This document shows positions 1-64,000 of a stretch of 64,000 nt of DNA, piece after piece (within the stretch, counting starts at the first letter, position 1; every line of letters begins with the position of its first letter). The translations under genes were made by a program, and so were the position numbers. Source of the stretch: Methanofollis aquaemaris (lineage in GTDB: Archaea; Halobacteriota; Methanomicrobia; Methanomicrobiales; Methanofollaceae); contig NZ_CP036172.1 in the NCBI RefSeq assembly GCF_017357525.1, forward strand, positions 1,214,561 through 1,278,560, given 5' to 3'. The notes beneath the pieces were generated by a model, which saw nothing but the letters and a program-made list of their open reading frames with translations, did not search any database and had not been told where the DNA came from.

Positions 1-145
1 CCGCACGGACGGCGTCCTCTAGGTCGGTCGGGCCGGCAAGGCAGACGGCGCCGACGAGAGAGTTGTCGTAGGGAAAACGGACGTCAAGGATCTTCTCGCT
101 CGTGCGCCACTCCCCGCCGACAAGGAAAGGTCGAGGGTCTGTCAT
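1..145 (-). CDS. Aldehyde dehydrogenase family protein, N-terminal part (cut by window edge)
   Basis: Reading the minus strand from an ATG at 145 gives an open frame that runs off the window (48 codons visible). The start MTDPRPFLVGGEWRTSEKIL resembles the N-terminal NAD-binding region of aldehyde dehydrogenases, in which a (F/V)xxGEW element is followed by a phrase on (N)PY(D/S) and VG. In methanogens one member of this family is lactaldehyde dehydrogenase CofA of F420 synthesis, but the catalytic residues are outside the window so the substrate cannot be named. There is no Shine-Dalgarno sequence before the ATG; an AT-rich TATA-like stretch lies about 26 bases upstream, so the transcript may be leaderless. 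The family call rests on a short segment only. Confidence 0.5.
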   Translation of the reverse strand, partial: MTDPRPFLVGGEWRTSEKILDVRFPYDNSLVGAVCLAGPTDLEDAVRA

Positions 146-317
146 AAGAGGGAATACGTGCGGGCCTGGATATGGACGTTTCGGCGGGGGGAGTGATCAA
201 AACGAAGAGAGCGATGCCCTGACGGCCGAACGAAACGCCGCTCACGTGCGTCCGTCGACAGAATTCTTATAAGATGAAGTCCCCTGTCTGCGCGACTGCA
301 CGGGGGTTCGGGGCCGG

Positions 318-3300
318 ATGCAAAATCACGAGGACGGAATAGATTTCCCGAAATGTCTGTACATTTTCCTGCGGCAACTGTTCGTCATAGGGATGCATAC
401 GGCGGTCCTGGTCCTTATCATCGGATTGATCCTGTTGGCGATCTATTCTATCGTGCAATGGTCCGGGATTTCTGAGACTTCCTTTACAATAATAATGGTC
501 CTCTCTGTACCGGTTATCACGGGGGGATGTCTCTGGCTGATCTCGCTTGACCGCACGTACGCCAGGAAATGTCGATCTGATCTCAAACAGGCCCGAATAC
601 TCCTGCTCCCCCATGAGATCGAGATCAAAAAGGCCTCTTATAGATTCTACAAATGGATCGACAGGCCAATATTTATTTTCGTTAAATCTCTCTTGCTCAG
701 CACCTTTATCGTATGGATCTTCACCCTCCTCGACCTGGTGATCTTCGATCTCTCGCGGGAAAAACTAAATAATTCAACTTATTATCTCGTTCAAAGCCTC
801 AACGCACTCTTTAATCGTGATCTCATCGCCCCGATCCTGATCCTCGCCGCCGTTTACTTAACCTTCAAACTGCTCAACCGGGCACGGAACACCCTGATCA
901 TCGAGGATGTGCAGGGGGCGGAGAAAAAGAACGAGAAAAAAGAGAAGAATAGCGAGAAAAAAGAATCGCCGAACTATCACCTGATGCTCATCGAGGAACT
1001 CAACAAAATTTATCAGATTTACAGCGATGTCGATAAACAGCGCCCCATCAAGACCTCGATGGCAGAGAAATGCGACATCACCTCGGCATCCCTGAGGTCA
1101 GGAAGTCTGGACAACCTTCTCAACAGCGCGACTCTCTCAGATCTCAAAGTCAGTTTCGGCTCGATATCCATCCCGTTGGGACTGATATTGTCCCTGGCAA
1201 ACAGGTTGCTGAAGGGCCCCCGCCTCCTCCTCTCGGTCGACCAGGAAGACGAGACGGTCAGACTCAGTGCGGTGCTGGTATCTCCCAGAAACCTCAGCTG
1301 GCAGGTCGCACGTCAGATCCCGCGAGCGCAGAGCGACGACGCAAGCACAGTGCGCCCGACAAAAAAACAACCAGACAGAGAGATCCTCTGCACCGAGATG
1401 GTCAGAGAACTTGCCCACCGGATCTTCACCGGCATGACCCACGGGAAGACCCAGCGCTGGGAATCGACACGGGCGTTCCTCGACGGCCTTTATTATTATC
1501 GCAAGGGCCTCAGGGCGCCGAAAGACCAGATATTCTATCTCAAAGAGGCAGAAGACAAATTTGTCGAGGCACTCGGATATGATGAAGGCTACAAATTTGC
1601 CTGGTACAACCTCGGCGTCGTCTATTCCGAGATGAAGCGATACAATGCAGCAGAGGAGGCATTTTCCCGGGCGACCGAGATCGACCAGACCCGGTGGGAA
1701 CCCTACTACGCGAAGGCGGTAACCATCTGGCACCGGATGATTACAGAGGGGGAAAAGGTGTTCTGCGAAAAAAGCACCCCAGAAAGTCCGCCTTGCTGCA
1801 ATAAGGGACTGCTTTCCATTCTTCGGTTTATCATCCTGAGTTTTACCCAATTTCTCAAATCTTTTTTCAACAGCGCTCGATGGAGGGATCAAAACAAGAA
1901 TAAAAAATCATGCCCCTCCCCATCTCATCAGGACGAGGTCCGGGATCCCACGGCAAAATACCGGGAAATCATCGCAAACCTCGATCAGGCAGAGAGGATC
2001 CTGGAAAAAAAGCGACTCAAAAATGTCCCCGAGGTCTTCAAGTTCAGGGGAGAGACCTATCTCAGGATATATCGAGAGCGTGGGGAAAGGGACGATCTCG
2101 ACCGGGCGATCAACGACCTCCGGGAGGCAACCCTCGCAGCGTGGAGGCGGTACCGGACCGATCTTGCATTATCGCCGACAACGGTCCCCGAACTCGCCAG
2201 AGAGGAGACCGCATGCCGGATGATGCAGGAGTCCCTGAGTTCACTCACCTATGCATACGCTCACGCTCACTCGAACGGATCCGGTGCCGAGTGCCTCATC
2301 TCCCATGCCGTCTCCATCGATCCGACCTGCCATAAAACCCACTTCGCCCGCGGCCAGATCCATCTCAAGGGGAAACAATGGGAGGAGGCGGCCGGGGCGT
2401 TCGGGACGGCGACCGAGATCGCCCCGCATATGATGAAGTATTGCCTGGCCCTCGCGATCGCAGAGTGTCTCGTGGAGACACAGAAGATGGACGGATGTTC
2501 TCAGGCCATCAAGAAGAAGATAGATGAATGTTTTCAGATTATCGAGAAGAAGGGAAATGAGTTCTGCAAGGGAATGACCGAGGAGGAATGGATCGAGATT
2601 GATGAGATTATCAAGGGTCTGAATAATGAAAAATCAAGTCAAAAAATAATAAAAGTAATCACAGAACTCGATGACACGATCAGTGAACTCCATCGTACGT
2701 GTTGCACCATTCGCCAGAATAAAATCACCGAGATCGCTTCATGCGAGGAATCTCAAGAAGGCGAGAAAAATAAAATCTATGAAACATGGGAGTCGTACTG
2801 GAATGAACCGCTCAAATTTCAGGAGCACTATGATCTCGCGTGCCTGCATTACCAGAACAGGAGATACAAACTCGCGATCGAACTCTGGACGACAGCACTC
2901 CCGCTCAGGCCCCTCGATCCAAGCGCCGCCGAATACATCGGTATCGCCTCAGTAAAAGAAGTCATCTCCTCTCATCCTCAGAATTATAAAGAGATCCTGA
3001 AGAAGGGCGAGGAGAACCTGGAGAACGCGCTCAGGATCTACAAACACCGATACTTCGAGGCAAAAAAGGCACAGAACCAGAACAAAAAGATCCCGGACGT
3101 GTTCCTGAGAGGGATCGTACGCACCTATTACTGGCTCGGCCGCCTCTTATCGATCCGGCAGAAGTACCCCGAGGCGATCGAGAAATTCCAGCTCGCCAGA
3201 CAGCTCGCAGAGGAATCCTGCACCGACTATGAGGCATCAGTCCCGAAGGTGGCACTGACCTACCGGCTTGCATGGGCGTACCTGAGAAACCGGGAATACG

Positions 3301-3959
3301 ACCTGGCAAAAGATCTATTTGAAACGGTCACCGGTGCCTCTGGGAATTGCGTCGATACCGATCTCAGCAGAAATCTCGAAGATGATATCACGATCCCAGA
3401 CATCAGATTTTGTTCCCATCTCGGTCTGGCATATTCATTCCTTCTCCGGGGTATCGCCCCTGATGAAGTGCTAAGATGCCTGGATGAAGCAAAATTGATC
3501 CCGGTAAACGATTCTCACGATTATGCCAGTTGTCACGATTTCTGCCTCGGCCTCTATGGTTACACGAGATATCTCACATATTCGAGATACTTCTCGTATT
3601 CGAAGTTCCCGTCACATGCGAGATCTCTCTCCTACACAGAAAATCTCTCATACCCTCCTTCATTCCCCGGAACCCGGACATGGTATCTCAAAACGAGCAT
3701 TGTATTTCTCACACGCAGCCTGGAGGGCAGGCCGACGGCAGGAAAGTACATCGCCCTGGCCAGGGCCTGCATCTCCCTCGGGGAACTGGAGGAGGTGAAG
3801 GCAGGTTCTGAGAAGAAACCAGGGATCCCGGCACAGATGCCGTACCTCTCCCGTGCACAGGAATGCCTTGCCCATGCCCGGAAGATGGACCATTATAGGA
3901 GACATACCGACGAGATCGAGAGGCTCAACAAGCGGGTCGAGAGATATCTCACCATCTGA
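318..3959 (+). CDS. Large membrane-anchored TPR-repeat protein
   Basis: A 1213-residue protein. The N-terminal part has four predicted membrane segments (about residues 22-45, 56-76, 119-143 and 167-186), then a highly charged Lys/Glu stretch at about 200-217, and after that a long soluble region. TPR-type helical repeats are visible at about 415-475 (for example AWYNLGVVYSEMKRYNAAEE), around 690-720 and 850-880, and in the C-terminal third (YYWLGRLLSIRQKYPEAIEK). A Tyr/Ser-rich stretch of short imperfect repeats occurs near residue 1080. TPR proteins are usually scaffolds for protein complexes; the partner is unknown. A TATA-like element at about 264-271 precedes the ATG. It stands alone, transcribed away from the dehydrogenase. 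I do not recognise the region between 220 and 400. Confidence 0.85.
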   Translation: MQNHEDGIDFPKCLYIFLRQLFVIGMHTAVLVLIIGLILLAIYSIVQWSGISETSFTIIMVLSVPVITGGCLWLISLDRTYARKCRSDLKQARILLLPHEIEIKKASYRFYKWIDRPIFIFVKSLLLSTFIVWIFTLLDLVIFDLSREKLNNSTYYLVQSLNALFNRDLIAPILILAAVYLTFKLLNRARNTLIIEDVQGAEKKNEKKEKNSEKKESPNYHLMLIEELNKIYQIYSDVDKQRPIKTSMAEKCDITSASLRSGSLDNLLNSATLSDLKVSFGSISIPLGLILSLANRLLKGPRLLLSVDQEDETVRLSAVLVSPRNLSWQVARQIPRAQSDDASTVRPTKKQPDREILCTEMVRELAHRIFTGMTHGKTQRWESTRAFLDGLYYYRKGLRAPKDQIFYLKEAEDKFVEALGYDEGYKFAWYNLGVVYSEMKRYNAAEEAFSRATEIDQTRWEPYYAKAVTIWHRMITEGEKVFCEKSTPESPPCCNKGLLSILRFIILSFTQFLKSFFNSARWRDQNKNKKSCPSPSHQDEVRDPTAKYREIIANLDQAERILEKKRLKNVPEVFKFRGETYLRIYRERGERDDLDRAINDLREATLAAWRRYRTDLALSPTTVPELAREETACRMMQESLSSLTYAYAHAHSNGSGAECLISHAVSIDPTCHKTHFARGQIHLKGKQWEEAAGAFGTATEIAPHMMKYCLALAIAECLVETQKMDGCSQAIKKKIDECFQIIEKKGNEFCKGMTEEEWIEIDEIIKGLNNEKSSQKIIKVITELDDTISELHRTCCTIRQNKITEIASCEESQEGEKNKIYETWESYWNEPLKFQEHYDLACLHYQNRRYKLAIELWTTALPLRPLDPSAAEYIGIASVKEVISSHPQNYKEILKKGEENLENALRIYKHRYFEAKKAQNQNKKIPDVFLRGIVRTYYWLGRLLSIRQKYPEAIEKFQLARQLAEESCTDYEASVPKVALTYRLAWAYLRNREYDLAKDLFETVTGASGNCVDTDLSRNLEDDITIPDIRFCSHLGLAYSFLLRGIAPDEVLRCLDEAKLIPVNDSHDYASCHDFCLGLYGYTRYLTYSRYFSYSKFPSHARSLSYTENLSYPPSFPGTRTWYLKTSIVFLTRSLEGRPTAGKYIALARACISLGELEEVKAGSEKKPGIPAQMPYLSRAQECLAHARKMDHYRRHTDEIERLNKRVERYLTI

Positions 3960-4156
3960 AGAAGAGCATCGGAGAAGAGTGGCATACATGCCTGTTCCTT
4001 GCTGATCCGGGGGCGTGGACTCTCTGGAAAAAGAGACCGTTCACCTCACGCCCGGCAGAGTCGCTGGCAGGTCAGGGTGTGGTGGTGTGCGTAGTGTCAC
4101 AGACGTGGTTGCCAGGGCATGACCTGTCCCGGCGTTGTCCCCCGGACCGGGACTGC

Positions 4157-4345
4157 TTAGAAGGTGCCGTCGTCAGCACAGGGACAATCCGCAACGGGAC
4201 CACGCGCCCATACATGCATTTTCCTGAAGGCAGGCTGCCGGCAGCCGTGGTACCCGCCAGTACCGGGCTGTGCCGCAGCCGGCACAGGTGCCATCAGGGC
4301 GATGCAGAGCAGGGCGATGGTCCGGATCCGTCTTTGTGGGTCCAT
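4157..4345 (-). CDS. Small predicted secreted protein of unknown function
   Basis: A 62-residue open frame starting at an ATG (4345) that is preceded by a strong purine-rich Shine-Dalgarno stretch (GGAGGAAGGAG). The first 26 residues form a convincing signal peptide: Arg-rich start, a hydrophobic core (TIALLCIALMAPVPAAA) and an AxA-type cleavage site. The mature part is only about 36 residues, with three cysteines (HGC and DCPC). It lies downstream of the kinase gene on the same strand, about 110 bases after its stop. The ribosome site and signal peptide make it more likely real than not, but no family is recognised. Confidence 0.45.
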   Translation of the reverse strand: MDPQRRIRTIALLCIALMAPVPAAAQPGTGGYHGCRQPAFRKMHVWARGPVADCPCADDGTF

Positions 4346-4456
4346 GGTTCTCCTTCCTCCCGCCAGGGCTCGTACCAGGCGACTCCATAGAAGAGGTCGC
4401 CGCGAGAGGATATAACAAAACACGATCCTGCCGGTTCATACCCTGAACCGGGGAGT

Positions 4457-5758
4457 TCAGTATTCGACCGCACCGAGCGCGGCACAGAACTCCTCGGCCG
4501 ACCCGAACCGCCCGGCCGGATCTTTCTTCAGACAGCGCAGGACGATCGGATCGAAGGGGGCGAGCGCCTCGTCGACGGCCGAGGGGGGGCGGGCGGGGGC
4601 ATCGAGGACGGCGGCGGAGTATGCGCCCGGCCCGTCGTCGTCATAGGGCAACGTCCCGGTGAGGAGTTCGTAGAAGACGACGCCGAGCTGGTAGAGATCG
4701 GTCCGCTCGTCGGGATGGCCGAAGCGGGCCGGGGCGAGTTGTTCGGGCGCGGCATAATGGAGAGAGTATCCCGGCGCCACCGTCTCGTCCCCTTCGCCGA
4801 GCACCTTACCCAGCCCCCAGTCGGCGATCTTCGGGGTGCCGTCTGAGGCGAGAAGGATGTTGCCTGGCTTGAGGTCGCGGTGGACGACCCCGCGCCCGTG
4901 GGCGTACGCAAGGCCGGCCGCAATTCCCGCGACGATCCCGACCGTTTCAGCCGGTCCGAGCGGGGTCTTCAGGTCCTTGAGGGTGCGGTCCAGGTACTCG
5001 GTCTCCACGTACGGGACCGGGAGGACGTTGACGGCATCGACCCTGACGATGTTCTGGTGAGACAGGCCCTGCCAGATGCTGATCTCCCGGAGAAAACACC
5101 GGCCCGTCGCCTCGTCCTGGCGGAGCGGAACTTTCACCGCCACGGTCAGGTCGTCGGTGCGGCGGACCGCCCTGAAGACCTGGGCGGTGCCCCCGCTCCC
5201 GACCGACGCGACCTCAGTATATTTTTCCATCAGCGCGGGGGGGAACCCGGACTGAGTCCATGTTGCATCTGCGGCCGACGGGACGACGACCGTCACGTCC
5301 TCGTCGGCAACCGGCGGAGGACTTCTTCGCCGGCGGGCATAGACGACACCGCCAAGGGCGCCGGCGGAAACGACGAGAGCGGCCGCCGCCAGGGGGAAGG
5401 GAGAGGGGGCCGTCTCTTCCGGTCCGGTCGGCCCGGCCGTTGGTGTCGGCGAGGGTGCTTCGGAGGTCTGCCGAGGTGTGGGATCGGAGGTCGGGACTTC
5501 AAGCGTGGGTTCAGGCGTGGGAAGAGAGGTCGGAACCTCGGATGTGGGTACGGACGTCGGGTCGGGTGTGGGAACAGCGGTCGGTTCAGGCGTGGGCACC
5601 GTCTTCTGCTGCCCCGGCGCATGCGCCAGACCCGGAGGGGTGTCCTGACCCTGGCCGCGGCCGGCCGTGTCCTTCGCGGCGTGATCGGGCACTGCCTGTA
5701 CAGGACACATCAGAACGAGGAGAATGAGAAGAAGAACGACTACCGACCGCCACTGCAT
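4457..5758 (-). CDS. Membrane-anchored Ser/Thr protein kinase with Thr/Pro-rich outer stalk
   Basis: A 433-residue protein. The order is: signal peptide or signal anchor (1-25), a Pro/Thr/Ser-rich low-complexity stalk (about 45-120), one membrane segment (about 123-143) ending in RRRR, then an intracellular Hanks-type kinase domain (about 175-430). Visible kinase motifs are the glycine loop VGSGGTAQVF, the VAVKV lysine, HRDLKPGNIL with catalytic Asp and Asn, and APEQ. The metal-binding motif reads DWG (IADWGLGK) instead of DFG. The start at 5758 is chosen because GGAGG lies 8 bases upstream; an ATG at 5791 has no such site. It follows the FHA-domain regulator gene by 42 bases, and FHA domains bind phosphothreonine, so the two probably form a signalling pair. 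Substrates are unknown. Confidence 0.85.
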   Translation of the reverse strand: MQWRSVVVLLLILLVLMCPVQAVPDHAAKDTAGRGQGQDTPPGLAHAPGQQKTVPTPEPTAVPTPDPTSVPTSEVPTSLPTPEPTLEVPTSDPTPRQTSEAPSPTPTAGPTGPEETAPSPFPLAAAALVVSAGALGGVVYARRRRSPPPVADEDVTVVVPSAADATWTQSGFPPALMEKYTEVASVGSGGTAQVFRAVRRTDDLTVAVKVPLRQDEATGRCFLREISIWQGLSHQNIVRVDAVNVLPVPYVETEYLDRTLKDLKTPLGPAETVGIVAGIAAGLAYAHGRGVVHRDLKPGNILLASDGTPKIADWGLGKVLGEGDETVAPGYSLHYAAPEQLAPARFGHPDERTDLYQLGVVFYELLTGTLPYDDDGPGAYSAAVLDAPARPPSAVDEALAPFDPIVLRCLKKDPAGRFGSAEEFCAALGAVEY

Positions 5759-5800
5759 CCAGGTGCCTCCATACACAACAGCATTCGACATCCCCGCATA

Positions 5801-6595
5801 TCAAGCCTGATGATCGCTCTTCTGCCCGGACGGCGGGACGGTGAAGAGGAGGCGGGCCCCCTGCGGACCGCGGGCGAGGTCGATGATGTCGCCGTCCTCA
5901 AGAAGGCGACGTTCGTGCCGGCGGAGTGGTACGGCGTTCACCTGGGTGCCGCCGGTGCTCTCGCAGTCCTCGATCTGCCATGCCTCTCCGGCCGCCACAA
6001 GGCGGCAGTGCGGACGGGAGACGCGGGTGACCGCGGTGTAGGCCGGAGAGAGAGCGATCGCCTCGACACCGGCGCCGGCACCCGCGGGGTCTTCTCTTCC
6101 GAGGGCATACCGGCGCCCCTCAAGGGGGAAGACCGTTCCGTCTTCAGGCCCGCCGACAACGAGGAGAAGAGACACGTTCCCGAAGAACGTCGAAGAGACC
6201 TGGTCTCTCATCTCCCGCAGCCTGAGCGAGACCCCGTGAGTGTCCGCCGCGATCCCGAGGTTCCCGAAGAGGGCGAGGTTCTGGACCACCCGTTCGAGCC
6301 CGCCGGGGACCAGGGCATACTTCCAGACCGGATGCACCCCGGTCGCCGTCTCGCCCGAGAGCCCGGCCTCTTTCGTGACCAGGCCGGCAAGAAGAAGACG
6401 GTCGAGATGTTTCCTGGTATTCTCGTAACTGGTCCCGACCGCACGGGAAAGCGACCGGGCGTCCTTCGACCCCCCGGCGACGAGTTGCAGGATCCGCAGG
6501 CGGACCGGGTTCCCGAGGACGTCGAGGTAATCGGAGAGTTCCTCGAGGAAGTCGGGATCGGCGCCTGAGAGAAGGGTGCGGTCGCTCTCCGTCAT
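5801..6595 (-). CDS. ArsR-type winged-helix regulator fused to an FHA domain
   Basis: A 264-residue protein. Residues about 15-90 form an ArsR-like winged helix (LDVLGNPVRLRILQLVAGG, then a recognition-helix region SRAVGTSYENTRKHLDRL). Residues about 165-255 form an FHA domain: YALGRED, TRVSRPHCRLV and a TGGTQVN turn, which match the FHA glycine-arginine, serine-histidine and asparagine positions. FHA domains bind phosphothreonine peptides, so DNA binding may be tuned by phosphorylation, most simply by the kinase encoded 42 bases downstream. The start MTESDRTLL at 6595 is chosen because the longer frame upstream (to 6733) runs through a promoter-like AT stretch and repeat sequence. No DNA target is evident. 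Confidence 0.85.
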   Translation of the reverse strand: MTESDRTLLSGADPDFLEELSDYLDVLGNPVRLRILQLVAGGSKDARSLSRAVGTSYENTRKHLDRLLLAGLVTKEAGLSGETATGVHPVWKYALVPGGLERVVQNLALFGNLGIAADTHGVSLRLREMRDQVSSTFFGNVSLLLVVGGPEDGTVFPLEGRRYALGREDPAGAGAGVEAIALSPAYTAVTRVSRPHCRLVAAGEAWQIEDCESTGGTQVNAVPLRRHERRLLEDGDIIDLARGPQGARLLFTVPPSGQKSDHQA

Positions 6596-6694
6596 GAAGA
6601 AATATGGGGGGGCATGATAGATAACCCGCGTGGTTTTGTGGCTCCGGCGGCGAGAAGGTGAGAACGCCCTCAGAGCCGGGACGTGCCCTGTTCC

Positions 6695-6885
6695 GGTTCT
6701 GTAGAAGCAGGCACGAGCCTCGGGCTCAAGCATACGCGATGAGAATCGTGGTGGTCTCCGGTGCGTGGATCCTTGTTCCCTCTTCGGAGCAGGACACCCC
6801 GTGGGAGCACCACCCCATTGCCGCCCCCACTGTCTTCGCGCGGCGGGGTTCCGGGGGGCGAGGCCCCCGCAGAGAGAGCAATCCG
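6695..6885. repeat. Dispersed repeat, diverged A(+) and C modules
   Basis: TCTGTAGAAGCAGGCACGAG, then CTCAAGCATACGCGATGAGA is a diverged A module; GGGGTTCCGGGGGGCGAGGC is a C-like hairpin. It lies between the FHA regulator and the TrmB gene. Confidence 0.55.
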
Positions 6886-7034
6886 GATGATTTCAACAAA
6901 GCCCGATCCTGATGATTGATCGAGCCAGGGATACTTTTGAGATATGCTCATCATGAAGAGCGTGGTGTCATCCATTCTCTATCTGCTGCGAGGGTAATGC
7001 CGGAACAATCCGGGACAACCTTAGAGAGAACTCC

Positions 7035-7799
7035 TCAGCCCATATTGCAGTTGCTCTTTTCCTCCGCCAGCCACCCGGCCAGCGAGCGCTGGACGTATCT
7101 CGCGAGGGGGATGTTCGACCCGAACACTGCAATGCGTTCGGAACCCGTCCCCCCGACATGGATGAAATCTTTCTCGTCGACAAAGATGACACACTCCATG
7201 CTGACCCCGTCGGTTATCATGTGCTGATCGTCGAGCAAACCGGCAACAATCCCGCTGGCCACAGAGATCGGGAGATCGATCCCGGCATAGGCGCGAGCGT
7301 CGCGGACGATGATCGCGAGATCGATCCGCCGGTCGAGTGCCCTGAGGGCCCTGAGGTGCTGCTGCAAGAACGCGGGGGTATGACAGAGTATCGTCATCCG
7401 ATCCTTCGTCTTCCTGAAGAGTGAATTGAGGTGATTCTCGATCGCCCACTCGCTCTTCAGCAGGATCACCGGTTCAGGGGAATGGTGCTGAGGGAAGGAG
7501 ACCGCATGGATCGCCTCGCGCGTCTCCTCCAGGGAGCGGATCGAGTCCTCTTTCAGGCGGTCGATCACCTGATCGGGGTCGAGAAGATAGAACGAGGTGG
7601 GCGTACCCTCGATCACGCCGATGAAACCCCGGCGCACAAGGTCGTGGAGGATCTCATAGATCCGCCCCCGCGGCACCGCACTCACCTCGTGGATGTCCCG
7701 TGCGGTGGCCTTTCTGAGACCGACGAGGGCGGCATAGACCTTTGCTTCATACTCGTTGAGCCCCAGGTTGCGGAGCAGGGGGACGATCTCATCTGCCAT
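7035..7799 (-). CDS. TrmB-family transcriptional regulator
   Basis: A 254-residue protein. The N-terminal 70 residues are a TrmB-type winged helix: LLRNLGLNEYEAKVYAALVG, then the helix-turn-helix ATARDIHEVSAVPRGRIYEI and a wing. A linker helix (EETREAI) and a C-terminal ligand domain follow, as in TrmB-like sensors of sugars and other small molecules. The start is ATG 7799, which has GAGGAG five bases upstream; the in-frame codon at 7820 does not. The gene stands alone between two repeat-containing intergenic stretches, so its target cannot be read from the neighbours. Confidence 0.85.
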   Translation of the reverse strand: MADEIVPLLRNLGLNEYEAKVYAALVGLRKATARDIHEVSAVPRGRIYEILHDLVRRGFIGVIEGTPTSFYLLDPDQVIDRLKEDSIRSLEETREAIHAVSFPQHHSPEPVILLKSEWAIENHLNSLFRKTKDRMTILCHTPAFLQQHLRALRALDRRIDLAIIVRDARAYAGIDLPISVASGIVAGLLDDQHMITDGVSMECVIFVDEKDFIHVGGTGSERIAVFGSNIPLARYVQRSLAGWLAEEKSNCNMG

Positions 7800-8070
7800 T
7801 GCTCCTCTGTTAGGTTGCACCAGGGGTAATGATTATCGATGAGGACGGGACCACGCGGCAGAACGGCGGCAAGGAGGCGCGTATCCAGCCAGATCCGACC
7901 CCGATGCGCCGCCCGGAACAGGAGACGACGGCGCGCCGAGGCCACTCGGAGATCACGGAGAGACGGCGAGTCCAATTTCAACCACATTCGGCCGTTTTTT
8001 CACCTGAAACTTCACAGAGTTGCACCAATACTATATGATAGAATTGCCGAAGGGTGTGAGGAAAGATGGC

Positions 8071-8493
8071 ATGAACCCTCCGCATATCATGGACCAGGAG
8101 CACAAAGCGATAGCACACTCACCTCGATCCACTTCTCCGGATCATGGGGATCCGGGACCTGAAGAGGCGGCTACATCACGGATCTGGGGTGAAGCCGGGT
8201 TTCTGCCTCCGCCGGTCTGCCGGGAAGCAGTGGAACTCCTTCATCTTCTCGCGATGGAAGACGAGACGGCAGAGGGGGACGGCATCGCCTTTATCATCGG
8301 AATGGCCATGCAGGCCCTGAGACTTTCGAGGAGCAGGTTTCATATCCTTAACATCCATAAAATTGAGGAGATCGCCATCGAATACGGCGTCGCGGTTGCA
8401 GGGAGAGATCCCGATGCGATCGCCCGCGACGTGACCGAGATGATCATCGCCGATTACGGTCGGAGACCCAGCACACTGATGGAAACACCATGA
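8071..8493 (+). CDS. Small protein resembling the helical domain of CO dehydrogenase CooS, without cluster ligands
   Basis: A 140-residue protein from ATG 8071 (GTGAGG about 9 bases upstream); a longer start at 8020 lacks a ribosome site. The C-terminal half, roughly residues 75-133, has the pattern I-x4-K-I-x2-I-A-x4-G-V-x3-G-R-D, then IARDV and a final IADYG. From memory this resembles the all-helical segment that follows the iron-sulfur ligands in CooS-type CO dehydrogenases (EKL..LA..LGI...GRD...IA.EVAE.AL.DFG). The cysteines that bind clusters B and D are absent; only one Cys is seen. Its stop overlaps the RND transporter start as ATGA, so the two are translationally coupled. Function unknown; the family link is tentative. 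Confidence 0.5.
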   Translation: MNPPHIMDQEHKAIAHSPRSTSPDHGDPGPEEAATSRIWGEAGFLPPPVCREAVELLHLLAMEDETAEGDGIAFIIGMAMQALRLSRSRFHILNIHKIEEIAIEYGVAVAGRDPDAIARDVTEMIIADYGRRPSTLMETP

Positions 8494-10802
8494 AACGATT
8501 TTACGCCCTCCTTGCCGGGGCCATCAACACCAGACCGTTCGCCGTGCTCGGGATCGCGGCGGCCGTCTTCATGCTCGCCCTCTTCGGCCTCTCGATGGTG
8601 GGCATGGAGACCGGGGACGACACGTACATCGACAAGAGCACTCCAAGAGGCGCGACGCTCGCCCATTACGCCGACACCTACGGTTCCGACGCCATCATGC
8701 TCATCTTCGAGAGCGACGACGTCGCCGACCCCGAGGTGCTCGCCTACATCGACAGTCTCGAAGACGACATCAGGAACGAGCAGTACGTCGATCAGGTCTC
8801 GGGCATACCCGACCTGATGAAACAGGCGAACGGCGGCACCATGCCCACCTCACAGGGCGAGGTGAACGCCGTCCTGGCCCGGGCACCGCCCGGCACCCTC
8901 GACCGTTACCTCCCCTCCAGACTCATGACCATCGTCAGCATCACCATCCAGCCCGGTGTTGCAAGCAGTGTCCAGGAGCAGGTGCTCGACAATGTCAGGA
9001 CGGTCATCGACATCTCCGAACCGCCGGCCGGGATCTCGGTCACGGTCTCGGGGAGTCCGGCGTTCTCGCAGGAGATGGGAGAGGAGATGGGACAGTCGAT
9101 GGGCATGCTCATCCTGGCGGCGATGCTCCTGATGGTCCTTGCCGTGACATTCCTCTTCTCCCATGTGCGTTACCGTCTCCTCCCGGTCTTCATCGTGGGG
9201 ACCGGCCTGCTCCTCACCTTCGGGTTCATGGGGCTCGCAGGTATCCCGATCAGCATGACGGTCATCGGCGCCTTCCCGGTGCTCATCGGGATCGGGATCG
9301 ACTATGCGATCCAGTTCCATTCCAGGTTCGACGAGGAGCGGAGGCACGCCACCATCCCCGAAGCGGTGACGGCGACGGTCACCAGGTCGGGGCCGTCGGT
9401 GCTCATCGCCATGGTGGCGACGTCGCTCGGGTTCATCGCCATGTTCGTCTCACCGGTTCCGATGGTCGCGGACTTCGGGGTCACCTGCACCATCGGCGTC
9501 GTCTCCTGTTATCTTGCGGCGCTCGTGATCGTCCCGGTCTTCGGGACCGTCATGAAATACCGGCCGAAAGAGGGGGTCGGAAAACTCGATGATGTGGAGG
9601 CCTGCGAACTTGACTGGGAGGGGTGCGAGGAGGAACCTCCGCACACCGCAGGTTCGCGCGGCTCGCTCATCGAGCGTTACAACCATCTCCTCGGGAAGAG
9701 CGCGTTCTGGATCGCGAAAAACCCGGTTCCGGTCCTCCTGATCTTCGGGCTCGTCGCCTTTGGCGGGATCTATCTGGACCAGGATGTCCCGATCAATGCC
9801 GACGAGGAGACTTTTGTCCCGCAGGACATGCCCGCACTCCAGGACATGAAGAAAGTGACCAGGACGATGGGGGCGACGAACACGGTCCCGATCATCGTAA
9901 CCGGCGACGATGTGCTCGGCATGGATACTCTCGAATGGATCGACGAGTTCGGGGCGTACGAGGTGCGGACCAACGAGAAGATCACCGGCGTCACGAGCAT
10001 CGCCACCCTGATCCGGCAGTACAACAACGGCGTCCTCCCGGCGACCGAGAGCGAGGTCGGGGCGGTGCTTGCCGCGGTTCCCCAGGAGACGAAGGGGCGG
10101 TACCTCAACGGCGGGATGGAAGCGGTGATGGAGTTCACCACCGTCGACATGGAACTGGACGCGGCAAGGTCGATGATCCAGAACGTGGAGAAGGATGTCG
10201 AGTGGATGGAGGCCCCGCCGGGGACGCATGCCAGGGTGACCGGCGGCACTGAGATGTTCGCCTCGCTCATGGACGATATCGCTCACTCGAAGACGATGAT
10301 GGTCCTCGCAGGGTTTGTCTTCATCCTCGCCTTCCTCCTCCTGGTGTACCGGAGAGTAAACGCCGTCACCCCCATCATCCCGATCGTCATGATCGTCGGG
10401 TGGAACGGGGCGATCATGTACTTCCTCGGCCTCGACTACACCCCGATGACCGCCACCCTCGGGTCCATGACCATCGGGGTGGCCTCGGAGTACACGATCC
10501 TGATCATGGAGCGGTGCGAGGAGGAACTTGCCAGGGGTCTCGACATTTACGAGGCGATCCAGACGAGCGTCCAGAAGATCGGGACGGCCGTCACGGTCTC
10601 GGGGATGACCACGGTCTTCGGGTTCTCGGCGCTGACGCTCTCGGCCTTCAACATCATCTCGAACTTCGGGATCGTGACGGTGATCACCGTCGGGTTCTCG
10701 CTGGTGGGAGCGATCCTGGTCATGCCGGCGGTTCTCTCGTTGATGTACCGCTTCACCCACCGCCGGGACGGTGGGGGGCAGCAGGCGGGAGTGGCGGCGT
10801 AG
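8490..10802 (+). CDS. RND-superfamily (HAE3/MMPL type) exporter
   Basis: A 770-residue transporter built from two homologous halves. Each half has one membrane helix, a large outer loop and a five-helix bundle. The first helix is at about 17-36 and the second bundle begins near 600. The outer loops carry the paired signatures DDTYIDKSTPRG and NADEETFVPQDMPALQDM, typical of the archaeal and bacterial HAE3 branch. Conserved membrane text includes GIGIDYAIQFHSRFDEER in half one and the related TIGVASEYTILIMERCEEE in half two. RND pumps export lipids, amphiphiles or drugs with the ion gradient; the cargo here is unknown. It is translationally coupled (ATGA) to the small upstream gene. Confidence 0.9.
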   Translation: MKRFYALLAGAINTRPFAVLGIAAAVFMLALFGLSMVGMETGDDTYIDKSTPRGATLAHYADTYGSDAIMLIFESDDVADPEVLAYIDSLEDDIRNEQYVDQVSGIPDLMKQANGGTMPTSQGEVNAVLARAPPGTLDRYLPSRLMTIVSITIQPGVASSVQEQVLDNVRTVIDISEPPAGISVTVSGSPAFSQEMGEEMGQSMGMLILAAMLLMVLAVTFLFSHVRYRLLPVFIVGTGLLLTFGFMGLAGIPISMTVIGAFPVLIGIGIDYAIQFHSRFDEERRHATIPEAVTATVTRSGPSVLIAMVATSLGFIAMFVSPVPMVADFGVTCTIGVVSCYLAALVIVPVFGTVMKYRPKEGVGKLDDVEACELDWEGCEEEPPHTAGSRGSLIERYNHLLGKSAFWIAKNPVPVLLIFGLVAFGGIYLDQDVPINADEETFVPQDMPALQDMKKVTRTMGATNTVPIIVTGDDVLGMDTLEWIDEFGAYEVRTNEKITGVTSIATLIRQYNNGVLPATESEVGAVLAAVPQETKGRYLNGGMEAVMEFTTVDMELDAARSMIQNVEKDVEWMEAPPGTHARVTGGTEMFASLMDDIAHSKTMMVLAGFVFILAFLLLVYRRVNAVTPIIPIVMIVGWNGAIMYFLGLDYTPMTATLGSMTIGVASEYTILIMERCEEELARGLDIYEAIQTSVQKIGTAVTVSGMTTVFGFSALTLSAFNIISNFGIVTVITVGFSLVGAILVMPAVLSLMYRFTHRRDGGGQQAGVAA

Positions 10803-10839
10803 TGAGTGAACGACAGAAATTTTTGACCGTGAAGAAATG

Positions 10840-11225
10840 GTCCGTACGGGTTTTTGTGCGGGGGTCGACCACCCCCCGGATCCCCGCGTGAAGAAAAGCC
10901 CGAAAAGACATCTCCCTCCCGATCACCTGCCGTCCCCCCCCCCTCAACCGTTCCTGCTCTCACGCCTTCCCACACCATACGCATCGGGATTGCGATAGGG
11001 ACGGGAAGGCAGAGGAGAGAGATTCATGGGGGGCCCGCCCCCATCAAAGAATTTTCATCGCCCTCTTGCGTAGGAGGACGTTGCCCCCCAACCCCCCACG
11101 GACGAAGATGGCCGGGGAGCAGTGAGGTGCTCGGTTCACGTCACCCTCGCTGTCATGAGGAGAGGGATCTAAGGTTTTCCATGAAAAGTTATTCATCAAA
11201 TATGTCTGAGGCGTGCCCTTGACCC
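10840..11225. repeat. Diverged fragments of the dispersed repeat
   Basis: C-like pieces (GGGGGCCCGCCCCCATCAAA; GAGGACGTTGCCCCCCAACC, then ACGAAGATGGCCGGG) and a short A-like piece (ATGTCTGAGGCGTGCCCTTG). This and the next copy fill most of the 995-base space between the RND exporter and tRNA-His, where I see no gene. Confidence 0.5.
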
Positions 11226-11340
11226 ATAGGGAATTACCATGAAAATGATCCAGAATATCTGCTCAGTAGTGGTGAATAAATTTTTGACCGTCCCGAGCCT
11301 CCGCATGACTGATACACAGAGGCCAAAGACATCTTCTGAA

Positions 11341-11680
11341 TGATCAGCCCTCTGCCTTCCCAGCCCTATCTTCATCCCGGGGGTCCGGGGGCAGCGCCCC
11401 CGGCGCGATTCATGGGGGAAGGCACGTCGATCAGAAGGGCCGCCCCGCCAGAAGAACGAGAAAATTTACCCTGCTCTCTCTCGCCGGGGGGAGACCCCCC
11501 GGACCCCCCCGATGAAGATAGCCGAGGGGCGGCAATTGAACAATATCCTTCAGGTGCCCGGTTGCAAGGAGAGGAATCAAGTATCCCTCTCTACTCAGGA
11601 GAACTGCAGCGAGAAATATTCAACCGCACATGCTTGAGCCCGGGGTTCATGCCTGATTCAACAGAGCCCGGCAATCCTTG
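11341..11680. repeat. Dispersed composite repeat, full B-C-A(-) copy
   Basis: B (GCCTTCCCAGCCCTATCTTC, then the CCGGGGGCAGCGCCCCCGG hairpin), a linker, C (the CCGGGGGGAGACCCCCCGG hairpin with a GATAGCCGAGGGGCGGC tail) and A on the minus strand (ATGCTTGAGCCCGGGGTTCA). About 120 bases downstream of tRNA-His, in the same orientation. Confidence 0.8.
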
Positions 11681-11797
11681 AGTGAATATCCCGCATGGTC
11701 TGCACAGACGGCCTGTCGTCTCCTCGGTTTTCCTTCTGAAATTCACACCGAGAAGAAAACCATCTTCACTCACACAGAAATCGATCGAAAACAAGAG

Positions 11798-11870
11798 GGC
11801 CGGGGCCGAGATTTGAACCCGGGTCGGGGGATCCACAGTCCCCTAGGATGACCAACTACCCTACCCCGGC
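11798..11870 (-). tRNA. tRNA-His (anticodon GTG)
   Basis: On the minus strand a full cloverleaf can be drawn. The acceptor stem is GCCGGGG with CCCCGGC, the anticodon stem GGGGA with UCCCC holds loop CUGUGGA (anticodon GUG), and the T arm is CCGGG-UUCAAAU-CUCGG. The discriminator base 73 is C, as expected for archaeal tRNA-His. The base just before G1 is T rather than G, so the extra G-1 that identifies tRNA-His seems not to be encoded. No intron and no encoded CCA. Confidence 0.95.
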
Positions 11871-12008
11871 AAAAGGCTTCTACTATGTTGCATGCCACCA
11901 CACATTAACCTATCGACACAACACGGCGACAGAACGCGGGTCTGCCGGGATCCGGCCATCATACAGGGGCGTGCGCGAAGGTGGGAGAGCATTAATAGGG
12001 GGAGGCGC

Positions 12009-12018
12009 CTTAATATAG
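12009..12018 (+). promoter_or_regulatory. Probable TATA box of infB
   Basis: CTTAATATAG lies in an otherwise GC-rich stretch between the divergent tRNA-His and infB. Transcription would start near 12040, giving infB a leader of about 130 bases before the ATG at 12170. Confidence 0.4.
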
Positions 12019-12169
12019 TCAAAAACCTGCCTCCAGGGAAAGGCAGGTGTTTTGCGAGCGTGTAGGACGGCACCGGTTCTTCGGCGGGCAAAAAATATCC
12101 CGGTCGCCGTTCACCGACCCGCCGGAGAGAGGCGTTGCAGACCAGTGCATAAAAGGGGGCGTGGAACCA

Positions 12170-13981
12170 ATGGGGAAAAAGAAAAAAAAGGAATCACAGA
12201 AGAGCGAAGGACCCGCGATCAGGACACCGATCGTCTGCGTCCTCGGACATGTCGACCATGGCAAGACCTCACTCCTCGACTGGATCAGGGGCTCCTCGGT
12301 GACCGCCGGCGAGGCCGGGGCGATCACCCAGCACATCGGAGCGACGATCGTCCCCCTCGATGCCATCCAGAAGATGAGCGGCACGTTTGAAAAACTGCAT
12401 TTCAATGTCCCCGGCCTGCTCTTCATCGACACCCCCGGCCACCACGCCTTCACGACGCTCCGCGCCCGGGGCGGCGCCCTCGCCGACATGGCCATCCTGG
12501 TCGTGGACATCAACGAAGGTTTCCAGCCGCAGACCATCGAGGCCCTTGAGATCCTCAGGACCTACCGCACCCCCTTCGTCGTGGCCGCCACCAAGATCGA
12601 CCGGATCCACGGATGGCGGGTGAACGAGAACGCACCCTTCAGAAAGACCTTCGAGACCCAGGGCGACCGCGTGAAGATGGACCTGGAGAACAAGACCTAC
12701 GAGTTGATCGGCACCCTCTCCGAGAAGGGCTTCAACTGTGAACGCTTCGACCGGGTCTCTGACTTCGCCAAAAACATCGCCATCGTCCCGGTCTCGGGAG
12801 TCACCGGAGAAGGCGTGCCCGACCTGCTCCTCATGCTCATCGGCCTTGCCCAGCGGTACATGACCGAAGCGCTCGAAGTCTCGGTCGAAGGCCCCGGCGC
12901 GGGGACCGTCCTCGAGGTGAAGGAGGAGCGCGGCCTCGGGATGACCCTCGACGTCATCCTGTACGACGGCACCCTCTCGGTAGGAGACGAGGTCGCCATC
13001 GCCACCTCAGACGGCGTGGTCAACACCAAGATCCGTTCCCTTCTCAAGCCACGGCCCATGTCGGAGATCCTGGTCGAGGAGAAGTTCGAGCGGGTGAAAT
13101 CGGTCACCGCCGCCTCAGGGATCAAGGTCGCCGCACCCAAACTCGAAAACGTCATCGCGGGATCGCCGCTGCGGGCCATCCCCGGTCCCGAGGAGATCGA
13201 CGCCATCAACGAGGAGGTACGCCGGGAGGTCGAGGAGATCCATGTAGACCTCTCAGAGGAAGGGATCTTCATCAAGGCCGACACCATCGGAGCCCTCGAA
13301 GCCCTTGCCAAAGAACTCGAAGGGCACGGGATAAAGATCATGAAGGCCGAGGTCGGGCCGGTGAGCAGACACGATCTCATCGAGGTCGAGACGATCAAAG
13401 AACCTTTAAACGCTGTCCTCCTCGCCTTCAACACCCCCCTTCTCCCGGATGCCGTCGACATCCTCAAGCACCCGACCTGCAAGATCTCGGTCTTCGTCGG
13501 CGATGTCATCTATAAACTCATCGACGATTACACCGAGTGGGTCAAGGAACAGAAACGCAAGATCGAAGCCCAGCGTTTCGAGCAGATCATCCTGCCGGCC
13601 AAGATCACCATCCTCGAAGGGTGCATCTTCAGACAGAGCAACCCGGCCGTGGTCGGGATCAGAGTGCTCGGCGGGAAACTGAGGAGCGGAGTGAAGTTGA
13701 TGCGCAGGGACGGCAAAGCGATCGGTCAGATCAAGACCATCCAGGTCGCGCAGGAGAATGTCCCTGTGGCAGATGCCGGAGCCGAGGTCGCAGTCTCGAT
13801 CGAAGGCGTAACCGTCGGACGCCAGATCAATGAGAAAGACGATCTCTATGCATACATCCCGGAAAATCATGTCAAAGTCCTGGAAACCGAGATGATCTCG
13901 ACCCTGAACCCGGGGATGCGCGAGGTGCTCGAAGAGTACACCACGATCAGAAGGAAGGACAATCCCTTCTGGGGCAAGTAG
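12170..13981 (+). CDS. infB: Translation initiation factor aIF5B (IF-2 family GTPase)
   Basis: A 603-residue GTPase that helps join ribosomal subunits and place initiator tRNA. The G domain is at the N terminus: [12 protein letters not shown] (P loop, G1), DTPGHHAF (G3) and ATKIDRI (G4), followed by beta-barrel domains, a middle domain with the [17 protein letters not shown] element common to aIF5B, and a C-terminal barrel ([18 protein letters not shown]). ATG 12170 begins the usual archaeal start (MGKKKKK) and has a G-rich stretch upstream; an in-frame extension to 12047 would put odd sequence before it. No intein interrupts the P loop. It is followed by rps6e after 72 bases. Confidence 0.95.
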
Positions 13982-14053
13982 TATTTAATAATGGTATCAT
14001 CCAATTTTATAGACAGGTTCTGATAGTATCAGGATGAGAAGGAGTCAGAGATA

Positions 14054-14458
14054 ATGGTCGATTTCAAAGTTGTCGTTTCAGACAGAAAGGCGGGCCGCGC
14101 CTACAATATTGAGGCCAGCGGGGCAGCTGCCTCCGGATTTGTCGGGAAGAAGATCGGCGACGAGGTAGACGGCACGCCTCTCGGGCTTGCGGGTTACACG
14201 CTCCAGATCTCCGGCGGCTCTGACAAGACCGGGATCGCAGCCAGAAAAGATCTTCCGGGCGCAGGCCGCAGGCGGATCCTCCTCTCGGATGGCTTCGGGT
14301 TCCACCCTGAACTCGATGGCGAGCGGCGCAGGAAGACGGTCAGGGGCAACGAAGTCACGCAGGACTTCGTCCAGATCAACACCGTCGTCTCGGCATACGG
14401 GGCTCAGACTCTCGAAGAGATCTTCGGGAAGTCTGAGGAAGAAACGGCTGCAGAGTAA
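14054..14458 (+). CDS. rps6e: Small ribosomal subunit protein eS6
   Basis: A 134-residue protein, the usual archaeal length. It begins FKVVVSDRKAGRAYNIEASG and carries the conserved core GKKIGDEVDG, GYTLQISGGSDKTG and a basic GERRRKTVRGNEV. It is a small-subunit ribosomal protein shared by archaea and eukaryotes. GGAG lies about 10 bases before the ATG. A TATA-like ATTTAATA near 13983-13990, just after infB, suggests its own promoter, although read-through from infB is also possible. Two strong hairpins follow the gene. Confidence 0.95.
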   Translation: MVDFKVVVSDRKAGRAYNIEASGAAASGFVGKKIGDEVDGTPLGLAGYTLQISGGSDKTGIAARKDLPGAGRRRILLSDGFGFHPELDGERRRKTVRGNEVTQDFVQINTVVSAYGAQTLEEIFGKSEEETAAE

Positions 14459-14501
14459 AAATAAAACCATCTCGCAGGTTGAAAGGGGCGGAGCGGGAAT
14501 T

Positions 14502-14524
14502 GTGCACCTCCAGGAGAGGTGCAC
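14502..14524 (+). terminator. Perfect 9-bp hairpin downstream of rps6e
   Basis: GTGCACCTC and GAGGTGCAC are perfect reverse complements around a five-base loop, 44 bases after the rps6e stop. A further GTGCAACTCTTTT follows. It could be a terminator or a processed 3' RNA element. Confidence 0.4.
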
Positions 14525-14580
14525 AGGTGCAACTCTTTTGTATGTCTGTGCAAAGCCCCCTTTCAGAGCAGGGAGAACAC

Positions 14581-14601
14581 GGCACAACCGGAGGTTGTGC
14601 C
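14581..14601 (+). terminator. Second perfect 9-bp hairpin followed by T-rich sequence
   Basis: GGCACAACC and GGTTGTGCC pair perfectly around GGA. A T-rich run (GGTTTTGTTTTTC, then ATTTTT) follows within 15-35 bases, after which a copy of the dispersed repeat begins. T-runs are the usual archaeal terminators, so this probably ends the infB-rps6e transcripts. Confidence 0.5.
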
Positions 14602-14630
14602 GGATCAGAAAAGGTTTTGTTTTTCGGGAT

Positions 14631-15060
14631 TTTTAGAATCAGGCATGAGCCAGGGGCACGCCTCAGGCATACGGGATGGAAATTACTCGTCGCTCGATCT
14701 CCGGGTGTTGAAATCGTTTCGATCCCTCTTTTCAGGACATAGGATCGGTGGAGGGCCCGTTCAATCGCCGCCCCCCGGTGCGAGACGACGGTGAAGATTC
14801 TACGATTGAGGGCGGCACGTCGGATCATCACTGCCTGTCTTCCCGCCCCTATCACAATCCCGAGGGGTCCGGGTGCAGCGCCCCCAATGCAAGGAAGGGT
14901 GGAAGGCAGACGATCAGAAGGGTTGCTCCAACAAAAGGATGAAGAATGCGAACCTGCTCCCTCCCCCCGACAGGAGAGAGCGGTTCAGAATTCCTGGAAA
15001 AAAGCGCTTCGAACCGGGGGGATGTTCAACCCCCCCGCCACTTCCGGGATATGCTCCGTG
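14631..15060. repeat. Dispersed composite repeat, A(+) with B, after rps6e
   Basis: A (TTAGAATCAGGCATGAGCCA, then GCACGCCTCAGGCATACGGG), then CAATCGCCGCCCCCCGGTGC with the C hairpin apparently lost, the linker GAAGATTCTACGATTGAGGG, and a B module (CCCCTATCACAATCCCGAGG). It follows the rps6e hairpins and a T-run. The rest of the space up to 15070 shows no gene. Confidence 0.75.
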
Positions 15061-15069
15061 AAAACCCGT

Positions 15070-15534
15070 TCACTTCTTTCCTGTGACTCCTTTTCGAATC
15101 TCAGGCAGGAGATCATTCCACTCCACACCATAGCGCCGGGCAAGCAGAACCGCCGCGGCGCCGGCCCGGAGTTTGCCGTCGAACTCCTCGTCGATCACCT
15201 GGTTCATCTCCGCAACCACCTCACCGGGTTCGCGCTCCACAGCCGCAGCGATCCGTTCGACGAGATCATGGCAGGGATCAGGGGCATCGAAGACTTCGGG
15301 ACCGGGCCTGAAACCCAGCGGTATCGCAACGGCCGAGACATCAAAGAGCGGCGAGACGATACCTTCCCCCACCTTCACCATCCCGGCCTCCTCTGCCAGA
15401 CGGAGGACGGCATTGGCCTGGTCGACGTTCATCCATTTCCGATCCAGGGCAAGGAAAAAGACAAACTGGCTCCGTTCCATCTCCCCTTTGTGCATCTGCT
15501 TGAAGGGGGCCGCGACCGTGACCTGGAGACTCAC
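15070..15534 (-). CDS. DUF2240 family protein
   Basis: A 154-residue archaeal protein of unknown function. The opening (VTVAAPFKQMHKGEMERSQF), the central FDVSAVAIPLGFRP and the helical C-terminal region match what I remember of DUF2240, a family found in many euryarchaea. No catalytic motif is visible. Its ATG overlaps the stop of the upstream gene by 4 bases (ATGA), so the two are co-translated. Confidence 0.75.
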   Translation of the reverse strand: MSLQVTVAAPFKQMHKGEMERSQFVFFLALDRKWMNVDQANAVLRLAEEAGMVKVGEGIVSPLFDVSAVAIPLGFRPGPEVFDAPDPCHDLVERIAAAVEREPGEVVAEMNQVIDEEFDGKLRAGAAAVLLARRYGVEWNDLLPEIRKGVTGKK

Positions 15535-15956
15535 TCGCAGACACCCTTGAGATGATCTCTCACGTCGAGAGCGTCCAGTGACCCGGCAGTCCCTTCTTTG
15601 ACGACAAAGACCTCAGACTGCGGGCCGCGGTCGACGACCCTGACGAGGAAGGTGTTCTCAGAGACCGGCACCCTGCCTTCAGGACGGAGGAGAGTCTCGT
15701 GGATCGAGAACCTGAAGTCCGCCGACTCGGTCACCTCAACGGCGATGTCGGGGAGAAGGTCGACCGGGAGGAAGCGCGTCCGATCGTCGGCGATCTCCAG
15801 GATGAGGTGGTGCTTGAAGAGGTCGGCGCCTTCCCGTCTGTTGGTATGAGTGCGATGGAGGGCGGCAATGGCCCCGATCGCCCGGGGGAAAGGAACCATC
15901 AGAGAGAAATTAAGGTCGAAACGGGTCGGGAAGCGGTAGTACACTCTGCGCATCAT
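15531..15956 (-). CDS. Conserved-looking hypothetical protein coupled to the DUF2240 gene
   Basis: A 141-residue protein with no family recognised. It is a mixed alpha/beta protein, with strands such as FRFSIHETLL and ENTFLVRVVDRG, and no membrane segment. The ATG at 15956 has no Shine-Dalgarno site, but an AT-rich element (GTTATCTGAT on the coding strand, about 27 bases upstream) would suit a leaderless transcript; an internal start at 15899 is possible. The gene ends in an ATGA overlap with the DUF2240 gene and faces away from the DsrE-like gene. Confidence 0.6.
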   Translation of the reverse strand: MMRRVYYRFPTRFDLNFSLMVPFPRAIGAIAALHRTHTNRREGADLFKHHLILEIADDRTRFLPVDLLPDIAVEVTESADFRFSIHETLLRPEGRVPVSENTFLVRVVDRGPQSEVFVVKEGTAGSLDALDVRDHLKGVCE

Positions 15957-16132
15957 AGAGATATGTGCAGGTGGATCAGATAACTTCTGCTAATCATCAT
16001 TGGCCGGTGAGAACAAAGAGGAGGTGAAAGACTTTCCTGTACAACGGCCCGAGAGCCTTCCCGGCCAGCAAGGTATAAGGGCGCAGGGGGAGAGGAGAGG
16101 ATGCCGCCGGGGGGCGGGGGAGAGGATGAAGA

Positions 16133-16471
16133 GTGAAGAGAGTTCAGGCTCTGGTCCACCTTACCGAGGTCGGCAAGGGAGAGGCCGTGATGCGAAATGT
16201 CGAACATCTCCTCGAAGAGTTCGGGAACGAAGTAACCGCCGAAGTCGTGGCAAACGGGGACGGGGTGAAGGCGCTGCTCATCACCGGGCCACACGGGGAG
16301 CAGGTCCGGGCCCTCGCCGAAGTGGGGGTGCGCTTTGCGATCTGTGCCCACAGCACACGAGCCCAGGGCTTCACGCGTGAGGACTTCCCGAGAGTCGTGG
16401 CAGTCGTGCCCTCCGGTGTCGGTGAGATCGTCAGGAGAGAGAACGAGGGGTTTGCGTACATCAGGCCGTGA
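16133..16471 (+). CDS. DsrE/DsrF-like family protein
   Basis: A 112-residue single-domain protein. The pattern VQALVHLTEVGKGEAVMRNV, then TAEVVANGDGVKALL, GVRFAICAHSTRAQGF and a C-terminal VVAVVPSGVGEIVRRENEG, fits the small DsrE-like fold (COG1416 type). Members include sulfur-carrier proteins, and this one has a single cysteine (ICAHS) where a sulfur-relay cysteine often lies. The start is a GTG at 16133 with AGAGG about 7 bases before it; an ATG at 16126 is in another frame. It converges on rps8e, with 27 bases between the stops. Confidence 0.75.
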   Translation: MKRVQALVHLTEVGKGEAVMRNVEHLLEEFGNEVTAEVVANGDGVKALLITGPHGEQVRALAEVGVRFAICAHSTRAQGFTREDFPRVVAVVPSGVGEIVRRENEGFAYIRP

Positions 16472-16498
16472 ACGGCCCCGCAAGAACAGAAAAAAGGG

Positions 16499-16876
16499 TT
16501 ACTCGATCAGCACGGCGTTGACAACGCCATCCTGACCGGGGCGGCTCATGATACGGGCCCGCCCGATTTCAGTTCTGATGATCGCACCCTTCGTGAGAAG
16601 GTTCCGACGGACGTAGTTGATATCTGCCGGGTTCTCTTCCACGTTCTGGATAGCGACTTTCTTTGTTTCACCGGACGCGGGGTTCGAGACGGACGCAAAG
16701 TTGGCACGGAGTGCCCGGACCTTTGTCTCGCCACCGTGAACCCTGACGTTGCGGTTTCTGTTCTCCCCGATGTGGGTTTCAGCCGGAGCCCGACCGCGCT
16801 GGTACCGCCGCCTACCGACTGCCGGGTGGTTTCTCCCACCGGTGAGACGCCGGACAGATCTACCTTGCCACTGTAT
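16499..16876 (-). CDS. rps8e: Small ribosomal subunit protein eS8, with no ATG, GTG or TTG start
   Basis: The minus strand encodes a 125-residue eS8 protein: QWQGRSVRRLTGGRNHPAVG, a basic middle, VAIQNVEENPADINYVRRNL, then TKGAIIRTEIGRARIMSRPG and the terminal NAVLIE. Between the upstream in-frame stop (TGA at 16888-16886) and the first conserved codon the frame reads GGT GAT ATT ATA CAG TGG. The family normally begins M-x-W/Y-Q-G-R, so ATA at 16876 stands where the initiator should be; ATT just before it is the alternative. A strong Shine-Dalgarno (GAGGTGAT) lies right upstream and a TATA box about 50 bases upstream, so the gene looks live. A sequencing error (G to A in ATG) is possible. Confidence 0.9.
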   Translation of the reverse strand: MQWQGRSVRRLTGGRNHPAVGRRRYQRGRAPAETHIGENRNRNVRVHGGETKVRALRANFASVSNPASGETKKVAIQNVEENPADINYVRRNLLTKGAIIRTEIGRARIMSRPGQDGVVNAVLIE

Positions 16877-16926
16877 AATATCACCTCAGGTTATCTTCTG
16901 TGAGACCAGAATCCCATAGAGAGTGC

Positions 16927-16936
16927 TATATATATT
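16927..16936 (-). promoter_or_regulatory. TATA box of rps8e
   Basis: An alternating T/A run (TATATATAT) in the 84-base space between hypB and rps8e. Transcription would start near 16905, leaving a leader of about 30 bases that holds the Shine-Dalgarno of rps8e. It supports separate transcription from hypB. Confidence 0.55.
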
Positions 16937-16960
16937 CAGGCTCTCTGTATTTATTTCTGA

Positions 16961-17608
16961 TCACTTCAGAACGGCATCCAGGAGCGCCGCCATCCCTTCG
17001 CCGGTCTTCATGTTTGTCCGAAAGATCTGCATCTCAGGGTTGTATCGCCGCATGTCGGCCTCCATACGGTCGAGGTCGCAGCCGACCAGGGGTGCGAGGT
17101 CGACTTTGTTGATCACCCCGATGGAGCAGCCCCGGAACATCATCGGGTGCTTGTTCACGACGTCGTCGCCCTCGGTCGAGGAGACGACCACGATCCGCTT
17201 CTCGGCGCCGAGGGCGAAGTCGGTGGGGCAGACCATGTTGCCCACGTTCTCGATGAAGAGTACATCGATGTCGTCGAGGGCGAGGTGGTCGATGGCATGC
17301 TCCACGAGGTGGGCGTCCAGATGGCACTCGGTGCCGGTGTTGGCGTTGACGGCGGGGATGTCGAGAGCGACGATCCGCTTGAAGTCGTCGTCGCCGTAGA
17401 CGTCGCCGGCGATCGCACCCGCGTTCAGACCACGCTCTTTCAGGAGGGGGGAGAGGCGTTCGATCAGCGAGGTCTTGCCCGACCCGATCGCACCGAGGAG
17501 GTCGAAGGCCCGGACTCCGTGTTCCTTGAGGTGGGCGGCATTGGCGGCGGCGAGCCGGTCGTTTGCCGCATACACATCCTTCTCGATCTGGACGTCAATG
17601 TGATGCAT
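16961..17608 (-). CDS. hypB: Hydrogenase nickel incorporation GTPase HypB
   Basis: A 215-residue SIMIBI-class GTPase that supplies nickel during [NiFe]-hydrogenase maturation, working with HypA. Seen motifs are the P loop GAIGSGKTSLIE, the metal-site region NTGTECHLDAH, FIENVGNMVCP (switch/G3 region) and INKVDL (G4). There is no His-rich N-terminal nickel store, only MHH, as is usual in archaea. Methanogens need it for F420-reducing, Mvh/Hdr and membrane hydrogenases. The ATG has no ribosome site and lies 27.5 bp from the centre of the TATA palindrome shared with srp19, so its mRNA is probably leaderless. Confidence 0.95.
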   Translation of the reverse strand: MHHIDVQIEKDVYAANDRLAAANAAHLKEHGVRAFDLLGAIGSGKTSLIERLSPLLKERGLNAGAIAGDVYGDDDFKRIVALDIPAVNANTGTECHLDAHLVEHAIDHLALDDIDVLFIENVGNMVCPTDFALGAEKRIVVVSSTEGDDVVNKHPMMFRGCSIGVINKVDLAPLVGCDLDRMEADMRRYNPEMQIFRTNMKTGEGMAALLDAVLK

Positions 17609-17630
17609 ACATTGAGTATAGAACGTGAGT

Positions 17631-17640
17631 CCTATATAGG
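17631..17640. promoter_or_regulatory. Palindromic TATA box shared by hypB and srp19
   Basis: CCTATATAGG is a perfect 10-bp palindrome in the 54-bp space between the divergent genes. Both start codons begin exactly 22 bases beyond its edges, and neither has a Shine-Dalgarno. In archaea the start of transcription lies about 25 bases past the TATA centre, so this one box could drive two leaderless mRNAs in opposite directions. Confidence 0.7.
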
Positions 17641-17662
17641 TTCACCATCTACCTAAACAGTC

Positions 17663-17935
17663 ATGGAACGTGTCTGCGTCCTCTATCCCTGCTATTTTCA
17701 TGCCGGTCTGAGACGGGCCGAAGGACGACGTGTCCCGATGGCTCTCGCCGTCAAGGGACCGAGCCTCGCCGACCTCAATGCCGCCCTCAAAAAGTGCGGC
17801 TGCACCTTCAGGACCGAGGAGAAACACCACCCCGCCCACTGGTACAAGCGCGAGGGGCGGGTCGTCGTCGAATATGAAGGGCCCAAGAACGAGTTGATCC
17901 GGAAGGTGGCGCGGGCCCTCGAGGTGAAGGGATGA
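17663..17935 (+). CDS. srp19: Signal recognition particle protein SRP19
   Basis: A 90-residue protein of the usual archaeal SRP19 size. It starts ERVCVLYPCYFHAGLRRAEG and has the conserved GRRVP and a YKREGRVVVEY strand. SRP19 binds the 7S RNA and prepares it for SRP54, for co-translational membrane targeting. The ATG is 22 bases past the palindromic TATA box and has no Shine-Dalgarno, which suggests a leaderless mRNA. Its stop overlaps the following PHP gene by 4 bases (ATGA). Confidence 0.9.
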   Translation: MERVCVLYPCYFHAGLRRAEGRRVPMALAVKGPSLADLNAALKKCGCTFRTEEKHHPAHWYKREGRVVVEYEGPKNELIRKVARALEVKG

Positions 17936-18588
17936 GCGGGCTGTACGACCTGCACACCCACACCACGCTCAGCGACGGCGAACTCCTGCCGATCGAACTG
18001 GTACGAAGGCTCTCGGTCCTCGGCTTCGAGGTCGTCGGGATCGCCGATCATGTCGACTGCTCGAATATCAGACAGGTCGTCGAGACGACGGCATGTCTCA
18101 GGGAGAGCGCCGCGCGCTATGGGGTGAAACTCCTCTGCGGGGTGGAGATCACCCATGTCCCGCCCGAGGAAATCGCCGGGCTCGCCGCCCTTGCGAAAGA
18201 TCGGGGTGCGGACCTGGTGGTGGTCCACGGTGAGACGACGGTCGAGCCGGTGGCGCCGGGGACGAACCATGCCGCCTGTGTATGCCCTAACGTCGATGTC
18301 CTCGGTCATCCGGGATTCATCACCCCCGAAGATGCACGGCTTGCCGCAGAGAACGGGATCGCACTGGAGATCACGGCGCGGGCCGGGCACAACCGGACGA
18401 ACGGGTATGTGGCGGCGATCGCCAGGGAGGCCGGGTGCATGACAGTCGTGGACTCGGATGCCCATGCGCCCTCCGACCTGATGACTGCAGAGGAGAGAAT
18501 GGCTGTTGCTCGCGGCGCGGGGCTAACAGAGGACGAGTGCCGGAGATCAGCATCTATAAATATTCTTTCGGATTTACTCGGGATGTAA
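17932..18588 (+). CDS. PHP-domain metal-dependent phosphoesterase
   Basis: A 218-residue PHP domain protein. The metal-binding motifs are clear: DLHTHTTLSDG at the start, GIADHVD (second), CGVEITHV (third), HGETT (fourth), VLGHPGFI and a C-terminal VVDSDAHAPSD. This is the small stand-alone archaeal group often labelled histidinol phosphate phosphatase; whether it does that step cannot be told from sequence. It is coupled by ATGA overlap to srp19 and is followed by gar1 after 95 bases. Confidence 0.85.
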   Translation: MSGLYDLHTHTTLSDGELLPIELVRRLSVLGFEVVGIADHVDCSNIRQVVETTACLRESAARYGVKLLCGVEITHVPPEEIAGLAALAKDRGADLVVVHGETTVEPVAPGTNHAACVCPNVDVLGHPGFITPEDARLAAENGIALEITARAGHNRTNGYVAAIAREAGCMTVVDSDAHAPSDLMTAEERMAVARGAGLTEDECRRSASINILSDLLGM

Positions 18589-18634
18589 TCAGCATTTATA
18601 TTTTTTCGAAACTTTTAAATACTGACGAAACTCA

Positions 18635-18646
18635 TTTATATATATC
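18635..18646 (+). promoter_or_regulatory. TATA box of the gar1-tfb unit
   Basis: A TTTATATATATC run in the short space between the PHP gene and gar1. Transcription would start near 18667, about 17 bases before the gar1 TTG start. A second AT-rich element (CTTTTAAATA) lies some 25 bases further upstream. Confidence 0.5.
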
Positions 18647-18683
18647 ACTCCATATCCACTGGAGTTTTGCCGAGGTCACGCTA

Positions 18684-18938
18684 TTGAAACTTTTGGGCAC
18701 CATAGTTAAAACTTGCGGCTCTCGTCTGCTGATCGTCAGATGCGACGCCGCCAGGCTCCCCCGCCTCTATGGCGACGCGTTCAGTAGGCGTCTCAGACCA
18801 GTCGGAAAAGTTGTGGACATATTTGGGAATGTCGCTTCGCCTTATGCGGCGATCTTCTGCCGGGGAGATCACGGCCAGGCTGCGGGCGAGAAACTCTATA
18901 CAAAAGGTGATGGGAAATGGCAGAAATCGAAAAACTAA
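18684..18938 (+). CDS. gar1: H/ACA RNA-protein component Gar1 (TTG start)
   Basis: An 84-residue protein from a TTG start: [20 protein letters not shown], then [20 protein letters not shown] and a basic tail. This is the Gar1 beta-barrel, a part of the H/ACA pseudouridylation complex with Cbf5, Nop10 and L7Ae. The TTG at 18684 is supported by GAGGT seven bases upstream and by the family start M-K-x-L-G. The end overlaps the tfb start by 22 bases, and a gar1-tfb order is common in euryarchaea. A search requiring ATG would miss the gene. Confidence 0.85.
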
Positions 18939-19927
18939 AGATGCTTCAGAGTGAGCGCGAGGCCCTCAAGAAGAGGGTCCGCACCCCGGTCAGAGAGAAA
19001 GAGGTCAAGCGAGAGGCAACGAGCGAGACGGTCTGCCCGGAGTGCGGCAGCCGCCAACTTGTCCACGATTACGAGCGGGCCGAACTGGTCTGCAAGAACT
19101 GCGGGCTGGTCCTCGACGAGGAGTTCATCGACCGCGGTCCGGAGTGGCGGGCCTTCGACCACGACCAGCGGGTGAAGCGGTCCCGTGTCGGTGCGCCGAT
19201 GACCTTCACGATCCACGACAAGGGTCTCTCGACGATGATCGACTGGAGGAACCGCGACTCGTACGGCCGGGCGATCTCCTCGAAGAACAGAGCACAGTTG
19301 TACCGTCTGCGTAAGTGGCAGCGGCGGATCAGGGTCTCGAACGCCACCGAGCGCAACCTCGCCTTCGCGCTCTCCGAACTGGACCGGATGGCCTCGGCAC
19401 TCGGTCTGCCCAGGAACGTGCGCGAGACGGCGGCGGTCATCTACCGCGACGCGGTGGACAAGAACCTCATCAGGGGCCGTTCGATTGAAGGCGTGGCTGC
19501 GGCCGCGCTCTATGCGGCGTGCCGGCAGTGCTCGGTCCCGAGGACGCTCGACGAGATCGCCGAGGTGTCCAGGGTATCGAGGAAAGAGATCGGGCGGACG
19601 TACCGGTTCATCTCCCGCGAACTGGGACTCAAACTCCTGCCGACCTCACCCATCGACTATGTGCCGCGGTTCTGCTCGGGGCTCTCCCTGAAGGGCGAGG
19701 TGCAGAGCCGTGCGGTCGAGATCCTGCGGCAGGCAGGCGAGCGCGAACTGACGAGCGGCCGCGGGCCGACCGGTGTCGCGGCGGCGGCGATCTATATCTC
19801 CTCCATCCTCTCCGGGGAACGGCGCACCCAGCGCGAGGTCGCCGAGGTGGCGGGCGTCACCGAGGTGACGATCCGGAACCGGTACAAGGAACTGGCGGAG
19901 AAGCTGGATATCGAGATCATTCTCTGA
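18917..19927 (+). CDS. tfb: Transcription initiation factor B (TFB)
   Basis: A 336-residue TFIIB homologue that bridges TBP-bound TATA boxes and RNA polymerase. It has an N-terminal charged region, a zinc ribbon at about residues 38-62 (CPECGSRQL then CKNCGLVLD), a B-reader/linker region ([11 protein letters not shown]) and two cyclin-like repeats (about 130-215 and 230-325), each with a helix-turn-helix such as [24 protein letters not shown] in two parts. The ATG at 18917 lies inside the gar1 end, with a GGTGATGGG ribosome site. A T-rich terminator follows the stop. Confidence 0.95.
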
Positions 19928-19941
19928 TCTTCTTTTTTTGT
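19928..19941 (+). terminator. T-run terminator after tfb
   Basis: CTTCTTTTTTTGTC begins right after the tfb stop codon. Such T-runs in a GC-rich setting are the usual archaeal intrinsic terminators. Confidence 0.55.
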
Positions 19942-20094
19942 CCCCCACGGGCGTTTGCGCGCCCTCATGGTAAAAAACCCCTATGCCTGAACCGCAGGGT
20001 CGGATCAGGTGTCGGCGGGAAGGGAACCATCAGGAACAGATATAAGGGAACAGCGGCAACAGTATCTGGCAGGATCAGCACTGATCCGGTACAC

Positions 20095-20166
20095 GGGCTC
20101 GTAGATCAGGGGTAGATCGCGTCGTTCGCAACGACGAGGCCGCGGGTTCAAATCCCGCCGGGTCCA
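20095..20166 (+). tRNA. tRNA-Ala (anticodon CGC)
   Basis: A 72-base cloverleaf. The acceptor stem pairs GGGCUCG with CGGGUCC and includes the G3:U70 wobble pair that marks tRNA-Ala. The anticodon stem CGUCG/CGACG holds UUCGCAA (anticodon CGC, codon GCG). The T arm is GCGGG-UUCAAAU-CCCGC and the discriminator is A. No intron and no encoded CCA. A TATA-like GATATAAGG lies about 50 bases upstream. Confidence 0.95.
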
Positions 20167-20322
20167 TCCGTTTTGAAGAATTTTTTTGGAGAAGAGCGTG
20201 AGCGATTCTTGGAGCGAGGGTGCCAATATTCTCTTCGTGATCTCTGTTCTCTTCGAGCATATCCCGGAAGTATCCCGGGGCTTTGAACAATCACCCCGGA
20301 TTGAGATCTTTTCACTGCCATC

Positions 20323-20650
20323 TCTCCGCCTTCCCGACCCTATCTTCATCCCGGAGGTCCGGGGGCAGCGCCCCCGGCGCGATTCATGGGGGAAGGCACG
20401 TCGATCAGACGGACCACCCAAAAAAAGAATGAAAAATGCGAGCCTGCTCTCTCGCGCCGGGGGGAGACTGCCCGGACCCCCCGTATGAGATGAGGCGGGG
20501 GCGGCGATTGAGCGGTGTTCCCGCCCACTGCTCTGTCATGAAGAGAGGGATCAGGGATCCTTCCACGCACCAACGTGCTGCTCGGCACAATGTTCATGCG
20601 ATATGCTTGAGGCATGCTCCCGGCTCATGCCTGGTTTGACACAGCCAAAA
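20323..20650. repeat. Dispersed composite repeat, full B-C-A(-) copy after the protease gene
   Basis: B (CGCCTTCCCGACCCTATCTT, then CCGGGGGCAGCGCCCCCGG), linker GGCACGTCGATCAGACGGAC, C (GCGCCGGGGGGAGACTGCCC), then A on the minus strand (ATGCTTGAGGCATGCTCCCG and GCTCATGCCT). On the minus strand a TTTTTTT run lies 10 bases after the protease gene's stop, just before A. Confidence 0.8.
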
Positions 20651-20659
20651 AAAGAGTTC

Positions 20660-23600
20660 TCATCTCCTCCTTGCAAAGAGGAGGGCCGCAAGACCTGCCG
20701 CCAGGCAGGGGATGGCGAGCCCGACCGGCGTCGGCTTCGGGGTCGTGGAGGCATCGGGGGCCGGTGTCCCGGTCGGAGCCTCTTCGACAACCCCCGGCGA
20801 GGTCGGCGCTCCCTCTCCCTGCGGCTTCTCCGCAACGGCGATCGCGAAGTACGAGAAGCCCGGCGTCTCCGCCACATACAATGCTTCGCCGTTCTCCTCT
20901 TTCACAAACTTCGTCTCAAGGGAGGCCCAGGCGCCGTCATGATACCTGAGGAGGACGATCTCCCCGGTGTCGGCACCCTGCGCCTCCATCCATGCGAGGG
21001 GCACGGCGAAGGAGATCGCAGCGCCGCGGACCTCGGCGTCGGTGAGATGAGAGAGCGTGATCTCGTCGTACTCGTAGACCGGGGCCGCGGGCGGGGCGAT
21101 GCCGGAGGGAAGGGATTTCTTCTCGGCGACCACCGTCACACCGTCGAGGTCGGCGGCCGCGGTCAGGTCGATCGCCGAGACCGCGGACTGACTCTTCACC
21201 TCGTACGAGGCCTCATGGAGGGGGACGGCAGGTTCCACCGGGAAGGGCACCGGGGGCGACGGAGCACGGTGGCCGCCGCCACCGCCTCCACCCCCGCCGC
21301 CGGAGGGCGAGGGCGGGACAGGCGTCGGTGTCGGGGTTGGTGTGGGCGGCAGCGGGACTTCGCCGACACCGTAGTGATCGGCTGACACGATCAGGGGAGA
21401 GGTGTCGTTGAGACCGGAGATGACATACGGCGTCTCCCCGATGCCGTCGCCGTCAGTGTCGTTCCCGGCATAATCGTCCCAGAAGTTGCCGAGGGCGTGG
21501 GTGTAATAGGCGTCCCCGTAGCGGTATGGGAGCGATGCGGTGGAGTTCAGGGCGACCTGTCCTTCGAGGGAGAGGTGGCCGCCGGTGTTGTTCGCAAAGG
21601 TGTTGTGCCAGAGGGCGGTCTCGTCCGGACTCCCGGCGGCGAGGAACGCACCCACCTGGTTGTCGGCGATGAGCGAACCGGTGACGGCGGTTGCAGTATT
21701 GTTGAGAGACGAGAGCCCCGAGAGTTCGTTGCCCACGAAGGCTGAGGCATTGATCGAGAGATCTTCTGAGCCCTGGCAGAACGCCCCCGCATAATTGCCG
21801 GTGGCCGTGACATTCCTGACGGTGACACCGGTCGAGTTGAAGACGACCAGGCCGACATAGTTGCCGGAGAGGACGAGGTCTTCGGCGGCGATGTTCCGGC
21901 ACTCCACCAGGTACACCATGCCGGCGTCTGTGGGCACAACCTCGTCCTGCCTGCCGGTCCATACATAGACCGGTCTGCCGTCGACGGTGTTCGTCTCGGC
22001 AATCGCGACCGAGCCCTCATGGCCCGCGGCCGGGGCGAAGCGGATGTTCCATCGGTTCTCGGCCATCGTGTTCCGGGAGACCGTGCCGTTCCGCACCCCG
22101 TCGAGGTCCAGGCCGGCCCCGGCATTCCCGACAGCCGTGCAGTCGGCCAGGGTAAAGGCTTCGGAGGAGGCGACGGCGATCCCGTCGGCCCCGCTCCCGG
22201 AGACATCGCACCCGAACACTCCGGCCCCAAAGGCCCCGTTGACCAGGATGCCGGTTTGACCGACCCCCCGGACGTCGGCGCCGATGACGGAGACATTTGA
22301 CGCGCCTTCAAGATCGATGCCGTCCTCAGTGCAACCGGTGACGGTCAGGTCCATGAGCGCGGCATCGTTGCCGGTGACCAGGACGCCGTCGGCACCATCG
22401 GTGAGGGTGATACTCCGGACGGTGATATTCGCCCCGGTCAGGGTGAGCGCGTCCCCGCCATCGCCGTCGATGACCGGGTCGCCGCTCCCGGCAAGGGTGA
22501 GCGGCCGGTCGACCACGACATTCTCATGGTACGTTCCGTTTTTGACAAGGATCACATCGCCGGGCAGGGCGGCGTCGACGGCCTCCTGGATGGTGGCATA
22601 GTCGCCGGGCACGCTGACGGGATCTCCGGTGAAGGCCTTGATGCAGAGGTTGGTGTCGGGGAACGATGCGGTCAGGTCTTCCCAGTGCTCCCCGTCGACG
22701 CTCATGAAACTCTCGCCAGGATGGGCCGAGGCTTCACTTGAGTAGCCTGCAACCGGTTTCTCGACAATGAGGGGATAGGTGTCGGTCGGGGCGGTGACTT
22801 TGATGGTCACCGCAAAGTCCTGGCCGGGGACGAGGGGCACCGGTGCGCCGAGCGGGAGGGTGTGATAGCCGGGGAGTGTCATCGTCCCGTTTGCGGCATA
22901 GACCTGACGGGAGGTGTCCCCCTCGTTGAGGTCGACCCGGAGCTCATAGATCGTGCCGGGCTCGCGGGTGAAGAAACTCACCGCCTCCAGGTCTTCGTAG
23001 CGTTCTGCGGTGAAGACATTGGCGCCGTACATCGTGGTCGTGGTGCCGGTGCCGATGCTGGTGGTCCAGCCGAGGGGGTCGTACTGGTAGAGGTGGTCGT
23101 AGGTGCCGGCCGGTTCGCCGGTGAAGAGCACGGCCGCCGTGGCCCGGCCGGTGCCGATGTATTCTATCGCAGGGTTCTGGAAGCGCCCGATACTCCGATC
23201 ATAGTACGAGATGGAGAAGTAACCTCCGTCCCCCGAGGAGGTGCCCCAGGAGTTCCTGGCGATGAAGGCGCCGTCGCCGGGCGGAGCCTCGACGAAGTTC
23301 GCGGCCGGGTAGGCGTCGTCCCATCCGACAAGGAGGATGGCGTGGGCGCCGTCGAGCTTTGCGGTGCTGTTCTCGGAGAGGTAGTAGGTGGAAGCCCCCG
23401 GCCCGAAGCAGGAGTAGTTCACCAGGAAACTGGCATAGAGCCCGCCCTCCTCTTTGATCGTCGCCTTGACAAGATCGTTGTCGAGGGGGCCGGCACGCGG
23501 CGGGAGGAAGGTGACGTTCTGGACCTGCATCACCGGCGAGAGTCCGGCGGGCGACCCGGAGGGCGGGACCGGGAGGAGGTAGGGGTCGTCGCTCTCGTTC

Positions 23601-24142
23601 ACCGGGCCCGACCACCTGGTGAGATAGGCCGTCGCCATGAGGGCGTTGCCGCCGTCGCAGGGCCCGGCGTCGAAGCCGTGGGTGTTCTTCATATTGTTCT
23701 CAGAGAAATCCCAACTGCCCAACCCGTCGGTGAGGAGTGCAGACTCAAGCGATCCAAGAGAGCCGAAGGTCCAGCAGGCCCCGCACTTCCCCTGGTCCTT
23801 CACCGCGGTGACGCGGCCCTCGTCGGCGAGGTTGAAGTACGGCTCCGCGGGCGGGTCGGCCGTCGCCGTGACGACACCGCCGGACCAGAGCGGGGTGCCG
23901 GGCGCAGGGATCAGACTGTTCGGATAGACGGGATATTCATGCTCCGACATTTCAGGTGGGGGTGCGGCCGCAAGGAAGAGAGACAGCTCGGAAGGGGCTG
24001 TCTCCTGTTCATCCATATACCGGACAAAGTCGGGGTTCAGCGGTGCGGTCTCGATATCGAGGGCCGCCGCTCCCTGCACGCCGGGGAGGGCGAGGCAGAG
24101 GCAGAGGAGGAGAGTTATGATCGGCAGGTGCTGGTTGGTCAT
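20660..24142 (-). CDS. Secreted papain-type (C1) cysteine protease with beta-helix and surface-anchor tail
   Basis: An 1160-residue surface protein. Order: signal peptide (1-25); C1 peptidase domain (about 90-330) with the active-site Cys in DQGKCGACWTFGS, the His in DGAHAILLVGWDD and the Asn in RNSWGT; a beta-sandwich region (about 340-500); a right-handed beta-helix (about 520-900) that starts SVPGDYATIQEAVDAALPGD and is rich in G(N/D)xxx and DxxVTGC rungs; a poly-Gly/Pro linker; a PGF-pre-PGF-like domain (about 985-1100) ending in ETPGFSYFAIAV; a Thr/Pro stalk and a terminal membrane helix plus RRR. The start at 24142 has GGAG nine bases upstream. The paralogue encoded at 25617-29531 has the same order of parts. 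Ligands and substrates are unknown. Confidence 0.85.
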   Translation of the reverse strand: MTNQHLPIITLLLCLCLALPGVQGAAALDIETAPLNPDFVRYMDEQETAPSELSLFLAAAPPPEMSEHEYPVYPNSLIPAPGTPLWSGGVVTATADPPAEPYFNLADEGRVTAVKDQGKCGACWTFGSLGSLESALLTDGLGSWDFSENNMKNTHGFDAGPCDGGNALMATAYLTRWSGPVNESDDPYLLPVPPSGSPAGLSPVMQVQNVTFLPPRAGPLDNDLVKATIKEEGGLYASFLVNYSCFGPGASTYYLSENSTAKLDGAHAILLVGWDDAYPAANFVEAPPGDGAFIARNSWGTSSGDGGYFSISYYDRSIGRFQNPAIEYIGTGRATAAVLFTGEPAGTYDHLYQYDPLGWTTSIGTGTTTTMYGANVFTAERYEDLEAVSFFTREPGTIYELRVDLNEGDTSRQVYAANGTMTLPGYHTLPLGAPVPLVPGQDFAVTIKVTAPTDTYPLIVEKPVAGYSSEASAHPGESFMSVDGEHWEDLTASFPDTNLCIKAFTGDPVSVPGDYATIQEAVDAALPGDVILVKNGTYHENVVVDRPLTLAGSGDPVIDGDGGDALTLTGANITVRSITLTDGADGVLVTGNDAALMDLTVTGCTEDGIDLEGASNVSVIGADVRGVGQTGILVNGAFGAGVFGCDVSGSGADGIAVASSEAFTLADCTAVGNAGAGLDLDGVRNGTVSRNTMAENRWNIRFAPAAGHEGSVAIAETNTVDGRPVYVWTGRQDEVVPTDAGMVYLVECRNIAAEDLVLSGNYVGLVVFNSTGVTVRNVTATGNYAGAFCQGSEDLSINASAFVGNELSGLSSLNNTATAVTGSLIADNQVGAFLAAGSPDETALWHNTFANNTGGHLSLEGQVALNSTASLPYRYGDAYYTHALGNFWDDYAGNDTDGDGIGETPYVISGLNDTSPLIVSADHYGVGEVPLPPTPTPTPTPVPPSPSGGGGGGGGGGHRAPSPPVPFPVEPAVPLHEASYEVKSQSAVSAIDLTAAADLDGVTVVAEKKSLPSGIAPPAAPVYEYDEITLSHLTDAEVRGAAISFAVPLAWMEAQGADTGEIVLLRYHDGAWASLETKFVKEENGEALYVAETPGFSYFAIAVAEKPQGEGAPTSPGVVEEAPTGTPAPDASTTPKPTPVGLAIPCLAAGLAALLFARRR

Positions 24143-24520
24143 GGTGCTCATCTCCGGCACATTGATAAAAACGAAAAAATAGGGTAAAAGATCGACCCAT
24201 TTGAGCGAAAAATAAAATATACTCAATAAAGATGCAGGATTAACCGGATAAAAAAACAGAAACGTCCATATATTACGATACCGGAATGAATTGGATTCTG
24301 GCGATTATCCACTGCAGGCACAGACCGAGAGAGGATACCGAATATCTGGCGCAACGGGCGAGAATATGCATCTTATCGCACGATACAATGCATTCAATCC
24401 TGGATAATGGATGATAAGTCGTCATAACGACCTTAAGAGAGGAGAAAACACCCGGCGCGTCGCACCGCCCGGAACAGAGATATGATAAAGGAATGTCACC
24501 AGACGGTTACATGATCCCAG
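24143..24520. other. Gene-free AT-rich divergent promoter region
   Basis: It lies between the protease gene (minus) and the AIM24-like gene (plus). The 24180-24300 part is AT-rich and holds TATTACGATACCGGA at about 24271-24285, which nearly matches TTTACGATAACGGA upstream of the paralogous gene (29622-29635). I see no RNA gene or ORF I trust here. Confidence 0.4.
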
Positions 24521-25207
24521 ATGAAGTACGAGATAATCGGAGACAACCTCCAGATGGTGAAGACGACCCTTGCCTCGGGCGAGAAGATCAATGCCGAGGC
24601 CGGGGCCATGGTGAACATGAGCGGGAACATGCAGATGGATTCCCACCTGAAGGGTGGCCTCTTCGGCGGGATCAAAAGAATGCTCACCAGCGAGAGCCTC
24701 TTCCTGACCGAGTTCACCCCGAAAGGCAGCGAGGGTTTCGTCTCCTTCGCCGGGAATGTACCGGGCCGGATCTTCCCGGTGGACGTGAACGGGAAAGAGT
24801 TCATCGCCCAGAAGGATGCCTACCTCTGCTCTGAGGAGGGCGTGACCCTCGACATCGCCTTCACGAAGAAACTGCGGTCGGGGTTTTTCGGCGGCGAAGG
24901 GTTCATCCTCCAGCGTCTCCACGGAAACGGCAGGGTCTTCCTCCACTGCTGCGGCGACATCATCGAGATGGACCTCGCGGCCGGGGAGACGATCAGGGCC
25001 GAGACCGGGCTTGTGGTCGGGTTCGACTCGACGGTCGACTACTCCATCGAACTTGCCGGCGGCGTGAAGACCGTTTTCTTCGGCGGCGAAGGCCTCTTTC
25101 TGACCACCCTCACCGGACCGGGCAAGGTCGTCCTCCAGTCGATGGACATCGCCAAACTTGCCGGGTCGCTCATCCCCTATCTCCCGACCCAGACTTCGGG
25201 GGACTGA
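24521..25207 (+). CDS. AIM24 / TIGR00266 family protein
   Basis: A 228-residue protein with the even, beta-rich repeated pattern of the AIM24 family: GEKINAEAGAMVNMSGNMQM at the start, repeated FFGGEGFILQRLHGNGRVFL and FFGGEGLFLTTLTGPGKVVL elements. The family occurs in bacteria, archaea and mitochondria; a general biochemical role is not established. There is no clear ribosome site, but a TATA-like GATATGATAAA about 35 bases upstream suggests a very short leader. The gene sits between the two protease/beta-helix genes and is transcribed against them. Confidence 0.85.
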   Translation: MKYEIIGDNLQMVKTTLASGEKINAEAGAMVNMSGNMQMDSHLKGGLFGGIKRMLTSESLFLTEFTPKGSEGFVSFAGNVPGRIFPVDVNGKEFIAQKDAYLCSEEGVTLDIAFTKKLRSGFFGGEGFILQRLHGNGRVFLHCCGDIIEMDLAAGETIRAETGLVVGFDSTVDYSIELAGGVKTVFFGGEGLFLTTLTGPGKVVLQSMDIAKLAGSLIPYLPTQTSGD

Positions 25208-25244
25208 TAGGGCCGGGAAGGTCATCGCCACAGAAGAACAAAGA

Positions 25245-25325
25245 ATCCTGACCTGCTTTCTCTCGCCGGGGGGAGACCCCCCGGACCCCCCACGACGAAG
25301 ATGGCCGGGGGGCGGCGATGGCTTG
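25245..25325. repeat. Dispersed intergenic repeat, C module only
   Basis: Contains the hairpin core CCGGGGGGAGACCCCCCGG followed by an ACGAAGATGGCCGGGGGGCGGC tail in parts, as in the other copies. It lies between the AIM24-like gene and the small membrane protein gene, in the tail-to-tail space. Confidence 0.7.
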
Positions 25326-25376
25326 TGGTCACACTCGTTTTCTCTGCATTCTGACTGGAAAAGAGCATTCTTCTCC

Positions 25377-25577
25377 TCAGGACTCCTGCCTGTCTTCCCA
25401 TCCGGTCCGCTTCAGGAGTGCGGTGAGGAGGAGGTCGACCGCCATGATCACGCCCGCCGTCGCGACGAACATGACAACCGGGTCGGGCCAGACCGATCTG
25501 ACAAACCGGCTGGCAAGGAGACCGGCCATCACGGCAACGAAGAGAACGATGATACTCCGAGTATGCGAGCGATCCAT
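25377..25577 (-). CDS. Small two-helix membrane protein
   Basis: A 66-residue protein with two hydrophobic segments (about residues 8-25 and 34-53), separated by a short loop RFVRSVWPDP, and a charged C-terminal tail KRTGWEDRQES. No family is recognised. It begins 39 bases after the stop of the protease/beta-helix gene 25617-29531 on the same strand. No Shine-Dalgarno is visible; an AT-rich GATATTTC lies about 24 bases upstream. The clean amphipathic layout and the codon use support a real gene. Confidence 0.5.
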   Translation of the reverse strand: MDRSHTRSIIVLFVAVMAGLLASRFVRSVWPDPVVMFVATAGVIMAVDLLLTALLKRTGWEDRQES

Positions 25578-25616
25578 ATGAGAAAAGTGTGAAGGAGAGG
25601 AGGAAATATCTTCCTC

Positions 25617-28600
25617 TCACCGGCGGCGGGTGAAGGAGATTGTTCCTCCGGCCGCAAGCACTGCCAGCCACCAGGGCAGAGGGCTCTGCGCCGGGGCGGT
25701 CGGTGCGGGAGTCGTGGCCGCGGTCGATGCAGTCGGTAACGGCGTCTCGGAGACGACCGGTTTTTCCGCGGTGGCGTTCGCCGCTGTCGCGTTCAGATCC
25801 ACGGACTCCGCAGACGGCACAGTCACCGCGGGCTCTATCGCCCGGCCCGCCGCCACGGCGAAGTACGAGAAGCCCGGCGACGTTGCACGATAGACAATAC
25901 GGCCACTCTCCTCGCGCACGATCTCGGTCGGGAGCGCCACCCATGTTTCATTGTGATAGCGCCAGAGCGCAACCTCGTCCGGTGCGAGCCCATGCTCGTT
26001 CAGCCATGCCGCCGGGACGTCGAAGGTGAAGTTCGCCTCAGCAATCGCATCGTCGGTAACATAGGTGAGGTTGGCAGTGAGGTACTGGTACACCGCGCTG
26101 TCCAGACCGTCGGGCCCCTCATCCACCGGGGCGACGGTCACCATGACCCCGTCGATCCGCTTCGCAGCGGTGAGAGTGATCTCGGTCACCGCCGAACCCC
26201 TGAACTGCATCGAGGTGGTGGCGCCCGCGTTCAGGTCGCCGCCGACACCGATACCGCCCCAGTCGTCCCCGCCGTCGTTGTCGGGGAAGCCGGGCACATA
26301 CCGGTCCGCCGGTGCGACCAGCGGACAGGTGTCGTTGACGCTCATCGGAGTAAACGCGTTCCGGGCGGTGTACGGCGTCTCCCCGACCCCGTCGCCGTCG
26401 GTGTCGTTGCCCGCATAGTCGTCCCAGTAGTTGCCGAGGGCATGGGTGTAGTAGGTGCCGTTATAGCGGTACATGAGCGGCGCCGCGGTATTCAGGGTGA
26501 CCTGCCCCCCCATCGCGGCGAAGTGGCCCGCGCTGTTGTTGACAAAGGAGTTGCGCCAGAACAGGGTGTCGGCCGGATCGTCGGCGACAACGATCGCACC
26601 CACGATGTTGTCGGCGATGCGCGAGCCCGTGACCTCGAGGGCCGTGCAGTTCTGCGACACGAACCCTGCAAACCCGTTGGCCTCCATCGCCGAGGCGTCG
26701 ACCGAGAGGTTGTCGACGTACCGGCAGTACGCCCCTGCATTGTTGCCGGAGGCCAGGACATTCCTGACCGTGATGTCGGTCGAGTTGTAGACATACAGCC
26801 CCATAAAGTTGCCCGAGAGCGTGAGGTCCGCGGCGGTGACGTTCCGGCATCCCATCAGGTACACCATGCCGGCATCGGTGGGCACGGCCTCGTCGTACCG
26901 GTCGTTCCAGACATAGACCGGTTTTCCGTCGACGGTGTTCGTCTCGTCAATCACGACGGTGTCTTCAGCGCCGTCTGAGGGGGCGAAGTTGATGTTCCAC
27001 TTATGCCCGGCCATCGTGTTCTGTGAGAGCCCCCCGTTCTTCACGTCGTAGAGAGCAATCCCGCTCTCGCCGTTGCCGGTGGCCGTGCAGCGTGTCACCA
27101 TGAACGCGTCGGCGGACGAGAGGTCGATCCCGCTCTCACCGTTGGCGGCGGCGTTCACGTCGACGAATACCGTCCTGTTGGAACGGGAGACTTCGACGCC
27201 GCTATCATGGTTCACCGATACGTTGGAGTTGTACACACTGAGGTCGGCGGTATCAATGGCCCATATCCCGTCGTCACCGTTCCCGGCGAGGGTGCACTGG
27301 AGCACCATGACGCCGACGGCAGTATTGGTTCTCATCCCGTCGTCGTCGTTCCCGGTGAGATTGCACCGATACGCGATGACGCTTGAGGCATCGTCGACGC
27401 TCATCCCGTTGCCGCCGTTCCCGGTGAGAGCGCACCCGAACACAAAGACATTTGAGGCGTTGTTGACCTTGATCCCGTCGTGCATGCCATCAAGAACCTC
27501 GGTGTCGGCGATGAAGGTCTTTGAAGCGCCGTCAATCTCGATTCCGTCTCCCCCGCACCCGATGAGATGCAGGTCGACGAGCGTTGTGTCGTTGCCGGCG
27601 ACCAGGACGCCGTCGTCCCCGCCGGTGATCGAGAATCCCCGGAGGGTGACAGTGGATCCGGTCAGGGTGAGCGCGGTCCCGGCGCCTCCGTCGATGACGG
27701 CGTCGCGTGAACCGACGAGGGCGAGCGGTTTGTCGATCACGACGTTCTCGGCATAGGTGCCGTCTTCAATGAAGACCATCTGGCCGGGCAGGGCGGCTTC
27801 GACCGCCGCCTGGATGGTCGCATAGTCCCCGGGCACGCTGAGGGGATCGCGCGTGAAGGCCTTGATGCAGAGGTTGGTGTCAGGGAAGAAATCGGTCAGG
27901 TCGGCCCACTCTCTCCCGTCGATGCTCACAAAACTCTCGCCCGTGTGGGCGGTGGCATTGCTCGAGTAGTCCTCGATCGGCATCTCGACGGCGAGAGGGT
28001 GGGTGTCGGTCGGGGCGGTGAGTTTGAGGGTCACCGAGAAGTTCTGGCCCGGGACGAGGGGCACCGGGGTGTCGAGCGGGACGGTGTGGTAGCCGGGGAG
28101 TGCCATCGTCCCGTGTGCGGAGGACGTCTGGTACGGGATGCCCCCATCCAGGGAAGAGACCCTGACCTCGTACGCGGTGTCGGGTTCGCGGGTGAAGATA
28201 CTCACGGCATGCAGATTCTCGTAGCGTTCCACGGTGAAGAGGTTCGCGCCGTACATCGTGGTCGAGATGCCGATGCTCCGGGTGGAGCCGAGAGGGTCGT
28301 ACTGGTAGAGGTGGTCGTAGGTGCCGAGCGGTTCGCCGGTGAAGAGCACGGTCGCCGTGGCCCCACCGTCGCCGATATACTCCCTCGCCGGGTTCTTGAA
28401 GCGCCCGACGCTCCGGTCATAGTAGGAGATGTAGAAGTAGCCGTTGTCCCCGAGCGACGTGCCCCAGGAATTTTTCGCGATGAAGGCGCCGTCGCCGGGC
28501 GGGGTCTCGACGAAGTTTGCGGCCGGGTAGGCGTCGTCCCATCCGACCAGGAGGACGGCGTGGCCGCCGTCGAGTTTGGCGGTGCTGTTCTCAGGCAGAT

Positions 28601-29531
28601 AGTAGGTGGCCGCGTTCGGTCCGAAACAGGAGTAGTTCACCAGGAACCCGGCATAGAGCCCCCCGTCCTCTTTGATCGTCGTCTTGATCAGGTCGTTGTC
28701 GAGGGGACCGTCCCGCGGCGGGAGGTAGGTGACATTCTGCACCTGCAGCACCGGCGCAAGGCCGGCGGGGGAGTCTGGGGAGGGGTTCGGGAGGAGGTAG
28801 GGGTCGTCAGACTCGTTCACCGGCCCGGACCACCGGGCGAGGTAGGCGGTCGCCATGAAGGCGTTGCCGCCGTCGCAGGGCCCCCAGTCGAAGCCGTGGG
28901 TGTTTTTCATATTATTCTCAGAGAGGTTCCACTCCCCCAGGCCGTCGGTGAGGAGCGCGGACTCCAGCGACCCGAGAGAGGCGAAGGTCCAGCAGGATCC
29001 GCATTTCCCCTGGTCCTTCACCGCAGTGACGCGGCCCTCGTCGGCGAGGTTGAAGTAAGCCTCCGATGGCGGTTCGGCCGTCGCAGCGACGACACCACCA
29101 TCAGACCAGACCAGGGTGACGGGTGAGGGGAGGAGTCCGGTGAGGGGTGGGAGGGCCCTGTCCTCGGGGGCGACCGCGCAGAGGAGCACGGGGCCGTTCG
29201 CTGCTTCCTGTTCCTCCTGATACCTGACAAATGCCGGGTTCAGGGGAGCGGCCTCGAGGCCGGGAACCGCACCGGCGGTCAGGGTGCCGTCTGCGCCGGG
29301 GAAGGTGCCCGGATCATCCAGAGGGAGGATGAAGGACTGGTTCAGGGATGCGGCCTCAAAGTCAGGGACCGCATCGGCAGTCGGAGGGTCGTCCGCCCCC
29401 GGGGAAGGGGCTGGTTCATTCGGAGAAAGGAAGAAGGACTGGTCCAGGGGGGCGGCCGCACCGGGCATGGCAAGGAGGGCAAGCCCCACACAGACGAGCA
29501 CTGTCAGAATATGTCGTGATGGGATGGTCAT
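25617..29531 (-). CDS. Secreted papain-type (C1) protease/beta-helix protein, paralogue of the 20660-24142 gene
   Basis: A 1304-residue protein with the same layout as its neighbour: signal peptide (1-27), propeptide-like region, C1 domain with DQGKCGSCWTFAS (Cys), DGGHAVLLVGWDD (His) and KNSWGT (Asn), beta-sandwich, a beta-helix starting SVPGDYATIQAAVEAALPGQ with extra rungs, a PGF-pre-PGF-like domain ending SPGFSYFAVAAG, and a tail with QSPLPWW, one membrane helix and RRR. Differences: near residues 33-100 a unit of about 33 residues (LDQSF.., LNQSF.., LNPAF..) is repeated three times; the beta-helix is longer; and there is no poly-Gly linker. The start is ATG 29531, four codons into a longer frame. 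Likely a tandem duplicate, later split by the AIM24-like and small membrane genes. Confidence 0.85.
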   Translation of the reverse strand: MTIPSRHILTVLVCVGLALLAMPGAAAPLDQSFFLSPNEPAPSPGADDPPTADAVPDFEAASLNQSFILPLDDPGTFPGADGTLTAGAVPGLEAAPLNPAFVRYQEEQEAANGPVLLCAVAPEDRALPPLTGLLPSPVTLVWSDGGVVAATAEPPSEAYFNLADEGRVTAVKDQGKCGSCWTFASLGSLESALLTDGLGEWNLSENNMKNTHGFDWGPCDGGNAFMATAYLARWSGPVNESDDPYLLPNPSPDSPAGLAPVLQVQNVTYLPPRDGPLDNDLIKTTIKEDGGLYAGFLVNYSCFGPNAATYYLPENSTAKLDGGHAVLLVGWDDAYPAANFVETPPGDGAFIAKNSWGTSLGDNGYFYISYYDRSVGRFKNPAREYIGDGGATATVLFTGEPLGTYDHLYQYDPLGSTRSIGISTTMYGANLFTVERYENLHAVSIFTREPDTAYEVRVSSLDGGIPYQTSSAHGTMALPGYHTVPLDTPVPLVPGQNFSVTLKLTAPTDTHPLAVEMPIEDYSSNATAHTGESFVSIDGREWADLTDFFPDTNLCIKAFTRDPLSVPGDYATIQAAVEAALPGQMVFIEDGTYAENVVIDKPLALVGSRDAVIDGGAGTALTLTGSTVTLRGFSITGGDDGVLVAGNDTTLVDLHLIGCGGDGIEIDGASKTFIADTEVLDGMHDGIKVNNASNVFVFGCALTGNGGNGMSVDDASSVIAYRCNLTGNDDDGMRTNTAVGVMVLQCTLAGNGDDGIWAIDTADLSVYNSNVSVNHDSGVEVSRSNRTVFVDVNAAANGESGIDLSSADAFMVTRCTATGNGESGIALYDVKNGGLSQNTMAGHKWNINFAPSDGAEDTVVIDETNTVDGKPVYVWNDRYDEAVPTDAGMVYLMGCRNVTAADLTLSGNFMGLYVYNSTDITVRNVLASGNNAGAYCRYVDNLSVDASAMEANGFAGFVSQNCTALEVTGSRIADNIVGAIVVADDPADTLFWRNSFVNNSAGHFAAMGGQVTLNTAAPLMYRYNGTYYTHALGNYWDDYAGNDTDGDGVGETPYTARNAFTPMSVNDTCPLVAPADRYVPGFPDNDGGDDWGGIGVGGDLNAGATTSMQFRGSAVTEITLTAAKRIDGVMVTVAPVDEGPDGLDSAVYQYLTANLTYVTDDAIAEANFTFDVPAAWLNEHGLAPDEVALWRYHNETWVALPTEIVREESGRIVYRATSPGFSYFAVAAGRAIEPAVTVPSAESVDLNATAANATAEKPVVSETPLPTASTAATTPAPTAPAQSPLPWWLAVLAAGGTISFTRRR

Positions 29532-29621
29532 GGCTCTCATCTTCTTTATAAACGGGACATATGGGGAAAACAGGATATGAATTGTCCGGTTTGGGATTTG
29601 AATAATAGATATGTGATAAAT

Positions 29622-29635
29622 TTTACGATAACGGA
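29622..29635. promoter_or_regulatory. Shared upstream motif of the two protease/beta-helix genes
   Basis: TTTACGATAACGGA here and ATTACGATACCGGA at 24272-24285 agree at 12 of 14 positions, 92 and 131 bases upstream of the two paralogues. It may be a common control site or leftover similarity from the duplication. Confidence 0.35.
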
Positions 29636-29732
29636 TCGTTAGAGAAAGGAAATCTGATATATCAGAACCGATGGATACATGACGCCACCTCCCGGGGCCG
29701 GGGCCAGGAGATCAAAAAAGTCTGTGTTGAAT

Positions 29733-30058
29733 CGAGCATGAAGCGGGAGCACGTCTCATGCATACCGGATGAAAATTTCTCGTCATTCAATCTCTCTTTT
29801 TCAAGACAGGAGAAGCGGGTGGGATCTCGTTCAATCGCCGCCCCTCACGATCTTCAACTCTGCCTTCCCGGCCCTATCTTCATCCCGGGGGTCCGGGGGC
29901 AACGCCCCCGGCGCGAGCGTGTGGGAAGGCATGATGATCAGATGTGCCGCACCGATCGTAGACTCTTTCCTGGAATCTCACACCGGGGGTTTCACCCCCG
30001 GACCCCCACGGACAGAGGATAGGTGGGGGGCGGCACTACGCCACTCACGGTCTTCAAC
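29733..30058. repeat. Dispersed composite repeat, A (+) and B modules
   Basis: Begins with the A module (TGTTGAATCGAGCATGAAGC, then CTCATGCATACCGGATGAAA), then a B module with the hairpin CCGGGGGCAACGCCCCCGG, then a C-like stretch CACCGGGGGTTTCACCCCCGG. It lies upstream of the protease gene, so here A does not follow a gene end. Confidence 0.75.
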
Positions 30059-30372
30059 TCTGCCTTCCCCCCCTATCGCAATCCCGGGGGTCCGGGGGCA
30101 ACGCCCCCGGCGCGAGCGTTTGGGAAGGCGTGGTGATCAGACGTGCTGCCCTCATCGTAGAATCTTTCCTGTAATCTCGCACCGGAGGGGTTTTCATCCC
30201 CTGGGCCTCCGCGGTGAGGATAGCCGAGGGGCGGCAATGAAGTGGTAGTGCCATGTGGTTCCTGCTCGAAGAGGGAACAGGGATTCACTCACCAGAAACC
30301 ACCAGGAAATTTTCATCCCGTATGCTTGAACCCATCCAGGGTTCATGCCGAATTCTACACGGCCGAAAAAAA
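30059..30372. repeat. Dispersed composite repeat, B-C-A(-) copy after ahcY
   Basis: A full copy: the B hairpin (CCGGGGGCAACGCCCCCGG), linker with TCATCGTAGAATCTTTCC, a weak C hairpin, GATAGCCGAGGGGCGGC, then A on the minus strand (TATGCTTGAACCCATCCAGG and TTCATGCC). On the minus strand the T-run TTTTTTT lies between the ahcY stop and the A module, so this copy probably includes the ahcY terminator. Confidence 0.8.
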
Positions 30373-30376
30373 GAGA

Positions 30377-31603
30377 TTATGTCCCGATATCCCAGGCCGA
30401 GAGATAGGTCTTCTGCTCCTCGGTGAGGAGATCGATCGCGATCCCGAGAGCGGCGAGTTTGCGCGTCGCCACCTCTTCGTCGATGGCGTTCGGGACATCG
30501 TAGACGCCCGGCGCAAGATCCTTCCCGTGCTCGACCATGTAGAGAGCGGAGAGTGCCTGGAGCGCGAAGGAGAGGTCCATCACCTCGATCGGGTGGCCCA
30601 TCCCCTTCGGGGTGGCGAGGTTGACCAGGCGACCCTGGGCCAGGACATGGATCTTCTTCTCGCCCAGCGCGTAGGTGTCGATGCCGTCCCGGCGCTCGAT
30701 CGCGTCGGCGTGCTCCTCGAGCCATGCCACATCGATCTCCACGTTGAAGTGGCCGGCATTGGAGAGGATCGCCCCGTCACGGAGGAGCGGGAAGTGCTGT
30801 GCGGTGACGACCGAGGTGTTTCCGGTGGTGGTGATGAAGATCTCGCCGACCTTCGCCGCCTCCTCCATCGGCATCACGCCAAAGCCTTCCATATGGGCTT
30901 CGAGTGCCCGCCTGGGATCGACCTCGGTGACGACGACCCTGGCACCCATGCCGCGGGCCTTCCTGGCGACGCCGCGCCCGCAGTACCCGAACCCGGCCAC
31001 CACCAGCACCTTGCCGGCGATGAGACTGTTGGTCGTGGCCATGATCGCCGTCAGCGAACTCTCGCCGGTCCCGTGGACATTGTCGAAGTGACGCTTCATG
31101 GGGGTGTCGTTCACCGCGACCACCGGGAACTTCAGGGCGCCCTCGGCCGCCATCGAGCGCAGACGGTGGATCCCGGTCGTCGTCTCCTCGCACCCGCCGA
31201 CGACATCCTTGAGGATGTCCTGGCGGTGAGTGTGAAGTTCGTGGATGAGGTCCATGCCGTCGTCGATGGTGATCGACGGGCGGGCGTCGAGCACCCGGTT
31301 GATCGCCGCGTAGTATTCGTCGTTCGAGCACGCCCGCTTCGCATAGCAGTGCACGCCCGGCACCTTGCCGAGGGCCGACGCCACATCGTCCTGGGTGGAG
31401 AGGGGGTTGCACCCGGTGATATACACCTCGGCCCCGCCTGCCGCCAGGGTCTCGACGAGCACCGCGGTCTTGGCCTCCACATGGAGGGCCATGCCGATGG
31501 TCACGCCGGCGAGGGGCTTTGTCTCCTCGAATTCCTTTCTGATGCTCCCGAGCACCGGCATGTACTGCCTCGCCCAGTCCATCTTCTGCTGACCTGTCTT
31601 CAT
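30377..31603 (-). CDS. ahcY: Adenosylhomocysteinase family enzyme (S-adenosyl- or S-inosyl-homocysteine hydrolase)
   Basis: A 408-residue NAD-dependent hydrolase that clears the by-product of SAM-dependent methylation. Seen: substrate-domain [27 protein letters not shown], the catalytic region of ..NSLIAGK, the NAD-binding [18 protein letters not shown] and GHFNVEID. In Methanocaldococcus the homologue prefers S-inosylhomocysteine, made by a deaminase; the same may apply here. The ATG has GGTGA four bases upstream. It is divergent from hisF and ends in a T-run with a dispersed repeat. Confidence 0.92.
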
Positions 31604-31721
31604 ATTTTCACCAGAGCCTCGTGTCCATCTCTATTACGCGGCCCAGGCCATAAAAAGTATGAAGTCGTCCTCCGACCCCGCGTCCACAACGCTCATGACC
31701 GGAGCGGTCAGACGTATGGAC

Positions 31722-32528
<807 letters not shown>

Positions 32529-34128
32529 GGTCGAGTTCGAGCGCCGCCACCGGGTGTTCGAGGGAGAAGGCGGTGAGCACGTCGGGATAGATCTCACCAA
32601 AGACTCCCACTCTTTTTCCGTCCACCAGGACGTCGCCGCGCCGGCCGTCGATGAAGGCCGGATCCTCCGACTCGGCGAACTCTGCGGCCACGCCGCACTC
32701 GCGGCAGAGGGTCTCCATCATGGCGTAGGCCTCGGAGAAGTCCGCGCCCGGATGGATCGAGACCGCGGCGACGGTCTGCGTGGTGTGGGTTCCTCGGATC
32801 ACGTCGCCGGTCGCAAAGACCCGCTGCGGGAGTTCGCGGTGGCAGTTGATCTCCAGGATCTCCATGAGAAGCGGGAGGATCTCGGTCCGCACCACGGTCT
32901 GTTCTTCTGAGATCGGTTTGGCGACCCTGAGCACCTCGGGCGAGGGCTCGCGCCGCATCTGCTCGTACAGCACCCGCTCGCTCGTGAGGGTGAAGGGCAT
33001 CACCTCCAGGTAGCCCATGCCGGTGAAGACCGAACGGATCTCGCGCTGGAGGACGGCGACCGGGTGCTCCTTGCCGGTGGTGAAGGTCTGCGGGAGGGCG
33101 GCCTCGAAGTTGTCGAAGCCGTACGCGACGGCGACGTCCTCGAAGATGTCCCAGTCGTGCATGATGTCGGCACGGTACGGGGGCACGAGCACCCGCACCT
33201 TCCCGTCGGGCAGGGCCTCCGCGCCGAAGCGCATCTTTCGCAGGAGCGCCGCCATCTCCTCGGCCGTCAGGTCGATCCCGAGGAGGCGGGCGCACTCGGC
33301 CACGCTCACGACCCGCTCTGCGGGGGCGAGGTCGGGGTACGGCGTGCCGTCGATCTCGACGCTCTCGATGGTCGCCCCGGTCTCGGCGAGCGCGGTGCAG
33401 ATGATGTTGGCCGCCATCCGCACCGCCCGCTCGTCGGTGCCGGTGCAGTCCAGGAGGATATTCCTGGTCCCGGTGGTGACGCGGGTCAGTTCGCCGTTGA
33501 TGATCGGCGGGAAGGAGAGGACCTGATCGTTTGCGTCGACGATGAGCGGGAAGCGCTCGAACTCCTCGACCAGACGGGCATAGTCCCGGCCCTTCGGGTG
33601 CTCGGCAAGGATCTCCTCCATCGAGAGTTCGTCCTCGAAGTCGAGCGGGACAAACTTCCGGTCTCGCGGCGAGGCGAGGTACCGGAAGGGCGGGGTGACG
33701 GTGTCCAGGTCGTGGACGCCGATCGCCACCTTCCGCCGGCCCCGACCCAGGGCCCAGTGCAGGGACTCCTGAAGGGCCATCAGGCTCTCGATCCCGGCCT
33801 CGTCAAGGTTGACGTTCCTGATCACGGCCGAACCAAGGTGTGGGCGGATGGAGGCGAGGGCCGGGTCGACGGAGAAGGCGATCCCCGAGGGGGTGACCTC
33901 GTACTCGGGAAGCCCCTCCTCGATCCCCAGGTACCCCCGCATCGCCCTAGCCACGCCCTCGGTCGAGTAAAGGTCGACGCGGTCGGGGAAGAACTCCACA
34001 TCGACGTGGTCGTCGAAGGTCCGCTCGATGTCAGACCCGATGAGGGGCATGCGTTCGAGGATGGTCTCTTTATCGGTACCGACAAGCCGTTCCAGATATT
34101 CGTAGTTGAGGGTGATGACTGCCATGAC

Positions 34129-35562
34129 TCACTCCTGCCTCCTGATCGCCGGGCTCTCCCTGAGCCACTCGATGTCGCTGCGGTAGAGTTGCCTGAGGTC
34201 TTTGAGGCCGAGCCGGAGCATCGCGATCCGGCTGATCCCGAGCCCCCACGCGAGGACCGGGGTCTCGATCCCCCACGGGGCGGTGACCTCCTGCCTGAAG
34301 ATCCCGGCGCCGCCGAGTTCGACCCAGCCCAGGCCGTCGACCCAGACCTCGGGCTCGACCGAGGGTTCGGTGTACGGGAAGTAGCCCGGCCTGAACCGCA
34401 CCTCGTCAAAGCCCATCCTGTTGTAGAACTCCTTGAGGAACCCGAGAAGGTGCCTGAACGAGACGCCCTCGTCCATGACGATCCCTTCCAACTGCTCGAA
34501 CTCGGGCAGGTGGGTGGGGTCGATCGCCTCGCGCCGGTACACCCGGCCGAGGGCGAAGGCCTTGACCGGGGGGTTGGGGTGGGAGATGAGGTACTGGACC
34601 GAGAGCGGGGTGGTGTGGGTGCGGAGCACGCATTTCTGCGCCACCTCCTCGTCCCAGACGCCGCCCCACCCGGTCGAGGTGGTCTCGCCGCCGCAAAGGT
34701 GCATGTCGCGGACCCGCTCCCATCCCTCGGGCATCGGTTCGGTCCGGTCCAGGTAGAAAGTGTCCTGCATCTCGCGGGCCGGGTGGTCCTGGGGCTGGAA
34801 AAGGGCGTCGAAGTCCCAGAAAGCACTCTGCACGATCTCGCCCTGCATCTCCACAAAGCCCATGTCCAGGAGGACTCTCTTCACCTCGTCGATGATCCGC
34901 TGGTACGGATGAACCTTGCCCGGGTACACGCGCTTCGGCGGGGTCTCCAGGCTGTACCGCCTGAGTTTTGCCTCGCGCCACGACCCGGTGATGATCTCTT
35001 CCCTGGAGAGCGTGCCGGTCTCCTCGACCAGGTCGAGCCCGGCCTCGACGAGGGCGCGGCCCTCGGGGGTGATCGCGACACGGTACGAGACCGCCTCGTG
35101 CTCTTCGACGAGGTTGCGCTTGAGCAGGTCGGCGATGCCCGGCATCCCGTCCTTCGGGTCGGCGAGGGCGATCTCGTCCTCGCCTGCCGGGGCCTCGCCG
35201 GTCTTCTCGGCGACGCCTTTCGTGATCGCGACCCAGCCTTTCTTCCTGAGCCACCCGATCCCGATACGCGAGAGCGGGTGGGCCTGGAGATCCTTCATCG
35301 AGATCGCGTCCGCAAAACTCTCGTAGATCTGTCGCTCGGGGAGGCCGTGCTCCCGGTATTCCTCGCCCTCGGGGGTGAGGGTGTAGGTCGTCGTGCTCAG
35401 CCGCTCGACTGCTGCAAGCCCGTGCTCGGCGCAGAGGTTGGCATACTGGACGGCCGCTTCCTCCGTCGTCCCGAGGGCCGCGGCGAGGTCGCCGGCCCCG
35501 GCCTCGCCGAGCGGGGCAAGGGCGACAAGGAACTTCTTCTCATTCAAGGTGAGGTCAGCCAT
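34129..35562 (-). CDS. pheS: Phenylalanine-tRNA ligase alpha subunit
   Basis: A 477-residue class II aminoacyl-tRNA synthetase subunit. An N-terminal region with winged-helix-like repeats (about 1-200) is followed by the catalytic domain. Motif 1 region HPYQRIIDEVKRVLLDMGFV, motif 2 region PQDHPAREMQDTFYL and motif 3 ending GLGISRIAMLRLGLKDLRQL are all visible. The start is ATG 35562, whose A is also the last base of the trpS stop (TAATG), so translation is coupled; a longer frame upstream would overlap trpS by 190 bases. Confidence 0.93.
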   Translation of the reverse strand: MADLTLNEKKFLVALAPLGEAGAGDLAAALGTTEEAAVQYANLCAEHGLAAVERLSTTTYTLTPEGEEYREHGLPERQIYESFADAISMKDLQAHPLSRIGIGWLRKKGWVAITKGVAEKTGEAPAGEDEIALADPKDGMPGIADLLKRNLVEEHEAVSYRVAITPEGRALVEAGLDLVEETGTLSREEIITGSWREAKLRRYSLETPPKRVYPGKVHPYQRIIDEVKRVLLDMGFVEMQGEIVQSAFWDFDALFQPQDHPAREMQDTFYLDRTEPMPEGWERVRDMHLCGGETTSTGWGGVWDEEVAQKCVLRTHTTPLSVQYLISHPNPPVKAFALGRVYRREAIDPTHLPEFEQLEGIVMDEGVSFRHLLGFLKEFYNRMGFDEVRFRPGYFPYTEPSVEPEVWVDGLGWVELGGAGIFRQEVTAPWGIETPVLAWGLGISRIAMLRLGLKDLRQLYRSDIEWLRESPAIRRQE

Positions 35563-36815
35563 TATCCTTCCACCAGGTGTGCTGTTTCGTCCATCTTCTC
35601 TCTGAAGTCCTTCAGGAACTCCTTCGTCCGCTCGAGCGTCTCCTTCTTGCAGGTGCCGCACATCAGTTCGCCGTCCCGGCACTTGCGACAGATCTCGACG
35701 AGTTCCTCGTCGTCGGGCGTCATATGGAAGAGGTTGAGGAGATAGACCGGACACTTCTCGGGTTCGCCGCCGAGTTTCTTCTGCTCCTCCAGGGTCGTCC
35801 GCCCGCCGGTGAGCGCCCCCATCACCTTCTTCTTGAGGTCTTTGTCGCTCTCCCAGAAGGAGATGAAACTATCGGGGACGCTCGACGACATCTTGCCGCC
35901 CTGGAGACCTGGCATGAAGGTGTGGTAGGTCGCGGAGGGGAGGAAGAACCCGAACCCGCCGTGCTCGATCTCGATCCCGCGCACCCGCACTTCGACCTCG
36001 GCGAGGGCGGCGCCCGGGATGTCCACATGGCCCTCGTACCGCTTCGAGCCCGGATACGCGGCGTGGACGGCGTCGATCGCAGCCTCGGGGGCGTTCTTGC
36101 TCCGGACGCTGACATAACCCTCCCGCTGCTCCACGGTGAAGAGCCGGAGTTTGTGGGCGACGTCGCGCGTCAGCCTGATGTGAGGATCCTGGTCGATCCC
36201 GACCGGCACGACCGTCGGGGCCGGGCCGCCGTCGAGTTGCGGGTACAGGATGTCGCCGACCTGGGTGGCGACGCTCATCGCATGGGCAAGGGCCGTCTCC
36301 TGGCTGAAACCGTAGATCGCCGAGAGTTCGGAGAAGTTGATCTTGATGGCCGCCTCGAAGGCGAGGTCTTTGAGGGCGGTGTTCTCGCTCTGGTAGTAGG
36401 TGTGCCCCTCGTACCCGAGCGCATACAGGCAGGCGAGATATTCGCGCCCGTACTCCTTGCACTGCCGCCATGAGAGCCCCCGCACCGCATGGGCCTCGCG
36501 GTCGGCGACGCCGATGTACCCGGTGCCGCCCTGGGCGACGTGCCAGGCCACCTCTTTCATCACCATCAGGTGACCCAGGTGCGGGTGACCCGAGGGCATG
36601 AACCCGGTCATCACGTTGAAATGTTTCTTCTCCCTGATCGCCTCTGCGATCAGCCCATAGTCCCGGTGCCCGACGACGACCCCCCTGCGTATGAAGGAGG
36701 GGACGGTCGGGAGACCACCGGTGACGTCCTCAATCGGCTCGATGCCGAACTCGGAAAAAAGTTTTCCGACATCGATCGACTGGTTGCTTGCCCATGGATT
36801 GATCCCCTGTGTCAT
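35562..36815 (-). CDS. trpS: Tryptophan-tRNA ligase
   Basis: A 417-residue class I synthetase of the archaeal/eukaryotic type. The HIGH-type motif is PSGHPHLGHLM and the KMSKS-type motif is GGKMSSSVPDS. The N-terminal INPWASNQSID start is usual for archaeal TrpRS. A C-terminal CxxC pair (CRKCRDGELMCGTCKKE) could bind zinc. ATG 36815 is chosen over the GTG four codons upstream because GTGAG lies 8 bases before it. It sits 8 bases after endA and overlaps pheS by one base. Confidence 0.93.
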   Translation of the reverse strand: MTQGINPWASNQSIDVGKLFSEFGIEPIEDVTGGLPTVPSFIRRGVVVGHRDYGLIAEAIREKKHFNVMTGFMPSGHPHLGHLMVMKEVAWHVAQGGTGYIGVADREAHAVRGLSWRQCKEYGREYLACLYALGYEGHTYYQSENTALKDLAFEAAIKINFSELSAIYGFSQETALAHAMSVATQVGDILYPQLDGGPAPTVVPVGIDQDPHIRLTRDVAHKLRLFTVEQREGYVSVRSKNAPEAAIDAVHAAYPGSKRYEGHVDIPGAALAEVEVRVRGIEIEHGGFGFFLPSATYHTFMPGLQGGKMSSSVPDSFISFWESDKDLKKKVMGALTGGRTTLEEQKKLGGEPEKCPVYLLNLFHMTPDDEELVEICRKCRDGELMCGTCKKETLERTKEFLKDFREKMDETAHLVEG

Positions 36816-36823
36816 GTCGATTC

Positions 36824-37837
36824 TCACATTTTTATTCGTGCAAACTCGATATACTGGATATCGTTGTTATGTACACAACCAAACAACATCTTCTTTTTGA
36901 CACTGTGTGCCAGACGGACCGAACGAGAGATCGCCGCCATGGTGAGGGTCGTCCCGGCCGGCAGGGCGTGGACGAGCATGAGGGAGTGCTTGACCCCGCC
37001 GCCGTAGACCCTGAAGTGGTGACCGAACTTGTACCCGGTCTTGGGGGCGTAGCCGCGCCGGCGAAGGTCGGTGTAGAGGACGGCTTTTTCGGCGATCTCA
37101 CTGTCTGCGGCGGCGGCGAGGGCATGGTAGACCTCGCGAGTGAGTGGGGTGCCGTTTTCGGTGAGCGTGAGCCTTCCCTCGTCCATGAGATACAGCACCT
37201 CAGGCGGGGAGAGCATCGTCTGCTCCTGGTCGAAGGGCTTGCCGTACCCCTCCTCAGGAAGCCAGGGTGCCTTGCCGGTCCTGACCACAGCGACCGGGCC
37301 GAAAGCCTCGCCGCCTGCCGTACCCTTACCGGCCGGGGCCTCCCCCTCGGGCCCGGCGAGGTGGTCGACCTTCACCTCATAGTAGGTGAGTTCGCCCTCG
37401 TCGTCGACGGCGGCGACCAGGTAGATCTTTCGCATATTCCCGGCGGTCTCCACCTCGGCGGCGACCTGGGCGAAGTCGACGAGGTCGCGCTCGGCAAGCA
37501 CCCGCACCAGGTGATGAGACTGTCCCTTGCCCGGACGTTCGCCCCGCCGGAAGACCCGGAAGTCATGCGGGCCGGTCTGCAGGGCATAGCCCCGTTCCCG
37601 AAGGTCGCGGTAGACGAGGTACCGCCTGAAGAAGACCGGGTCCTTTGAAAGTTCCTGCAGAAGTTTCTCGAAGTCGTAGCCGGGCAGTTCGATCCGCTTG
37701 CGCGCCAGGAGGTAGAGTCCCTCCTCAGGGGCGAGGCGGAGTTTCCCCTTGTCGGGCCGGCCGTAGCCACCGCTCTCGTAGAGAGCAAGCCCGTCCTGCC
37801 CGAGCCAGAGCCAGGTGCCGTCAAATGTCGCCTTCAC
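36824..37837 (-). CDS. endA: tRNA-splicing endonuclease, tandem-domain alpha2 type
   Basis: A 337-residue protein made of two related units, which fits the homodimeric euryarchaeal type with two fused repeats. The C-terminal unit has the catalytic set: Tyr in FGHHFRVY, His in GGVKHSLMLV and Lys in RLAHSVKKKMLFG. The N-terminal unit keeps GPHDFRVFRRG and SHHLVRVL but looks structural, as in the Archaeoglobus enzyme. It cuts introns out of pre-tRNA and rRNA. The start is GTG 37837 (VKATFDG): there is no Shine-Dalgarno and a TATA box is centred about 30 bases upstream, so the mRNA is probably leaderless. First gene of the endA-trpS-pheS-pheT unit. Confidence 0.88.
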   Translation of the reverse strand: MKATFDGTWLWLGQDGLALYESGGYGRPDKGKLRLAPEEGLYLLARKRIELPGYDFEKLLQELSKDPVFFRRYLVYRDLRERGYALQTGPHDFRVFRRGERPGKGQSHHLVRVLAERDLVDFAQVAAEVETAGNMRKIYLVAAVDDEGELTYYEVKVDHLAGPEGEAPAGKGTAGGEAFGPVAVVRTGKAPWLPEEGYGKPFDQEQTMLSPPEVLYLMDEGRLTLTENGTPLTREVYHALAAAADSEIAEKAVLYTDLRRRGYAPKTGYKFGHHFRVYGGGVKHSLMLVHALPAGTTLTMAAISRSVRLAHSVKKKMLFGCVHNNDIQYIEFARIKM

Positions 37838-37864
37838 GTAAGGAGAGTACTGGGGGGGCAGGGG

Positions 37865-37871
37865 ATATATA
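37865..37871 (-). promoter_or_regulatory. TATA box of the endA-trpS-pheS-pheT unit
   Basis: CTATATAT in a C-rich surrounding, centred about 30 bases before the GTG start of endA. No ribosome site lies between, which points to leaderless transcription of the four-gene unit. Confidence 0.55.
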
Positions 37872-38156
37872 GGATAGGGAATTGCCAGACCGCGGGGCGG
37901 CGTCTTTTTTCTCCGACCGGCAGGTGAATATATCAGGTGGGCGCGGCCGGGATGGTCGGGTCTGCGAAAAACCTTCCAGACATCTCCTCCGGGATGCCAG
38001 ACCAATCCCGTGATATATTAATCTGATCATATCGCTAAAATTTCCATATTCTCCAATTCTGCGATAAAATCACGACCTTGCCGGGCCGAATGCCCTGCCG
38101 CCACCCCACCACCTTTATACCCCACAGGTCAACCGCGATCCAGGGACGATTCATCC

Positions 38157-39074
38157 ATGAACGTGAGACTACCCGACCTGAAAGCCAGATATTTCGTGGC
38201 CATCGGCCTCATCATCTGCTCGCCCATGCTCTTCACCTATATGGCCTGGGAGGGGCAGAGCACTTCCACCACCACCCTCGCCTTCGAGGGGGCGCCCGGG
38301 GGCGTGGTCTTCATCGCCGATCCGCACCTGCGAGAGGAGAATCTCGACCATGTGAGAGGGATGATCCAGGAGATCAATGCCATGCATCCCTCGGTGGTGC
38401 TCATCGGCGGGGACTTTGTCTATGGCGAGGAACCCGATCTCTCCCTCCAGCAGGTCTGGCGGGAGGTGGATGCCCCGGTCTACGCCGTCCTCGGCAACCA
38501 TGATTATAAGTCAGGGGTGGACACGGTCAGCGGACTGCAGAAGGTGATGGCGGTCTCGGAGTCCAACCGGAGCGTGGAGGGCTACGACATGAGCATGCTC
38601 AGGGACGAGACCACCGACACCGAACTTGCCGACGCCCTGACAACAGAACTTGAGAGCACCGGGGTGCATGTGCTGAGAAACGAGGTCGTGGACCTCTCCA
38701 TCGACGGCACGCCCGTGCGGATCGTCGGCGTCGACGACGGGTGGGCCGGCATGGCCGATCCCCCTGAGGTGCCTGAGAGCGACGCCTTCACCATCTACCT
38801 GATCCACGAACCCGAGTGCCGGGCCGACTGGGACGCCGACCTGATCCTTGCGGGCCACACCCACGGCGGCCAGGTCATGATCCCTGGTGTGAAGGAACTG
38901 AACGATGCCGGATATTTTGAGTTCTCCGGGCTGATCCAGAAGGGAGAGACCCCCGTCTATGTCAGCCGCGGGATCGGGACTTCGAACCTCAAGACCGAAC
39001 TGCGGTTGAACAATCCCCCCGAGATCGTGGTGATCGCACCGTCGCCGGGTGGGGCGGATCTGAAGGCTGTATAA
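38157..39074 (+). CDS. Membrane-anchored calcineurin-like metallophosphoesterase
   Basis: A 305-residue protein. One N-terminal membrane segment (about 14-32) is followed by a metallophosphoesterase domain of the YkuE type: FIADPHLREE (first Asp/His), VLIGGDFVYG (second Asp), VLGNHDYKSG (Asn-His-Asp), LIHEPECRADWDADLILAGHTHGGQ (last metal ligands, read in two parts). YkuE-like enzymes act on membrane-associated phosphates or lipid pyrophosphates, but the substrate here is unknown. A TATA-like CTTTATACC lies about 42 bases before the ATG. It is followed by a dispersed repeat. Confidence 0.88.
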   Translation: MNVRLPDLKARYFVAIGLIICSPMLFTYMAWEGQSTSTTTLAFEGAPGGVVFIADPHLREENLDHVRGMIQEINAMHPSVVLIGGDFVYGEEPDLSLQQVWREVDAPVYAVLGNHDYKSGVDTVSGLQKVMAVSESNRSVEGYDMSMLRDETTDTELADALTTELESTGVHVLRNEVVDLSIDGTPVRIVGVDDGWAGMADPPEVPESDAFTIYLIHEPECRADWDADLILAGHTHGGQVMIPGVKELNDAGYFEFSGLIQKGETPVYVSRGIGTSNLKTELRLNNPPEIVVIAPSPGGADLKAV

Positions 39075-39114
39075 AAATTCCTGACCAGGAAGGGGGCGGC
39101 ACGCCTCTTTTCAA

Positions 39115-39335
39115 GATCTCTTTTTTCGGCTTTGCTGAATCAAGCATGAGCCGAGAGCACGCCTCAGACAGACCGCATGAACATTGTTCTGAGCAGCGCT
39201 TCGGAGTGGTGAAGGCACCACTCAACCGCCGCCCCCCGCCCATCTTCCCTGTGGGGGGTCCGGGGGGTCTCGCACCGGGGGTGCTGCCCCCAGACCTCCG
39301 GGATGAAGATGGGGCCGGGAAGACCTGTTGATCAG
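39115..39335. repeat. Dispersed composite repeat, A(+) and C modules, after the metallophosphoesterase gene
   Basis: A T-run (TCTTTTTTCGGC) leads into A (TGCTGAATCAAGCATGAGCC, then GAGCACGCCTCAGACAGACC), then a G/C-rich stretch with GGGGGGTCCGGGGGGTCTCG and CACCGGGGGTGCTGCCCCC. It starts about 40 bases after the gene's stop, in the same orientation. Confidence 0.75.
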
Positions 39336-39416
39336 ACAGCCCCCTCCGCCGGCAGATTCTGCCCTGCCGTCCCATGGGAACATGTCAAGATCCCTTGACT
39401 TAGAATCCGTCCCCCA

Positions 39417-40025
39417 TCAATGCCCGGAGTTCAGGAACATCCTGACCATCTCCTCCTTCTCCACCCGCCGGAGATAGAAGTTCCCGACCGCGGCGATGAT
39501 CAGCGCTCCCACCAGGTCGAAGATGAGGTCGTACATCGTGTCCTCAAGCCCGTGCTGGAGTTCGGTGCCGAAGATGGTGTCGAAGGCGAACTCGTAGATC
39601 TCCCAGAACGCACCGAGAGCCATCGTGAAGATCACGATGAAGAAGATGATCATCGGCCGCGTCAGTCGCAGACCGCTGTACCGGTCGACGATGAGGACCA
39701 TCGCAAACCCGAGGACCGAGATGGTGATCGAGGAGACGAAATGGGCGATCTTGTCGTAGTAGGGCGAGAAGAGATCATAATATGCGGAGATGTGCCCGGC
39801 GACATGGAGGTAGAGAGAGATGGCGATGAGGAGGTTGACCTCCCAGGGCATGCAGATGTCGGTGCGTCTGCTGACGATGTACGGGACGGTGGTGACCAGA
39901 AATCCGAAAAATCCGACGATCGCCAGGAAGTAGTCCCCGATAGCAACGCTGTACCCGACGTTCAGGAGGATGAGTCCCTGGACAACATACGCAGCAACCT
40001 GACCGGGTGGCCACCGCCAGATCAT
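39417..40025 (-). CDS. Multi-pass membrane protein, YjdF/DUF2238-like
   Basis: A 202-residue protein with about six membrane helices. The central YYDKIAHFVSSITISVLGFA and GAFWEIYEFAFDTIFGTELQ followed by EDTMYDLIFDLVGA match the conserved His/Asp/Glu pattern I remember from the YjdF/DUF2238 family, whose function is unknown. No Shine-Dalgarno precedes the ATG, and a TATA box (40051-40059) is centred 30 bases upstream, so the mRNA is probably leaderless. Confidence 0.75.
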   Translation of the reverse strand: MIWRWPPGQVAAYVVQGLILLNVGYSVAIGDYFLAIVGFFGFLVTTVPYIVSRRTDICMPWEVNLLIAISLYLHVAGHISAYYDLFSPYYDKIAHFVSSITISVLGFAMVLIVDRYSGLRLTRPMIIFFIVIFTMALGAFWEIYEFAFDTIFGTELQHGLEDTMYDLIFDLVGALIIAAVGNFYLRRVEKEEMVRMFLNSGH

Positions 40026-40050
40026 CGCGGTGGAAGATGGTGCGCCGGGG

Positions 40051-40059
40051 ATATATATC
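40051..40059 (-). promoter_or_regulatory. TATA box of the YjdF-like gene
   Basis: AGATATATAT read on the minus strand, in GC-rich surroundings, about 30 bases before an ATG that has no ribosome site. Confidence 0.55.
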
Positions 40060-40117
40060 TGACACTCGGGGCCATTGCACCGCGCGGCAGGTTGCAGGCC
40101 CGAAAAATAAAATGAGT

Positions 40118-41659
40118 TCAGTCCCGCCGCATCACGAGGACGACGAGAGCAAAGGCCGCGGCCGCCGCCAGACAGGAGATGGGCGATGGCTGTGGCGCGG
40201 TCGTTTCGGCGGCATCGGGGGCCGTCGTCGCGGTCGTTGTCTCTTCCACCGTACCGGTCGTCTCGACTTCGGTCTCGGTCTCGGTGACGGTTGTGTTTTC
40301 TGCCTCAGCCTCAGCCGAGGCGTAAGTCACGACGGGCGTCGGGGTCACGGCTCCTCCCTTTGTCTCTGTGATCGCAAAGTAGGGGAAGCCGGACGCCTGT
40401 GCACGGAAGTATACTTTCCCGCCTTCAATACGGAGGAGTTCGGTCGGGAGGTCCTTCCACTCGCCGTCGTCGTAGTATTTCAGGACGATGTCCCCGGGAT
40501 TCAGCCCATTCGCTGCAAGCCAACTCTCCGGGATCTCGAAGTAGATCCAGCACTCACCAGGATTGTCGACATATTTGAGCGAGATCTCATAGACGCCAAA
40601 GACCGCCCCGTCGCCGGGTGCGTCGGCATCCGGGGGAAGGTTATTCGGGGTGATCTGGATGAGTGCCCCGCTGACCGACGAGGTCACCAGGAGGTTGATG
40701 CGGGTGATCGGGCCATTGGAAAAGGTGAAATTTGCCCAGCCGCCCGCGGGGATCGAACCGCGAGCACTGGTAAAACCAGCCCAGTCATCGCCGTCGCCCC
40801 CCGAAGAAGTTCGGGTCGGCTCGGTCGTCGGCTCGGTCGTCGGTTCGGTCGTAGGAGGGACGGGCGGTTCGATGGTGAAGAAGAGAGGCAACATATCATA
40901 GAAAACCACTCCCTCATCATCATTATACACCTCATAGGGATCGTCGCAGAACCCGTCGCGATCTGAGTCGGTTGCCCCCGTGTATCTGGCCCAGTAGTTC
41001 CCGCCAATGGATGGGCCGCCGATGATGTTCGGGCCGGAGCGTCCGGTGACATTCCAGGTATTCGATTCGCCCGCATTCATCAGGTCTCCTTTCGTATTGT
41101 CCCTGAAGATGTTGTTGTAGATGGTGTTGGAATCGGAATAATAGAGGTCGAGGCCGATAAAATTGTCAGTGATATTGTTGCCGGTGATGACGATATTCTT
41201 CGAATGATAGAGGTAAGGTCCCGAGTAACTGCTCATCATAACCCGGCAGTCTTCGATCGCCCCGCCATCGGCATAGGTATACATGATGTTGCGATAGAAG
41301 CCCGAGATCGTAACGTTCCTGAGGGTGACATTGTTTAGATGGGCATCAGATCTTCCCTGGACCCAGATCCCGTTTTCTATCCCGGAACCCTCCGGTCCTC
41401 TGCCGTCGATGATGTATTCACCGCCATCGAGTACGACATCCGGGGCGTTGATGATGACCGCCCATTCACCGGAAGTGACATCGCCGGTAAGAATGTTCCC
41501 TTTCAGGTTGTAGTCCCCGGACTCGTTGATCCAGATCGGATAGTTCCCGTCCGGGACGATTTCTTTCGCCGCCGCGGGGACGGCACAGCTGCACAGCGTC
41601 GCAAAAATCAGTGCACATGCGAGCACGAGCACAAAACCATCATAATTCTTTTTCTTCAT
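40118..41659 (-). CDS. Secreted NosD-like beta-helix surface protein with anchor tail
   Basis: A 513-residue protein. Signal peptide (about 1-30), NosD/periplasmic-copper-like right-handed beta-helix (about 45-230) with rungs such as NIVITGNNITDNFIGLDLYY, a Pro/Thr stalk with three repeats of PTTE, a PGF-pre-PGF-like domain (about 280-430) ending in ASGFPYFAITE, and a tail with PQPSPISC, a membrane helix and RRD. This is the layout of archaeal surface proteins cut and anchored at the C terminus. GGAGG lies 8 bases before ATG 41659 and fixes the start. Ligand unknown. Confidence 0.85.
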   Translation of the reverse strand: MKKKNYDGFVLVLACALIFATLCSCAVPAAAKEIVPDGNYPIWINESGDYNLKGNILTGDVTSGEWAVIINAPDVVLDGGEYIIDGRGPEGSGIENGIWVQGRSDAHLNNVTLRNVTISGFYRNIMYTYADGGAIEDCRVMMSSYSGPYLYHSKNIVITGNNITDNFIGLDLYYSDSNTIYNNIFRDNTKGDLMNAGESNTWNVTGRSGPNIIGGPSIGGNYWARYTGATDSDRDGFCDDPYEVYNDDEGVVFYDMLPLFFTIEPPVPPTTEPTTEPTTEPTRTSSGGDGDDWAGFTSARGSIPAGGWANFTFSNGPITRINLLVTSSVSGALIQITPNNLPPDADAPGDGAVFGVYEISLKYVDNPGECWIYFEIPESWLAANGLNPGDIVLKYYDDGEWKDLPTELLRIEGGKVYFRAQASGFPYFAITETKGGAVTPTPVVTYASAEAEAENTTVTETETEVETTGTVEETTTATTAPDAAETTAPQPSPISCLAAAAAFALVVLVMRRD

Positions 41660-42058
41660 GACTTCAACCTCCTGCAGGGTGCCTGAAGGATCAGGCATAA
41701 TCGAGAGGCTCATTGGAGAGATGGAGAGGGTGAATTCTGAGACGATTTAATCATCAAACCAACCATAAACCTTCAATGCCACATATGACGGCATTGAACC
41801 CTTTGGTTTTGATATAATTGAATAAGGTGACGGGCATATATTCGTTGTGGAATTCCGCTCGAGTTATATTCCGATGGAATATCCCCATATTGCCTTAGAG
41901 AGACCAAATACCGAGCAAAAAGGCAAAAAATAGACTTAAAAAATCACAAACGGTTGAAAATGATAATATACTATATTTCACACAATCGTTTCCCTCTACT
42001 CGCCTCTCTGATTCGGATATTATTCCGAATTCCCTCCTGGAAATATGACGACGCGGGA
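41660..42058. other. Gene-free AT-rich upstream region with a large imperfect inverted repeat
   Basis: It lies between the beta-helix gene and the CPBP gene. Positions 41753-41813 hold two arms that mirror each other imperfectly: ATCAAA..CCAA..CTTCAATGCC on the left and GGCATTGAA..TTGGTTTTGAT on the right, with ACATATGAC between. The inner seven bases pair perfectly. It could be an operator or an RNA hairpin for the surface protein gene. No protein gene is apparent. Confidence 0.4.
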
Positions 42059-43186
42059 TCAGATCCAGCTGATCCCCGCTATCATCATGGAGAAGAGGAC
42101 CAGGTCATAGGTGGCATGGGTGACGGCGCTGACTGTCGTGGACGTCCTGGCCCGCAGAACGGCAAAGACCAGGCCGGCCAGGAAGACGGAGACGAGGCCG
42201 TCCCAGGCGTACTGGTAGGCATGGAGGGCGGCAAAGACCAGACAGGAGAGGAGGATCCCGAAGCGCGGTTGGAGTACGCCGCGGACCGCCACCTCTTCCC
42301 CGACGCCGGCGACGATCGCCGCCACGACCGCCGCAACCGGGGTGAGATATGAACTGAAGAGCGCCTCGGTGTAGGCCTCGTCGGTGACGTACCACCCGAA
42401 GTATTCCCAGACGGCGACGATGACATGGTCCACCACACCGAAGACCAGGACCAGACCGAGTCCCACCGCGACGGCGAAGGAGAAGGAACGGATAGTCGGC
42501 CTGACCAGGCCGAGACGGTCGAGGACTTCAGGGAAGGAGCGTTTCACAAAGAGCCCCACCGCGAGGAACGCACCGGCGAGGGTCCAGACCAGCCCGTAGA
42601 GGTCGGTCTTCGCCGCTTCCGTGGGGGTGAGTGCGCCGAAGTCCATGGAGGGATCGCCGATGAGATCGACGAGCGGCGGGTGCCCGAGGACCAGGAGGGG
42701 GACGAGGGGCAGGAGGGCGATGGCCGCAACGACGACAAAGGCCGTGGTGTGGACAAAGTTCTCGGGATCGATCGGGATCCACCTCGCGAGGAAACGCCTC
42801 ACCCGCACCGAATAGAGGAGCAGACAGAGGGAGGCCGCCCCGATAGAGAGGATAAAACCTGCCAGGAGGGCCACCGCGGCCTCTACCGGCATCTCCCCGG
42901 CGTCCATGATGTCATACCAGGGAGCGATGGAGAAGAACCAGCCGACGAGCGCAAGTCCCAGGACGAAGAGTGCCGTCAGGAGAGAGACGACCGGCCGCAG
43001 GCGAGGGCGGTCGAGGGCGAGGAATGCCAGGGTGGCGATCAAAAAGATCGGGGCCGCTTCGGCACCGGTGGAAAAGAAAAGTCCAAGGTCGCCCTGCGGG
43101 TTGCCGGAGAGCCCGAAGACCAGGGCGACCGCCCCGGCCACGAGGGCGATGAGGACCAGATAGGGGTGAAATCTCTGTGTATCCAT
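42059..43186 (-). CDS. CPBP-family intramembrane metalloprotease
   Basis: A 375-residue membrane protein with about nine to ten hydrophobic segments. The C-terminal part has the CPBP (Rce1-like/Abi) motifs: GVGEEVAVRGVLQPRFG (Glu-Glu-x3-Arg), VFAALHAYQYA (Phe-x3-His) and a later VTHATYDL (His). CPBP proteins include prenyl-protein and bacteriocin-related proteases; the target here is unknown. The start is ATG 43186, right before the first hydrophobic run; there is only a weak ribosome site. Confidence 0.85.
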   Translation of the reverse strand: MDTQRFHPYLVLIALVAGAVALVFGLSGNPQGDLGLFFSTGAEAAPIFLIATLAFLALDRPRLRPVVSLLTALFVLGLALVGWFFSIAPWYDIMDAGEMPVEAAVALLAGFILSIGAASLCLLLYSVRVRRFLARWIPIDPENFVHTTAFVVVAAIALLPLVPLLVLGHPPLVDLIGDPSMDFGALTPTEAAKTDLYGLVWTLAGAFLAVGLFVKRSFPEVLDRLGLVRPTIRSFSFAVAVGLGLVLVFGVVDHVIVAVWEYFGWYVTDEAYTEALFSSYLTPVAAVVAAIVAGVGEEVAVRGVLQPRFGILLSCLVFAALHAYQYAWDGLVSVFLAGLVFAVLRARTSTTVSAVTHATYDLVLFSMMIAGISWI

Positions 43187-43309
43187 AGAATTCCCGTGCC
43201 GTCTAAATCTGTGGGCATCGGGTATAGAGGTGACTCCGGTTCCGGGTGTGTAGAATTGGGGGGCCAGGGAGCACGCCCCACGCATACTTGAGGCGAGATC
43301 TCCCGGCGT

Positions 43310-43555
43310 GAAGATGGAGGAAGGCATGATGATCTGATGTGCCGCCCTCATCGTCGAATCTCCCCCGCCGTCTCGCGCCGGGGGGCGTTGCCCCCCGGAC
43401 CCCCCACGGCCAGAAGATAACCGAGGGGCGGCGATGGAGTGATCCACCTGTCGCGATTGAGAGGGATCCACCCACACCTTGAAACGCTACTCAGCAATCT
43501 TCATGGCGTACGCTTGAGCCCGGGGTTCATGCCCAATTCTAATGAGCCCGGTCTG
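43310..43555. repeat. Dispersed composite repeat, C-A(-) copy after the endonuclease IV gene
   Basis: Linker with TGATCTGATGTGCCGCCCTC and ATCGTCGAATC, C hairpin (CCGGGGGGCGTTGCCCCCCGG), GATAACCGAGGGGCGGC, then A on the minus strand (TACGCTTGAGCCCGGGGTTC). The A end lies within about 15 bases of the nfo stop. An extra A-like piece is seen at 43253-43300. Confidence 0.75.
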
Positions 43556-43561
43556 CCGGAC

Positions 43562-44404
43562 TCATTCCCCGGCGAGTTCCCGCACCACCCTGATATTCCC
43601 GGCGTCGTCCCGTCGCTCGTCCACCGGGGTCTCGCAGATGAGGGGGAGGCGCCTGATTGCCGCGACCGAGAAGAAGGCGCTAAAACCTTCCTCGCCGATC
43701 GCACCCAGACCGATGTGCTCGTGGCGGTCGAGGTGGGAACCGAGGGGGCCCTTCGAGTCATTGCAGTGGACGACCCGCAGGCGGTCGAGTCCGATGACGT
43801 CGTCGAAGGCGTCGAGGCTCTCGCCGACAGCGTCGGCGGTGCGCAGGTCGTACCCGGCGGCAAAGGCGTGGCAGGTGTCGAAGCAGACCGCGGTCCGCTC
43901 CTCAGGCAGGGCATCCAGGATCGCTCTGATCTCCTCGAAGGTTCCGCCGAGGCTGTTCTTCGTTCCGGCCGTGTTCTCCAGGAGGAGGAGGGTCTTGCCC
44001 TCCGCCTCTTCAAAGGCCTGCAAGACTCCTGCGATCAGTCTCCGTCTCCCACCCTCGATCCCGGTCCCGAGATGGCTGCCCAGGTGCATCACGAGGTACG
44101 GGATCTCCAGGGACTCGCACCGCCCGAGTTCCGCGGCGAGGGTCGTCACCGACTTTGCATAGACTTCTTCCTTCGGTGAGGCAAGGTTCGGGAGGTAGGG
44201 CATGTGGTCGACGACCGGCCCGATCCCGGAGGCGTCAAGGGCCCCAATGAAGGCGGAGATGTCGCCGTCGGTCAGCGGCTTGAACCGCCAGCCCCTAGGG
44301 TTCCGCGAGAATATCTGAAAGGTCGTGCATCCCCGTTCCCCGGCGCGGCCCACCGCCGCCGCCAGAGATCCGGCGATCGAGACATGACACCCGACGCGTA
44401 GCAT
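43562..44404 (-). CDS. nfo: Endonuclease IV (AP endonuclease)
   Basis: A 280-residue TIM-barrel enzyme that cuts DNA at abasic sites in base excision repair. Metal-binding motifs are clear: GCHVSIAGSL, FQIFSRNPRGW, VDHMPYLPNLASP, LGSHLGTGIEGG, LLLENTAGTKNSLGG, CFDTCHAFAAGYD, VVHCNDSKGPLGSHLDRHEH and the final ICETPVDE. Length and motif order are standard. No partner is encoded nearby; the gene ends against a dispersed repeat. Confidence 0.95.
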   Translation of the reverse strand: MLRVGCHVSIAGSLAAAVGRAGERGCTTFQIFSRNPRGWRFKPLTDGDISAFIGALDASGIGPVVDHMPYLPNLASPKEEVYAKSVTTLAAELGRCESLEIPYLVMHLGSHLGTGIEGGRRRLIAGVLQAFEEAEGKTLLLLENTAGTKNSLGGTFEEIRAILDALPEERTAVCFDTCHAFAAGYDLRTADAVGESLDAFDDVIGLDRLRVVHCNDSKGPLGSHLDRHEHIGLGAIGEEGFSAFFSVAAIRRLPLICETPVDERRDDAGNIRVVRELAGE

Positions 44405-44600
44405 GGGAGAAGCGTGGGGGAGGGGAGGAGATGAGGGTGACGATCCGGGAGGGGGAAGATAGCCGAGGTGGCGATAGGTGTGTTCTCACCCGATCCATCG
44501 CTTCGTCGAGATCTCCGGTGTAGCCATTTCATCACCCGCACGACGAACCTGCTGTCCCGCGGCCCGACAGAGACGATGACTCTTACACATCGCCCTAAGG

Positions 44601-44945
44601 TTATCCTCCGCCTTCCTCCTCAACGATCCGGCAGATCTCCCGCCGGAGTTCAGGCACGCGGTTGACGACCGTCCTCCAGACAAGCAACGTGTCGACGCCA
44701 AAATAGGTATGGATCAGTCTGTCCCGCATTCCGGCCATTTCCCTCCATGGAACGGCAGGGTACCTCTCCCTGATAGACGGAGGGATCTTTTTTGCCGCCT
44801 CCCCGATGACCTCGAACTTCCTGATGACGGCGCTCTGGGTCTTATCGTCATGGAGAAACTCGTCGTAGGTCATGCCCGCGGTGAACTCCTCGATCTTCTC
44901 CAGGGCAGCGGCGACATCCGAGAGATAGAGAATAGGGGCTCTCAT
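44601..44945 (-). CDS. hepT: HepT-like (DUF86, HEPN) toxin ribonuclease
   Basis: A 114-residue HEPN protein with the catalytic motif R-x4-H-x-Y seen as [10 protein letters not shown], preceded by the usual [20 protein letters not shown] helix pair. HepT toxins cut RNA; the partner MntA inactivates them by putting AMP units on the Tyr of the motif. The ATG overlaps the stop of the upstream mntA-like gene by 4 bases. All catalytic residues are present, so it is probably functional. Confidence 0.88.
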
Positions 44946-45244
44946 GCAAAGAGGAGATCCCGCGTCACCTGGTTGCGGATCTCCGGGCGGAGTGCCGTTT
45001 CCGGTACGACATCGACGCTACGGCCAAGTTTTTCTTCGAGGTATTGCGACAGGCCGACAAAATCAAAGAGGTCGGCACCGGCGTCGAACGCGACGAGGAC
45101 ATCGATGTCGCTGCCCTCTCGCTGTTCCTCACGGGCATATGATCCGAAGAGGGCGATGCGCTCGACATGGTACCGCTCTCTGAGTTCGTCTTTCAGGGAC
45201 CGGAGGATATCAAGGACTTCGGCGCGGTTTTTCATGGAGGTCAT
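44942..45244 (-). CDS. mntA: MntA-like nucleotidyltransferase antitoxin
   Basis: A 100-residue minimal nucleotidyltransferase. [18 protein letters not shown] is the Gly-Ser-x-A-R-(x)n-SDIDL signature with both metal-binding aspartates; [14 protein letters not shown] follows. In characterised pairs MntA AMPylates HepT. It overlaps hepT by ATGA and is transcribed first. ATG 45244 or ATG 45235 could be the start; neither has a convincing Shine-Dalgarno. Confidence 0.85.
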
Positions 45245-45421
45245 GTCTCTGTGGTATGTCCTCCTGTGCCGCCGGGGTGCTTTAAGGTATTGATCGCCCG
45301 GTCCCAATCCCTGATTCCTAAAAAAAGATCTGCGATATTCCAGACCGCCAGGGATTCCCGTGGACGACGGCAGAAACCATCCGCACACGAAAATGAGAGG
45401 ATGTACCACCAGAGAGAAGCG

Positions 45422-45595
45422 ATGAAACCCCTCACACAGATCAGGCAGAACCTCCGCACAATCAGGCGATGCTACGGCGTGGCACACATCAGAGTCTTCG
45501 GGTCTGTTGCACGGGAGGAGGACACCCCCGCACGCGGCATCGAGATCTCGGCGGAGTTCCGGGGAACACTTTCCAGTCGAAGGGACAATCGTTGA
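45422..45595 (+). pseudogene. Decayed MntA-like nucleotidyltransferase remnant
   Basis: The plus strand encodes KPLTQIRQNLRTIRRCYGVA, then HIRVFGSVAREEDTPARGIEI before the reading drifts and stops after 57 residues. The front matches another minimal nucleotidyltransferase (VFGSVARGEDTPxSDIDLLVEF), but the second half of the signature is destroyed: SDIDL has become RGIEI, so the metal-binding aspartates are lost, and the rest of the domain is missing. It points away from the intact mntA-hepT pair, and a dispersed repeat follows it after about 110 bases. Confidence 0.65.
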
Positions 45596-45699
45596 TACGG
45601 CCTGTTAACGCGTATATTGAAAGCAATTTCCCTCTAAACCTCTTTCAAAGGCGAACCCGCGGGTCGATGTACCTCCATGCAGAGACTAAATTCTGGCTC

Positions 45700-45975
45700 T
45701 GTTGAATCGGGCATGAGCCGAGAGCATGCCTCAGGCATACGCAATGAACATTGTTCAAAAGATCTTCTGATCGACGTGCCGCCCCGACCACAGAATCTTC
45801 ACCACCGTCTCGCACCGGGGGGCGTTGTCCCCCGGACCCCCCGCATCAGGATAGGAGCGAGGACGACAACCCCCTCTTCAGGTGCATCAATGGCGCCTTC
45901 CCGGCCCTATCTTCACTTCATCCCGGGGGTTCGGGTGCAGAACCCCCGGCGCGAGTGAGTGAGAAGGCGATGGAT
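45700..45975. repeat. Dispersed composite repeat, A(+)-C-B copy
   Basis: A (TGTTGAATCGGGCATGAGCC, then GAGAGCATGCCTCAGGCATA), a linker with CTTCTGATCGACGTGCCGCC, the C hairpin (CACCGGGGGGCGTTGTCCCC) and B (CTTCCCGGCCCTATCTTCAC, then a weaker hairpin). It fills much of the 596-base space between the pseudogene and the lipoprotein gene. The rest of that space (45976-46191) shows nothing I can name. Confidence 0.8.
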
Positions 45976-46191
45976 TCGGTCATAGGGGGGTTGAAGGGAT
46001 GAAAAGAGGATGGTTTCTACAGGGCCAGAATTCGAAAACACTCTTTGACAGTATCCATCTCCGCCGGTTGCGACCATCTCATAGCAACTCCAGGACAGAG
46101 TCAAAAGAAAGCAGGCATAGCGTGCGCACGAAAAAGGAGGGGAGAGTGTATCAACGGACATTTTCGATCTATTTTCAGAAATAGTATGGTG

Positions 46192-47025
46192 TCAATCATA
46201 GTCCTCTCTGAGAGCGATAGAATCGGCATGTCCGAGAACATAGGGACAGGATTTTTCTATACACGTACGATCAGTCCAACTCGAATCGTTGCTTTCTAAG
46301 CGATACCCCCACGTACCCGCTGGAGCACTGTACGGATACCACCCATATTCACCGGTATCATATTCGTCCCATTTGAAGATCACATCTGTTTTATACGCAT
46401 CATTTTGAGCGTCATAATCCAGAATTACCTCTGCAACGTCTGAATCCTGCTCATAAGAGATCACATCCCCTATCGCGTACGCAGGTTCCGACAAAGGTGC
46501 GGAAGGAACGGGGGGTGTCGTTGTATACGGCGTATTACCCGGTTGAACTCCTAGAGACGAAGATGGCTCTGGTTCGGAGTACACGACTTCGGCGTTATCC
46601 GCAAAAGCAACCCTCAAAACGTCCCACCCATCAGAGAGATCATCGGGATTCACAGAAAGATGGATCTTAATGGTTTCTCCAGGCCCTAACGCATCGACAA
46701 AATCCCGGTCCAGCATTAAATCCTCATTCTGAGAGTCATTCAGCGCCGTAATCTTTAAAATCTCAGTACTCTCCAGCGCAGAAGAGACATCAGATTCAGG
46801 CAGAGTAATCACAGCAACGACAATGTTATGCGCCGTGGTAGATCCGGTGTTCTTGACGGTCATGTACGTGTCAATGGAAGACATGCTCTGATCTTCAGCA
46901 CCAACATCGAGTATGTGCAGGTGCGTATCACCTTCGCTGAGAGATGAATCGGTACATCCTCCCGTTAAAACAACCGCAATGACAGAAACAAATAGCAGAA
47001 ACAACGGAGTTATTTTCATATCCAT
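46192..47025 (-). CDS. Predicted lipoprotein with CARDB/DUF-like N-terminal domain
   Basis: A 277-residue protein. It begins with a lipoprotein signal peptide ending in the lipobox LTGGC (Cys24). Residues about 35-150 form a beta-sandwich-like domain that talks of IDTYMTVKNTGSTTAHNIVV and LGPGETIKIHLSVNPDD, a pattern usual for CARDB-type domains of archaeal surface proteins. A Pro/Thr/Ser linker (about 155-185) leads to a C-terminal domain IGDVISYEQDSDVAEVILDY rich in aromatic residues, with a Cys pair (CIEKSC). No catalytic motif. The GC content is lower than in neighbouring genes, which may mean a later arrival. Start 47025 or 47019. Confidence 0.75.
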   Translation of the reverse strand: MDMKITPLFLLFVSVIAVVLTGGCTDSSLSEGDTHLHILDVGAEDQSMSSIDTYMTVKNTGSTTAHNIVVAVITLPESDVSSALESTEILKITALNDSQNEDLMLDRDFVDALGPGETIKIHLSVNPDDLSDGWDVLRVAFADNAEVVYSEPEPSSSLGVQPGNTPYTTTPPVPSAPLSEPAYAIGDVISYEQDSDVAEVILDYDAQNDAYKTDVIFKWDEYDTGEYGWYPYSAPAGTWGYRLESNDSSWTDRTCIEKSCPYVLGHADSIALREDYD

Positions 47026-47159
47026 TTTAAAAGGCCTCGTTATCTAAAATGACACAGAATCGTGCGACATCTGGAGGGATAATCATTTTGATTTGGAATT
47101 CTTGAAATATAGACATTGAAGACCCCCAAAAAATATTGTGCATGAAAAAAGACTTCTTT

Positions 47160-47545
47160 TTAAGATCTAGGCTCTGTAAAAATCCTCCGGATAGTTTTCT
47201 TCGCCGGGGGGCGGCAATGTCCCCCTCATAGTCATTGATGGTGCCTTCCCGGCCCTATCTTCATCCCGGGGGTCCGGGGGCAGAGCCCCCGGCACCGATG
47301 TTTGGGAAGGCGTGATGATCGGATGTGCCGCCCCTCGTGCAGGATCTTCACCGTCATCTCGCGCCGGAGGGTTGCACCCCCCGGACCCCCACGACGAAGA
47401 TAGCCGAGGGGCGGCATGATGCTCGACTTCTACTCCCTTCTCGAACGCAAGGATGAGGGTCAGGAATCGATCCAACTCCGATATGAAATTTTCATCCCCT
47501 ATGCTTGAGGCATGATCTCGCCTCATGTTGAATTCTAAAAAGCCA
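47160..47545. repeat. Dispersed composite repeat, full B-C-A(-) copy after aksF
   Basis: B (CTTCCCGGCCCTATCTTCAT, then the CCGGGGGCAGAGCCCCCGG hairpin), linker with GTGATGATCGGATGTGCCGC, C (CGCCGGAGGGTTGCACCCCC), GATAGCCGAGGGGCGGC, then A on the minus strand (TATGCTTGAGGCATGATCTC). On the minus strand, T-runs after aksF lead into the A module. Confidence 0.8.
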
Positions 47546-47596
47546 AAAAAAAGTATAAAGCAATTCAAAAGGGCTTCTTTCCCTCGAATATCCTCT

Positions 47597-48547
47597 TCAC
47601 CCCAGACGCCCCAGCACCGCCTCGCCGAACTCGACCGTCGTCGCCGACCCGCCCAGGTCGGACGTCTTCACCCCGGCACCGAGCGTGCTCTCCACCGCCG
47701 CCTCGACCGCTGCCGCTCCTTCGCGGTCGCCGGCATGATCGAGAAGCATCGCCGCACTCCTGAGCGCCGCCACGGGGTTGGCGATGCCCTGGCCGGCGAT
47801 GTCAGGCGCCGAACCATGGACCGGTTCGAAGAGGGCGTGGTCGTCCCCGATATTTGCCGACGGCAGGAGCCCGAGGCCACCGACCAGGGAGGCGGCGGCG
47901 TCGGAGAGGATGTCGCCGAAGATGTTGGTGGTCACCACGACCGCATACCGGTCGGGGTGCATCAGCACGTCCAGGCAGAGGGCGTCGATGTACTTCTCCT
48001 CCCACTCAACCCCGGCCGCCTCCGCCTCCTCGACGGCGCACCGGCGGAAGAGAGCGTCGGACTTGAGCACGTTGGCCTTCGTCCCGATGGTGAGCCGACG
48101 ACCTTTCGCAAGCGCCGCGGCGAAACGTGCGATCCGCCTGCTTCCGACCTCGGTGACCACCCGGAGGGTGCAGGCCGAACCTGGAAGATCCCACTCGATC
48201 CCCGAGTACAGGCCCTCGGTGTTCTCGCGCACGATGGTGAGGTCCGCGCCGGGTCCGCGGACCGGACGGATATTGGCATAGAGCCCGAGTTCCTTGCGGA
48301 GCATGACGATGACGCTCCGGTAGTCCGGGTCGGGCGGGGTGGTCACCGCCCCGAAGAGCACGGCGTCGGCGTCGCGGAGGGCCCGGAGTTCTTCGGCACC
48401 GATGGCCGCACCGCACCGCTTCCACCGCCCGTACCCCACCTCGACCGGGAAGTAGTCCCACTCCGGGTGGAGACGCCTGAGCGCCGCCTCGGCCACCGGG
48501 ACGACTTCCTCCCCGATCCCGTCACCCGGAACGACCGCGACCTTCAT
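47597..48547 (-). CDS. aksF: Homoisocitrate/isopropylmalate dehydrogenase family enzyme, AksF
   Basis: A 316-residue NAD-dependent beta-decarboxylating dehydrogenase: VAVVPGDGIGEEVVPVAEAA at the start, RENTEGLYSGIEW, the catalytic-Lys region GTKANVLKSDALF, Asp-rich YIDALCLDVL and FGDILSDAAASLVGGLG, and EPVHGSAPDIAGQGIANP. It oxidises and decarboxylates homoisocitrate and its longer homologues in the 2-oxo acid chain-lengthening that makes 2-oxosuberate for coenzyme B. The same family includes LeuB, but here it lies in one unit with aksA, aksD and aksE. It overlaps the gene before it by 26 bases and is the last gene of the nine. Confidence 0.88.
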   Translation of the reverse strand: MKVAVVPGDGIGEEVVPVAEAALRRLHPEWDYFPVEVGYGRWKRCGAAIGAEELRALRDADAVLFGAVTTPPDPDYRSVIVMLRKELGLYANIRPVRGPGADLTIVRENTEGLYSGIEWDLPGSACTLRVVTEVGSRRIARFAAALAKGRRLTIGTKANVLKSDALFRRCAVEEAEAAGVEWEEKYIDALCLDVLMHPDRYAVVVTTNIFGDILSDAAASLVGGLGLLPSANIGDDHALFEPVHGSAPDIAGQGIANPVAALRSAAMLLDHAGDREGAAAVEAAVESTLGAGVKTSDLGGSATTVEFGEAVLGRLG

Positions 48548-49340
48548 CCTCTCTCCACTCCTCCAGCATCCTTCTCAGGACCAGATCGATGGTATGCGGC
48601 GACGCACCCCAGTGGACCACGCCACCGTACTTCTCGTTCCAGACGCCGACGCCCTCGCGCTCGCCCCGACAACACCTGGCGATAAACGGCTCCTCGGCCA
48701 CCTGGGTGAGCGGACAGATCTCCGCGATCTCGATCCCATCGCCATAGTTCTCGGCGCAGAACTGCCTGGCCGTGAGGCACCCGGCCACCCGCTCGTTCCC
48801 TTCCAGACGGTCGGCGTCCAGCGTCCGGTCGAATCCCCCCGCCCGGCAGGGATAGACCTCGGCCTCCAGGTCGCGGATATCTCTGATATGATACTCGAAG
48901 GTGACATTGAGATCGCCAAAGAGCCCGGTGGCCTCAAGTTCCTCCAGCACCGCAGCCAGGTGGGCCCGCGGCGGGACGATGTCATAGACATGGACAGTGA
49001 GAAAACTCCCGGGTTCCGGGTCGAAGACAAAGGTCCGCGACTCGTCCGGACTTGTGAAGATCGTGCACCGCTTCCCGCTCTCGCTAGCAAGACGGAGCAG
49101 ACGGGAACGGTCATTGATATTCACCGGTTCGGGCCAGACCGCCGTCTCTTCGGGGGTGGCGAGCACCCAACCGGCCTTCACTTCGCGCATCAATTCGTCT
49201 CCATCGGCGAGACTGACCGCGAGCACCTCCGGTCCCTCGTCCGTCTCCCTGATCAGCCAGCGGGAGAGGAAGTAAACCTTCTCGCCCAGGGGTTTCGTGG
49301 TGGCGAGTCCCACATATTTGCACTCTTCAGGAAATATCAT
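48522..49340 (-). CDS. Unknown protein within the aks (coenzyme B) gene unit
   Basis: A 272-residue protein with no family I can name with certainty. It begins FPEECKYVGLATTKPLGEKV, with mixed alpha/beta content and eight cysteines, several in the last third (YPCRAGG, GCLTARQFCAENYG, EICPLT, ARCCRGEREG), which could bind metal or a cluster. A motif VVHWGASPHTIDLVLRRMLE closes the protein. Its ATG overlaps the aksE stop by 4 bases and its end overlaps aksF by 26, so it is surely made along with the coenzyme B enzymes. A role in a late step of that pathway is inferred only from context. Confidence 0.75.
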   Translation of the reverse strand: MIFPEECKYVGLATTKPLGEKVYFLSRWLIRETDEGPEVLAVSLADGDELMREVKAGWVLATPEETAVWPEPVNINDRSRLLRLASESGKRCTIFTSPDESRTFVFDPEPGSFLTVHVYDIVPPRAHLAAVLEELEATGLFGDLNVTFEYHIRDIRDLEAEVYPCRAGGFDRTLDADRLEGNERVAGCLTARQFCAENYGDGIEIAEICPLTQVAEEPFIARCCRGEREGVGVWNEKYGGVVHWGASPHTIDLVLRRMLEEWREDEGRGRSG

Positions 49341-49816
49341 TCATGTCCTCCGCTGAGATAGGGGACGAGGCCCCCGGCCCGGAGGATCTCCCGCATCCGC
49401 GGGGAAAGCGGTCGGAGAGGCCGGCGGACACCGGCGGCCTCGACCCACCCCTCTTCGAGATCGAAGCGCACTGTCTCGCCCTCCTGGCATGGGACCTCGC
49501 ACTCAAGCACTGGAAGACCAATATTGACCGCGTTCCTGAAGAATATTCTGGCAAAGGTCGGGGCGGCGACCGCCACGACTCCCGCCTCTTTCAGGGCGAC
49601 CGGTGCCTGTTCCCTGGACGACCCGCACCCGAAATTCGGGCCCGCGACGATCACCGCACCCCTGAGCCGTCCGGCAAGGGCGGGGTCGAGGTCCTCGAAG
49701 GCATGACCGGCCCAGACCGAACGGTCTTTCGTCCGCAGGTACCGCCCGGCGATGATCAGGTCGGTGTCGATGTCGCGGCCCAGACAGACCGCACGTCCCT
49801 CCCCCCTCACAGGCAT
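49337..49816 (-). CDS. aksE: Homoaconitase small subunit AksE
   Basis: A 159-residue swivelling domain of the aconitase/IPM isomerase family. Seen: GRDIDTDLIIAGRYLRTKDR, GPNFGCGSSREQAP and FFRNAVNIGLP. In Methanocaldococcus the loop YLRT sets the homoaconitase apart from the leucine-pathway enzyme, whose loop is YLV-type; here the loop reads YLRT, good evidence for the coenzyme B enzyme. With AksD it moves the hydroxyl group in homocitrate and the longer homologues. It overlaps aksD by 10 bases and the next gene by 4. Confidence 0.9.
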   Translation of the reverse strand: MPVRGEGRAVCLGRDIDTDLIIAGRYLRTKDRSVWAGHAFEDLDPALAGRLRGAVIVAGPNFGCGSSREQAPVALKEAGVVAVAAPTFARIFFRNAVNIGLPVLECEVPCQEGETVRFDLEEGWVEAAGVRRPLRPLSPRMREILRAGGLVPYLSGGHE

Positions 49817-51021
49817 CCCTCCGGGGAGGCGATCTCGCCGGCAAGCGCAGTCGCCGCCGCGGTCGAGGGGGAGGCAAGATAGATCTCGCCGCCGACGCCC
49901 ATCCGGTTCCTGAAGTTCCGGTTCGCCGTCGAGAGGCAGACCTCGCCCTCCCCGATGACGCCCATATGCGCACCCAGGCACGGACCGCATCCGGGCGTCC
50001 CGACGGCGCACCCGGCCTCGACGAGGGTGGTGAGGACGCCGGTCTCGACTGCACGGAGGAGCACGGCCCTCGACGCCGGGACGACGACCGTCCTCACCTT
50101 CACCTTTTTTCCCTTCACGATCGCAGCAAAGCGCTCCAGATCCTCGTATCGCCCGCAGGTGCAGGTGCCCAGGAAGACCTGGTCGACCGCCATCCCCTCC
50201 TTCTCCGCGACCGGGCAGACGGTGTCCACCCGCGGCGGGAGAGCGAGGAGGGGTTCGAGATTTCCAAGATCGATCGTCACCTCGTCGGGGTAGCCGTCGA
50301 CCTCCCGGTGTTGGACCCCGACCTCGTGCCCGAACCCGGCAAAATATTTCTGGGTCGTCTTGTCCGCATAGAAGAGCCCGGCCTTCGCCCCGGTCTCCAC
50401 CGCCATGTTCGAGAGGGTGAGACGGTCGGCCATCGAGAGACCTGCGGCCCCCTCGCCCACGAACTCGAGGGCGCGGTACGTCCCCCCGTCCATCCCGAGG
50501 GCGGCCACATAGGCGAGGGCGAGATCCTTCGCCTCGACCGCCCCGGTGAAGTGTCCTTCCAGGAAGATCCCGATCGTCTCAGGCACCCGGAACCAGGACT
50601 CACCGGTCGCCCAGACCCCCGCGAGATCGGTCGCACCCACCCCGGTCGCAAAGGCGCCGAGGGCCCCGAGGGTGCAGGTGTGCGAGTCGGCACCGACGAC
50701 CACCTCGCCGGGCAGGGCGCACCCCTCGGCCATCACCTGGTGGCAGACCCCGCCGCCGACGTCGGAGAAATGTATCTTCTGCTTCTTTGCAAAGGCCCGC
50801 AACTCGTGCTGGAGGTCGGCGGTCAGCGAGGTGTTGGCCGGGGCGATGTGATCGAAGATGAGATGTCGGCGGTCGGGATCGGTGAAGACCCCGTTGCCGA
50901 TCGCACGCCAGGCCTCAAGGGCCAGGACACCGGTGCCGTCATGGGCAAAGGCCCGGTCCACCCGCCGGTCGAGATACTCACCGGCCGGTGCGCCGAGGAT
51001 CTGTTCTGAGAGGGTGCTCAT
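49807..51021 (-). CDS. aksD: Homoaconitase large subunit AksD
   Basis: A 404-residue [4Fe-4S] hydro-lyase subunit. Visible: IFDHIAPANTS, GADSHTCTLGALGAFATGVG, and cluster ligands in LGTCTCGRYEDL and AVGTPGCGPCLGAH. The usual element after the first ligand is CTNGR; here it is CTCGR, a Cys in place of the Asn. It forms the enzyme with AksE, acting on homocitrate, homo2- and homo3-citrate. The start at 51021 overlaps aksA by ATGA; an in-frame extension would intrude into aksA. Confidence 0.9.
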   Translation of the reverse strand: MSTLSEQILGAPAGEYLDRRVDRAFAHDGTGVLALEAWRAIGNGVFTDPDRRHLIFDHIAPANTSLTADLQHELRAFAKKQKIHFSDVGGGVCHQVMAEGCALPGEVVVGADSHTCTLGALGAFATGVGATDLAGVWATGESWFRVPETIGIFLEGHFTGAVEAKDLALAYVAALGMDGGTYRALEFVGEGAAGLSMADRLTLSNMAVETGAKAGLFYADKTTQKYFAGFGHEVGVQHREVDGYPDEVTIDLGNLEPLLALPPRVDTVCPVAEKEGMAVDQVFLGTCTCGRYEDLERFAAIVKGKKVKVRTVVVPASRAVLLRAVETGVLTTLVEAGCAVGTPGCGPCLGAHMGVIGEGEVCLSTANRNFRNRMGVGGEIYLASPSTAAATALAGEIASPEGCL

Positions 51022-52157
51022 CCGTGCAACACCTCCCTCCCCCTCACCGCGGTGCAGAGGATCTCCTTGAGCACCTCGGGAGTCACATGACACTTCGCCT
51101 CGCTGCGCCGTTTCACTTCATGCAATACCCAGCGCACCCCCTCGTCGTCCAGATGATACCCGAGGGACGCCGCCACATGCTCGACCGCGTGCCGTCCCGT
51201 ATGCTTGCCGAGCACAAAGGTCCGCTCCCGGCCCACCAGGTCAGGGGAGACATACTCGTAGGTCGAAGGGTCTTCGAGAAGGGCGGCGATGTGGATCCCG
51301 CTCTCGTGGGCAAAGGCGTTGGCACCGACCACCGCCTTGTTCCTGGCCACCTCCACCCCCGACGTCCGGGCGACCAGGTCGGAGAGGCCGCCGATCTGAG
51401 AGAGGTCGTACCGGTCGATCCCGACCTTCGTCGCAAGGACGACGAGCACCTCTTCAAGCGGAGTGTTCCCGGCCCGTTCGCCCAGGCCGTTGACCGTCGT
51501 ATGGAGCTGGAAGGCCCCGGCCTCCGCGGCGACAAGGGTGTTTGCCGTGGCGCACCCGAGGTCGTCATGGCAGTGGATGCAGAGCGGGAGGTCGACCTCG
51601 CTGCGGATCGCCTGCATCCGATCAAAGGTCTCCATCGGGGTCATGCACCCGACGGTGTCGGCGAAGGTGGCGAGGTCGGCCCCGGCCTCTGTTGCCTGCC
51701 GGTACGCACTGATGAGGGCGGGGAGTGCAGTCCGCGAGGCATCTTCGGCCCCGAACCGCACCTGCACCCCGTGGTCGTGGGCGTACTCGATCATCGCACA
51801 GGTCTCGGCCATCACCTCTTCCCGGCTCTTCTTATATTTGGTCCTGATATGGAGGTCCGAGGTGGCGGCAAAGAGCCCGATCATATCGACGCCGCAGTCC
51901 AGGGCGGCGTCGACGTCCCCCTTTCTCGCACGGGAAAGCGCACAGATCCGGGCGTCGAGGCCCATCCGGCAGACCGCCTGCACGGCCTCCTGTTCCTTTG
52001 CAGAGACCGCAGGGAACCCTGCCTCGATCACCTCGACCCCGGTCGCGTCGAGGAGGGACGCGATCTCCATCTTCTCCTCGCGGGTAAACGTGACGCCCGG
52101 CGTCTGTTCGCCGTCACGCAATGTTACGTCACAGATCTCAATATGCAACTTTTTCAT
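51018..52157 (-). CDS. aksA: Homocitrate synthase family enzyme AksA
   Basis: A 379-residue DRE-TIM metallolyase that condenses acetyl-CoA with 2-oxoglutarate, then with 2-oxoadipate and 2-oxopimelate, to lengthen the chain toward 2-oxosuberate. Signature: EICDVTLRDGEQTPGVTFTR, the metal-site motif LCIHCHDDLGCATANTLVA and NGLGERAGNTPLEEVLV, plus GKHTGRHAVE. The family also holds citramalate and isopropylmalate synthases; the surrounding aksD/E/F with a YLRT loop points to AksA. ATG 52157 has GGTGA six bases upstream and lies inside the end of the TPP-enzyme gene (20-base overlap). Confidence 0.9.
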   Translation of the reverse strand: MKKLHIEICDVTLRDGEQTPGVTFTREEKMEIASLLDATGVEVIEAGFPAVSAKEQEAVQAVCRMGLDARICALSRARKGDVDAALDCGVDMIGLFAATSDLHIRTKYKKSREEVMAETCAMIEYAHDHGVQVRFGAEDASRTALPALISAYRQATEAGADLATFADTVGCMTPMETFDRMQAIRSEVDLPLCIHCHDDLGCATANTLVAAEAGAFQLHTTVNGLGERAGNTPLEEVLVVLATKVGIDRYDLSQIGGLSDLVARTSGVEVARNKAVVGANAFAHESGIHIAALLEDPSTYEYVSPDLVGRERTFVLGKHTGRHAVEHVAASLGYHLDDEGVRWVLHEVKRRSEAKCHVTPEVLKEILCTAVRGREVLHG

Positions 52158-53283
52158 GACATTCACCAGCAGGGCATTCGCCGCTGACGATCACCGTCTG
52201 CGGACGATCCGGCGGGACAATCAACCGCCGCAGTCCGGGCAGGTCGTCGGCCCGGCAGTACGCGGGGTCGGCCCATCCGAGATACCGCCCGACACCGGGC
52301 GTCTCCTGGCCGCCGACCATACCCATACGCCTGTTCTCCAGCACAATACAGAGGAGCGGGAGCTCCTTTTCGTAGACATCGACGAGGGCGTTGAGCCCGG
52401 AGTGGAGGAGCGCATAGTCTCCGATGAGGGCCACCCCGGTACTCCGCGCTCCCACTCCCACCGCCGCACCGAGGCCGTAACTGGCGGTTCCGATGCGGTA
52501 CGGCGGGTTGACGGCGAGGAGCGAACACCCGGCATCGACCGCCGTCCGCATCCCCCGTTCCACGAGCAGGGCAAAGAGCGGGCGGAAGGGGCAGTTCTGA
52601 CAGAGGGTCCGGTAATACCCGCGGTCGGAGAACCGTTCGGGCGGGCCTTCGGGTGCGGTCACCGCCGGGCAGGTAATCCTGACACCCGCCGGGGCCGGAC
52701 GTTCCGACGAGACGGTGGCCATGACCTGGAGGGCATGTTGCCATCGTCCCAGGTTGGTGAGGTCCGGATCGGCGAGTGCGCCTGAGCCCGGCGTCCTGGG
52801 GAGAGGCGTCCCCGCCGCCTCCGCATCGAGCACGTCGGGGACGACTCTGAGAACCGCAACTCTTGAGAGCGCTTCGGAGAGAGAGAACGCCTCTTCGACC
52901 GCAGCCGCAAGGGCGAACCCCCCCTCGGGCTCCACCACCGGAACCATCGCCACCGGGCCATAGGCACGGGAGTCTTCGGCCGCCTGCGATGCTCGTGCCA
53001 GGGGGTCGTCGCCGGCGATGACCACGACACCGGCACCGAGCCCCTGGGCCGTTGCCTGGACCATCGGGTCGGCAAGCAGATTCATCCCCACGTTCTTCAC
53101 GACGACCGCCGCCCGTCGACCGACAAGCGAGTCGCCGAGGGCGTACTCCAGGGCCACCTTCTCGTTGGTGCAGACCTCGGCCCCGGCCGCGGCGGCGAGG
53201 TCGGTCACCGGATAGCCCGGCACGCCGTAGATCCGGTCGGCCGCCGCCCGCAGAGCGGTCGCCAGAGTCTCGGTCCCTCGCAT
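52138..53283 (-). CDS. IorA-like thiamine-diphosphate enzyme without ferredoxin domain
   Basis: A 381-residue TPP enzyme. The N-terminal half is the pyrimidine-binding domain (EVCTNEKVALEYALGDSLVG, VVVKNVGMNLLADPMV, AGDDPLARASQAAEDSRAYG); the C-terminal part is the pyrophosphate-binding domain with ALIGDYALLHSGLNALVDVY and IVLENRRMGMVGGQETPG, the GD-x(n)-N motif. This matches the alpha chain of indolepyruvate:ferredoxin oxidoreductase (IorA), but the C-terminal 2[4Fe-4S] ferredoxin domain is missing and no IorB gene is beside it. It could act as a simple 2-oxo acid decarboxylase. Next to aksA-D-E-F, 2-oxosuberate is the obvious substrate candidate (inferred). It is one base from the radical SAM gene and overlaps aksA by 20. 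Confidence 0.85.
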   Translation of the reverse strand: MRGTETLATALRAAADRIYGVPGYPVTDLAAAAGAEVCTNEKVALEYALGDSLVGRRAAVVVKNVGMNLLADPMVQATAQGLGAGVVVIAGDDPLARASQAAEDSRAYGPVAMVPVVEPEGGFALAAAVEEAFSLSEALSRVAVLRVVPDVLDAEAAGTPLPRTPGSGALADPDLTNLGRWQHALQVMATVSSERPAPAGVRITCPAVTAPEGPPERFSDRGYYRTLCQNCPFRPLFALLVERGMRTAVDAGCSLLAVNPPYRIGTASYGLGAAVGVGARSTGVALIGDYALLHSGLNALVDVYEKELPLLCIVLENRRMGMVGGQETPGVGRYLGWADPAYCRADDLPGLRRLIVPPDRPQTVIVSGECPAGECHEKVAY

Positions 53284-53284
53284 C

Positions 53285-54250
53285 TCAGTCCCTCCCCGGG
53301 ATCAGGTCGCACCCGGTGCAGGCCGCACACATCGTCCGTGCCGCCGCAGGGTCGAGCCCGGCCTCGTCCAGCGCCTTTTTCAGCACCGCATGGAGACGGA
53401 GCAACCGTTCGGCCGACGGTCGGGCAAAGTGAGCGAGCCCGGCGCCGGGCGAGAGCGGCCTGAGCACCGGGATCACCCCGATGGAACAGAGCCGACGGAT
53501 CACGGCTTCCATTTCTTCATCGCTCTCGCCAAGCCCGACGATGACATTGCTCTGGACATGGTTCTTCCCGAAGAGCCCGACCGACTCTTCGAGCACCTCC
53601 CAGAGGAGGTTCCAATCCTGTCCCGGACACATCTCGGCGAAGAGTCCGGGCGTCGCCGCTTCGAGGTTGAACTTCACCTCAGCGACGCCCGCCTCCCGCA
53701 GCAGCCTCGGGGTCTGCGGCGTCGGGTAGATGGAGACTCCGATCGGAAGGCCGAACGGCACGAGGAGCCGAACGATCCCGATCGTCCGCCGCTCTTCCTC
53801 CGCCACGCTCCCAGCCACGCCGCTGGTGATCGAGATGGCGTCGATCTCTCCGAGGACCGAGCGCACCATCTCGATCACCTCGTCGAGCATCTTTATGCGG
53901 CCCTGGTTGAGCGGCACGGCGCAGTATTTGCACGAGAAGATGCACCGCTCGGAGAGGGTGATGTAGGCCTGGCGGGGACAGTGGAGAGGAGCGGGTTCGA
54001 GCACACCCCGCACCAGTTCTCCCCCGAAGGGGATGGTCGCCTTCCCCATCCCCTCGTGGATGAGCGTCAGGTCGGCTTCGGGATCGACCGAGAGCCTGAC
54101 CCGTCGGCCGTCGACCGAGAAAAAAAGAGAACCCGTACCCCCGGCACCGGGCCCGGCCGTCGAGGATGAGACATACTGCTTCGCCGGCACCCCGACCACC
54201 TTCACCCGACCCCTGGCCAGGAGTTCGGCCTTCAGTCGGAGCCAGTCCAT
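53285..54250 (-). CDS. Radical SAM protein with a C-terminal cysteine cluster
   Basis: A 321-residue radical SAM enzyme. The SAM cluster motif C-x3-C-x2-C is ERCIFSCKYCAVPLNQGRIK. Barrel strands include ISITSGVAG, VSIYPTPQTP, AEVKFNLEAATPGL and NVIVGLGESDEE, close to the BioB/HydE-like style. The last 20 residues carry a further CAACTGC motif, possibly an auxiliary cluster site. The N-terminal 90 residues are beta-rich and unfamiliar. Sulfur insertion would fit the need for a thiol in coenzyme B, but this is inference. It overlaps the gene upstream by 19 bases. Confidence 0.85.
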   Translation of the reverse strand: MDWLRLKAELLARGRVKVVGVPAKQYVSSSTAGPGAGGTGSLFFSVDGRRVRLSVDPEADLTLIHEGMGKATIPFGGELVRGVLEPAPLHCPRQAYITLSERCIFSCKYCAVPLNQGRIKMLDEVIEMVRSVLGEIDAISITSGVAGSVAEEERRTIGIVRLLVPFGLPIGVSIYPTPQTPRLLREAGVAEVKFNLEAATPGLFAEMCPGQDWNLLWEVLEESVGLFGKNHVQSNVIVGLGESDEEMEAVIRRLCSIGVIPVLRPLSPGAGLAHFARPSAERLLRLHAVLKKALDEAGLDPAAARTMCAACTGCDLIPGRD

Positions 54251-55146
54251 AGGGCAAGCGCCTCCTCGAAGTCGGTGTAGAAGGGGATCGCACCGACTGC
54301 TCCGATGAGCCCGTTCCCGTCCATCACGACCCTGACCTGCGGGAGCACGGCCTCAAGGTCGGCACGCGAGACCTTGCCCCGCTTCACCGCCTCGCCATAC
54401 TCCCGGAGGGACGAGGGATCGAACCCCACAAAGGCCGCCATCCCGGTCTGGTCGGAGAGGGTGTAGCGTCTGAGTAATACCGCGAACCGCTCGATGAGAG
54501 CGTCGGGATCGGTGGAGGCGAACTCCACCGCACAGGCCACGCAGTTCTTCGTCCGTTCCGGCACCGGGAAGAGTTGCACGATGGTGTGCGAGAGGTAGAC
54601 CGAGGCCTCGTCCGCGATCTGCCGGGCGATGTTGTGGACCAGGGTCCAGGTCGCCCCCGCCTCGGGAGTATCGGTGTCGTCCACCCCGATCACCACCCGT
54701 TCGCGGCGGGGGAGCCAGACCGTCGAGCCGGCCAGTTTCCCGCCACCCGACTCGTCACACTCGGCCCTGATCACGCCCCGACCCCGCGCCCGGCAGGCCG
54801 AGGCACCGACGCCCCCCCCGCCCATCCCGAGATAGGTGACCGAGACCTCGTCGCCCTCGACCGACGCTCCGGCAATGCCGGCAGGGAACTTCGAGCCTTC
54901 GAGCCCCAGGTCGACCGACCCGGTCCGCAGGAGGTAGCGCGTCGTCGGCCCGACAATCCGCGCCGACTCGACGAGCGGGCTCTGCGCATAGTGGCGACGG
55001 ACCCACTGCGCACCGCCGGTACATTCGTAGAACTCAACGATCTCGGCCCGGTCGCCGCCGGCATCGGCGACGGCGACGATCCCGGGGTACGAGATCACGT
55101 ATGGATCTTGAAGTTCCTCAGATGCTCCCTTCAGGTCGTTCGCCAT
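54232..55146 (-). CDS. Methanogenesis marker protein 11-type protein
   Basis: A 304-residue protein found, as far as I recall, only in methanogens and their relatives (methanogenesis marker 11). The front reads DPYVISYPGIVAVADAGG and EFYECTGGAQWVRRHYAQSP, the middle holds VVIGVDDTDTPEAGATWTLV, and KNCVACAVEFAS follows. The IGVDDTDT motif resembles the GIDDTD start of the kinase-like domain of tRNA agmatidine synthetase TiaS, which uses ATP and phosphorylates a Thr. The start (ATG 55146) overlaps the upstream gene by 29 bases. Exact function unknown. Confidence 0.8.
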   Translation of the reverse strand: MANDLKGASEELQDPYVISYPGIVAVADAGGDRAEIVEFYECTGGAQWVRRHYAQSPLVESARIVGPTTRYLLRTGSVDLGLEGSKFPAGIAGASVEGDEVSVTYLGMGGGGVGASACRARGRGVIRAECDESGGGKLAGSTVWLPRRERVVIGVDDTDTPEAGATWTLVHNIARQIADEASVYLSHTIVQLFPVPERTKNCVACAVEFASTDPDALIERFAVLLRRYTLSDQTGMAAFVGFDPSSLREYGEAVKRGKVSRADLEAVLPQVRVVMDGNGLIGAVGAIPFYTDFEEALALWTGSD

Positions 55147-56083
55147 AGAGACCAGCCGCCTCCACGCCGCGGTTGCCCCAGAGCACAGCGCCCAGAGCAC
55201 CTATCCGGCCCTTGCTCGCCGCGGAGTCGATGAAGGTGATCCCGAGCCTCGCCGCCTCGGCCTCCACCTCGTCCTGGGTGAGCAGTTCGGTCTTGATCTT
55301 CCTGGTGTACTCGGTCTCGGGCAGGCCGATCCCGCGGTAGTAGGCGATCCCGGTGTCCCCCGAGACCGCGTGCTCCTCGATGTAGTCCTTCACAAAACCG
55401 AGGAGGTCGTCGACCGACCCCGGCCTGACCGCAAAGTTCAGCACCGAGCCGACACAGTTGGTCGTCTTCTGCGGGGCCTTCGGGTTGAGTTGAACCAATC
55501 TCATATTAAGGTACTCCGCTCCTTCGACCTTGCACGCCTCGGCACACTTGAGAGCCAGCACCCAGGTTGCCCCATCCTCTTTGGTATCGGTGTCGTCGAT
55601 CCCGATGGTCACCTTCTCATACTTCGGGGAGACGATCCGCACCCGGCAGATACGCGCACCCCCGATGTGGAGATCGTCCTCACCCGGGTACTCGGCCCTG
55701 ATCACCCCGGGTGCCTGCGGGAGACATGCGGCAACGCCGACACCGGCACCGGCGATCCCGGCCCAGGTGGTCACGACCTCGTCGCCCTCCACCTCGACGC
55801 CGGCAAGGGCCTGGCCCCCGATCTCCTGACCTGCCGCCCCGAAGTGAGGTTCGTACGCACCAAGGCGAGCGGCCATGGTCATCGACGAACCCTGGACGTC
55901 GGCGGCGGTCAGCGCCCCGCCGGCACGCCGTCGATTCATCACGTCCCACTCGATGGTGCCGCGGTGCCGGCAGGTCTCCAGGATCTCGGCCAGGCCTTTC
56001 TCCTCATCCACCATCACGATAAATTTCTCTGCAAAGAGCGGCCCAAAGCGCTCTCTCACTTCGTCGGGGGTCAGCACGATCAT
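55118..56083 (-). CDS. Second IGIDDTDT protein, paralogue of the marker-11 gene, first in the unit
   Basis: A 321-residue protein related to its neighbour. VTIGIDDTDTKEDGATWVLA aligns with VVIGVDDTDTPEAGATWTLV, then LVQLNPKAPQKTTNCVGSVL with IVQLFPVPERTKNCVACAVE; the closing parts are also alike (TFIDSAASKGRIGALGAVLW here). The N-terminal 80 residues differ (TPDEVRERFGPLFAEKFIVM). The ATG at 56083 lies just after a 30-bp palindrome. Both paralogues are probably ATP-using enzymes; whether they form a heteromer is unknown. Confidence 0.75.
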   Translation of the reverse strand: MIVLTPDEVRERFGPLFAEKFIVMVDEEKGLAEILETCRHRGTIEWDVMNRRRAGGALTAADVQGSSMTMAARLGAYEPHFGAAGQEIGGQALAGVEVEGDEVVTTWAGIAGAGVGVAACLPQAPGVIRAEYPGEDDLHIGGARICRVRIVSPKYEKVTIGIDDTDTKEDGATWVLALKCAEACKVEGAEYLNMRLVQLNPKAPQKTTNCVGSVLNFAVRPGSVDDLLGFVKDYIEEHAVSGDTGIAYYRGIGLPETEYTRKIKTELLTQDEVEAEAARLGITFIDSAASKGRIGALGAVLWGNRGVEAAGLYGERPEGSI

Positions 56084-56090
56084 AGTATAC

Positions 56091-56120
56091 ACCGAAAATT
56101 TCGTTGACGAAATATTCGGT
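56091..56120. promoter_or_regulatory. 30-bp near-perfect palindrome at the promoter of the coenzyme B unit
   Basis: Left arm ACCGAAAATTTCGT and right arm ACGAAATATTCGGT are reverse complements at 13 of 14 positions around a TG spacer. It lies 8-37 bases upstream of the ATG and overlaps the expected transcription start. A dimeric repressor bound here would block transcription, so I read it as an operator. Confidence 0.7.
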
Positions 56121-56126
56121 ATCATC

Positions 56127-56135
56127 TAAGATAAA
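56127..56135 (-). promoter_or_regulatory. TATA-like element of the coenzyme B unit
   Basis: TTTATCTTA on the minus strand lies just upstream of the palindrome. Transcription would start near 56105, inside the palindrome, leaving a leader of about 20 bases with a GGTG stretch before the ATG. Confidence 0.5.
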
Positions 56136-56514
56136 GGGATCGCAGGTGAGCGAGAGGAGCAGCCCCCCATATGCTGACCTCACTCAGAGAGAAACACGCC
56201 CATATCGCCCTCCGATCCGGGAGGAGGGGATCTGATCCGGGCTCATATTGAAGAGATTTCAGGATCCTGGCAGAGAAGGCCCCGTTCACGAAACGCCAGC
56301 AATATCATGAACTCTGTCGGCCCCATAAAGCCCCCGCATGATTGTGAGAGATATCAGGGCATATCTCCTCCAGGAAAGGCGACATCTGGCCGTCGTAGAC
56401 GCATGGAAATCGCCGCGATTTTTCGGGCAGGCGAAGGCCCGAGGGAGGCAGAATCGTGGGTGAGAGGTCGGGATTCCGGCCCGCTTAACAAAAAGGGCTC
56501 TGTTTCTGAACGAT

Positions 56515-56805
56515 TCGTCCTCTGCCTTCCTGTCCCCATCCTCATCGCGGCGGTCCGGGGGCAACGCCCCCCGCACGGAGGTCTGGGATGACGTGATGAA
56601 TCAGACATCCCGCCACCCAATCGCAGAATTTTCACCGCCATCTCGCGCCGGAGGGCCTTGCCCCCCGGAGCCTCCCAGGACGAGGATAGGCAGGGGCGGC
56701 GAGGGGCGAGATTCACACCCCGGAGATCCATTCTGAACAATTTTCATCGCGTATGCTTGAGGCGTGCTCCCGGTTCATGCCCGACCCTACAGAGCAAAAA
56801 AAGAA
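56515..56805. repeat. Dispersed composite repeat, full B-C-A(-) copy after the giant surface-protein gene
   Basis: B (GCCTTCCTGTCCCCATCCTC, then GTCCGGGGGCAACGCCCCCC), linker with GATGAATCAGACATCCCGCC, C (GCGCCGGAGGGCCTTGCCCC), GATAGGCAGGGGCGGC, then A on the minus strand (TATGCTTGAGGCGTGCTCCC). On the minus strand a TTTTTTT run separates the gene's stop from A. The other part of the 680-base space (56136-56514) shows no gene. Confidence 0.8.
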
Positions 56806-59800
56806 TTATCTTCTTCTCATCATGACCGCCGCGCCGAGGGCGAGGATCGCAAGCCCTTCCATCACCGGGGACTGTTTCGGGACGGTGGTGCCTGCCGGGG
56901 GCGCGGATGTTTCGGCGGTCTGCACCACCTCAGTTGCCGGGGCCGTCGTCTCTTCTAGTGGCACGGCCGCCTCTGCGGCGACGATCTTCCCCGCGACGAT
57001 CGCGAAGTACGAGAACCCGTCGGCTTCGGCCGAGTAATAGACTCTCTCCTCGTCCTCCTTCAGGAGCGTCGTGGGAAGGCTCTTCCATCCCTCGTCGGCG
57101 TACTGCAGGAGCGTGATCTGACTGCCTGAAAGCCCGTGTGCATCCAGCCAGGTCTTCGGCACCGAGAACTCGATGACGAGACCCGCAACCGCGGAGGGGT
57201 CGGCGCGATACAGCGTCATCTTCTCGATCTCATAGACCGTCGAGCCGGGCATCTCGATGCTCGTCGGGAGGGACGCCTTCTCCACGGTGACCAGGAGGTT
57301 GGAGATGGCGTCCCAGGCCTTCACCGTGACCCGGTCGATTGCGGTGCGGTCCACCGAGAACGACCTCTTCTCCCCTGCAGGGACCGATCCCGCAAATGAA
57401 GCCACATCAGAGAGGCCGCCGCCCGAAGAGGATGACCCGCTTCCGGACGGTTGCGACGCCGGCCGGGATGTCGCCGACAGCCCGAAGAGCGAGAGGCCGT
57501 TGGGGGAATATGCCTCGAAGATCATGTTGCCGGCGGGATCGGTGCCGACCAGCCTGGTGTCCAGCACCTCCTTCGTGTCATCTTCCGCCCACCGGATGAT
57601 CCGGATCGCACCGACGCCGCCGTGGGCGTCGACCCATGCCGGGCTGACGGTCATCCTGACAGAGGCGCCAGTGATCTCCTTCCCGTTCGTCAGGTTCGTC
57701 TTCTTGATATTCATCGTGAAGGCGACCGCATCCACCTCCAGGCCGTCGCCACTCGCAGCGAGCTGGAAGGCCGACTGCACATCCTCGGTTATGTTCTGGC
57801 TGAGGGTGGTCGTGATGCCCGCCCCGGCCGGCAGGCCGGTGAGGTTGGCGCGGATGCTCCCCGAGACGGTGCCGGGGAGGGGGAGGTCGGCGACGAGGGG
57901 ATCGGTTTCGAGGACCAGTTCGTCGAAGGTCGCGTTGATTCGCCCGCCCGCCGGTTCCTCCATCGACGTGGTCCTGACGGCGAGGTTGAAGCCGTCGCCC
58001 TGCAGGACAAGGTGGCTGCCGTTGATGCCGGCGATGCTCGCGTTGACCGATATGAAAGGCGCCCCGCTGCTGTTCTCAGCGAAGGTGCAGTCCGGCACCT
58101 CGAAGGAGACCGTCTCCGTCTTCTTCGTCGCGGGGACCACGGTGACGATCGCAGAACCCGTGCAGCCGCCGCACCCGGCGGTGATCGTCACCTCTCCCGG
58201 CGAAAGTGCTTCAAAGCACCCGGTGGTCGCGTTCACGACACCGAGGGTCGTGTTGCCGCTCGACCACACCAGCACGGTGTCGGGAAGTTTCTCACCACGC
58301 TGGTCGAAGACCTCCGCCGTGAAGGTCACGCTCTCGGCCACTTCGAGGGTTTTGGCGGGCGGGGAGACGGTGATGGTCGTGGGGGTGAGGATGAGATAGG
58401 CGTCGATCGGGGAGATGAGGGGGTGGTAGTGATCTTTGCCTCCGGCCGTGAACGGCGTGTCGCCGAGGCCGTCGCCGTCGGTGTCGTTGCCGGCGTAGGT
58501 GGCAAAGTGGTTGCCGATGAAATTGGAGTATGCGGTATCGTTGTACACGTAATTGACCGGTTTCGTGGAGTTTAGAGTGAAGGGAGAAGAACTTCTACAG
58601 TAAAAAAAGCCACCGGGTTTTGCAGGGTGGGTGCTGATGGAATTCATATAAATATTGAAGGATTCTCCACCTTTTACTTTCTCGAGATAGAATGTACCCA
58701 TTTTACCCCCTTTCAGTTCATTGCCAGTGAGCGTAAGGTTCTTTATAGACCCCTCTAAATAGAGATTCATTTCCGTGCATTCACCGATGGTATTATCCTT
58801 GATGACTATGTCTTGTCCCCCAAGAATGCCCAATCCACTCATTGCACCATTATAAATCACGTTATTTACGATTTTAACATCGTTACAGTACAAAGAGTCA
58901 ATCCCCAGAACACTTCTACCTGGGAAACAGCTTATTGTATTATTCTCAACGATGTTTCCGGTGGATTGTCCTTTTCCCCAAACTGTAATTGCACTATCAA
59001 ATACATTTTCGATGACATTATCTCTGACAACAGCATGATCACAGGTTTGCAAATATATCGACGTTGTCGGACTGTTGAATCTATTCCCTGCAATCGTTAG
59101 ATAACTTACATGGTGCTTATATACGTAGATACAATACTTCGTTTCCGAAAAAATATTTCCTGAGATCGTGCAATTGTCGCCTTTCGTGATTCTTATTGCA
59201 TTTTTACTTGCAATTGTTGCAAATCCAGTCTGCTTTAGAGTAAAACCCGATATCGTTACATTGTCAGCCCGAACTTCGATCATAAGGGCCCTTTTATTAT
59301 TCGTGATGGTTGTGCCTGAAGGGCCGTTCTCCGATCTGAGTGTTATCCCTTTCTCAATCTTAAACAACTCATCATAGATTCCATCCCTGACGAGGACGGT
59401 GTCGCCATCCCGTGCACAGACGACAGCGTCAGTAATCGTTCTGAAATCACCGTTGCCGGACTGATCGACGATCCATGTATGCGGGGGAAGATCGTCGGGA
59501 TAGACATACACAGTTGCTGAACCATTGACTCCGGCAAAACTGGCCTGAACTTCAGTTATGCCTGGACCTATAATGGTGAAGTATCCGGTTTGGTTCACGG
59601 TGCCAACTGAAGTGTTGCTGCTCGTCCACTTGAATGGAACAAACGGGATCTCAGTTCCAGATAGATCATATGCCTTCCCCTCGAACTGGAGAGGTTCACT
59701 ACTCTCCCAGGTTCTTACAATATCAGGCGTGATGTTTATCTCTCTGATATCAGGGGGGAACTCAAGAGAAATTTCTGTGACCTCTTCGAGATTCTTACCA

Positions 59801-62010
59801 ACATGCGCAATTCCCGAACCCGTCAACTTTAGCGGCCAGTATGTTCTTCCATCAATCGGCTCTTCTGGGATCTCGAACCCGTCCACTTTATAGGCGGCAA
59901 TAAAGGTCTTATCACCATCGAGGAACTCACGACTGGCAATCTGGACGGTCTTATCATTGCCTGCTGCTTTGCCGATGACGGTGACAGTATAGTCGCGAGA
60001 CGCCAGCGACACATTGAACATTGCAGGATCCTGATCGTCGACAAGCCCGACGACTGCAGAGAGATTGACCCCCTCCCACAACTTTCCGCTGGGGTCGGTA
60101 TATGAGAGAAGTCCGCCTTTGGAGAGGTCGATGATCGTTGAACGATTCAGCGTTCCGTTCACCGCTCCGATCAGGTTGACATTCCAGTCAGGATGTGATT
60201 TGATTACAACCGTAGCATTCCCCGAAACGCTGCCGTTGGTCGCCCGGACAATGGCGGTTCCTTCTCCACGTCCGGTAAACAAACCATTTTCATCGATGGT
60301 TCCGACGGACGGAACCGTGCTGGACCATGTAACCAACACCGGAGAGATTTCGTCTCCGAACTGATCATACCCCGTTGCAGTGAACGTGCAGTTCTCAATC
60401 TGATCCGCGTACATCACGACATCTGACGGCTCTAAAAGAATGGATGTCAGAACCTTCACAACAGGAGCGGTTACTGTTACGGACGCGGTCTGGGATGCAC
60501 CTTTTGTAGAAGCGGTAATAATCGTCGAGCCTTCGGCGACTGAAGTGAAAATTCCCTTATTATCGATAGTCCCGACACCAAGGTCGCTGCTGGACCATGA
60601 GATCTGTGCCCCTTTGATTTCATCGCCACTTGCATCATACGCTCTTGCCGTGAACCTCTGTTTTCCGTTTGCAGGCACTTCTGCGGAAGGAGGCGAAATC
60701 GAGAGCGTTGCAGCATCGGGCAGCGGAACACCGGAGACGTACCAGCCACTGAATTCTGTTGGATAAGGCCCGGTCAGTCGATTGGTCCAGGAGGTGAGAT
60801 TATATGCCCCGATATCGGCGTTTTTGCCATAACCATAGACATTGAAGGCCAGGAGGGTGTTCAGATTTTCAACCTCGTACTGTACCCTGAGAGGATGAGC
60901 GCGAAGAATGCCGCCATTAAGGTCGACAAACATCAGCCTGAAGGTATTTGAGGTATCACTCAGGTTCTGACCGGGAAATATTGGATACTGAGTTTCTGCC
61001 GCCGGCCGCCACGTCTGCGGACCATAGATAAAATCGTCTTTTGTGAACCACTCATCAAGTGTCACCGGTTCGTAATGTTCTGTGCCGGGGGCGGGCTCTG
61101 CATGAGGGATCGGATTCGGTACCCACTGGTATCCATCAGCCCGAATATGCACCTTGAAATCGTCGGGAATCGTTCCGTTAACTGCAACACAGAGGAATAT
61201 TTCGTCATGATAACCGCGTCCTCCAGTCTCTGTTACATAAAAAGTTCCTGACGGGTCGTGGGTGTTGGTGACCTGTCCATATTGCATATACCCGCTTGAA
61301 TTCGAGATGTGAACCGCATTCAGACCCCCGCCGGTCCATTTGATCCGAAATGTATCGTTGCCGAAATCGTTGAACCTCGCCCCATCGTCGTTTGCAACCT
61401 TCAGGTACACGTCGTCCACTGCCTGAATCATGCCCCCGAAAACATCACGAACAGAGGACAACACCTCCATGGTGCCCACCGGTGTCGGCGAAACCTCGGG
61501 CAACGGAGCCGTCACCGTCGCCGCCGCACTCCCGTTCACGGTGCTGTTCGCGACCGTGGCGGTGATCACTACAGATCCCGGAGCACGCGCCGTGAACGAA
61601 CCGGTGCCGTTCACCGTCCCGACAGACGGGTCACTACTCTCCCAACTGAACATGACATCGGGAACGACCGCGCCCGAAGGATCATATGCCGCCGCCGAAA
61701 ACGGCCGCACCTCGCCCACTGTCATTTCGGTGGATACCGGCGTGACGGTCACCCACGAGATCACAGGCTGCATCGATGTCGGTGTCGTGGCATTCCCGTC
61801 TCCTCCGGACTCCGGATCCAAAGGAGAGAGCACGGTGCCGTTCATGTCGCCATTGATGCCGGAGACATTCGCGCCGGAAATGTTCTCCGCCCCCCCCGGA
61901 ACGACACAGAGTGCGACCATAACAAAAATTGCAAAACTCAGCAATACGAAGGAGTAAACATTATTCCAGCATCTCTTGCCGGACCAGTAGACAATATCAA
62001 GAAGACTCAT
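56806..62010 (-). CDS. Giant secreted surface protein with Ig-like domains, beta-helix and anchor tail
   Basis: A 1734-residue protein. Order: signal peptide or anchor (about 18-40); Ig-like BIG2 domain (about 85-165, ending VVITATVANSTVNGSAAATV); an uncharacterised domain (about 190-430), also present in the 62955-63779 gene; two to three more BIG2 domains (about 430-600, 780-860) with VPANGKQRFTARAYDASGDE-type text; a DUF4430-like or similar linker (about 610-760); right-handed beta-helix (about 860-1180) starting SGNGDFRTITDAVVCARDGD; another BIG2; PGF-pre-PGF-like domains (about 1330-1660) ending EADGFSYFAIV; Thr stalk; tail QSPVMEGLAILALGAAVMMR. The part encoded at about 58600-60700 is clearly lower in GC than the rest, suggesting a mosaic. 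Probably an adhesin or S-layer-associated protein. Confidence 0.85.
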   Translation of the reverse strand: MSLLDIVYWSGKRCWNNVYSFVLLSFAIFVMVALCVVPGGAENISGANVSGINGDMNGTVLSPLDPESGGDGNATTPTSMQPVISWVTVTPVSTEMTVGEVRPFSAAAYDPSGAVVPDVMFSWESSDPSVGTVNGTGSFTARAPGSVVITATVANSTVNGSAAATVTAPLPEVSPTPVGTMEVLSSVRDVFGGMIQAVDDVYLKVANDDGARFNDFGNDTFRIKWTGGGLNAVHISNSSGYMQYGQVTNTHDPSGTFYVTETGGRGYHDEIFLCVAVNGTIPDDFKVHIRADGYQWVPNPIPHAEPAPGTEHYEPVTLDEWFTKDDFIYGPQTWRPAAETQYPIFPGQNLSDTSNTFRLMFVDLNGGILRAHPLRVQYEVENLNTLLAFNVYGYGKNADIGAYNLTSWTNRLTGPYPTEFSGWYVSGVPLPDAATLSISPPSAEVPANGKQRFTARAYDASGDEIKGAQISWSSSDLGVGTIDNKGIFTSVAEGSTIITASTKGASQTASVTVTAPVVKVLTSILLEPSDVVMYADQIENCTFTATGYDQFGDEISPVLVTWSSTVPSVGTIDENGLFTGRGEGTAIVRATNGSVSGNATVVIKSHPDWNVNLIGAVNGTLNRSTIIDLSKGGLLSYTDPSGKLWEGVNLSAVVGLVDDQDPAMFNVSLASRDYTVTVIGKAAGNDKTVQIASREFLDGDKTFIAAYKVDGFEIPEEPIDGRTYWPLKLTGSGIAHVGKNLEEVTEISLEFPPDIREINITPDIVRTWESSEPLQFEGKAYDLSGTEIPFVPFKWTSSNTSVGTVNQTGYFTIIGPGITEVQASFAGVNGSATVYVYPDDLPPHTWIVDQSGNGDFRTITDAVVCARDGDTVLVRDGIYDELFKIEKGITLRSENGPSGTTITNNKRALMIEVRADNVTISGFTLKQTGFATIASKNAIRITKGDNCTISGNIFSETKYCIYVYKHHVSYLTIAGNRFNSPTTSIYLQTCDHAVVRDNVIENVFDSAITVWGKGQSTGNIVENNTISCFPGRSVLGIDSLYCNDVKIVNNVIYNGAMSGLGILGGQDIVIKDNTIGECTEMNLYLEGSIKNLTLTGNELKGGKMGTFYLEKVKGGESFNIYMNSISTHPAKPGGFFYCRSSSPFTLNSTKPVNYVYNDTAYSNFIGNHFATYAGNDTDGDGLGDTPFTAGGKDHYHPLISPIDAYLILTPTTITVSPPAKTLEVAESVTFTAEVFDQRGEKLPDTVLVWSSGNTTLGVVNATTGCFEALSPGEVTITAGCGGCTGSAIVTVVPATKKTETVSFEVPDCTFAENSSGAPFISVNASIAGINGSHLVLQGDGFNLAVRTTSMEEPAGGRINATFDELVLETDPLVADLPLPGTVSGSIRANLTGLPAGAGITTTLSQNITEDVQSAFQLAASGDGLEVDAVAFTMNIKKTNLTNGKEITGASVRMTVSPAWVDAHGGVGAIRIIRWAEDDTKEVLDTRLVGTDPAGNMIFEAYSPNGLSLFGLSATSRPASQPSGSGSSSSGGGLSDVASFAGSVPAGEKRSFSVDRTAIDRVTVKAWDAISNLLVTVEKASLPTSIEMPGSTVYEIEKMTLYRADPSAVAGLVIEFSVPKTWLDAHGLSGSQITLLQYADEGWKSLPTTLLKEDEERVYYSAEADGFSYFAIVAGKIVAAEAAVPLEETTAPATEVVQTAETSAPPAGTTVPKQSPVMEGLAILALGAAVMMRRR

Positions 62011-62954
62011 AATCCAACCCTTTAATCAATGATGTTCGAGTATCTTCCCAAATCAATACTCTGTGATCGATAGAGGACAATAAAATATAATCATTATTAT
62101 TTGGCTCTTGGTTAAATATATCCCGATAACTCCAATTATCCACAACAATGATCCAAAACATAAAATGCACCGCATCACCCAAAACAATGCTAAAAACAGA
62201 AATATTAAATAAAAAAAGCAGAAAAATTCACGATAAAATCATCCAAACAAAATCATCTCCGAGCGCCTACGAGCACACCCACCATGCTAAAATCGCCCAC
62301 AATGAGACCAAAAGCACCAACCACCAAAAAATAACCATACGAGGATATAATCGGACATTTTCAAACAATCCCTTTTCTTCGACCAATCGATTACCTCAAT
62401 CGCCGGCCCTGAAAAATTACTCATGAAACTGAATCTCAGGCGGTCCTTTGATAAATCTCGCAAGAGTTTTCGTGGCGATCCACTCCCAAGAGGGAGTTAC
62501 CACCACTCGAAACACTCCGGTGTTTCTTAAGATGGAGCATACCCCTTAAGTATCTGAGACATGAATCTTCGCCTGGATCAAACTTCTTCATTCCAGGAAT
62601 CCTGAACGCGTATCTTCCGCAAGGGCGAATGCCCCCCCGAACCCCCACACATGAAGATTGGCAAGAGACGGCACCCCCTCTTCAAAATCATCTCTCCGCC
62701 TTCCTAGCCCTATCTTCGTCCCGGGGGTCCGGGGGCAGCGCCCCCGGCGCGAGGATAGAGGAAGGCCATAGATACATGTTCGCACTGCGAAGAGGTGAAG
62801 ATCTCTCCACCATCATCCACCTCCATCTTCTGGAGGGTAGGGCCGGAGAGGTTTTGGGATGACCTCATGATGCATCAGCCTATGAGGGAGAAACAATCTG
62901 GCTCGATCAGGAAAACATCTGATACTTGGGATTATAAAAAGAGAAAAATGGGGG
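62011..62954. other. Gene-free AT-rich region with two small hairpins and a repeat fragment
   Basis: Positions 62060-62350 are very AT-rich. At 62484-62545 there are two perfect short hairpins, ACTCCC-AAGA-GGGAGT and GAAACAC-TCCG-GTGTTTC. A B module of the dispersed repeat lies at 62693-62775. I see no protein gene I would defend; a 92-codon frame on the plus strand (62148-62426) has a low-complexity Lys/Asn-rich product. Confidence 0.45.
62693..62775. repeat. Dispersed repeat, B module only
   Basis: CCTTCCTAGCCCTATCTTCG, then the perfect hairpin core CCGGGGGCAGCGCCCCCGG and GCGAGGATAGAGGAAGGC. The CCTTCC and GGAAGG ends of the module also pair, giving a longer stem. Confidence 0.75.
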
Positions 62955-63779
62955 TTAGAAACCAATAGTCCAGCCACTGCTTCCTGTACCTGTTATTCTG
63001 TTCGTCCAGGAAACGGATTTCCCTTGTTTCGACTGGTTGCACCAGGTGTAGATGTCGAATAAGGCATTTCCGTTATAACCAGTAACGCCATAGTCAACTT
63101 TGATCATGCCATTGTCTGTCAGGTTGAGGCCGGTGGCGTTCAGGGTACCAAGCCCGGTGTCGATGAACATGACCTTGTACGTATCAGACGTATTCGTCAT
63201 GTTCTGGCCGTAGTACATCGGATAGTCCTCATCGAAATACGGGCGCCACTTGCAGTTAACGAGATCACGACCATTCTTAAGGAAATGACCGTTACCAAAC
63301 GTGCCGATACTGACATTACTATAGTGCGTGAGACTGCCCGACGGCGGGAACATAATCGTCGGTGTCAGAGTCCAGTTGTATCCGGAAGCCGTGATGCTCA
63401 ATGCAAGATTCGTGGTATTGGCCGCTCCCGGGACTCCGAACATGAGGATGGCAGAATCACTGCATCCCGGATCCTTACTGGTGTCCGAAATGTAGAATGT
63501 CCCGTTCAGATTTTGATTGGCGTAGACAGCTCCATTTTTGTTCGTGATACTGTTCGTGATATGAATTGCTTTGAGGCCGCCGCCGGGCTTTGAGAAGTTG
63601 AAGTAGTAGGTGTCATCGCCATGAGGATCATAGAACGCCCCATTGGCCATCTCAATGTACGTCTGGTTGTTATCAGCAAAATCAACCGCAGAAGCCGGCG
63701 CGACACATGCGGCGAGCATCAGCACGACTGCCGATGCCATCGCCACCTTCAGTACCATTGCTTTTCCTTCATTTTTCAT
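62955..63779 (-). CDS. Secreted protein sharing a domain with the giant surface protein
   Basis: A 274-residue protein with a signal peptide (about 1-33, ending APASA). The mature part is one domain: FNFSKPGGGLKAIHITNSIT, then GTFYISDTSKDPGCSDSAIL, CKWRPYFDEDYPMYYGQNMT, TSDTYKVMFIDTGLGTLNAT and the closing SWTNRITGTGSSGWTIGF. The same pattern is found in the giant protein (IKWTGGGLNAVHISNSSGYM, TWRPAAETQYPIFPGQNLSD, SNTFRLMFVDLNGGIL, SWTNRLTGPYPTEFSGWYV). It has no anchor tail, so it may be freely secreted or bound to the layer. AGAGG lies 8 bases before ATG 63779. Asn-rich N-x-S/T sites suggest glycosylation. Confidence 0.8.
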   Translation of the reverse strand: MKNEGKAMVLKVAMASAVVLMLAACVAPASAVDFADNNQTYIEMANGAFYDPHGDDTYYFNFSKPGGGLKAIHITNSITNKNGAVYANQNLNGTFYISDTSKDPGCSDSAILMFGVPGAANTTNLALSITASGYNWTLTPTIMFPPSGSLTHYSNVSIGTFGNGHFLKNGRDLVNCKWRPYFDEDYPMYYGQNMTNTSDTYKVMFIDTGLGTLNATGLNLTDNGMIKVDYGVTGYNGNALFDIYTWCNQSKQGKSVSWTNRITGTGSSGWTIGF

Positions 63780-64000
63780 CTGAAATCCTCTCTTTCGTTC
63801 ATATGATCCGGGCATCCGAAGAGGCACCGGGATCCTGCCAACAGAAGCCGGACAGTACTCAGTAAATCCAATAAGATTTACTTGAAGCCCCGGTCAACGA
63901 TCAATACCACAAAACTAATACAATATATAATTACCGAATTAATATTGCATCTAATTCTTGACGTAATTACGTGCGAATATAGAGAGCAGCCAAAAATGGA

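Follow-up and report, generated by a model that had tools for sequence, protein, structure and literature searches.

Methanogenesis marker protein 11 contains a TiaS-like core and probably acts late in coenzyme B synthesis

Methanogenesis marker protein 11 (Mmp11), encoded in Methanofollis aquaemaris by a gene here called A, would appear to be an ATP-dependent enzyme of late coenzyme B synthesis, with a function after 2-oxosuberate; judging from sequences and predicted structures, we consider this the likely explanation. Methyl-CoM reductase (MCR) works together with coenzyme B in the formation and consumption of methane, and coenzyme B carries a threonine phosphate. The steps which follow 2-oxosuberate are a decarboxylation, the introduction of a thiol, amide formation with threonine, and a phosphorylation. 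Searches of the literature found no gene assigned to 7-mercaptoheptanoylthreonine kinase activity, and searches for methanogenesis marker protein 11, for mmp11 and for TiaS together with methanogenesis markers found no reports. In a paper of 2025 (PMC12068725) the coenzyme B pathway was still called unknown, and COG1900 proteins were suspected.

The window, i.e., the whole stretch of DNA that was analysed (64,000 nucleotides), contains on its minus strand a packed gene array from 56083 to 47597. The features are, in the direction of transcription:

55118..56083, minus strand: gene B, an ancient Mmp11 paralogue with a TiaS-like core (model residues 156-316)
55583..55606, minus strand: IGIDDTDT motif of B, read directly from the sequence
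about 55565-55567, minus strand: Thr18-equivalent of B, from the alignment with TiaS
54232..55146, minus strand: gene A, Mmp11 (TIGR03280), with an N-terminal domain of about 147 aa and a TiaS-like TCKD/FLD core (model residues 148-302)
54667..54690, minus strand: IGVDDTDT motif of A, read directly from the sequence
about 54649-54651, minus strand: threonine of GATW in A, aligned with Thr18 of TiaS and invariant in the alignment
53285..54250, minus strand: radical-SAM protein with CxxxCxxC and a C-terminal CxxCxxC; distantly related to LipS2 and to the MSMEG_0568 family
52138..53283, minus strand: thiamine-diphosphate (TPP) enzyme, IOR-alpha-like; candidate 2-oxosuberate decarboxylase
51018..52166, minus strand: AksA, homocitrate/homologue synthase
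49807..51021, minus strand: AksD, homoaconitase large subunit
49337..49816, minus strand: AksE, homoaconitase small subunit
48522..49340, minus strand: DUF7714/XcbA-family protein, located beside B in several auxotroph-like genomes
47597..48547, minus strand: AksF, homoisocitrate dehydrogenase

The initial annotation had described tandem genes with IG(V/I)DDTDT motifs in an operon context; both genes and both motifs were present, and AksA, AksD, AksE and AksF were found to be encoded downstream of A. Thus, in addition to the aks chain-elongation genes (AksADEF), the operon holds A, the radical-SAM protein and the TPP enzyme. Gene A starts at about 55146 and stops at 54232; for B a longer reading frame, with a start at 56125, is possible. 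Neighbouring genes overlap (B and A by 29 bases, A and the radical-SAM gene by 19, the TPP gene and aksA by 29) or nearly touch, which speaks for a single transcription unit, presumably reaching from B to aksF. The TPP enzyme is short, with 381 aa, compared to about 500 aa in homologues elsewhere.

With the NCBIfam model TIGR03280 (methanogenesis marker 11), A obtained 328.2 bits, above the cut-off of 255.8, and is therefore a member of the family, whereas B is a paralogue which remained below the cut-off with 196.7 bits. The Pfam model TiaS_TCKD (PF22641; gathering cut-off 27) was exceeded by both proteins, A having 42.9 bits (6.4e-11) and B 56.1 bits (5.5e-15), which excludes that the DDTD motif is a chance resemblance. 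Neither of them is TiaS proper, since the full-length equivalog NF040849 yielded 11.4 and 33.8 bits, respectively, against a cut-off of 600. In the phylogenetic tree A and B formed separate clades, with support values of 0.998 and 0.994. The A clade grouped with Mmp11 of Methanosarcina, Methanocella and Archaeoglobi; the B clade consisted of sequences from Methanomicrobiales and Methanocella only. The two genes are paralogues, as had been proposed from their motifs, and their duplication is ancient; a recent tandem copying of A into B is ruled out by the two old clades.

Whole-genome searches revealed three further relatives in the 2.75-Mb genome of M. aquaemaris: TiaS, a paralogue C and a protein of 234 aa. 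Paralogue C (C1:2632865) is Mmp11-like with an apparent N-terminal helix-turn-helix, and it is a possible regulator sensing a coenzyme B-related compound or ATP; relatives of similar length occur also in auxotroph-like genomes. The 234-aa protein (C1:681167) corresponds to the TiaS-like core region alone.

When a profile of 14 A-type sequences was run against the PDB, significant E-values were obtained for TiaS-type entries only (3u02, 1.2e-12; 3au7, 8e-8; 3amt, 9e-8; 4rvz, 7e-7). AlphaFold2 models of A and B had pLDDT values of 91.2 and 91.8. Residues 148-302 of the A model matched TiaS (3amu_A) with a Z score of 18.8 and an rmsd of 2.2 for 146 aligned residues, and the C-terminal half of B matched TiaS with a Z score of 20.1 and an rmsd of 2.2 for 154 residues, while the best structural matches other than TiaS reached Z scores of 6.9 (A) and 7.0 (B). 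The Foldseek result for A was in agreement with this. For the N-terminal halves no fold match surfaced, the match lists being filled by the TiaS core. The likeness to the kinase-like domain of TiaS, which had been noticed from the short motif, thus holds in sequence and predicted structure over the whole ATP-using core. It includes, in both proteins, the positions of D8, T10, D11 and T18 of TiaS, which were invariant in an alignment of 69 rows comprising TiaS, A, B, C and the short relative. The kinase domain of TiaS takes its name from Thr18. Fold match and conserved signature residues, taken together, make ATP-dependent phosphotransfer a reasonable expectation for both A and B.

With the TiaS structures 3amt, 3amu and 4rvz, A and B have in common the TCKD and FLD, the DDTD motif, the position of Thr18 and a C-terminal motif of the RGxIGA type. 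The C-terminal RNA-binding part of TiaS, however, has no counterpart in A and B, whose remaining part is a separate domain of about 150 aa at the N-terminus, and a full-length TiaS is encoded separately in the same genome. A standalone TiaS-like protein of Pyrococcus furiosus (3u02), deposited as a tRNA modifier, shares the core with A (1.2e-12; Z score 16.6), but not the N-terminal domain of A and B.

The gene neighbourhood was counted in 80 named Methanomicrobiales loci, restricted for each gene to those with sufficient flank. Downstream of A were found the radical-SAM gene (68 of 74 loci), the TPP gene (66 of 67), aksA (64 of 65) and aksF (56 of 57); B was located upstream of A in 41 of 76. 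A adjoins a TPP homologue in Methanosarcinales. In Methanocella, A with the radical-SAM gene, the TPP gene and aks are grouped together and B is located elsewhere, where it is directly followed by mmp4/mtxX, another methanogenesis marker. In genome G020, no more than a few kb separate Mmp11 from the mcr operon. The radical-SAM protein was present in the tested methanogen genomes with A, and was lost together with it.

Gene losses also connect A with the pathway. A was searched in 232 Methanomicrobiales genomes, and B, AksA, the TPP, radical-SAM and DUF7714 proteins as well as ComDE, AksD and AksF in selected ones; in two cases the query was chimeric, several proteins of the window having been joined end to end, and matches were assigned by query range. 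In two genera A and aksA occurred together in 9 genomes, both were missing from 10, and in none was one found alone, where genomes within a genus are to be regarded as non-independent events. In genus g11 the complete set is present in G198, G121 and G462; the small genomes G461, G463 and G464 (1.4-1.7 Mb) contain no A, radical-SAM protein, TPP partner or Aks proteins, and DUF7714 comes immediately after B. In genus g13, which is Methanocorpusculum-like, A and AksA were detected in G262, G208, G159, G390, G311 and G335; in G411, G413, G414, G415, G416, G417 and G419 both were absent and B was kept. Those of the ten A-less genomes which were tested lacked also the radical-SAM protein, the TPP partner and aks-type AksD and AksF. 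Some of the genomes are only 69-92% complete; reading of the loci showed that the block between B and DUF7714 had been cleanly removed, and such junctions indicate that the deletion is real despite partial completeness. Eight drafts which apparently had aksA and no A proved to be contig breaks, all ending before the expected start of A. In G208, B is split between two reading frames (C1:918539-919491), suggesting a frameshift or sequencing error. The DUF7714/XcbA-family gene lies inside the aks operon, yet stays beside B after the loss of aks; it is widespread in archaea with MCR and was not found in the tested Archaeoglobi without MCR.

One of the reduced genomes can perhaps be connected with a known phenotype. 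Methanomicrobium mobile requires coenzyme B and branched short-chain acids for growth, according to Kuhner et al. (1991) as cited in PMC10658910. G461 is without homologues of LeuA, LeuB and LeuC, which fits the need of M. mobile for branched acids; G461 would then be M. mobile, and genus g11 appears to be Methanomicrobium. Methanogens without A and aks appear to import coenzyme B. The family TIGR03280 is without an assigned function; the results described here tie its member A to coenzyme B synthesis.

For A, we infer the use of ATP, the substrate and the reaction by analogy with TiaS. TiaS phosphorylates a carbonyl, an amine then displaces the phosphate, and a C-N bond is made; since phosphate activation serves there to form a C-N bond, the fold would suit a kinase as well as a ligase step. 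A could hold ATP through its DDTD motif and, at an active site containing the Thr18-equivalent, pass the phosphate to a substrate which is held against the unrelated N-terminal domain. In the reaction somewhat favoured by us, A would be the 7-mercaptoheptanoylthreonine kinase, which would complete the pathway by phosphorylating the hydroxyl of threonine with ATP. The TiaS-type phosphotransfer core with its conserved motif residues, the loss of A together with the pathway and the threonine phosphate of coenzyme B are all in line with such a kinase; since in TiaS the phosphorylation activates a carbonyl for amine attack, a ligase role fits about equally well, and we put forward the assignment tentatively. 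As an amide ligase, A would phosphorylate the carboxylate of 7-mercaptoheptanoate, or of a precursor, and the amine of threonine would attack and displace the phosphate, a part played by agmatine in TiaS. The match covers the kinase part of TiaS and the FLD, including the agmatine-bound structures 3amu and 3au7, and the amide step requires ATP and is likewise without an assigned gene; this reaction is possible, if somewhat doubtful. The neighbouring TPP enzyme would probably decarboxylate 2-oxosuberate, and the radical-SAM protein may perform another late step. Enzymes from outside the operon could carry out several of the proposed steps.

B did not follow the aks genes. It was present in 19 of 19 genomes of the two genera, including all ten without A and AksA. 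B is therefore probably not part of the coenzyme B pathway and has a job different from that of A, since it is kept where the pathway is lost and is absent from many producers of coenzyme B. Its retention led us to reject a single pathway for both paralogues, and the earlier idea that the second paralogue is the amide ligase or a partner subunit is not supported; the proposed link to coenzyme B finds support in the case of A, which is lost together with aks in two genera, and is contradicted in that of B. Retention of B by auxotrophs would be explained if B were a kinase, for salvage or as an alternative, whose substrate is coenzyme B that has been imported or dephosphorylated. In addition, five of the loci which were read have B beside DUF7714, and its catalytic residues are identical to those of A. 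Such a function is nevertheless unlikely, considering that B is missing from many users of coenzyme B, that it pairs with mmp4/mtxX in Methanocella, and that the coenzyme B on which M. mobile reportedly grows is phosphorylated already.

Outside the methanogens, Archaeoglobaceae without MCR were found to carry A and an MSMEG_0568-like radical-SAM neighbour (G024, Ferroglobus-like; genus g52, Geoglobus-like), so that A is not confined to genomes with MCR, and Mmp11 is not a strict marker of methanogenesis. In MCR-less Archaeoglobaceae with A, G024 and G132 among them, cysteate synthase-like and ComDE genes were adjacent and mmp4 was present. A short AksA was not found in these genomes, nor in G092, a genome of Archaeoglobi with MCR; any coenzyme B made there would need another source for its C7 chain. 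The occurrence of A in archaea without MCR and without short AksA counts against a role in coenzyme B synthesis. The combination of genes for Mmp11, the radical-SAM protein, mmp4 and coenzyme M synthesis suggests that such archaea may have a thiol pair of the CoM/CoB type without methane metabolism.

These genomes bear also on the question whether A belongs to coenzyme M synthesis, or to a thiol step common to both coenzymes. Among the MCR-less Archaeoglobaceae tested, ComDE was over the cut-off in 7 of 9 genomes with A and in 0 of 9 without it. The auxotroph-like methanogens have lost ComDE as well as A, and the loss of coenzyme M synthesis is therefore confounded with that of A. However, A is present without ComDE in G311, which has A and aks, and in G092 and G063, which are both MCR genomes; moreover, A lies in the aks operon of Methanomicrobiales, while ComDE is 300 kb away in the M. 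aquaemaris genome. The occurrence of A without ComDE and its position in the operon favour that A tracks coenzyme B rather than coenzyme M, and a function for coenzyme M or in a shared thiol step seems improbable. That A matures or modifies MCR, or is a non-catalytic ATP sensor, is likewise improbable: A stands beside the mcr operon in G020, and the fusion of the third paralogue to a DNA-binding domain indicates that the core can serve regulation, but small Methanomicrobium- and Methanocorpusculum-like genomes manage without A, and A is found where MCR is missing.

Late coenzyme B biosynthesis is without assigned genes in the literature searched. The co-loss pattern names three candidates, namely A, the radical-SAM protein and the TPP enzyme; it tells A apart from the similar B, and it allows coenzyme B auxotrophs to be predicted among the strains. 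A wider reading is that a TiaS-type RNA-kinase core was recruited to coenzyme synthesis, that Mmp11 and the radical-SAM protein carry out late steps of coenzyme B synthesis, and that this module persists together with coenzyme M synthesis in Ferroglobus- and Geoglobus-like archaea without MCR; taken as a whole, this is conceivable and rather speculative. If true, a TiaS-type core would have a small coenzyme as its target, which is new for this kinase fold, and Ferroglobus- and Geoglobus-like archaea would employ the CoM-S-S-CoB pair while neither making nor oxidising methane.
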